Below are positions 1-30,113 of a stretch of 30,113 nucleotides of DNA, in pieces. The position numbers and the translations under genes are program-made. Below the pieces are notes generated by a model that was not told where the DNA came from, ran no database searches, and worked only from the letters and a program-made list of their open reading frames with translations. How positions within the stretch are numbered: the first letter of the stretch is position 1; each line of letters begins with the position of its first letter. This DNA is from a bacterium HR19. GTDB lineage: Bacteria; Calescibacteriota; Calescibacteriia; Calescibacteriales; Calescibacteriaceae. The stretch covers positions 1 to 30,113 of the forward strand of contig BEHV01000018.1 of the NCBI GenBank assembly GCA_002898315.1, read 5' to 3'.

Positions 1-1
1 G

Positions 2-400
2 AGAGAGAAGGAGGTGGAAAGAGAGATGGTAGGAGAGGGAGGAGAGATAAACCTGCTTGAGATAGAGTTTTTCAGAAAAGCATACGAAAAAGTGCTTCAA
101 CAGGGCAAAGAAGAAGGTTTAAAAGAAGGATTCCAAAAGGGAATCCAGCAGGGAATACAAAAGGGAATACAAAAAGGAATCCAAAAAGGAATACAAAAGG
201 GAATGCAAAAGGGATTAAGAGAGGGATTGAAAGAAGCGATAGAGCTTGACCTTCTTTCAAGGTTTGGTCAGAGAGCAAAGAAAGTAATAAAGAAACTCAA
301 AATGATAGATGATATAAAAAAGTTAAGAGAGCTCAAAAAAGAAGTTATCAGAACAAAGACGCTCAGAGAATTTGAAAAGAAGCTAAACCACGGGAAATAG
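2..400 (+). CDS. C-terminal part of an Rpn/YhgA-like nuclease (partial)
   Basis: The reading frame is open to the left edge of the window, so this is probably the end of a longer gene. The visible part has a segment ending LEIEFFRKAYEKVLQQGKEEG, then a run of four-residue units of the type GIQK/GLKE (codons within 116-235), then a Lys-rich helical tail ending ELKKEVIRTKTLREFEKKL. This layout is familiar from the C-terminal tails of Rpn-family recombination-promoting nucleases (PD-(D/E)XK, formerly called YhgA-like transposases). The nuclease core itself would lie upstream and is not visible. An in-frame GTG at 14 and an ATG at 26 preceded by AAGGAGGT (8-15) could allow an internal start, but the purine-rich coding sequence can mimic such a site. 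The family call rests on the tail only and is an inference. Confidence 0.5.
   Translation, partial: REKEVEREMVGEGGEINLLEIEFFRKAYEKVLQQGKEEGLKEGFQKGIQQGIQKGIQKGIQKGIQKGMQKGLREGLKEAIELDLLSRFGQRAKKVIKKLKMIDDIKKLRELKKEVIRTKTLREFEKKLNHGK
116..235 (+). repeat. 12-bp tandem repeat (about 10 units), in frame
   Basis: Ten consecutive 12-base units begin at 116, 128, 140, 152, 164, 176, 188, 200, 212 and 224. The central consensus is GGAATACAAAAG; the outer units are more diverged. Each unit encodes four residues (G-[IL/M]-[QKR]-[KE/Q]), so gain or loss of units keeps the frame. Confidence 0.9.
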
Positions 401-596
401 GTCTTTTTTGTTTTTTATTTTTGATTTTCCCAAGATTTTCTGATTTCAAGCACTTTTTGGTTTTTTGTTTTTAAAATTAATATTTAGATAAAGAAATTTT
501 CCAGATTTTTTGTGGTTCAGTAAATAAATAGGTTTGGGTTTCATTTAAAATTTCTTATTTTTTCCCGGAGCTGAAGAGAGGAGGTAGCAGAAAATC
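401..596. other. AT-rich intergenic region upstream of rho
   Basis: The stretch is T-rich with no open frame or tRNA-like structure. There is no convincing intrinsic terminator after the Rpn-like gene: the GGGAAA at about 394 can pair with TTTCCC near 427-432, but the loop is too long and no T-tract follows. The rho ribosome-binding site AGGAGGT lies at 579-585. The rho promoter must be here, but I cannot single out a hexamer pair with confidence. Confidence 0.4.
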
Positions 597-2504
597 ATGG
601 AAAAACAGGAAAACATTAGCGAAATCAAGGAAAGCGGAGAAGAAAAGAATGAGACCATAAGAAAAGGTTCTGCAAAAGAAAGGAAAAGTTCAAAATCTGA
701 AGTTGAGCATACGAGAAAAAGAAGAACAAGGAAAACATCTAGGGAACAGGAAAGGTCTGGCGAAGTTGAAGAGGAGGAAAAGACCGCGGAATCATCCTCT
801 CTTTTTTCAGAAGATATTCGTTCTCATAAAGAGGAATCAGAGAATTTTGCAGGAGAATATGGCATTGCTTCTTATGATGAGGAATTTTCATCTAATCAAA
901 CCTCTTCTGGTGAGGAAATTGATTACGCAATCTCTGATGAGAGAGTAGGTGAAGATGTTCGGGAGCAGAGTCAGGAAATTTCAGATTACGGAGGGATGCC
1001 TGAAGGAGCTGAGGGATTGACTGATATAGATCAGATTGAAAAATCCGCAATACCCGAAGAATCAGAAGAGAAAGATATTCAAGAGGAAGAGAAACTGCAA
1101 GAAGAGTTATCAGAAGAAGAGTATGAGGGGCAGGTTAAAGTTCCTCATGTGAAGGTAAGAGAAATACCAGATGTTCTGCAAGGTATGATTGAGGTTGATG
1201 AAAAAGGCAAAAAATACATTCTCCTCAACAAGATAAGTGCTAAATCAATTTCTGAAATCATAGAGATAGCGAGGTCTCTTGGTATATCAGACCCAACTTC
1301 TTTCAGAAGGCAAGAACTCATCGCTGAGATAATGAATGTTTTATATACTTATTATGGGGTTCATCTCTACGCCGAAGGCGTTTTCCAGATGATAGATACA
1401 GGTTCGGGTTTCATAAGATTTTCTCATAATAATTACCTCCAATCTAACGATGATGTTTTCGTATCAAAGCAGATGATAAAAAAGTATGGAATGAGAACTG
1501 GTGATATAGTGTTAGGAGAGATAATTCCGCCGTCGGAAGATAAAGGGAAGTATTTTTCATTATACAGTGTTGAGAAGATAAATTTTGCGGAACCGAGGAA
1601 GGCGAGAGAGAGAACTCTTTTTGAAAACCTCACTCCTTACTATCCTATGAAAAAGTTCAATCTTGATTGGCAACCTGATGGAGATATATCGTGCAGAGTT
1701 GTAGATATAATAGCTCCAATAGGTAAAGGTCAGAGAGGTCTTATAGTTTCTCCACCTCGTGCGGGAAAAACTATGCTGATGCAGAATATAGCGAAAGCAA
1801 TTCTAACAAATCATCCAGATGTTATTCTTATTGTCCTTCTGATAGATGAACGTCCTGAGGAGGTAACTGATTGGAAGAGAAACATAGTCGCTAAGTATGC
1901 AGGTGAAAGACAGGTTGAGGTTGTTTCTTCAACATTTGATGAGAAACCAGAAAATCATATAAAGGTTGCAGAGATGGTCCTTGCGAAAGCCAAAAGGCTC
2001 GTTGAGTATGGTTATGATGTTGTTATATTTTTGGATTCAATCACTCGTCTTACACGTGCGTATAATCAGTGTGTTCCTTCATCTGGTAAGGTTCTGACTG
2101 GTGGAATAGATTCTGCTGCTCTGCAGTTTCCGAAAAAGTTCTTTGGAGCTGCGAGAGCGATAGAAGACGGGGGTTCTCTGACAATTCTTGCTACCTGTCT
2201 TATAGACACCGGCTCGAGGATGGATGAAGTCATTTTTGAAGAGTTCAAAGGAACTGGTAATATGGAAGTTTATCTTGATAGGAGAATAGCTGAAAAAAGA
2301 ATATTTCCTGCCATAGATGTGCATAGGTCTGGGACGAGGAGGGAAGAGCTTCTTATACCTTCTGATATTTTGCCTAAGGTGTGGCTTTTGAGAAAGGTTT
2401 TGCAACCTATGAGCACAACAGATGCTATGGAGCTTCTCTACGAGAAGATGTCAAAGACACGAACCAACACAGAATTTTTTGAACTTCTTGCCAAAGAAGG
2501 ATAG
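597..2504 (+). CDS. rho: Transcription termination factor Rho with long charged N-terminal extension
   Basis: Rho is the hexameric RNA-dependent ATPase that releases transcripts from RNA polymerase. The 635-residue product has the full core. A Rho N-terminal helical segment is at about 208-250 and the cold-shock-like RNA-binding domain at about 255-312 ([16 protein letters not shown]). Walker A is at 385-393 (SPPRAGKTM), Walker B at 475-484 ([10 protein letters not shown]), the Q-loop near 500 (LTGGIDSAA) and the R-loop near 551 (KGTGN). Typical Rho is about 420 residues. The excess is residues 1-190, which are low-complexity: Lys/Arg-rich at about 21-52, then Glu/Ser-rich to about 178. This region is predicted to be disordered from its composition. 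The ATG is supported by AGGAGGT at 579-585, 11 bases upstream. The last 67 bases overlap the end of the convergent 5-formyl-THF cyclo-ligase gene. Confidence 0.97.
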
Positions 2505-3097
2505 AGCACAAATTCTTCGGAGTATATTTCATCTACGAAAACATCAAACCCTTCTTTCTCTCCTTTTATCTCCCTGAAAATCTGAAACTTCCACGCTAAT
2601 GCTATTATTTTTTTCTTACCTTTTACTTTTTTGAGGACTCTATCGTAAAAACCTTTGCCAAATCCTATTCTGAAACCTCTCGTGTCAAATATGACTCCGG
2701 GGACAATGAAAATATCTATCTCTTCTGGGTTAATTTCAAGTGATGACGCGGGTTCAGGAATGCCATACCTTCCTTTTTCAAGCTCTCCTTCGTATCTGAA
2801 AAATTTTATTTCGTTCCCGATAGTTTTTGGAAGGAAAATTTCTTTTTCCTTGTAGGTTTGAAGTATTAAAGAAGTGTCCGGCTCTCCTTTTACTCCTACA
2901 AAACACGCTATTTTTTTTGACTTCTGAAATGTATCTGTTTTAATTATGTTCTTTGCGATTTTCACTGAATTTTCTCTTATAAATCCCTCCGGCAGATTTC
3001 TTCTTATCTCCAAAATTTTCCTTCTCCCTTCTTCTATATCTTTGAAATTAAATTCTGGAAATTCGGAAATAGGTATTTCTTTCAGTTCCCCTTTCAT
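2438..3097 (-). CDS. 5-formyltetrahydrofolate cyclo-ligase
   Basis: This enzyme uses ATP to convert 5-formyl-THF to 5,10-methenyl-THF in the cytoplasm, returning a storage or inhibitory folate to the C1 pool. The 219-residue product carries KGEPDTSLIL at 70-79, KGRYGIPEP at 108-116 and the signature block PGVIFDTRGFRIGFGKGFYD at 133-152, whose Gly-rich loop and Tyr-Asp bind ATP and folate. It is slightly longer than the usual 180-200 residues because of about 25 extra N-terminal residues and a C-terminal tail (about 22 codons) lying wholly antisense to the 3' end of rho. No Shine-Dalgarno precedes the ATG. The gene diverges from apt with only 62 bases between the two starts. gcvT, another folate enzyme, is encoded 4 kb away. 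Confidence 0.9.
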   Translation of the reverse strand: MKGELKEIPISEFPEFNFKDIEEGRRKILEIRRNLPEGFIRENSVKIAKNIIKTDTFQKSKKIACFVGVKGEPDTSLILQTYKEKEIFLPKTIGNEIKFFRYEGELEKGRYGIPEPASSLEINPEEIDIFIVPGVIFDTRGFRIGFGKGFYDRVLKKVKGKKKIIALAWKFQIFREIKGEKEGFDVFVDEIYSEEFVLYPSLARSSKNSVLVRVFDIFS

Positions 3098-3110
3098 TGA
3101 GGAGAAATTT

Positions 3111-3139
3111 TTGAAAAAATTTTTAACTTATTGTAATGA
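3111..3139 (+). promoter_or_regulatory. Likely apt promoter (-35 TTGAAA, -10 TAATGA)
   Basis: TTGAAA at 3111-3116 and TAATGA at 3134-3139 are separated by 17 bases, the ideal sigma-70 spacing. They lie in the 62-base gap between the divergent 5-formyl-THF cyclo-ligase and apt genes. A start about 7 bases downstream would leave a leader of about 14 bases, and no Shine-Dalgarno is visible. The region is AT-rich, so this is a moderate call. Confidence 0.45.
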
Positions 3140-3159
3140 CTGATTAATTTAACCTTGCT

Positions 3160-3708
3160 ATGACAAAAGAGGACTTAGATTATCTTGATAGGTCTATAAG
3201 GAGGATTCCTGACTTTCCGAGGAAAGGAATTTTGTTCTACGACATCAGCACTCTTATAAAAGATGCAAAAGCTTTTACGAAAGCAATTGATATTTTATGT
3301 GAGAACATAGATAAATACGTAGGCAAAGACGGATTTTCAAAGGTTGTAAGTATAGAATCGCGAGGTTTTATATTTGGTTCTGCCATAGCGTATGTATTTA
3401 AGAAAGGTTTGGTCATCGTGAGGAAAGAAGGAAAGCTTCCAGCAGAAACTATTTCTTATTCTTATGGACTTGAATACGGAACTGCTACGGTTGAGATTCA
3501 TATTGATGCTATTGATGAGAATGAAAAGGTTTTGATAGTTGATGACCTTCTTGCAACCGGAGGAACCGCTCTTGCTGCGTGCAAAATCGTGAGAGATTTG
3601 AAAGGAGTTCCTGTTGGTTGTGTCTTTCTGATAGAACTTGAAAAACTCGGAGGAAGAAAGAAAATTGAACAGGAGGGAATCAAAGTTGTATCATTGATAA
3701 GGTATTAG
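3160..3708 (+). CDS. apt: Adenine phosphoribosyltransferase
   Basis: This purine salvage enzyme condenses adenine with PRPP to give AMP and pyrophosphate. The 182-residue length matches the family. The PRPP-binding loop is VLIVDDLLATGGTA at 124-137. SIESRGFIFG (64-73) and VRKEGKLPAET (87-97) are the other conserved Apt blocks; the second covers the flexible loop over the active site. The N-terminal IPDFPRKGILFYDIS is also typical. The ATG at 3160 has no Shine-Dalgarno, but the start fits family N-termini. It is followed at 160 bases by nrdJ on the same strand, so two nucleotide-metabolism genes are adjacent, though the gap and the separate ribosome-binding site of nrdJ do not prove an operon. 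Confidence 0.95.
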   Translation: MTKEDLDYLDRSIRRIPDFPRKGILFYDISTLIKDAKAFTKAIDILCENIDKYVGKDGFSKVVSIESRGFIFGSAIAYVFKKGLVIVRKEGKLPAETISYSYGLEYGTATVEIHIDAIDENEKVLIVDDLLATGGTALAACKIVRDLKGVPVGCVFLIELEKLGGRKKIEQEGIKVVSLIRY

Positions 3709-3870
3709 TTTTTTGAAGTTTCAAAAATTTTGAGTGAATCTCGCCGAAGTACGGAGAAACTTTCTATCACAGTTTTATGGAAATATTTATTAAAATTTTG
3801 AGGATGAGGTTGAGAATCAACAAAACAAAAAGATATAGTTTTAAATTAAGAGGAAGGAGGTAAAACTTCT

Positions 3871-5829
3871 GTGGGAGCAAAAATACCGGAAGAGACATTG
3901 AGATGGTTTGGAGGAGATGAACTTCGGGCTCGTGTATTTTATGAAAAGTACGCTCTGCGTGACGAGAACGGAGTTCAGATAGAAAAGACACCGCCTGAGA
4001 TGTGGAAACGCGTGGCAAAAGAGATAGCTTCTGTTGAAGAAGATGAGAAGAAAAGGGAGCTCTATTCCTCTCTTTTTTACGAGATTCTCTCAGATTTCAA
4101 ATTCATTCCCGGTGGAAGGATAATGTTCGGAGCGGGAAATAAGAGAAGGGCAACACTCCTCAATTGTTATTATATTCCGATAAAGGAGGATTCAATAGAG
4201 GGGATTTTTGATTGTGCGAAGGAGATGGCGAGAACTTATTCATTCGGAGGAGGAGTCGGAATTGATATAACCATTTTGAGACCGAAAGGTTCTCCTGTGA
4301 ACAACTCTGCTATCTTTTCAACGGGTGCTGTGTCTTTTATGGACCTTTTTTCAAAGGTGACGGGAACGATAGGGCAGGCGGGTCGTCGTGGTGCTCTTAT
4401 GATAACAATAGAAGATAGACACCCTGATATATTTGACTTTATAGATGTCAAAGATGACCCTCTTCGGCTGAATGTCAGATTTGCAAACATATCTGTTAAG
4501 GTCTCTGACGAGTTGATGAGAAAAGTAAAAGAAAACGGTATATTCACTCTCTGGTTTGAGAGTGAGAGGGTAAAGCGAATTGAGATACGCATCAGAGCGA
4601 GGGATTTATGGTCAAGAATCTGCAACCGAGCTTGGTCTTCGGCGGAACCTGGTGTTATATTCTGGGATACTGCGAGAAGATTTTCCCCAACAGAATACGA
4701 TGAGAAAATGAGTATAAAAGGATGTAACCCATGCTCTGAGCAGATGCTTGAAGATTACGGCTGTTGCAATTTGGGAAATATAAACCTCATGAAGTTCGTC
4801 AAAAATGTATTTGGTAAAAAACCAGATGTGGAAAAGTTCTGGGAGATTGTCGAGAAAAAAGGAATTGAAAAAGCTATGGAATACGCAGAAAGTAGAGGAT
4901 GGGCTTACCCTGACCTTTTAGGTCTTCAAAAGGTTGTGCGAGTCGGAATGAGGTTTTTAGATGATGTCCTTGATTATTCGGCTCCGCGTCATCCTCTACC
5001 TCAGCAGCGTGAGGCGTCGCTTTACACAAGAAGAACAGGGCTTGGAGCAACAGGTCTTGCAGATATGCTCTGCGAGATGAGAATAAAATACGATACAGAT
5101 TCCGCAGTTTATATGATGGATAAGCTCTTTGAGTTCATAAAAAATACAGCTTATGACGAGAGCGTGGAGATAGCAAAAGAAAAAGGTTCGTTTCCCGCTT
5201 TCAGAAGAGAAAAACATGTTGATATGGAGTTCGTAAAAGGTATCAACGAGGAGATAAGAGAAAAGATTTGGAATTTCGGTATCCGTAATGCTTGTCTGCT
5301 TACTATTCCCCCGGTTGGCTCTGGAGCTATTCTCGGAGGAACAACAGGAGGAATAGAGCCGATTTTTGCTCTATCATATATAAGAAGGTCTGAATCACTT
5401 TCTCAGGGTACATTTAAAGTTTATCACTGGCTTGTTGCTCTATACCTTGCGGAGTACGGAGGGAAAGGAGAAGAGGACCTTCCTGACTTTTTCATTACCG
5501 CCCACCAAATTGACCCGAAGATGCGTGTGAGAATTCAAGGAGTGATACAGAAACACATTGATTCTTCTATATCTTCTACTGTTAATCTTCCAAAAAGCAC
5601 AACACCTGAGGAGATAGGGAAGATATATGAGCTTGCTTGGGAATATGGCTGCAAGGGTATAACGGTTTATAGAGAAGGAAGCAGGGAAGGGGTTCTTATA
5701 ACCGAAGAGGAGTACAAGAGCAAAAGTGAGGATTTTGAAGCGGTTTTTGAGAACTGTCCTGAGTGTGGTAGTTCTCTCAAAAGTTCTAACTCTCATCTTG
5801 TATGCAGGACTTGCGGGATAATGATTTAA
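3871..5829 (+). CDS. nrdJ: Adenosylcobalamin-dependent (class II) ribonucleotide reductase
   Basis: It reduces ribonucleotides to deoxyribonucleotides using a cysteine thiyl radical made from coenzyme B12; oxygen is neither needed nor harmful. The 652-residue product has the first redox cysteine at C99 (LLNCYYIP), a Gly-rich block near 125 (SFGGGVGIDI), the active-site motif NPCSE at 286-290 with the radical Cys at 288, and the barrel motif TIPPVGSGAILGGTTGGIEP. The C-terminal tail has two CxxC pairs (C629/C632 and C645/C648) of the type that reloads the active site or binds zinc. It is shorter than many class II enzymes, and I see no N-terminal ATP-cone. The GTG start is fixed by AAGGAGGT at 3854-3861. 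No B12 riboswitch or NrdR box is recognisable in 3709-3870. It converges with dapF, with 6 bases between the stops. Confidence 0.95.
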   Translation: MGAKIPEETLRWFGGDELRARVFYEKYALRDENGVQIEKTPPEMWKRVAKEIASVEEDEKKRELYSSLFYEILSDFKFIPGGRIMFGAGNKRRATLLNCYYIPIKEDSIEGIFDCAKEMARTYSFGGGVGIDITILRPKGSPVNNSAIFSTGAVSFMDLFSKVTGTIGQAGRRGALMITIEDRHPDIFDFIDVKDDPLRLNVRFANISVKVSDELMRKVKENGIFTLWFESERVKRIEIRIRARDLWSRICNRAWSSAEPGVIFWDTARRFSPTEYDEKMSIKGCNPCSEQMLEDYGCCNLGNINLMKFVKNVFGKKPDVEKFWEIVEKKGIEKAMEYAESRGWAYPDLLGLQKVVRVGMRFLDDVLDYSAPRHPLPQQREASLYTRRTGLGATGLADMLCEMRIKYDTDSAVYMMDKLFEFIKNTAYDESVEIAKEKGSFPAFRREKHVDMEFVKGINEEIREKIWNFGIRNACLLTIPPVGSGAILGGTTGGIEPIFALSYIRRSESLSQGTFKVYHWLVALYLAEYGGKGEEDLPDFFITAHQIDPKMRVRIQGVIQKHIDSSISSTVNLPKSTTPEEIGKIYELAWEYGCKGITVYREGSREGVLITEEEYKSKSEDFEAVFENCPECGSSLKSSNSHLVCRTCGIMI

Positions 5830-5835
5830 GGGATT

Positions 5836-6624
5836 TTATATTTCTACATATCCTGAAAAGACGAAGTTTGCTCCTCCTTCAATAAAGACCTTTTCATCTT
5901 TTTGCTTGACTTTTATGTTTCCCCCCTTGAAAGAAATTTCGGCTTCATTTTTTATGAGTTTTTTTTCTCTTGCTGATGGGAAGACGGCTACTGCTCCTGT
6001 CCCACACGCTAATGTCTCTCCCACTCCTCTTTCCCATACCCATACCTTTATGACATTTTTATCTTCTATTTTTGCGAACTCCACATTCACATTTTTTGAC
6101 TTTGAGATTTGGGGTGCGAAGGAAAGGAAAACTTCTCTTGGGTAATCTCCGAAAATAACCACATGTGGATTTCCCACATCTACCTCTATGCATTCAAATT
6201 TCTCTCCCCAGTTATCTCCTTCCCTGAGAAAAAATTTATCTTTTATTTTTGGCTTTCCCATATCTACTTCAAAGTTATCTTGAACTTTTTTCACCACTCT
6301 TGGTCCAGCTTTTGTTTCAAAGACAACTGAATCTTTTGATATGAGGTTCATGTCATATACATATTTTGCGAGGCATCTTATTCCGTTTCCGCTCATTTCA
6401 GCTTCTGATCCATCGCTGTTTATTATTCTCATCTTGAAATCAAATTCTTCTGACGATGGGTTTTCAAGAGTTATGACTCCATCTGCTCCTATTCCGAATC
6501 TTCTTTCACAGTATTTTTTTGCGAACTCATACGGAGAGAAATTTTCACCCCCTTGTGGCACTCGCAAATCTATTATTATAAAGTCATTTCCTAACGCCTC
6601 ATACTTTGAGAACCATACCTTCAT
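5836..6624 (-). CDS. dapF: Diaminopimelate epimerase with Ser at the first catalytic position
   Basis: DapF converts LL- to meso-diaminopimelate for lysine and peptidoglycan synthesis, normally with two cysteines acting as base and acid. The 262-residue product has the family layout: GNDFIIID near 12-19, RRFGIGADG at 41-49, NSDGSEAEMSGNGIRC at 69-84, GNPHVVIFGD at 151-160 and ETLACGTGA at 203-211. The second catalytic Cys (C207) is present. The first, normally in MCGNG or QCGNG, is Ser78, encoded by AGC. Cys84 lies six residues later, in a position where many DapF proteins also have Cys, so it is not a direct replacement. No Shine-Dalgarno precedes the ATG; TATCAT lies 9 bases upstream and may be a -10 for a near-leaderless message. 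It diverges from the FtsL-like gene. Confidence 0.9.
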   Translation of the reverse strand: MKVWFSKYEALGNDFIIIDLRVPQGGENFSPYEFAKKYCERRFGIGADGVITLENPSSEEFDFKMRIINSDGSEAEMSGNGIRCLAKYVYDMNLISKDSVVFETKAGPRVVKKVQDNFEVDMGKPKIKDKFFLREGDNWGEKFECIEVDVGNPHVVIFGDYPREVFLSFAPQISKSKNVNVEFAKIEDKNVIKVWVWERGVGETLACGTGAVAVFPSAREKKLIKNEAEISFKGGNIKVKQKDEKVFIEGGANFVFSGYVEI

Positions 6625-6697
6625 AAAAATCTTATGATAAGACCGGTAGAGTGTTTTTTGAAAAACTCAGGTATTTTTTTTAAAATTGAAAAATGCC

Positions 6698-7042
6698 ATG
6701 GGTGATATGAAGTTTTACGCTGATAGAGATAAAATTTTGGTTTTGAAATTCCGAAATAAATCTGAAAAGGGTATGAAAGATATTTTAGGGTTTTTTTTTG
6801 GTGTTCTTTTGGCTTTTTCTCCGTTTTTCTTTACCGTTTATGTTAAGTCGCAGGTGATAAAGCAGGGGTATAAAATTTCAGCTCTCGTGAAAAAGATTGA
6901 GGAGCTTCAAGATAAGAAAGAAATTCTTGAAGCCAAACTTATGACAATTGAAAATCCAAAAAATCTCTACACTATTGCGAAAAAATTAGGTTATGAAAAT
7001 CCTTCTTTTGATAAGTTGGGTTTTATAAGTCCAAAGAGATAA
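6698..7042 (+). CDS. Small FtsL/DivIC-like membrane protein
   Basis: A short bitopic protein. A charged N-terminus of about 28 residues is followed by one hydrophobic segment (DILGFFFGVLLAFSPFFFTV), a Lys/Glu/Leu-rich stretch likely to form a coiled coil (ALVKKIEELQDKKEILEAKL), and a tail NPKNLYTIAKKLGYENPS. TM, coiled coil, then a tail of the type 'IAeklGl..P' is the layout of FtsL/DivIC cell-division proteins, which connect FtsQ to the septal synthase. Sequence similarity in this family is weak, so the call rests on architecture. An in-frame TTG at 6686 could extend it by 4 residues. I prefer ATG 6698 because TAAAAT (6681-6686) then sits 11 bases upstream as a possible -10. It converges with gcvT with 10 bases between. 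Confidence 0.55.
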   Translation: MGDMKFYADRDKILVLKFRNKSEKGMKDILGFFFGVLLAFSPFFFTVYVKSQVIKQGYKISALVKKIEELQDKKEILEAKLMTIENPKNLYTIAKKLGYENPSFDKLGFISPKR

Positions 7043-7052
7043 TTTTTTTGAT

Positions 7053-8108
7053 TTAATCTTTTTGAATGAACGGGACTTTTGTTATGGTTCCCTGAACGAT
7101 TTTTTTTCCTCTTACTTTAACATTTATTCTTTCTCCTTCTTTGAGATTTTCCTTGAACCTTGCAAAAGCAATTGGTTTTTTCAAGACAGCAGAAAATACA
7201 GCAGATGTTATTTTTCCTTCTGGTTCAGTTTCATCTCCGCTCTGGGGTATGGGGAAACCGTCTAATATAACTCCTTTGAGGAATTGAGGGTTTGCGAGAA
7301 AATTTTTTTTCACGAGTTCAAACCTTTCAGATTTTTCAGATATAAATTTTTCAAGGTGGGAACCGAAGGGGGATGTGTTCTCGTCAAGGTCAAGTCCGTA
7401 AAGAATAAGTCCCGCTTCAAGTCGGAGTATATCTCTTGCTGCAAGTCCGCATGGTTTTGCTATTCTTACAAGAATTTTCCATATTTCCTCTGCGAGTTCG
7501 GCAGGCAGAGAGAGTTCAAAACCATCTTCTCCCGTGTATCCTGTTCGGGAGATGAAGGTTTCTCCTTTTTCTATGAACGAAAATCTTTTGAGCTGGATTA
7601 TTGATTCAGCAGGGGGTAAGTTTTTTATCTCTGATAGCTCTTTTATTCTATCTTTTGCTTTCGGTCCCTGTATTGCTACAAAAGCGGTTTCAGAAGATAT
7701 ATCTTTTATTTCTGCTTTGAGTTTGTTTGTTTCTATTTCGTATTTTAGTAGTTCAATATCTTTTTCTTTTCTCGCAGCGTTCACTACGATAAAAAAATCC
7801 GAAGGATTGTTTTTGAAAACAACGATATCGTCTATTACTTTTCCCTCTTGTGAGACAAGGAAACCGTAGTGTCCTTTTCTTTCTTTGAGTTCGTTGCGAG
7901 AAAATATTTTTTTTATGAGTTTTTCAGCGTCTTCTCCTTTTATTTTTATTCTTCCCATGTGAGATATGTCAAAGAATCCACAGTCGTTTCTCACAAGTAG
8001 AGCTTCTTCTATTGCGGAGCCGAAGTGTAGTGGGAGAAGACAGCCGGCAAATTCTGTAAAAAATGCGTTGTATCTGCTTTCAAGTTCAAAAAAGGGTGTT
8101 TTTAACAT
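7053..8108 (-). CDS. gcvT: Aminomethyltransferase, glycine cleavage T protein
   Basis: GcvT transfers the methylene carbon of lipoyl-bound aminomethyl to tetrahydrofolate, releasing ammonia, as one step of glycine cleavage. The 351-residue length is normal. Recognisable blocks are FFTEFAGCLLPLHFG near the start, NDCGFFDISHMGRI at about 41-54, VIDDIVVF at about 91-98 with the catalytic Asp, FISRTGYTGEDGFEL mid-protein, CGLAARDILRLEAGLILYG, and the C-terminal barrel segment GKITSAVFSAVLKKPIAFA. GcvH, GcvP and Lpd are not in this window, so the gene is separate from its partners here. There is no Shine-Dalgarno; TTTAAA at 8119-8124 lies 10 bases upstream of the ATG. Relatives such as folate-dependent YgfZ lack several of these motifs, so GcvT is preferred. 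Confidence 0.9.
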   Translation of the reverse strand: MLKTPFFELESRYNAFFTEFAGCLLPLHFGSAIEEALLVRNDCGFFDISHMGRIKIKGEDAEKLIKKIFSRNELKERKGHYGFLVSQEGKVIDDIVVFKNNPSDFFIVVNAARKEKDIELLKYEIETNKLKAEIKDISSETAFVAIQGPKAKDRIKELSEIKNLPPAESIIQLKRFSFIEKGETFISRTGYTGEDGFELSLPAELAEEIWKILVRIAKPCGLAARDILRLEAGLILYGLDLDENTSPFGSHLEKFISEKSERFELVKKNFLANPQFLKGVILDGFPIPQSGDETEPEGKITSAVFSAVLKKPIAFARFKENLKEGERINVKVRGKKIVQGTITKVPFIQKD

Positions 8109-8231
8109 GGTAAAGAAATTTAAACAGATTTTTTCATCTGCTTACATAAATCAGTTAATTTTCATATATCTCGTAAAATAACCATGCAAATCAGAAAATA
8201 AACCGAAAGCGACCTAAAAATTTTTCCAAAG

Positions 8232-8375
8232 ATGCGTCATAAAGATTATGTATTATCGGTCATACGTGATTATAAATTTGAACGAGATAAGAACATACCG
8301 ATCAGAGATAAGAGTCAGCAGGTGATAGCATATCTTTCCTCTGTGAAAAAACCAAAGAGCATGCGGAGATTTTGA
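8232..8375 (+). CDS. Short ORF of unknown function overlapping the GNAT start
   Basis: A 47-codon frame from ATG 8232 to TGA 8375 that begins MRHKDYVLSVIRDYKFERDK and continues through PIRDKSQQVIAYL. The amphipathic, charged sequence reads like a real protein N-terminus rather than random AT-rich DNA, but I do not recognise it. Its stop codon overlaps the TTG used as the first start codon of the GNAT frame. It may be a coupled small gene, or the remains of a gene whose frame was broken. The rest of the 8109-8371 gap shows no other feature. Confidence 0.3.
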   Translation: MRHKDYVLSVIRDYKFERDKNIPIRDKSQQVIAYLSSVKKPKSMRRF

Positions 8376-8875
8376 CCGAGTGGAGAAATAAGCACATGTA
8401 TTCTTTTTTTACCTGGTTTCATGCTACCGTAGATGGAACATTAAAATGGATAGAAAGCATAATGGTTCGTGAGGATAGAATACTTTTTTTAATTCAAAAT
8501 ATTGAAGGGATACCTATTGGGCATATTGGGCTTACTAACTTTGATTTTGAAAAAAATACATGTGAGATTGACTCTGTGTTGAGGGGTGTAGATGAACTTC
8601 CCGGGGTTATGACTTATGCGTTAGAATCTTTAATTGATTGGGTTTTCAATTGCCTTAAAATAGATTCTGTGTATTTAAGAGTATTTGAAGATAATCATAA
8701 AGCAATATCTCTCTACAAAAGATGTGGGTTTATATTATGGAAAAGAGTAGGAGCGAGAAAGATTGTAGAAAAAGATTTTATAAGATGGATAGAAGCAGAA
8801 GAAAATCTGGGTGTTGTTGAAAATTATGAAAGATATATTGTGTATTTCATAAAAGAGCAGTCGCAGTTCAGATGA
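8372..8875 (+). CDS. GNAT-family N-acetyltransferase (start uncertain)
   Basis: The 167-residue frame resembles acetyl-CoA-dependent acetyltransferases of sugar-modification clusters. LTEWRNKHMYSFF is the usual 'WRN' N-terminal motif, ILFLIQNIEGIPIGHIGLTN gives the two central strands, ESLIDWVF a helix, and LRVFEDNHKAISLYKRCGF the C-terminal acetyl-CoA segment. The substrate is probably an amino sugar by family and by the nearby aminotransferase and epimerase, but that is inference. The first usable start is TTG 8372. The same frame upstream is open to 8312 and its codons (EKTKEHAEI just before LTEWRN) look like the missing start of the domain, yet contain no ATG, GTG or TTG. The true start may be non-standard, or the gene 5' end may be damaged. 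A weak stem AAAAGAGC 8851-8858 / GCTCTTTT 8893-8900 lies at the 3' end. Confidence 0.65.
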   Translation: MTEWRNKHMYSFFTWFHATVDGTLKWIESIMVREDRILFLIQNIEGIPIGHIGLTNFDFEKNTCEIDSVLRGVDELPGVMTYALESLIDWVFNCLKIDSVYLRVFEDNHKAISLYKRCGFILWKRVGARKIVEKDFIRWIEAEENLGVVENYERYIVYFIKEQSQFR

Positions 8876-8968
8876 ATGATATTAATTAGCCAGCTCTTTT
8901 AATTTTTGCAACATTTATTCTGCCCATAAAAAGATTATTTGAAATGAGATTATTTTATTTATTTTCTG

Positions 8969-10549
8969 ATGTTGGAGAAACTAAAACAAAAAGCAGATTT
9001 TGCACCTTCATCATGTGGGATATATTTATTCCTCAAAGATGGGAAACCTATATATATTGGTAAATCAAAGAATATAAAGGAACGACTCAAAGCATATTTT
9101 AATTTTTTAGATTCTCGCGAAACGGTTCCGAAAATCCTTCAAGAAGCAGACGACCTCAGGTGGTTCGTAACCTCAACAGAAGAAGACGCGCTTTTTTTTG
9201 AGCAAAAACTTATAAGAGAAAACCTTCCAAAATACAATATAAAACTCAAAGACCAAAGGGGACTGAAATATATAAGGGTAGACTTATCTTATGAGTTTCC
9301 ATCTCTATCTTTAAGGAGGTATCCTCAAAAGAAAGACGGTGCGGTTTATTTTGGTCCTTTTTCTTCTTATGACGCGAGAGAAATTTTCAATGTCTTGAAG
9401 ATGTTCGGAATAAGAACTTGTACAGAAAGAAAGTTTTCCGAATTCAAAAAAAGGAATAGACCATGCCTTGACGGACAGATAGGAGTTTGCTCCGCACCGT
9501 GTGTTGGTATGATAAAAAGGAGTTCTTACATGAAAGAGATTCACAAAGCTATGGATTTTCTGAAAGGAAAATTTTCATATGTGTTAAGACAGCTTGAAGA
9601 GAGGATGTGGGAGGAATCCGAGAGAGAAAACTTTGAGATTGCAGCAAGAATAAGAGACAGAATTTCTGTCATCAGAAATTTCTTTGAGACAAAAAGGTTG
9701 ATTTTTTCTGATATGAGGGGGGGAGATTATTTAAGCTACGATGTAGTTGGGGGAAAGCTGGGGATTTTTGTTTTGAAGGTTCGTGAGGGTAGATTTTTCG
9801 GAGGTTATGGGGGAGCTTTTGAATATGGGGGACAAGATATATTAGATATGGCTTTGGGGCTTTTTTATGATAACTCTGGTTCAGAAGGCGAGCTTATTAC
9901 AGACCTTGCTGAACGAGATTTTAAATTAGGTGGTATTTTGGTGAGACCACCGAGAGAAGACGAAAATGAGGTTATGCTTATTGCCAAGAAGAACGCGGTT
10001 GAGCAGATACTCCAGACATCAAATATTCTTCTTGAAAAGTTCAGAATTCTTGAGGAGTTGAGAGATTTTCTTCTACTTAGAGATACGCCGAGAAGGATAG
10101 AAGTTTTTGATTTTTCAAATTTTGGTGGTAAGAATCTTGTTGGAGTGAAGGTTCATTTTGAAGATGGGGAGTTTGTTCCTTCTCGTATTCGTCTTTACAA
10201 TGTGAGTGATGAGGGATACGATGACATTTTAGCACTCAAAAATGTTCTTTCAAGGAGGGTGAGAGATTATTTTGAGGGTAAAGATTTGCCGTTTCCTGAC
10301 CTTATTTTTATAGATGGAGGTAAGGGGCATTGGAGTGTAGCAAGAGAAGTTTTTTCTTCCTTTGGTTTGAGAGCTAATTTTGCCTGTATAAAGAAAGAGG
10401 AAAGGAACACGAGGGATATAACTTTGATTTTTGAGAGGGAGGAGTTGAAGCCGAAGGGTAAGCTTCTTTCTTTTATTTTAAGTTTGAGGGATTCTGCGCA
10501 TTTTAGAGCCAAACGTTTTGCGGTCTCAAAAGCAACAAAAATAAAATAG
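8969..10549 (+). CDS. uvrC: Excinuclease ABC subunit C lacking the C-terminal HhH region
   Basis: UvrC makes both incisions in nucleotide excision repair when recruited by UvrB. The N-terminal GIY-YIG nuclease that cuts 3' of the lesion is at about 12-95 (GIYLF at 17-21, PIYIGKS at 27-33). A UVR motif for UvrB contact lies near 205-240 (ENFEIAARIRDRISVI). The RNase H-like domain that makes the 5' cut follows, with D381 (EVFDFSNF), D449 (FIDGGKGHW) and H511 (RDSAHFRA) at the expected catalytic triad positions. The protein is 526 residues, shorter than the usual 590-620, and stops 15 residues after the catalytic His. The C-terminal tandem helix-hairpin-helix DNA-binding part is therefore absent. 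No HhH-like frame follows in the next 340 bases. No Shine-Dalgarno is seen before the ATG. Confidence 0.92.
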   Translation: MLEKLKQKADFAPSSCGIYLFLKDGKPIYIGKSKNIKERLKAYFNFLDSRETVPKILQEADDLRWFVTSTEEDALFFEQKLIRENLPKYNIKLKDQRGLKYIRVDLSYEFPSLSLRRYPQKKDGAVYFGPFSSYDAREIFNVLKMFGIRTCTERKFSEFKKRNRPCLDGQIGVCSAPCVGMIKRSSYMKEIHKAMDFLKGKFSYVLRQLEERMWEESERENFEIAARIRDRISVIRNFFETKRLIFSDMRGGDYLSYDVVGGKLGIFVLKVREGRFFGGYGGAFEYGGQDILDMALGLFYDNSGSEGELITDLAERDFKLGGILVRPPREDENEVMLIAKKNAVEQILQTSNILLEKFRILEELRDFLLLRDTPRRIEVFDFSNFGGKNLVGVKVHFEDGEFVPSRIRLYNVSDEGYDDILALKNVLSRRVRDYFEGKDLPFPDLIFIDGGKGHWSVAREVFSSFGLRANFACIKKEERNTRDITLIFEREELKPKGKLLSFILSLRDSAHFRAKRFAVSKATKIK

Positions 10550-10889
10550 TGTATTTTTTAAATCTGTGCATTGACGATACATCTATATATAGTTAATTGA
10601 CTATTTTTTGAGCTGTTTATCATGTTATTCTGAATCCAATCTATCTCATGAGAAGAGCTAATATTACAGAGTATATAGGAATAAATGGGATTGGAAAGGT
10701 TATTACCCATATTAGGCTCAGATATTTGTCAATTAACTATAATATCTGATAAGAGAATCTACTTATATCTATGTTAGGTTTCATCGAAATTTTTCTATCT
10801 CTTTTACGGGTTTTTCTTCTTCTAATTTTTAAAATTTTCCGAAATTAAAATTCTTTGAGAACTATTTTCAATCTGAGAGGCGCAATGAT
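10550..10889. other. 340-base non-coding gap holding a MITE-like inverted repeat
   Basis: No open frame of useful length exists on either strand. The left half holds a pair of 14-base inverted repeats described separately. The right half (10760-10870) is T-rich. The ribosome-binding site of the next gene (GAGAGGCG, about 10874-10881) is at the end. I see no riboswitch or tRNA-like fold. Confidence 0.5.
10588..10741. repeat. MITE-like element with terminal inverted repeats
   Basis: TATAGTTAATTGAC at 10588-10601 is repeated as its exact reverse complement GTCAATTAACTATA at 10728-10741. The similarity continues imperfectly inward: TTTTTTGAGC on the left faces the complement of GGCTCAGATA on the right, giving imperfect arms of about 27 bases. 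The arms enclose about 126 bases without coding capacity. The size and form suit a miniature inverted-repeat transposable element. I cannot identify a definite target duplication, and only one copy is in the window. Confidence 0.5.
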
Positions 10890-11930
10890 ATGGAAAAAAT
10901 AAAGGTTTTAATAGCTGGAATAGGAGGTGCATCATTAGGGACAGAGATTTTCAAATGTTTGAAACTTGCAGGAGTATACGAAATTTATGGTTGCGATATA
11001 TCTAATTATGCTTTTGGGCATTACATGCAGGGTTTTAAAGAGACATTTGTTGTTCAGAAAGAAAATTATATTGAACAGGTTCTTGAATTATGTAGAAAAA
11101 AAAGCATAGAAGTTATAGTACCAGGAGCTGAGGAGACTACTGTAATTTTGGGATTAAACAGAGGTATATTTGAGCGAGAAGGAATAAAGGTTGCTTGCAA
11201 CTCTGAAAATGTTATAAAAATCTGTTCAAGTAAACACTCTCTTTTCTCAAAACTTTCGGAACTAGGCATAAAATGTCCAAAAACATTGCTTGTAGAAAAC
11301 TTAGATAGGGATATAAGTGCTCTTGATGATTTCCCATTCCCCTGCGTTATAAAACCATCTGAAGGAAGTGGGGGAAGCGTTTTTACCTTTCTCGCCAAAA
11401 ATAAGAAAGAAGCTATGCTTTTCATAGAATACCTGTTAAGTAATTCTATAAGGCCCGTTGTCCAAGAATATATCCCGGAATCTGAAGGAGAATTTACTAT
11501 TGGTGTTTTATCAGGAAAGGACAAAAAAATAATAGGTTCAATTGTGATGAAAAGATTATATCCATCTAAGCTTTCCGTTAAATTAAAGACAGATTACGGA
11601 ATAATATCTTCTGGATATTCTCAGGGCTACTTTGCTGATTTTGAAGATGTAAGAGAACAGGCTGAAAAAATCTCTCTTTCTTTGATGAGCGAAGGACCAA
11701 TGAATATACAAGGGAGATTAAAAGATGGATTTTTTCTACCTTTTGAGATAAATCCTCGCTTTTCAGCATCAGTATATGCGAGAGCTCTTGCTGGATTCAA
11801 TGAAGTTCACTTATTTATAGAGCATCTTTACGGGAAAATATCCGGGCGATATGATTTTGATGTGAAGAAGGGATTATTTCTGAGGAGCTTTACCGAAGTT
11901 TTTGTAGGAGAAGATAAAATTAAGGAATGA
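10890..11930 (+). CDS. ATP-grasp domain protein (carboxylate-amine ligase type)
   Basis: The 346-residue product has a Rossmann-like N-terminal pre-ATP-grasp domain starting KVLIAGIGGASLGTEIF, then an ATP-grasp fold resembling the carbamoyl-phosphate synthase large subunit and PylC-like ligases. The ATP lysine segment is FPCVIKPSEGSGGSVF (about 151-166), the hinge is VVQEYIPESEGEF, and the metal-binding end is PFEINPRFSASVYARAL. Such enzymes activate a carboxylate as acyl phosphate and join it to an amine, thiol or other nucleophile; the substrate cannot be read from the sequence. The start ATG has GAGAGGCG upstream. The stop is followed after a single base by the start of the phosphatase-epimerase gene, so the two are surely cotranscribed and probably act on the same compound. 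Confidence 0.8.
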   Translation: MEKIKVLIAGIGGASLGTEIFKCLKLAGVYEIYGCDISNYAFGHYMQGFKETFVVQKENYIEQVLELCRKKSIEVIVPGAEETTVILGLNRGIFEREGIKVACNSENVIKICSSKHSLFSKLSELGIKCPKTLLVENLDRDISALDDFPFPCVIKPSEGSGGSVFTFLAKNKKEAMLFIEYLLSNSIRPVVQEYIPESEGEFTIGVLSGKDKKIIGSIVMKRLYPSKLSVKLKTDYGIISSGYSQGYFADFEDVREQAEKISLSLMSEGPMNIQGRLKDGFFLPFEINPRFSASVYARALAGFNEVHLFIEHLYGKISGRYDFDVKKGLFLRSFTEVFVGEDKIKE

Positions 11931-11931
11931 A

Positions 11932-13179
11932 ATGATAAGGTGGATAAAAAATTATATTGGGACAGCTTCTGCGAAAGATATAAAAAGAATTCAAAAAGAG
12001 CATCCTGATATATTTATTCTTGATGTAAGGGTTCTACTTGATGGTTCAGGGAACTCACCGAAAGTAATTCGTGAAAAAATAGATGAAGGTTTAAAGGCCC
12101 TGCAAAGTGGGAAAAAAATTGTTGTTGTCTGCGATCAGGGAGTATCAAGAAGTAATTCTATTGCTGCAGGAATTATTAGTTCTTTTGAAAGAATATCTTT
12201 TGACGAAGCTCTGAAAATAGTTTATAAAGAAACAAAAGAAACAGAAATTAAGATTGAAGTCATTGAATCGGTAAGGGAAGCGGTTGAAGGTAAGAAGACA
12301 GAAAAAACTTCGTCATTTGTAAGATTAGCTATAACTGGTGCTAATGGCTTTATAGGAAAAAGATTGGTTCAGAAACTCAGAGAGAATAGCAAAATAGATT
12401 TCTTCCCTATAACCAGGAATGATTTAGACCTGATGAAAGATAAAATATTACTTGATATATTCATAAAAGAAAACCAGATAAACACCTTGCTTCATCTTGC
12501 AAACCCGAAAAACTACACGAGTAACTCCTCTCTTGGCGAAACTCTTACTATGCTTAAAAATGTTCTTGATGTCTGTTCAACAAATAATGTGTATCTAATA
12601 TATCCAAGCGGTTGGGTTATTTTTTCTGGATATAAAGGGGAAGAGCTTTCTGTAGATGAGAATTTCGCTCCAAAACCAAAAGATACATATAGCTATACCA
12701 AATTTCTGGCAGAACAGCTTGTAACGCATTGGTATTCAGATATACAGTACTGTATTTTGCGGATATGTCCCGTATATGGTGAAGGGAGCGATAAACCAAA
12801 ATTTATATGGAACTTTATTGAATACGCTTCTGAAAACAAAGATATAGGTGTTCACAGATATAAAAACGGATTTCCAAAATTAGAATTAATTTACGTAGAT
12901 GATGTATGCGAAGCAATTATAAAAGTTATAGAAAAAAAACCGAAAGGTGTGATTAATATAGGTTCAGGAAAAGCAGTATATGTGAAAGAAGTCGCAGAAA
13001 AAATAATAAAATTGATGAATTCAAAAAGCAAAATATACTACATAGATGTTGATGATATAACTTCAAGCATAACTCTTGATATATCAAAAGCAAAAAAAAT
13101 TTTGGGATGGGAACCCAAAATAAAAATAGAAGAAGGATTAAAGAAAATAATTGAAAGCATAAAATCAAAGAAAAATTGA
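11932..13179 (+). CDS. Fusion: dual-specificity-phosphatase-like domain plus NAD-dependent sugar epimerase
   Basis: The 415-residue product has two domains. Residues 1-120 look like a dual-specificity (tyrosine-type) phosphatase: a conserved Asp-containing loop near 31-37 and the P-loop CDQGVSR at 67-73, which fits C-x5-R and continues SNS. The His normally before the Cys is Val. Residues 130-415 are an extended short-chain dehydrogenase of the sugar epimerase/dehydratase type: TGANGFIG (135-142) binds NAD, YPSGWVIFSG (224-233) supplies the Ser, and the catalytic Tyr-Lys pair is Y253/K257 in TYSYTKFLAEQL. The C-terminal half has ILGWEPKIKIEEGLKKI, typical of NDP-sugar epimerases. The gene follows the ATP-grasp gene by one base. 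The phosphatase may act on a sugar phosphate or regulate a neighbour; the sequence does not decide. Confidence 0.8.
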   Translation: MIRWIKNYIGTASAKDIKRIQKEHPDIFILDVRVLLDGSGNSPKVIREKIDEGLKALQSGKKIVVVCDQGVSRSNSIAAGIISSFERISFDEALKIVYKETKETEIKIEVIESVREAVEGKKTEKTSSFVRLAITGANGFIGKRLVQKLRENSKIDFFPITRNDLDLMKDKILLDIFIKENQINTLLHLANPKNYTSNSSLGETLTMLKNVLDVCSTNNVYLIYPSGWVIFSGYKGEELSVDENFAPKPKDTYSYTKFLAEQLVTHWYSDIQYCILRICPVYGEGSDKPKFIWNFIEYASENKDIGVHRYKNGFPKLELIYVDDVCEAIIKVIEKKPKGVINIGSGKAVYVKEVAEKIIKLMNSKSKIYYIDVDDITSSITLDISKAKKILGWEPKIKIEEGLKKIIESIKSKKN

Positions 13180-13259
13180 GGAACTTCCGAAGGATTTTAA
13201 TTTTTAACTTGGAATTTTGAGATTTTCAAAAGTAAAAAATATGTGTATAAGGGAGGTAT

Positions 13260-14057
13260 ATGAGAATGAAATCTAAAATAAAGAAGGAGAAAATCGGCAA
13301 GTTTATAATGTCCCATCCGAAAAATCTGACAAAAAATGATATTGAATTTTCCGAAGGCATGCAAGAATATTTCAAAAACAGCCTGGGAACAGTGATGGAT
13401 AAGCTCAGGAATTTTCCAAAGTATGTTCCTCGCCAATCCCTCGCTCTTTTCCTTGCAAAACATGAGATTTTTAAGAAAATTTTAAATGTGCATGGACACA
13501 TAATAGAAGCTGGAGTTTTCCTGGGAGGTGGTCTTATGACATGGGCTCAACTCAGTGCTATTTATGAACCTTACAATCATACAAGAAGAATAATAGGTTT
13601 TGATACTTTCTCTGGTTTCCCGGATATATCTGAGAAAGATATAGGTTCTGCAGACTATCCTCAGAGGAAAAAAGGAGGACTATCAGTCAAAGGTATAGAG
13701 GAAGACCTAAAAGAATGCATAAGGTTGTATGATCTAAACAGACCGCTGGGTCATATTCCTCGCATTGAGATTATCAAGGGAGATGCCTGTAAAACTATCC
13801 CGGAATATGTTGATAAAAATAAACATCTTGTTGTTGCTCTGCTTTATCTTGATTTTGACCTTTATGAACCAACAAAAGTTGCTCTTGAACACTTCTTACC
13901 GAGAATGCCAAAAGGATCAGTAATAGGGTTTGATGAATTAAATCAGCCGTATTGGCCGGGAGAGACATTAGCAGTCCTTGAAGAGATTGGAATAAGAAAT
14001 CTTAAAATTCAACGCTTTGAATTCTGCCCTCAAATATCTTTTGCAGTCCTTGAATGA
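13260..14057 (+). CDS. TylF/MycF-type O-methyltransferase
   Basis: The 265-residue product belongs to the class of SAM- and metal-dependent methyltransferases that includes macrocin O-methyltransferase TylF, which methylates sugar hydroxyls. Evidence is the SAM motif HGHIIEAGVFLGGGLMTW (about 78-95), IIGFDTFSGFPDIS (111-124), the metal/acid segment YLDFDLYEPTKVALEHFLPR near residue 200, and GSVIGFDEL after it. The first 50 residues are a basic, less typical extension. GGGAGG just upstream (about 13250-13256) supports the ATG. It lies 80 bases after the phosphatase-epimerase on the same strand, so it may be the last gene of that transcription unit. The likely job is methylation of a deoxy- or amino sugar on a surface glycan, which is an inference from family and context. 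It converges with the DegT aminotransferase, with 8 bases between. Confidence 0.85.
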   Translation: MRMKSKIKKEKIGKFIMSHPKNLTKNDIEFSEGMQEYFKNSLGTVMDKLRNFPKYVPRQSLALFLAKHEIFKKILNVHGHIIEAGVFLGGGLMTWAQLSAIYEPYNHTRRIIGFDTFSGFPDISEKDIGSADYPQRKKGGLSVKGIEEDLKECIRLYDLNRPLGHIPRIEIIKGDACKTIPEYVDKNKHLVVALLYLDFDLYEPTKVALEHFLPRMPKGSVIGFDELNQPYWPGETLAVLEEIGIRNLKIQRFEFCPQISFAVLE

Positions 14058-14065
14058 ACACAATT

Positions 14066-15277
14066 TCAAATTTTTTTTCTCTCTCTTCTCAAATCTTCTA
14101 CTACATTCAAGAGTGTTTGGCATACATGCTTTACATCTTCTTTATTCAAACAAAGGGCAGAAGGGAGATTGATACCGAATTTGCTCAACTGATAACTTAC
14201 TCTGTTTTTCTTTCTTCCAATCTCTGCTGTCGGGAGATCACGAAAAGATGGCTGTGAACTCAAAGGATAAAAAAAAGGACGAGATGCTATTCCATACTCC
14301 GCCAATCTCTCTATCAAAATTTCCTTATCAACACCATCAATTATTGCTGTTACCATCCAGTATGAGTTTTTAACATAGGGTAAAGATGGGTTTAACTTTA
14401 TTCCATCAACTCCGGACAAAAATTCTTCGTACCATCTGAATATTTTTATTTTTTTCTCAATTATTTTTTCTGCCCTTTCAAGTTGGGCAATTCCAAGTGC
14501 TGCCTGAAGGTCGCTCATCATATACTTATATCCAATCTCATCGCACCAGAAAATTTTTTCCTTTGATTTTCCGTGGTCTCTTAACTTTTTTGCTTTTTCG
14601 TAGATTTTCTCAGAATCTGTAAGAAGCATACCACCTTCACCTGTTGTTATTGTTTTTGTTCCGTGAAAGCTGAAAACGCTTATATCTCCAAAACTTCCCG
14701 CCTTCTTACCTTTGTACTCTGAACCGAATGCCTCTGCTGCATCTTCAATAACAAATATTCCATGCTTTTTTGCTATGTTCAGGATTTTATCCATATCAGG
14801 CATACCACCATAAAGGTCAACAACAATTATTGCCTTTGTTCTTGGAGTTATATTTTCCTCAACAGATTCAGGAGATATACACCATGTATCGGGAGATATA
14901 TCTGCAAATATGGGAGTTGCCCCCACATATATTACCGGTTCAGCTGTTGCCACCCATGTTATATCAGGTACAATCACTTCATCCCCTGGTCCTATCCCAA
15001 GCGATAGCAATGCAAGATGAATAGCATTTGTGCATGATGAAGTTGATAAGGAGTATTTTCTTCCGATGTATTTTGAAAATTTTTCTTCAAATTCTTTTTG
15101 ATACCTGTATGCTCCTCCGTACCAAGCATTCTTTACAGCGGAGCAAACTTTCTTTACTTCATAAGAGGTTATCCACGGACCAGCGATTGGTATAAATTTA
15201 ATATTACTTTTTTTACTTACGAATTTTTCTTTGGCTTTTCTTTTCCTTTTCATTTCCTTTTTTAGCTTCATATTCAT
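14066..15277 (-). CDS. DegT/DnrJ/EryC1/StrS-family sugar aminotransferase
   Basis: These PLP enzymes put an amino group on keto-sugar nucleotides, as in perosamine or bacillosamine synthesis. In the 403-residue product the PLP lysine is K208 (FSFHGTKTITTGEGG). The PLP-ring Asp is D179 (VIEDAAEAFGSEY). STSSCTNAIHLALLSLGIGP (78-97) binds the phosphate, and DEIGYKYMMSDLQAALG is the family's later block. The N-terminus carries about 25 very basic residues (KLKKEMKRKRKAKEKF) before the normal start of the fold, which is unusual; Met3 and Met9 are alternative starts in the same tail. No Shine-Dalgarno is clear; TAGATT lies 6 bases upstream. By context it would supply the amino sugar that the GNAT protein could acetylate. 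Confidence 0.88.
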   Translation of the reverse strand: MNMKLKKEMKRKRKAKEKFVSKKSNIKFIPIAGPWITSYEVKKVCSAVKNAWYGGAYRYQKEFEEKFSKYIGRKYSLSTSSCTNAIHLALLSLGIGPGDEVIVPDITWVATAEPVIYVGATPIFADISPDTWCISPESVEENITPRTKAIIVVDLYGGMPDMDKILNIAKKHGIFVIEDAAEAFGSEYKGKKAGSFGDISVFSFHGTKTITTGEGGMLLTDSEKIYEKAKKLRDHGKSKEKIFWCDEIGYKYMMSDLQAALGIAQLERAEKIIEKKIKIFRWYEEFLSGVDGIKLNPSLPYVKNSYWMVTAIIDGVDKEILIERLAEYGIASRPFFYPLSSQPSFRDLPTAEIGRKKNRVSYQLSKFGINLPSALCLNKEDVKHVCQTLLNVVEDLRRERKKI

Positions 15278-15365
15278 TTTTTAAATCTATCTCTCAACGC
15301 TTTTATGTTTGAATAATAATTCATTATCTCTCAATTTATTACCTATTTATTTTACATATCTTGTT

Positions 15366-16730
15366 ATGGAAAAGTTGAAAAAGGAGGAAAGGAGAGAAAT
15401 TTTTGATTTTGTCTTCTCTGTTCTGCACAAAACCTCAAAAAAATTGGGAGTATCCGCATACATAGTCGGTGGTGCTCCAAGAGATATAATCTGCGGACTT
15501 GAACCAAAAGACATAGATGTAGTAGTGTTTGGTCAAGATTACTCTACCTTTGCCAAAATCTTCATATCAGAAATAGGAGAAAAAGCGAACTTCTTCAAAG
15601 CAAAAAAATACGAGATGATAAGAATTATCCTCTCTGATAACCTCACGGTTGATATATCTCCGCCCAAATCAAAAAACCTTATCGGGGACCTGAAAAGAAG
15701 GGACTTCACAATAAACACCCTCGTCATACCACTCAAAGACCCAAAACCGAATATACTTGACCCGCTCGGGGTCGCTACCGATGATATAACCCGTAAATTC
15801 CTCAGAACCCCATCAGACCCAGAAAAAACATTCGCTGCAGACCCTTGCCGTATAATAAGAGCAGGAAGATTCGTCTCAGATGGATTTTTCGCCGATGAAA
15901 AACTGATCTCCGCTATGAAGAAAAAAATCCCTTCAATAAATTCCGTCCCAAAAGAAAGACAGGGAGAAGAACTCAGAAAGCTCTTTCTCTCAAAGAAACC
16001 TTCATTGGGGCTTTTCCTTCTCAGAGATATAAAGTTTTTCAACTATGCATATCCGAAGATAGTTCCCGCTTTATACAAAGACCAGAAGTCGCCATATCAT
16101 TTTGAAGGAGTTTTTGAACATTGTACTCGTGTTGTAGACCTTACTCCTCCCGATATAGTTCTGCGACTCTCTGCTTTCTTCCACGATATAGGAAAAGCTT
16201 TTACAGAAAAAATACTCCCAGACGGAAGAGTTGTTTACTGGGGACACGAAGTTGTATCAGCTGAGATCGCAGAAGATTTTCTCTCAACTTTCAAGTTCCC
16301 TTATGATGAAAGAAAAAAAATTGTTTTTGTTGTGAAAAATCACATGATATATTACACTTCGCAGTGGTCTGATTCAGCGGTGAGACGACTTTTGAGAAGA
16401 ATAGGAGATGACCCAGAACTTGTCTTAAAATTTGTTGAATACGATATAAAAGCTTTAAAAGACCCATCTGAAAAACTCAAAAACATCCAAGAGCTTAGAA
16501 ATAGGATATACTCTGAAATATTGAAGCTCGGCAAAACTAAAATAGAAAGTCCAATTGACGGATACGAGATTCAGAAAATTTTCAACCTAAAACCTGGTCC
16601 TCTTATCGGTCAGATAAAGCAGGCGGTAATAAACGCAATAGTTGAAGGTAAGATAGAGCCAAATAAAGAGTCGGCGATAAGTTTTATCAGAGAATACCTG
16701 AAACAAATCGGTCAAGATTCAGAAAAATAA
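15366..16730 (+). CDS. cca: tRNA nucleotidyltransferase / poly(A)-polymerase-type protein with HD domain
   Basis: This class adds or repairs the 3' CCA of tRNA. The 454-residue product opens with a nucleotidyltransferase head: VGGAPRD and KDIDVVVFG carry the GG...DxD metal site, and GDLKRRDFTINTL is the RRDxxxN motif. A segment at about 150-220 recognises the tRNA. An HD hydrolase domain follows, with EHCTRVVDLTPPD and LSAFFHDIGKAF giving the H...HD pattern. The domain order is that of bacterial CCA-adding enzymes with HD. A-adding enzymes and poly(A) polymerases look alike, so exact specificity is open. An in-frame TTG at 15309 would add 19 hydrophobic residues; ATG 15366 is preferred because family members start near here and TACATA lies 7 bases upstream. 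The tRNA-Lys in this window lacks an encoded CCA and needs such an enzyme. Confidence 0.88.
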   Translation: MEKLKKEERREIFDFVFSVLHKTSKKLGVSAYIVGGAPRDIICGLEPKDIDVVVFGQDYSTFAKIFISEIGEKANFFKAKKYEMIRIILSDNLTVDISPPKSKNLIGDLKRRDFTINTLVIPLKDPKPNILDPLGVATDDITRKFLRTPSDPEKTFAADPCRIIRAGRFVSDGFFADEKLISAMKKKIPSINSVPKERQGEELRKLFLSKKPSLGLFLLRDIKFFNYAYPKIVPALYKDQKSPYHFEGVFEHCTRVVDLTPPDIVLRLSAFFHDIGKAFTEKILPDGRVVYWGHEVVSAEIAEDFLSTFKFPYDERKKIVFVVKNHMIYYTSQWSDSAVRRLLRRIGDDPELVLKFVEYDIKALKDPSEKLKNIQELRNRIYSEILKLGKTKIESPIDGYEIQKIFNLKPGPLIGQIKQAVINAIVEGKIEPNKESAISFIREYLKQIGQDSEK

Positions 16731-16843
16731 AATATTTTTGTGTATGTTTTATAGGCTGTTCTAGGGTAGCTCAGAATTCGCTCAATTATTTTTACCTATT
16801 TTCTTAAAATTTTGTTTGCGCTTAAAATTTCTCTTGATTTTTT

Positions 16844-17899
16844 ATGATAGTTGTTGGCATAGAGACAACGTGTGATGAGACATCAGTTGCGGTTTTGAAA
16901 TTTCACGAGAAGAAAAGAGCTCTGAACGGTTTGCCATATGCAGAAGAGCTATCTTTGATTGTTCTTACCCAAGATTTTCACTCTGTTTACGGTGGGGTTG
17001 TTCCTGAATTAGCTTCGCGCTCTCATCTTGAAAATCTGCCACGGGTTTTTCGTCTTGCGTTAGAAAAGGCGGGAGTTGAACTCAAAGATATTGACCTTGT
17101 TGCTGTCGCGAACGAGCCGGGGCTTCCCGGTTCTCTTATCGTAGGTGTATCTTTCGCAAAAGGGTTAGCACAATCACTATCAAAAAAAATAATAGCGGTA
17201 AATCATGTTGAGGCGCACATTATCTCTCCACTTATAGAACACAATATACCTTTCCCATTCGCTTCGCTTGTGGTATCGGGCGGACATACATCGCTTTACT
17301 TAGTTGAAGGTGTTGGAAAATATAAGCTCGTTTTGAAGACAAGAGATGATTCGGTCGGAGAGGTTTTTGATAAGGTTGCCAAATTTTTCAGGTTCGGCTA
17401 CCCGGGCGGACCTATTATAGATGCTCTTTCTCGTGGAGCAGAGCAATTTTTCTCTTTCCCTGAGGTTGAGTCAGAAGATTTCAGTTTCTCTGGAATAAAA
17501 ACTTTCAGTGTCAGGGTGCCGGAGCACTGGTTTGGACCGTTTCCTTTGCCAGAGTTCTTTGCTTCGTTTCAGAAAAAATTAGTAGATGAGATTTTATTCA
17601 AATCTTTTGATGTGTTGAAAAAGTTCGGGGACGGGAGTTTGAAAATAAGACATTTTGCTTTGACAGGAGGGGTGGCGAAAAACTCTTATATCAGACAAGT
17701 TGTAAAAAACCTTGAATCAGAAAACAATATAGAATTTATTTTTCCTTCGCAGAGGTATTGTACAGATAATGGGACTATGATAGCTTTTTTGGGGGGATTA
17801 AGGCATATTCTTTTTGGAGAGACATCTACGCTTGAGTTTGATATGAGACCCACAGGATACCTTAAAGCAAAAGGGGGTATTAGCGAACAAAATACATAA
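16844..17899 (+). CDS. tsaD: tRNA N6-adenosine threonylcarbamoyltransferase
   Basis: TsaD transfers threonylcarbamoyl to A37 of tRNAs reading ANN codons, working with TsaB, TsaC and TsaE. The 351-residue product starts VGIETTCDETSVAV, the ASKHA-fold phosphate loop. Metal-binding histidines are H121 and H125 in NHVEAH (usually NHxEGH, so Ala for Gly). VVSGGHTSLYLV and DDSVGEVFDKVAKFF are the next conserved blocks, and LTGGVAKNSYIRQ and RYCTDNGTMIAFLG are the C-terminal ones. Both tRNAs here (Lys-CTT and Arg-CCT) decode A-starting codons and have A37, so they are plausible substrates. No Shine-Dalgarno is present; TAAAAT lies 15 bases before the ATG. It converges with the MopE/RCC1 gene, with 15 bases between. 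Confidence 0.96.
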   Translation: MIVVGIETTCDETSVAVLKFHEKKRALNGLPYAEELSLIVLTQDFHSVYGGVVPELASRSHLENLPRVFRLALEKAGVELKDIDLVAVANEPGLPGSLIVGVSFAKGLAQSLSKKIIAVNHVEAHIISPLIEHNIPFPFASLVVSGGHTSLYLVEGVGKYKLVLKTRDDSVGEVFDKVAKFFRFGYPGGPIIDALSRGAEQFFSFPEVESEDFSFSGIKTFSVRVPEHWFGPFPLPEFFASFQKKLVDEILFKSFDVLKKFGDGSLKIRHFALTGGVAKNSYIRQVVKNLESENNIEFIFPSQRYCTDNGTMIAFLGGLRHILFGETSTLEFDMRPTGYLKAKGGISEQNT

Positions 17900-17914
17900 A
17901 AAACCTTCAACTCA

Positions 17915-19681
17915 TTATTTTCTTCTGTTTTTTCCTTTCCTTATATGTCTTCTTCGGAGTAGGTAGTAGATATGTGGCAGAGCAAAAATAACTGCCTGTG
18001 GTAGAGCAGATACAGTGTTGCAACCATAACCTTTGGATTCCGTTTTATTTTCAAACTTTAAGCTCGTTTCAAAGTTGGAGTATATCTTTGGAGCGGGAGT
18101 GCTAATACCCGTCACCAGTGCAGGGTATTTTATTTTCCAATCACCAATACCCAATTGCCCATAATTATTATCCCCCCAGCACCACAAAGAACCATCAGAT
18201 TTTACAGCGCAGGTATGTCTTGCACCGGCTGAAATTTTTTCAGAGCCGGAATACTGCACACATGTGGCTTCGTCTGTCTGACCGTTACAGTTATTATCTA
18301 TGCCATCGCCACACAATTCAAAAGAGCCGGGATTAACAAGTGGATTATTATCATTGCAATCCAGAGGTTTTGCAACAGATGTAAAACCGGCAGATACTGT
18401 GTTTGCACATTGTGATACAGAGCTTGTCCATGTATCATTATCTGAATCTTGGAAAATCCATATTTCAACTCTTCCATCACAGTCGTTATCTATTGAATCT
18501 GAACAGTTCAGTGAAGCACCTGGATAAATAGAGGAGTTTGAATCGTTGCAGTCGCCAGATATTGTTGCTCTGTAAGGAAAAGACGGAGAACAAAGGCACT
18601 TTGAAGAGCTTGTTCCATATCCATCATTATCGCCATCGTAGTAGAAGATTATGCAACCGGCAGAATTTTCTGGGTCTGTGATACCATCGCAGTTATCATC
18701 TATTCCATTACATACCTCAATCCTTGCAGGATTAACTGCCGGGGTGCTATCATTGCAGTCAAGAGGTTTAGAAGTTGATGTAAAACCAGAGGGCATAGTG
18801 TTCGCACACTGGGATATAGATGTAGTCCAAGTATCACTGTCTTGGTCTTGGAAGAACCACTTCTCAACATTGCCATCGCAGTCGTTATCTTTAGAGTTAT
18901 TGCAGTTCAGAGGAGCTCCTGGATAAATTGATGCATTCCCTTCATTACAATCTCCGCCTTTATCTGCATATCCTTTCGGTTTTGAGCAAGCTACAAGCGT
19001 TATTTCTCCTCCGTATCCGTCACCATCTCTATCCTCGTAAAATATTTGTTTTTCACAGTAATCTTTCTGGCTTGGTTCTGAACCAGTGAGCAGCTCTGCT
19101 AAATTAGGTATTCCGTCTTCGTCTGTATCTACAAGTTCAAATTCCACAAAAGGTGTTATATCTATTTCGTTTGCTGTGGGTGGAACAGGAAATTTTCCTG
19201 ACGACTTTATTATAGTTATACTTCTGGCGTAGAATGTCATTTCAACCTGCCACTCACCATCAGAGCGAGGCAACCTAAAATATGCGTAGGTTAAGCCTCC
19301 TTTTTCTTGAAATTCCAAGTTCCCCCAGTATTCCGTTGAACTCTGCTTTTGTGATATATCAGATTTTGGGAGAAGTGGAGACCTTCCGGTAAGTATCCTT
19401 CCTGTAAGGAGTTTTACTCTATATTTTCCGTTCAGGTCAATTTGCTGATTTTTTAAATTTTTCAGGTCAGCTTGATGAGGTATCTGATAAAAAACAGTAA
19501 TTGTTTCCTCTCCTTGATATTCATAGCTTTCTTTGTGTTCTTGTGAGGTTTTCACTTCCTGTTTATTTCTTTTACATCCGTATGAAGGAAGAAGTATCAG
19601 CATAAAAGTAAGGGAAAATAGGGAAAAGGAGAGTTGCCCTGCCAAGGAAAAGCTTCTACACGATTTCCTTTCCTCCCTCAT
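17915..19681 (-). CDS. MopE-repeat lipoprotein with one RCC1 unit and a MYXO-CTERM-like tail
   Basis: A 588-residue secreted protein. The first 36 residues are a signal peptide with a possible lipobox (LLPSYGC, C36). Residues 40-190 form a domain I do not recognise. VDTDEDGIPNLAELLTGSEP near 195 is a thrombospondin-type-3-like Ca site. Then come repeated MopE units: a DxDxDGYG-type strand, GDCND...SIYPGA, and N-x-x-DNDCDG. They form two longer tandem blocks, each ending in 'KPLDCND' and spaced about 150 residues apart. A single RCC1 unit follows (SAGARHTCAVKSDGSLWCWG), normally found in sevens. The last 40 residues are Gly-Cys-Asn, about 17 hydrophobic residues and then RRRHIRKGKNRRK, the tripartite form of MYXO-CTERM sorting signals. 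Probable place: outer surface, calcium or copper binding. No Shine-Dalgarno stands out. Confidence 0.75.
   Translation of the reverse strand: MREERKSCRSFSLAGQLSFSLFSLTFMLILLPSYGCKRNKQEVKTSQEHKESYEYQGEETITVFYQIPHQADLKNLKNQQIDLNGKYRVKLLTGRILTGRSPLLPKSDISQKQSSTEYWGNLEFQEKGGLTYAYFRLPRSDGEWQVEMTFYARSITIIKSSGKFPVPPTANEIDITPFVEFELVDTDEDGIPNLAELLTGSEPSQKDYCEKQIFYEDRDGDGYGGEITLVACSKPKGYADKGGDCNEGNASIYPGAPLNCNNSKDNDCDGNVEKWFFQDQDSDTWTTSISQCANTMPSGFTSTSKPLDCNDSTPAVNPARIEVCNGIDDNCDGITDPENSAGCIIFYYDGDNDGYGTSSSKCLCSPSFPYRATISGDCNDSNSSIYPGASLNCSDSIDNDCDGRVEIWIFQDSDNDTWTSSVSQCANTVSAGFTSVAKPLDCNDNNPLVNPGSFELCGDGIDNNCNGQTDEATCVQYSGSEKISAGARHTCAVKSDGSLWCWGDNNYGQLGIGDWKIKYPALVTGISTPAPKIYSNFETSLKFENKTESKGYGCNTVSALPQAVIFALPHIYYLLRRRHIRKGKNRRK
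18845..18916 (-). repeat. Inverted copy of 30042-30113 (68 of 72 bases)
   Basis: Read on the minus strand, this segment of the first MopE gene matches 30042-30113 of the second with 4 mismatches in 72 bases. The last 33 bases (18845-18877 against 30081-30113) are identical. The match may continue beyond the window edge. The copies are inverted relative to each other and about 11.2 kb apart. Confidence 0.92.
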
Positions 19682-19855
19682 CTCTGATTACCCCTTTCAT
19701 TTTTTCTTTTGTTTTATTTTACTTTATTTTACTGACTGTAAATTTAATATTCTTTTTTAATTTTTGGGAAATTTTTGACGACTTCAAATAGAAAAAAGGA
19801 GATGGATAATAGCCGAAAATGAAAACAAAGAAACAAGAAATATAGGTTTTAATGT
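19682..19855. other. Shared upstream region of the MopE/RCC1 and HAD genes
   Basis: A 174-base divergent intergenic region, T-rich on the left half. It must carry the promoters of both genes. TATAGG at 19841-19846, 9 bases before the HAD start, may be a -10. AAAAGGAGAT near 19794-19802 resembles a ribosome-binding site but precedes only a six-codon frame, so I give it no meaning. Confidence 0.35.
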
Positions 19856-20683
19856 ATGAAAATTAACTTGAAAGAAAAAGAGCTGTTTATTTTTGATATA
19901 GAAGGGGTTGTTTTGAGTTCTATTGACGATGAAGATATTGCGGTGAATTCAAAGGTTGTTGAAACCTTGGAAAAGCTGAGGGAGAAAGGAAAAAAAATAG
20001 CTTTCCTTTCCAACATATCTCGCACTCCTTTCTTCCGTGTTGCAGAAATTCTCGTTGATTTCGGTCTTGCCAAATCACAAAACGAGGTCTTCACCGCAGG
20101 TAAGGTCGCCGTAGAATACATCAAGCAGAGAAAGAAAAACGCGAGAGTTTTTGTCATATCTGAAAGGGGACTTATAGTGGACTTTGAGATGGAAAATTCC
20201 GCTCGGCTCGTTTTTGAAAAGCCAGTTGATTTCGTTGTCATCGGTATGAAAAGAAACATAAACTTTGAAGAACTGAACTTCGCTCTGGAGTGTATTCTTG
20301 AAGGAGCTGAACTTATCTCTGTCGGATACACAAACTATTATCGTGGTAGATTCGGCAGTAGGGAAGGAGTTTTTATAGGAGACCTCCCGATTTGTGAAAT
20401 GCTCTCTTTCGCTTCGGGGAAAAGATATATTAAAATAGGAAAACCAGACCCATTGATTTTCGGTTTCGTTCTCGCAGAATTCGGTGTCAATCCAAAGTTC
20501 GCGGTCATGGTGGGAGATAAATTAGAAACAGATATAAAGGGAGCAAAAAATCTCGGTATAACCGCTGTACTCGTCAGGTCTTCTCAAACGAAAAAACATT
20601 TTGTCCCACCAACAAGATTTTTATCATACGAAAGCCCAGATATAAGCATAACTAACCTGGAAGAAATTTTAGATTACCTTTAA
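19856..20683 (+). CDS. HAD-superfamily IIA hydrolase (NagD-like) with DxE motif
   Basis: A 275-residue phosphatase-type protein. The nucleophile motif is FDIEGVVL, with D14 as the predicted nucleophile. Motif II is IAFLSNISRTP, a Lys motif lies in RYIKIGKPDPLIFG, and VGDKLETDIKGAKNLGITAVLV holds the Mg-binding acids. The order with a C2 cap between motifs II and III and the VSRG-like NYYRGRFGSREG segment places it in subfamily IIA with NagD, p-nitrophenyl phosphatases and phosphoglycolate phosphatases. The second Asp of DxDGV, the usual acid/base, is Glu16. The substrate is unknown. The ATG has no clear Shine-Dalgarno. The LivH-like gene starts 18 bases after the stop, but has its own possible -10 across the stop codon. 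Confidence 0.82.
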   Translation: MKINLKEKELFIFDIEGVVLSSIDDEDIAVNSKVVETLEKLREKGKKIAFLSNISRTPFFRVAEILVDFGLAKSQNEVFTAGKVAVEYIKQRKKNARVFVISERGLIVDFEMENSARLVFEKPVDFVVIGMKRNINFEELNFALECILEGAELISVGYTNYYRGRFGSREGVFIGDLPICEMLSFASGKRYIKIGKPDPLIFGFVLAEFGVNPKFAVMVGDKLETDIKGAKNLGITAVLVRSSQTKKHFVPPTRFLSYESPDISITNLEEILDYL

Positions 20684-20684
20684 T

Positions 20685-20690
20685 TATAAT
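20685..20690 (+). promoter_or_regulatory. Perfect -10 hexamer before the livH-like gene
   Basis: TATAAT at 20685-20690 ends 10 bases before the ATG at 20701, and no Shine-Dalgarno lies between, so a transcript starting here would have almost no leader. It begins just after the HAD stop codon (TAA 20681-20683). No good -35 is seen. Confidence 0.4.
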
Positions 20691-20700
20691 TTTTTGTGGT

Positions 20701-21570
20701 ATGGACTATTTTTTGGGAGGAGTTCAGCTTGGGTTTATATACTCTCTTTTGGCTCTGGGTATTGTTCTTGTGTATAGAGCTACGAGGGTTATAAATTTTG
20801 CTCATGCTGACTTTGCAACTTTTGGAACGTTTATATTTCTTTCCGCTCTCAACATTTTGGGTTCAGGTTTTACAATACTATGCGCTTTTTTAGGATTTTT
20901 TTCAAGCGGACTCATAGCTTTTTTTATATCTTACTTCGTGTTTTATGAGGCGCAGAGAAGGGGTGTTTCTCCGCTCGGCATAACAATAGGAACAATTGCT
21001 GTATCTTTTTTCATTCAGAGCATTGAGATTATCATTTGGGGTGCAGAACCCAAATCGGTTCCGAGTTTTTTCCCAGGTAGAATTGAGCTCTTCGGTTTTT
21101 CGCTTTCAAAAACATTTATCCTCGTTCTTATTGTCTCTCTGCTTACTCTCTCTGTTTTCTATCTTGTTATAACCAGAACGAAGTTTGGAATTTCCATAAG
21201 AGCTGTTTCTCAAAATCCTGATATGTCAAGAATTTTAGGAGTTAGGTTTCGTTTTGTTGTTTCATCTATATGGGGTATTTCTGCTGCTATCGCCGGAATT
21301 TCGGGAATCCTTCTTGCACCACTTTACTCTGTTGATCAGACATTTCTTTTTGACCCGTTTTTAAAGGCGTTTATAGGAGCAATTATAGGAGGGATAGATA
21401 GCGTTCCAGGTGCTGTCTTTGGAAGTATAATAGTCGGACTCGCAGAATCACTTTTCGGAGGTTATGTTTCTATAAAGTATAAAACCGCTTTTATTTTTCT
21501 TATAGGTATAATATCTCTTGCTTTGAGACCAGAGGGTATTTTCGGAAGGGAGATTAAAGAGAGGGTCTGA
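20701..21570 (+). CDS. livH: Branched-chain amino acid ABC transporter permease, LivH type
   Basis: An inner-membrane permease of 289 residues with about eight hydrophobic segments. The N-terminus GGVQLGFIYSLLALGIVLVY, the following RATRVINFAHADFATFGTFI, the cytoplasmic coupling segment TKFGISIRAVSQNPDMSRILGV, and the C-terminal GAIIGGIDSVPGAVFGSIIVGLAES are LivH hallmarks. LivH pairs with LivM, two ATPases (LivG, LivF) and a periplasmic binding protein to import Leu/Ile/Val or related compounds. None of these partners is next to it: upstream is a HAD hydrolase and downstream is gap on the other strand. It is either an orphan subunit serving a transporter encoded elsewhere, or part of a split locus. 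The substrate is uncertain, since urea and amide transporters use the same fold. It converges with gap, with 15 bases between. Confidence 0.88.
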   Translation: MDYFLGGVQLGFIYSLLALGIVLVYRATRVINFAHADFATFGTFIFLSALNILGSGFTILCAFLGFFSSGLIAFFISYFVFYEAQRRGVSPLGITIGTIAVSFFIQSIEIIIWGAEPKSVPSFFPGRIELFGFSLSKTFILVLIVSLLTLSVFYLVITRTKFGISIRAVSQNPDMSRILGVRFRFVVSSIWGISAAIAGISGILLAPLYSVDQTFLFDPFLKAFIGAIIGGIDSVPGAVFGSIIVGLAESLFGGYVSIKYKTAFIFLIGIISLALRPEGIFGREIKERV

Positions 21571-21585
21571 ACGAAAATTTTTGTC

Positions 21586-22581
21586 TTATCCTTTTTCCTG
21601 AACGATTTTTATCAGGTCCACTACTCGTGAGGCGTATCCGTATTCATTGTCGTACCATCCTATGACTTTCACAAAGTTTCCATCAACAACTTCTGTTAGT
21701 TTTGAATCAAAAACACACGAAGCGGGATTTCCTATAACATCTGATGAAACGATTTCGTCTTCTGTGTATTCAAGCAACCTTTTGAGTTTTTTCTCTGCGT
21801 AATCTTTGAAGACCTGATTCACTTCTTCTTTATCTGTTTTTTTCTCAACCACGCATGAGAAATCACAAACAGATACATCTTGGGTAGGAACTCTTATAGC
21901 GAGTGCTGAGAGCCGTCCTTTTAGTTCTGGGAAAATCTCGTAAATTGCTTTTGCTGCTCCTGTTGATGTGGGTATTATATTTGTTGCTGCTGACCTTGCT
22001 CTTCTCAAATCTTTGTGCGGGGCATCTATTATTCTCTGATCGTTTGTATATGAGTGAATTGTGGTCAGCTCTCCATACTTTATTTTGAAATTCTCGTGCA
22101 GAACTTTCACAAGCATAGCAAAACAGTTTGTTGTGCACGAAGCGTTAGATATTATTTTATGAGACGGAGAGTATTGATTTTCATTTACTCCTATGACTAT
22201 TGTGATGTCTGGGTTTTTAGCTGGTGCGGTTATTACAACCTTCTTTGCTCCTGCTTTCAGATGTTTCTCTGCCTTATCTCTTTCTGTAAATTTTCCAGAT
22301 GACTCAACTACCAGGTCAGCTCCGATTTTATCCCATGGGATTTTTTCAGGGTCGGTTTCGGAGAAAACCTTTATCTCTTTTTCTCCATCTATTATTATGC
22401 TGTTCCCTTTTACTTCTACTTTCCTTTTATATCTACCAAATACACTGTCGTATTTTAGAAGGTGAGCGCATACATCTGCTGGAACCACATCGTTTATCGC
22501 TACAACATCAATCCCACTATCTAATGCTATTTTGAAAACTAACCTCCCAATTCTTCCAAAACCGTTTATACCTACCTTCAT
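21586..22581 (-). CDS. gap: Glyceraldehyde-3-phosphate dehydrogenase, type I
   Basis: This enzyme oxidises and phosphorylates glyceraldehyde 3-phosphate with NAD(P) in glycolysis and runs backwards in gluconeogenesis. The 331-residue length is standard. VGINGFGRIGRLVFK (3-17) binds the dinucleotide, catalytic Cys is C149 in NASCTTNC, and the paired His is H176 in TTIHSYTNDQ. TGAAKAI and the C-terminal VIGWYDNEYGYASRVVDLI are also canonical. NAD specificity is suggested by AINDVV after the second strand but not proven. No other glycolytic gene is adjacent. There is no Shine-Dalgarno before the ATG; TCTAAT about 18 bases upstream is the best -10 candidate. It is downstream of the DUF2905 gene on the same strand with 62 bases between. 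Confidence 0.97.
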   Translation of the reverse strand: MKVGINGFGRIGRLVFKIALDSGIDVVAINDVVPADVCAHLLKYDSVFGRYKRKVEVKGNSIIIDGEKEIKVFSETDPEKIPWDKIGADLVVESSGKFTERDKAEKHLKAGAKKVVITAPAKNPDITIVIGVNENQYSPSHKIISNASCTTNCFAMLVKVLHENFKIKYGELTTIHSYTNDQRIIDAPHKDLRRARSAATNIIPTSTGAAKAIYEIFPELKGRLSALAIRVPTQDVSVCDFSCVVEKKTDKEEVNQVFKDYAEKKLKRLLEYTEDEIVSSDVIGNPASCVFDSKLTEVVDGNFVKVIGWYDNEYGYASRVVDLIKIVQEKG

Positions 22582-22643
22582 AATAGAAAAGTTTTTTCCA
22601 TTAGATTTTTACATCAAAAAATCAAGAAGATTTTTTCTGATTT

Positions 22644-22901
22644 TTAATGCTTGCCGAGTATTTTTGCTATCACATTTAAAATCAGCGTCAGCAGTATAGA
22701 TATTATTATTGAGGTCGTTATGGGGAAGAAGAAAGTGAAGTTATCTTTTTTGATAAGTATGTCTCCCGGGAGCTTTTTGAGTTTGAAATTGGCTATATTA
22801 AGGTCAAGCGATGATATAAAGAGGAAGATAAGTCCCATAAGAATCATTATTGCACCTATCATTATTATAAATTTTGCGGTGGTTTTGATGAGGTCTTCCA
22901 T
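22644..22901 (-). CDS. DUF2905 small membrane protein
   Basis: An 85-residue protein with two hydrophobic segments (IIMIGAIMILMGLIFLFI and TSIIISILLTLILNVIA) around a polar loop. The loop KLPGDILIKKDNFTFFFPIT matches the signature of the DUF2905 family, which is widespread and has no known function. The ATG lies only 10 bases after the last base of tRNA-Lys, with no Shine-Dalgarno between, so the message must come from the tRNA transcript. Processing at the tRNA 3' end would leave a leader of about 10 bases. Two-membrane-segment topology with both ends in the same compartment is expected. Confidence 0.85.
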   Translation of the reverse strand: MEDLIKTTAKFIIMIGAIMILMGLIFLFISSLDLNIANFKLKKLPGDILIKKDNFTFFFPITTSIIISILLTLILNVIAKILGKH

Positions 22902-22911
22902 GTGTTCTTTG

Positions 22912-22984
22912 TGGGTCAGGCGGGAATCGAACCCGCGACCCTGGGATTAAGAGTCCCATGCTCTACCTGCTGAGCTACTGACCC
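22912..22984 (-). tRNA. tRNA-Lys (anticodon CTT)
   Basis: The 73-base cloverleaf is complete: acceptor GGGTCAG/CTGACCC, D stem GCTC/GAGC with AGCAGGTA loop, anticodon stem TGGGA/TCCCA with loop CTCTTAA, variable GGGTC, and T arm GCGGG-TTCGATT-CCCGC. Discriminator is A. The three bases after it are CAA, so CCA is not encoded and must be added after transcription. The DUF2905 ATG follows 10 bases after the discriminator. Confidence 0.97.
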
Positions 22985-23076
22985 ACTACTGCTAACTTTG
23001 AAATCAAAAATGTATATAAAATTTATTCCTTTCTTTCTCGTTTTCTTATTCAGCCAGATTTTTTTTTTATTATCTA

Positions 23077-24102
23077 TCAGAATTGAATATCAATAGGAGT
23101 TACGATGAAAGTTAAGATGAATATTATAAATGCAAGGAGTGCTATTGCTTTTTCACCTTTGCCAGCATCTTTTTGGGGAGAGTATGGTATTTTTCTCAAC
23201 CCTAAAAGTGCTGTGAGAACTCCCCAGAATATCCATCCATACCAGAAAAATATACCGAGCAAAAAGAGAGTTATAACGAAGAGAAATGAGATTTTTCTGT
23301 GGAGAGATGGGAAGATGCCAAAAACTATATGCCCGCCATCGGTCTGCCCTATCGGTATGAGATTCATCGCGGTCACGAAAAAACCTATCCAGCCAGCAAA
23401 AGCAACAGGATGAAGCATAACATCTTTACTGCTATCTAAGTTCCCAAAAAATATCTTTTCTATGAAGGAAAATATCAGCGGTGAACCAAGCTTTATGAAA
23501 AAATCTCCCCCAGATTTTGGTATCTCTGCAATATATGAGAGTTTCAATCCTAATATGGCTATAGGTATTGCAGCTAAAAAGCCTGCTATGGGTCCAGCTG
23601 CTCCTATTTTTACTATATGAGAAGCTCTGCTTACTCTCTCCCGCAGAACCATTATCGCTCCAAAAGTTCCAACTATGTTAGGAGCAGGTATGAAGAAAGG
23701 AAAAGAACTCCTCACGCCATACTTCCACATCGCAAAGATATGCCCGAACTCATGGCATGAGAGAATGAAAAGAAGCGGGATTGAAAAATAAAATCCTTTC
23801 CAGATATCTTTTGATAGCGGATTTATACCCTGCATCATAGCTCCTGCAACCGTTGTCGTAAGAAGAGTGGAGAAAAATAAAATAAGATGTATCGGAGTTA
23901 TTTTCATCTCCCACCTCACATAGATGCTCCTTTCAGAAAAAAATCCAGCAGGTATGAGAACAGGAAGTTTTTTACCATCTAATTCATCTTTTACTGTGAG
24001 TTCGGCTATGGTTAAGCTTTTTTGAAATGTGTCTATGAAGAGAAAGAACCTTTTTTTAAGGTGAATAGCGTAAAACCCGGTTAATCTTCCAAGAAATTTC
24101 AA
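23077..24102 (-). CDS. Site-2-type intramembrane metalloprotease (M50)
   Basis: A polytopic membrane protein of 341 residues. The zinc site is HEFGH at 117-121 within a hydrophobic segment (LLFILSCHEFGHIFAMW). The second site is NLIPIGQTDGGH (247-258), where D255 is the third zinc ligand. Between them GAAGPIAGFLAAIPIAI is a family block. The first 65 residues form a soluble domain before the first membrane segment, as in cyanobacterial and plant EGY-like proteases. Such enzymes release membrane-bound regulators or signal peptides by cutting within the membrane. The only start near the expected N-terminus is TTG at 24102, 11 bases after the CCA end of tRNA-Arg, without a Shine-Dalgarno. The gene therefore seems to be transcribed together with that tRNA. 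Confidence 0.88.
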   Translation of the reverse strand: MKFLGRLTGFYAIHLKKRFFLFIDTFQKSLTIAELTVKDELDGKKLPVLIPAGFFSERSIYVRWEMKITPIHLILFFSTLLTTTVAGAMMQGINPLSKDIWKGFYFSIPLLFILSCHEFGHIFAMWKYGVRSSFPFFIPAPNIVGTFGAIMVLRERVSRASHIVKIGAAGPIAGFLAAIPIAILGLKLSYIAEIPKSGGDFFIKLGSPLIFSFIEKIFFGNLDSSKDVMLHPVAFAGWIGFFVTAMNLIPIGQTDGGHIVFGIFPSLHRKISFLFVITLFLLGIFFWYGWIFWGVLTALLGLRKIPYSPQKDAGKGEKAIALLAFIIFILTFIVTPIDIQF

Positions 24103-24113
24103 TTGAGTTTCTG

Positions 24114-24189
24114 TGGTGTCCCTGGCGGGATTCGAACCCGCGACCCCGGACTTAGGAGGACCGTGCTCTTCCTTCTGAGCTACAGGGAC
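24114..24189 (-). tRNA. tRNA-Arg (anticodon CCT)
   Basis: A 76-base cloverleaf with encoded CCA: acceptor GTCCCTG/CAGGGAC, D stem GCTC/GAGC, anticodon stem CGGTC/GTCCG with loop CTCCTAA, T arm GCGGG-TTCGAAT-CCCGC, discriminator A. The fourth anticodon-stem pair (30-40) is T-T, a mismatch. It reads AGG, a common Arg codon here. The M50 protease gene starts 11 bases after the CCA. Confidence 0.96.
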
Positions 24190-24280
24190 AGCTTATAAAT
24201 AAAAGTAATCCTTCTGATTGCTGAATTCTTTTTTAAAAGATTTTTTGTCAGGAATAGAGCTATAAGCATAAAAATAGTTA

Positions 24281-24778
24281 TCATAACTCCGGAAAAATTG
24301 ATATTGCTATTTTTAAGATGATGTTCGCCATTATTCCCCCTACTATATCATCAAGCATAACTCCGTATGGAGATTTCATTCTGTCAAAGAGATTTATAGG
24401 TGGAATTTTGGTTATGTCAAGAAACCTGAAAACCAGAAAAGATGCTATTGCGATTTCGGGTTTTTTAGGAAGAGCAAACATAGAGAGCATCATTCCTAAA
24501 ACTTCATCTATTACAACTTCGGGAGGGTCATTTTTCTCCTTCCAGATAACTCTTATGTATTTTGTGAGTGATAAAGATATAATGAAGGTAGAGAGAGTGA
24601 TCGGAATTTCAAGGTTTAGCTTTCCAGATAATGTGAAGTAGTATAAGGTAGCCGTGATAGCCGATGCGAAAGTTCCCTGTGCGAAAGGAATTTTTCCTAC
24701 TCCGAAAAATGTAAGAATGATTTCCGCAAGCTTTCTCCCGTTGCTCTTCACTCTATTATCTTTCGTCTTAAATTTCAA
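24281..24778 (-). CDS. pgpA: Phosphatidylglycerophosphatase A
   Basis: PgpA removes the phosphate from phosphatidylglycerol phosphate to make phosphatidylglycerol in the inner membrane. The 165-residue product has the family motifs: FGVGKIPFAQGTFAS near 26-40, PPEVVIDEVLGMM (about 85-97) with acidic metal ligands, and FRFLDITKIPPINLFDRMK followed by GVMLDDIVGGIMANI. Four hydrophobic segments are visible. The start is TTG at 24778; AAGGAAG lies about 10 bases upstream, inside the last codons of the exchanger gene. The two genes are 7 bases apart and are almost certainly cotranscribed, the exchanger first. The DNA between pgpA and tRNA-Arg (24190-24280) is AT-rich and probably holds the tRNA promoter. 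Confidence 0.92.
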   Translation of the reverse strand: MKFKTKDNRVKSNGRKLAEIILTFFGVGKIPFAQGTFASAITATLYYFTLSGKLNLEIPITLSTFIISLSLTKYIRVIWKEKNDPPEVVIDEVLGMMLSMFALPKKPEIAIASFLVFRFLDITKIPPINLFDRMKSPYGVMLDDIVGGIMANIILKIAISIFPEL

Positions 24779-24785
24779 AAAAGTT

Positions 24786-25931
24786 TTACTTCCTTTTTAG
24801 TTTCAAGATTAAAAAAGGAATAGATAGCCCAAGATATGCAAATGTTACTTCTTCTCTTATTTGCTCAAATACAAATTGTGAGAAGAAAAGCAGAAAGAGC
24901 AGAGATGCTTCAATAAGTGAGAATTTGAGGTCATATATGATGAAGAAGGCAAAGAGAGATTGAGCAGATGTCAGTAGCATCTCCCATTTTTGTCTGTGGT
25001 CAAGAGGTAGAGGAGCGAGAACATTTCCGACACCGTGAAAAATTTTTGATATTGTGAATACAAGCGGTATTGTGGAGATAAGAAGCGTCCACTGATTTAC
25101 TTTTGATGACACAAGAGCCCTCAGAGCGTCTGAACTTCTTTCTTTGAAAGCCCATATTATAGTCACGATGAATTCAGGTGCTTCTGATGCGAGAGGAGCT
25201 ACCCATTGAATAAGTAAGAATTCGCTTACATTTAAGCTTCTTCCTATTTCTATTAAACTTTCTGCAAATGGTTCCGCGGAAATGAAGATGCAAAAGCCAG
25301 ACCACGCGAACATGAAAATTATCAGAGGGATTCCGAGCGAGGGTTTCATTTCCTGAATTGTTCTCACCGGTTCAAAGTCCTCTTCAAGCTCTTCAATTTC
25401 CATCTGGCTTGCTCTGTAAATATAAAAGACAAAAAGAGCGAAAAGAAAAACAAAATCAAATAGAGATATTGATGATTTGAAGAAAATGTTGAACGACCAG
25501 ATGGTAGAGATAAACAGTATCAGAAGTTCATTTCTTATCTTTTCATCAAACTCTATTTCTCTTTTTTTTGTTTTTATAAAATGTATGAAAAGTATTACTG
25601 ACCATCCAAGCCCTATAAGTAATCTGTTAGCTCCTGTCATGTTGGCAACCGCGTAGTGGGTGTATTGCTCATTTATTCCTGCCTTCCATGAAAGGTACAT
25701 ATCTACGGAGTACTCTGGAAGAACTGCAAGGAGTGCGACGATTGCTATTGCTAATGCTCCCGATATATATTTTCTTGAAGAGTCAGAAGCCCATGTGAGT
25801 AAAAATCCCGCTCCGACTATACATGTTCCGCTCAAAAGAGCAGACATATAAGGTGAGATGTGTTCGTGTTGTGTAAATCTCACAATTATCCACGGTATTG
25901 TGCTGGCGATGGCGATCAGGACATAGTGCAT
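24786..25931 (-). CDS. Sodium/calcium-exchanger-family membrane protein
   Basis: A 381-residue protein with about ten hydrophobic segments arranged as two halves, as in CaCA cation antiporters. The first half has ISGALAIAIVALLAVLPEYS near 57-76, the alpha-1 repeat with its Pro-Glu. The second has WVAPLASEAPEFIVTIIWAF and a following Ser/Asn-containing segment (ALVSSKVNQWTLL), the alpha-2 repeat. The acidic loop ELEEDFEPVRTIQEMKPSLG separates the halves. CaCA proteins move Ca2+ against Na+ or H+ across the inner membrane. Both repeats differ somewhat from YrbG-type exchangers (GLY-rich GNVVGSN is replaced by SSKVNQW), so ion choice is uncertain. No Shine-Dalgarno is seen; TTTAAA lies 12 bases before the ATG. 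It is followed after 7 bases by pgpA. Confidence 0.78.
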   Translation of the reverse strand: MHYVLIAIASTIPWIIVRFTQHEHISPYMSALLSGTCIVGAGFLLTWASDSSRKYISGALAIAIVALLAVLPEYSVDMYLSWKAGINEQYTHYAVANMTGANRLLIGLGWSVILFIHFIKTKKREIEFDEKIRNELLILFISTIWSFNIFFKSSISLFDFVFLFALFVFYIYRASQMEIEELEEDFEPVRTIQEMKPSLGIPLIIFMFAWSGFCIFISAEPFAESLIEIGRSLNVSEFLLIQWVAPLASEAPEFIVTIIWAFKERSSDALRALVSSKVNQWTLLISTIPLVFTISKIFHGVGNVLAPLPLDHRQKWEMLLTSAQSLFAFFIIYDLKFSLIEASLLFLLFFSQFVFEQIREEVTFAYLGLSIPFLILKLKRK

Positions 25932-26015
25932 AATACAAAAGGTTTTAAACTTGATTCCATTTTTAAATAATTCAGATTTTTTGGAGTGTTGATGTTGAAA
26001 AGGTTATTGAAAATT

Positions 26016-26945
26016 TTAACTCCTTCCTTTTTCTATTTCTGACAGAGCTAATTTGATTTCTTCAAAAGATAGTTTTTCTCCCTTGAGAAAACTTTCTATC
26101 TGAATTCCTAAAAATTTTGGGATTATATCTGGACTCTTTTGGTGTATTTCTGAAAGGAGGTTATATACTGCCATAGTTCCGAGCCAGAATTTGAAGAATC
26201 CGTTCAGCATGCTATCGTAAATCTCATCAGGTAGCATAGATAAAAAAGCCCTTATTTTGTTTCTCGTAAAAGACAGGTCTATGTTAGATGAGTCAAAGAT
26301 ATATGGTAAATTGTTTTTTGTAAGATAGTTTTTTATATCTTTTGATTTTACTGAAAGGAGTGGTCTTACCACTGGCACAGAGCATATTGAGGAGTTTTTC
26401 GGGAATATTCCGCCCGCTGAGAAGAACCCTTTTCCTCTCACAAGGTTCAGAAGGAATGTTTCAAGCTGGTCGTCAAGTGTATGTGCGGTTGCGATTTTAT
26501 TCGCATTTTCAGATTTTGCCACTTCATCTAAAAACCTGTATCTTTCAGCTCTCATCTCTTCTTCTGATTCAAGTTTTTTGCCCGCTTTTCCTACTATGAC
26601 CTTTATTCCAAATTTCTCACTTAAAGAGATGACAAATTTTTCATCTCTTGAAGATTCTTCACCTCGTGTCATGTGGTTAAAATGTGCCGAGATAACTTCT
26701 CTTATTCCAAATTTTGATTTGAAAGTTGAAAGAATATGGAGTAAAAATACCGAATCTTTTCCTCCCGATACAGCAACTACAACTTTATCTCCTTTTTCAA
26801 ATAGAGAGAATTTCTTTGAGAATGCGATTGCGGAATTTAACGGGTCTTTGGGAAACGACTTGAAGAAAAAATCATCTATTTTTCTTGTTCCGTTCTTTTC
26901 ATCTCTTTTCTGCATGTTCAATCTTTTTCTCTTATCGCCTGTCAT
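26016..26945 (-). CDS. tilS: tRNA(Ile)-lysidine synthase
   Basis: TilS attaches lysine to C34 of the tRNA-Ile that reads AUA, changing both charging and decoding. The 309-residue product contains the PP-loop VVVAVSGGKDS at 55-65, AHFNHMTRGEESSRDEKFV, MRAERYRFLDEVA, TAHTLDDQLETFLLNLVRG, RPLLSVKSKDIKNYL and FDSSNIDLSFTRNKIR, the full TilS N-domain series. It lacks the C-terminal domains of E. coli TilS (about 430 residues), as in short thermophile-type enzymes. AUA is a frequent Ile codon in this window, so the function is in demand. The ATG shares ATGA with the stop of the LOG gene (26942-26945), indicating coupled translation; Met11 is an alternative start. Confidence 0.92.
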   Translation of the reverse strand: MTGDKRKRLNMQKRDEKNGTRKIDDFFFKSFPKDPLNSAIAFSKKFSLFEKGDKVVVAVSGGKDSVFLLHILSTFKSKFGIREVISAHFNHMTRGEESSRDEKFVISLSEKFGIKVIVGKAGKKLESEEEMRAERYRFLDEVAKSENANKIATAHTLDDQLETFLLNLVRGKGFFSAGGIFPKNSSICSVPVVRPLLSVKSKDIKNYLTKNNLPYIFDSSNIDLSFTRNKIRAFLSMLPDEIYDSMLNGFFKFWLGTMAVYNLLSEIHQKSPDIIPKFLGIQIESFLKGEKLSFEEIKLALSEIEKGRS

Positions 26946-27733
26946 TCTCCGCTTTTGTGCGTTATGTTTTTGACAAGTTTTTTTATTCTGTATCTTTCAA
27001 GAGGGTGGAGATGAGCGGAGATTATTTTATATTTTTCAATAAGAAAAGAGTTTATTATTTTCACTGCAGAATCTATGTCGTCTACCACATAAATTGGTTC
27101 AAGTCCGTGCGGGAGTATAAATCCTTTTCCCATAAGTTCTTCTCTGATAAATTTCAGCAGTGGAGTCCAAAAATTTGAGTCAAAAAGTATAACAGGATAT
27201 GAGTATAGCTTTTTGGTGTGGATAAGGTTGAGGAGTTCAAATAGCTCATCAAAAGTTCCAAACCCGCCCGGAAAAATGACAAAAGCTATTGAGTATCTCA
27301 CTAGCATAACTTTTCTCACAAAAAAGTAATCAAAGTTCAGAGATATAGTGTGATATTCTTTTGATGGGACTTCGTCTGGAATATCTATTGTCAGCCCAAC
27401 TGAAATAGCCCCAGCTTCAAATGCGCCTTTGTTCGCCGCTTCCATAACTCCGGGACCTCCTCCGGTTATCACAGAATAACCTTCTTTGCCGAGTTTGTAT
27501 CCGAGTTCGTATGCTTTCTGCCAGTATGGGTGCTCTCTTGATATTCTTGAACTCCCAAATATTGTGACCCCCGGGGCTACTTTTGAGAGCTCGTCAAATC
27601 CCATAACGAACTCACTCATTATCTTGAATATTCTCCAGAGTTCTCCTTGTTTCACTTTAAGCTCCGAGACGATTCTGTAATCTATCTGATGGTTTTTCTT
27701 TGTGGGTTTTTTGTTCTGGTTGTTGTTTTTCAT
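26942..27733 (-). CDS. LOG-family protein (TIGR00730-type nucleotide phosphoribohydrolase)
   Basis: A Rossmann-like 263-residue protein. The two family signatures are GGGPGVMEAANKGA (91-104) and FPGGFGTFDELFE (154-166); TIFGSSRI at 57-64 opens the fold. LOG proteins split nucleoside 5'-monophosphates into base and ribose 5-phosphate; plant and actinobacterial members activate cytokinins, and the enterobacterial PpnN recycles purine nucleotides. The long charged N-terminus (first 45 residues, rich in Asn, Lys and Gln) places it closer to the type II LOGs, but the substrate cannot be named. GGAG about 8 bases before the ATG is a modest ribosome-binding site. It is the first gene of a unit with tilS, joined by an ATGA overlap. 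Confidence 0.88.
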   Translation of the reverse strand: MKNNNQNKKPTKKNHQIDYRIVSELKVKQGELWRIFKIMSEFVMGFDELSKVAPGVTIFGSSRISREHPYWQKAYELGYKLGKEGYSVITGGGPGVMEAANKGAFEAGAISVGLTIDIPDEVPSKEYHTISLNFDYFFVRKVMLVRYSIAFVIFPGGFGTFDELFELLNLIHTKKLYSYPVILFDSNFWTPLLKFIREELMGKGFILPHGLEPIYVVDDIDSAVKIINSFLIEKYKIISAHLHPLERYRIKKLVKNITHKSGE

Positions 27734-28037
27734 TTTTTCTCCGCACTTTTAATTTTAATCAAATTGCAGTTTCTATTTTATTTAATCGGCTTTTTCAATC
27801 TTGAAAGAATTTAGCTTTGTGTATAGCTCTGAGCTCTAAAAAGATAAGTCAAGGTTTTTATTTCCATGTTTCTTGTGATTTCACCCGGGTTTTGATTTCA
27901 ATAAATATTTTTTCTTCCGATTAAAAATATGGAAAATTTTTGAAAAAGTATTAATTTTCTTATTAAATTAATGTTTGTTTCGTTTAGAATTAGAAAAAGA
28001 AAATTTCCGTAATACTTTGACGAGGGAGTTTTTTTGT
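27734..28037. other. 304-base divergent intergenic region
   Basis: It lies between the LOG gene (minus) and the second MopE gene (plus). It is very AT-rich apart from CACCCGGG near 27883-27890. No gene, tRNA or strong hairpin is seen. It contains the probable MopE promoter described separately and must hold the LOG promoter as well. Confidence 0.45.
27940..27968 (+). promoter_or_regulatory. Likely promoter of the second MopE gene (-35 TTGAAA, -10 TTAAAT)
   Basis: TTGAAA at 27940-27945 and TTAAAT at 27963-27968 are 17 bases apart. A start near 27975 would give a leader of about 63 bases ending in the ribosome-binding site GAGGGAG (about 28022-28028). The AT-rich background makes this a moderate call. 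Confidence 0.45.
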
Positions 28038-30113
28038 ATGTATAAAATATTAGCAAAGTTAATATTTTTGATTTTACTCTTATCACTGTTTGGATGTGAG
28101 AGAGAAAGTGCAACAGACAGGGGGAAAATAATCCTCAAAATCCTTGTACCCGAGGAGAAAAAGAATGCGGTAAAGCAGATTTCAGTTGTTGTAAAACCAT
28201 ACATCCTACAAGAAGATAAGGAATCCCTTGAAATTATAAGACAAGCTGTGAGCTTTGGAGAAAAAGCGGAGTTGAAATTCATTTCAGAAAAAAAGTTTAC
28301 CCCGGAAAATGTTTTTTTCACATCTGCTCCAATTACTTCATCATCTGATTTTCAGAACTCCTGTTCATTTTATACTCAAAGATGCGGAACAATTCTTTCC
28401 GTCTGCGATTCTCTGTCTTGCGAAGATTATATATCGTTCAACATAAATTTTGCCGAAGAATCAAAAGAGGGAATTACGATGCAGGTAAATCAGCAGGAGT
28501 TTTTAGTTTTGCAGAGAGAATTGATTCTTGACCTTCCGGTATATGAGGACGCAAAACCGCATTCTGTGGATGTTTTTATAGGAGACGATGCGGGAAACTT
28601 TAAGGTCTGGCGAAGGAACTTTTATGTTGTCTCACCCGGTCAAGTTGTCTTTATAAAAATAGATGAATTAGACCTTTCGCTCTTCTATAAAGATGCTGAT
28701 GGGGATGGCATAGGAGGAGAACCTATTGTATCTTATGAAAGCGAAATGGGGAGCGGAATAACGACCGTAGGTGGAGACCTTGATGATTCAAATCCATATA
28801 TATTAGGTTTAGACGACACGATATTATTTGAAGATAAAGACAGAGATTTTTACCCGTCAGGCAATACGAAATCCATCAAGGAGTTTCTGAAAAAAGAAGT
28901 CCGCTCCGGTTTTGCAAATAAAATCAAGCAAATTCTCCTTCTGATAAAACAGGAAGTTGGTGTCTCAAGCGATGTTAAAAGCGCATTAGAACTCGCTCAA
29001 AAAAGCGGATTTTATCCAGCAGATAAGCTCAAAAGCATAACCGAATTAGATTGTGATGATAATGACCCAACGGTTTATCCCGGAGCCCCAATAAACTGCG
29101 ATGATTCAAAAGATAATAACTGCGATGGAATCATTGAATTCTGGGCTTATACAGACCAAGATGGTGATAGGTATGCTCCAAACTCCGTTTCCGTCTGCCT
29201 TGCGATGACGTATCCCGGCTTTATAACAGTAGGCAGTGAGATAGCAATCGGAGATATTGATGATAGAGACCCTTCTGTGAATGTCCCAACAGGCGTTGGG
29301 GTCTGCGATGGACCAGATAAGATATGGGCTTACATAGATAAAGATGGAGATAAATACTCTCCTACTTCTGTATCTTTCTGCGTTGAGACAACATCTGTGG
29401 GATATACTCCTGCATCCGAGATACTCGGCTTTTCTGATTGTGATGATAACAGCGTATTGATAAATCCAAGTAGTACGGAGATATGCGAGGGAAGGGATAA
29501 TAATTGTGATGGTAATATTGATGAAGTATTTGTGAACAAAGGTAAAATATGCTCGGTTGGAATAGGTGAATGTCAAAGATATGGGGTGTATGTATGTAGT
29601 GGAGATGGAACTACCACGGTATGCGATGCAAGTCCTGGAACTCCAAGTACAGAGATATGCGATGGGAAAGATAACGATTGCGATGGAGAGATTGATGAAG
29701 GGGTAAAAACTACGTTTTATAGAGATGCAGATGGAGATGGGTATGGATATAGCGGGGAAACCACGCAAGCTTGTTCAGCTCCGCCCGGCTATGTATCAAA
29801 TTCTGGGGACTGCAACGATAGTAATGCGAGCATAAAACCGGGGGCAACAGAGGTATGCGACGGGGTAGATAATAACTGTGATGGGCAAATAGATGAAGGA
29901 GTGAAAACGATATTTTACAAAGATGCAGACGGAGATGGATATGGCTCTCCTTCTTCAACAACTCAAGCTTGTTCAGCTCCGCCCGGCTATGTATCAAATT
30001 CTGGGGACTGCAATGATAGTAATGCTTCTATATACCCTGGTGCTCCTCTGAACTGCAACAACTCACAAGATAACGACTGTGATGGCAATGTTGAGAAGTG
30101 GTTCTTCCAAGAC
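28038..30113 (+). CDS. MopE-repeat lipoprotein, second copy (3' end outside window)
   Basis: The frame is open for 692 codons from ATG 28038 to the window edge. GAGGGAG 8-10 bases upstream supports the start. A signal peptide ends in the lipobox LLLSLFGC, so the mature protein is a lipoprotein. Residues 30-215 are an unrecognised N-terminal domain with four closely spaced Cys (NSCSFYTQRCGTILSVC). From about 218 there are repeated Asp-rich units: DADGDGIGG, DCDDNDPTVYPGA, DNNCDGIIE, and later near-perfect copies of 'FYKDADGDGYG...APPGYVSNSGDCNDSNASI...DNNCDGQIDEG'. Middle units are degenerate (GDIDDRDPSV, CDGPDKIW). The block VGIGECQRYGVYVCSGDG is also frequent in myxobacterial surface proteins. 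MopE-like units bind copper or calcium; the last visible residues are nearly identical to the first MopE protein of this window. Confidence 0.85.
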   Translation, partial: MYKILAKLIFLILLLSLFGCERESATDRGKIILKILVPEEKKNAVKQISVVVKPYILQEDKESLEIIRQAVSFGEKAELKFISEKKFTPENVFFTSAPITSSSDFQNSCSFYTQRCGTILSVCDSLSCEDYISFNINFAEESKEGITMQVNQQEFLVLQRELILDLPVYEDAKPHSVDVFIGDDAGNFKVWRRNFYVVSPGQVVFIKIDELDLSLFYKDADGDGIGGEPIVSYESEMGSGITTVGGDLDDSNPYILGLDDTILFEDKDRDFYPSGNTKSIKEFLKKEVRSGFANKIKQILLLIKQEVGVSSDVKSALELAQKSGFYPADKLKSITELDCDDNDPTVYPGAPINCDDSKDNNCDGIIEFWAYTDQDGDRYAPNSVSVCLAMTYPGFITVGSEIAIGDIDDRDPSVNVPTGVGVCDGPDKIWAYIDKDGDKYSPTSVSFCVETTSVGYTPASEILGFSDCDDNSVLINPSSTEICEGRDNNCDGNIDEVFVNKGKICSVGIGECQRYGVYVCSGDGTTTVCDASPGTPSTEICDGKDNDCDGEIDEGVKTTFYRDADGDGYGYSGETTQACSAPPGYVSNSGDCNDSNASIKPGATEVCDGVDNNCDGQIDEGVKTIFYKDADGDGYGSPSSTTQACSAPPGYVSNSGDCNDSNASIYPGAPLNCNNSQDNDCDGNVEKWFFQD
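29766..29827 (+). repeat. 62-bp direct repeat, copy 1
   Basis: CAAGCTTGTTCAGCTCCGCC and the following 42 bases recur 198 bases downstream (29964-30025) with one difference, C against T at 29815/30013, a silent Asn codon change. The period is 66 codons, so one copy can be gained or lost without a frameshift. Confidence 0.92.
29964..30025 (+). repeat. 62-bp direct repeat, copy 2
   Basis: Second copy of the sequence at 29766-29827. Both encode the same segment, QACSAPPGYVSNSGDCNDSN, while the DNA between the copies has diverged more. Confidence 0.92.
30042..30113 (+). repeat. Inverted partner of 18845-18916
   Basis: Matches the minus strand of 18845-18916 at 68 of 72 positions and ends at the window edge, so its full length is unknown. 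It encodes the APLNCNNSQDNDCDGNVEKW segment shared by the two MopE proteins. Confidence 0.92.

Follow-up and report, generated by a model that had tools for sequence, protein, structure and literature searches.

The window analysed here (the whole stretch of DNA, 30,113 nucleotides) carries a four-gene block in which the gene for an ATP-grasp ligase stands directly before a gene that fuses a likely PTP/DSP-type phosphatase domain to an extended SDR domain. The block recurs in another genus of this family. We also report that ATP-grasp relatives outside the phylum often adjoin phosphatase genes of unrelated types, often together with an SDR gene, an observation that is new here. We propose, with about equal expectation of being right or wrong, that the block forms one cassette dedicated to a single unusual sugar of a surface glycan and that its phosphatase domain would act as a small-molecule phosphomonoesterase.

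Gene content and layout of the block

The block and the domains of the fusion are as follows.

10890-11930, plus strand: ATP-grasp ligase of the PRK12767 'carbamoyl phosphate synthase-like' family (346 aa; NCBIfam, Pfam)
11932-13179, plus strand: phosphatase–SDR fusion gene (415 aa; Pfam)
11932-12306, plus strand: probable N-terminal PTP/DSP-like phosphatase domain, residues 1-125 (sub-threshold Pfam DSPc match, conserved residues, fold matches)
12307-13179, plus strand: extended SDR domain, NDP-sugar epimerase/reductase (Pfam Epimerase/RmlD, motifs, nearest structures)
13260-14057, plus strand: TylF/MycF-type sugar O-methyltransferase (265 aa; Pfam TylF, E 1.3e-10)
14066-15277, minus strand: DegT/DnrJ/EryC1 sugar aminotransferase, LegC/PseC-like (Pfam, E 3e-114)

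The ATP-grasp gene ends with a TGA stop at 11928-11930 and the fusion begins with an ATG at 11932, which leaves the one-base gap that the initial annotation had described. Within the 415-residue fusion, the phosphatase-like part covers residues 1 to ~120 and the SDR part residues ~130-415. The TylF protein scores 41.4 bits, above the Pfam gathering cut-off of 23 (PF05711), and the DegT protein matches both the LegC-family and the PseC models of NCBIfam below cut-off. Being on the minus strand, the DegT gene is convergent with the block and not co-transcribed with it.

In the source genome (G000) the block stands alone among housekeeping genes (uvrC, tsaD). The initial annotation had listed a sugar O-methyltransferase behind the fusion and an aminotransferase and a GNAT protein nearby. 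The first two are present and are kept in the second genus. The GNAT acetyltransferase gene is real (8372-8875, plus strand, upstream of uvrC), but it is separated from the block by uvrC, is absent from the examined part of the corresponding cluster in the second genus (G004) and is outside the conserved set. The product of the intervening gene (8969-10549, plus strand) is UvrC-like and 526 aa long; Pfam identified GIY-YIG, UVR and RNase H domains in it but reported no C-terminal helix-hairpin-helix domain. Farther along the window, 17915-19681 (minus strand) encodes a 588-aa protein; Pfam assigned RCC1 repeats to it, together with four putative metal-binding motifs of the MopE type.

The phosphatase–SDR fusion protein

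A six-frame translation of the whole window contains a single C..G.SR[ST] motif, CDQGVSRS (C67-S74), in the N-terminal domain of the fusion. The C-x5-R P-loop and the Ser/Thr that follows it are present (C67, R73, S74) and are kept in G004. The His that precedes the catalytic Cys in PTP/DSP-type enzymes (HCx5R) is absent, with V66 in its place in the window and Cys in G004; the initial annotation had read both the motif and the Val correctly. D37, 30 residues ahead of C67 and likewise present in both fusions, is a candidate general acid. Both known fusions share all four residues (C67, R73, S74 and D37), although their overall identity is about 48%.

The Pfam DSPc profile (PF00782) matches fusion residues 55-104 with E 1.6e-5, at 25.2 bits against a curated cut-off of 33.5, and covers profile positions 68-117 only. 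A single-sequence AlphaFold2 model of residues 1-125 has a pLDDT of 61, with the ends poorly predicted. When this weak model was submitted to Foldseek, the 50 best PDB matches were of PTP/DSP type, with E values of 2e-3 or weaker, and a structural aligner returned a best Z of 5.9 to a PTEN-like domain, which is not decisive by the aligner's guideline. In the comparison of residues 1-125 with DSP folds that the initial annotation had suggested, the top matches are of that type, but the E values above 1e-3, the modest Z and the low pLDDT keep the fold short of firm. Because motif, profile and fold matches combine, the N-terminus is likely a PTP/DSP-type domain, as judged from the sequence and a predicted model.

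The assignment of the C-terminal domain rests on Pfam Epimerase (PF01370) at residues 134-344 (E 5e-28) and on the SDR motifs TGANGFIG (135-142), S226 and Y253xxxK257. Among solved structures, those of UDP-glucose and UDP-GlcNAc 4-epimerases come closest to it, and the nearest NCBIfam models all score below their cut-offs.

The ATP-grasp enzyme

The ATP-grasp protein matches NCBIfam NF009402 (PRK12767) over its full length at 288 bits (cut-off 218), and Pfam recognizes ATP-grasp_3, ATPgrasp_Ter and PylC-like_N. The nearest solved structure is 2pn1. In an alignment of 11 sequences, K115, K155, E286, N288 and R290 are invariant. Relatives were found in 34 of 386 genomes in a survey across the domain and in 12 of 282 in another, confined to a single large phylum; none was confirmed in viral contigs.

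Conservation in the phylum and searches for further fusions

Five genomes of the phylum were sampled, including G000 and, from another genus of the same family, G004. The latter carries the same fusion (418 aa, 46% identity to that of the window). Its ATP-grasp gene, with 52% identity to that of the window, lies directly before the fusion with a 4-base overlap, a TylF copy (70% identical) lies directly behind it, and a DegT copy (63% identical) follows one gene beyond TylF. The in-frame joining of a phosphatase-like domain to an extended SDR, as first annotated, is therefore not a frameshift or sequencing artefact, nor due to chance, since two divergent copies exist. At the level of sequence, these copies suggest that both domains are under selection. 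Searches of the other three genomes (G001-G003), whose assemblies are 84-86% complete, recovered neither the phosphatase domain nor the TylF gene.

A search for the same architecture, as the initial annotation had suggested, thus yielded one homologue, and in it the ATP-grasp neighbour is kept. A domain profile run over 290, 24 and 395 genomes (~700) revealed no third fusion; five other weak matches lie in open frames of only 142-268 aa, too short to hold an SDR as well. Close relatives of the fusion in a genome contig collection matched the SDR part only, and the match that was examined (L009) is without the phosphatase domain. In viral contigs the fusion query likewise matched through its SDR part only, and the phosphatase domain alone had no match there. 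The same domain query returned only standalone haloarchaeal DSPs from a plasmid collection.

A polysaccharide cluster in the second genus

The G004 block sits inside a CDP-sugar/ABC-export polysaccharide cluster. Upstream of it are genes for an ABC-2 permease, an ATPase with a Wzt C-terminal domain, a glucose-1-phosphate cytidylyltransferase (above cut-off), a CDP-glucose 4,6-dehydratase-like SDR, a C-methyltransferase and RmlC, and the cluster also holds a rhamnosyl O-methyltransferase-like gene. In G000, genes related to those for the cytidylyltransferase, RmlC and the C-methyltransferase (46-66% identity) lie close together on contig C7, and G003 has relatives of all three without the block. 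Because these relatives are on C7 in G000 and occur without the block in G003, the block would appear to behave as a cassette added onto a CDP-deoxysugar core. The presence of relatives of the CDP-sugar genes in G003 without the cassette indicates that the link to CDP-sugars is not obligatory.

Recurrent pairing of ATP-grasp and phosphatase genes outside the phylum

We compared 29 loci of ATP-grasp relatives outside the phylum with 40 control DegT loci from the survey genomes. The loci of the window, G004, Smac51 and Sinorhizobium formed the starting set and were left out of the 29, and a phosphatase was scored if it lay on the same strand and within 2.5 kb. Such a gene was present at 12 of 29 ATP-grasp loci (one of the 12, a PHP match in L063, is weak) vs 1 of 40 controls (Fisher 5.5e-5), counts that come from modest surveys with one type of control gene, in which some loci are related and the HMM seeds were partly drawn from the test loci. 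An SDR and a phosphatase occurred together at 9/29 loci vs 0/40 controls, and a seed-independent metallophosphoesterase motif at 7/29 vs 0/40 (Fisher 0.0014). The SDR alone gave no clear separation (15/29 vs 15/40), and 17 of the 29 loci had no phosphatase nearby.

Metallophosphoesterase genes adjoin the ATP-grasp gene or its SDR in G250, G229, G260, G288, G119 and others, and in Smac51 such a gene overlaps the ATP-grasp gene. HAD genes lie beside ATP-grasp relatives in G337 and G054, and PHP genes do so in G635 and in Sinorhizobium, where PHP, ATP-grasp and oxidoreductase genes are adjacent. Pfam confirmed the metallophosphoesterase, HAD and PHP identities where tested. Counting the PTP-type domain, related ATP-grasp genes have phosphatase partners of four unrelated folds, which suggests a single slot, that of small-molecule phosphomonoester hydrolysis. 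As several of the metallophosphoesterase loci carry NeuB-type (nonulosonate) genes, their chemistry may differ from that of the CDP-sugar setting. Five loci (L061, L062, L068, L073 and L026) bring together genes for a metallophosphoesterase, an SDR and a PRK12767 ATP-grasp enzyme, and four of the five also have a NeuB-type gene no more than ~7 kb away; these clusters are a possible undescribed nonulosonate or surface-sugar module.

Proposed pathway and alternative explanations

From what can be read in the genomes themselves (the fusion, its conserved catalytic residues, the occurrence of the block in two genera and the repeated pairing with phosphatases), we infer the substrates, the order of steps and the amide of the following route. 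The DegT aminotransferase would aminate an NDP-sugar with a keto group, probably a CDP-deoxysugar. The ATP-grasp enzyme would convert a carboxylic acid, either an amino acid or a hydroxy acid, into its acyl phosphate and join it to the sugar amine, giving an amide; that its acceptor would be the amino sugar made by DegT is suggested by analogy with Clostridioides difficile (see below). The SDR domain may epimerise or reduce the sugar, TylF would O-methylate it, and the fused PTP/DSP domain would dephosphorylate an intermediate or the acid to be attached, filling the slot held by a metallophosphoesterase, PHP or HAD protein beside related ATP-grasp genes. The convergent orientation of DegT in the window, the loss of the His before the catalytic Cys and the 17 loci with no phosphatase nearby weigh against this reading.

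Alternatively, the SDR or a BY-kinase target could be under the control of the fused domain, acting as a protein tyrosine phosphatase that would regulate polysaccharide synthesis (cf. Wzc/Wzb), and phosphotyrosine control had been the second option of the initial annotation. The fold matches of the predicted model are of PTP/DSP type, and bacterial polysaccharide clusters often include a PTP and BY-kinase pair. However, neither the window block nor the examined part of the G004 cluster contains a BY-kinase gene, the domain is fused to an enzyme of a single-pathway cassette, and the metallophosphoesterase, PHP or HAD protein in the equivalent slot suggests small-molecule work. Since pairing with unrelated phosphatase types favours a metabolic phosphatase, we consider tyrosine-phosphatase control quite unlikely; that option gained no support, whereas its companion, a small sugar pathway combining dephosphorylation, an SDR step and ligation, is supported. 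We also view as unlikely a catalytically weak or dead domain that binds or scaffolds a phosphorylated ligand or the ATP-grasp partner. The Val or Cys in place of His, the DSPc score under its cut-off and the shortness of the domain with its poorly modelled ends would all be in line with such a role, but the preservation of C67, R73, S74 and D37 in both sequences argues against it, and LMW-PTPs are active without a His before the Cys.

We regard it as very unlikely that the four glycan genes adjoin one another by accident, with the ATP-grasp enzyme and the fusion in no common pathway. The position of the cassette among uvrC and tsaD and its apparent absence from three of the five phylum genomes (incomplete assemblies) fit an accident, but G004, from a different genus, has the same order of ATP-grasp, fusion, TylF and DegT, with identities of 46-70%, and the first two genes are spaced by one base in the window or overlap by 4 bases in G004.

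The single-cassette reading can be extended, tentatively, to an undescribed surface-sugar module of several phyla, in which a PRK12767 ATP-grasp enzyme, an SDR and an interchangeable phosphomonoesterase would produce an acyl or aminoacyl group and attach it via a phosphorylated intermediate. The phosphomonoesterase of such a module might be, on a view we hold as doubtful as the module itself, a metallophosphoesterase, PHP or HAD protein or, in this phylum, the SDR-fused PTP-type domain. If the proposals are true, a PTP-type domain has been recruited as the metabolic phosphatase of a sugar pathway, and a single reaction slot is marked by the unrelated phosphatases that adjoin ATP-grasp genes of PRK12767. 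They would also give a testable role to PRK12767, a named family without an assigned reaction in the sources searched, and a way into the structure of unknown surface sugars.

Comparison with known systems

The open-access papers searched yielded nothing pertinent to a PTP–SDR fusion or to PRK12767, which fits the initial annotation's description of the pathway as undescribed. Two points qualify that description: the ATP-grasp protein belongs to a known NCBIfam family, and a CarB-like ATP-grasp gene of C. difficile has already been tied to a peptidylamido-sugar (PMC5207246). The window enzyme is a member of PRK12767/NF009402 (2pn1) and differs here by its tie to the PTP–SDR fusion.

In C. difficile type B flagellin modification, the CarB-like ATP-grasp gene is required for the peptidylamido-sugar, and ATP-grasp mutants lose this terminal sugar (PMC5207246). 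The locus (CDR20291_0244-0247) resembles the window in combining the ATP-grasp gene with one for an FdtB-like sugar aminotransferase (PMC5207246). It differs in that its ATP-grasp domain belongs to another Pfam family, PF13535, its neighbours encode a FemAB-like protein and an ornithine cyclodeaminase, and the paper mentions no phosphatase or epimerase (PMC5207246). The CA_C2195 loci bring together an ATP-grasp ligase, an NDP-sugar epimerase, an aminosugar acetyltransferase and a HAD phosphatase fusion in one locus; they centre on a peptidase-like protein, and the passages covered report no PTP/DSP domain or PTP–SDR fusion (PMC4000134).

On Sinorhizobium pSymB (CP140937) the arrangement is window-like, with a PHP gene overlapping the ATP-grasp gene and an NAD(P)-dependent oxidoreductase (SDR) gene next; it differs in the PHP fold, in having separate genes, in its place beside sulfation genes and in an ATP-grasp protein only 28% identical. 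The PHP and ATP-grasp genes there lie directly behind a cysD-nodQ-cysQ sulfation set (L027, 7581-12993). The glycan loci of G250, G229, G288, G119 and Smac51 share related ATP-grasp, SDR and phosphatase genes with the window, usually adjacent or overlapping, but there the phosphatase has a different fold and its own gene, and several of them include NeuB.
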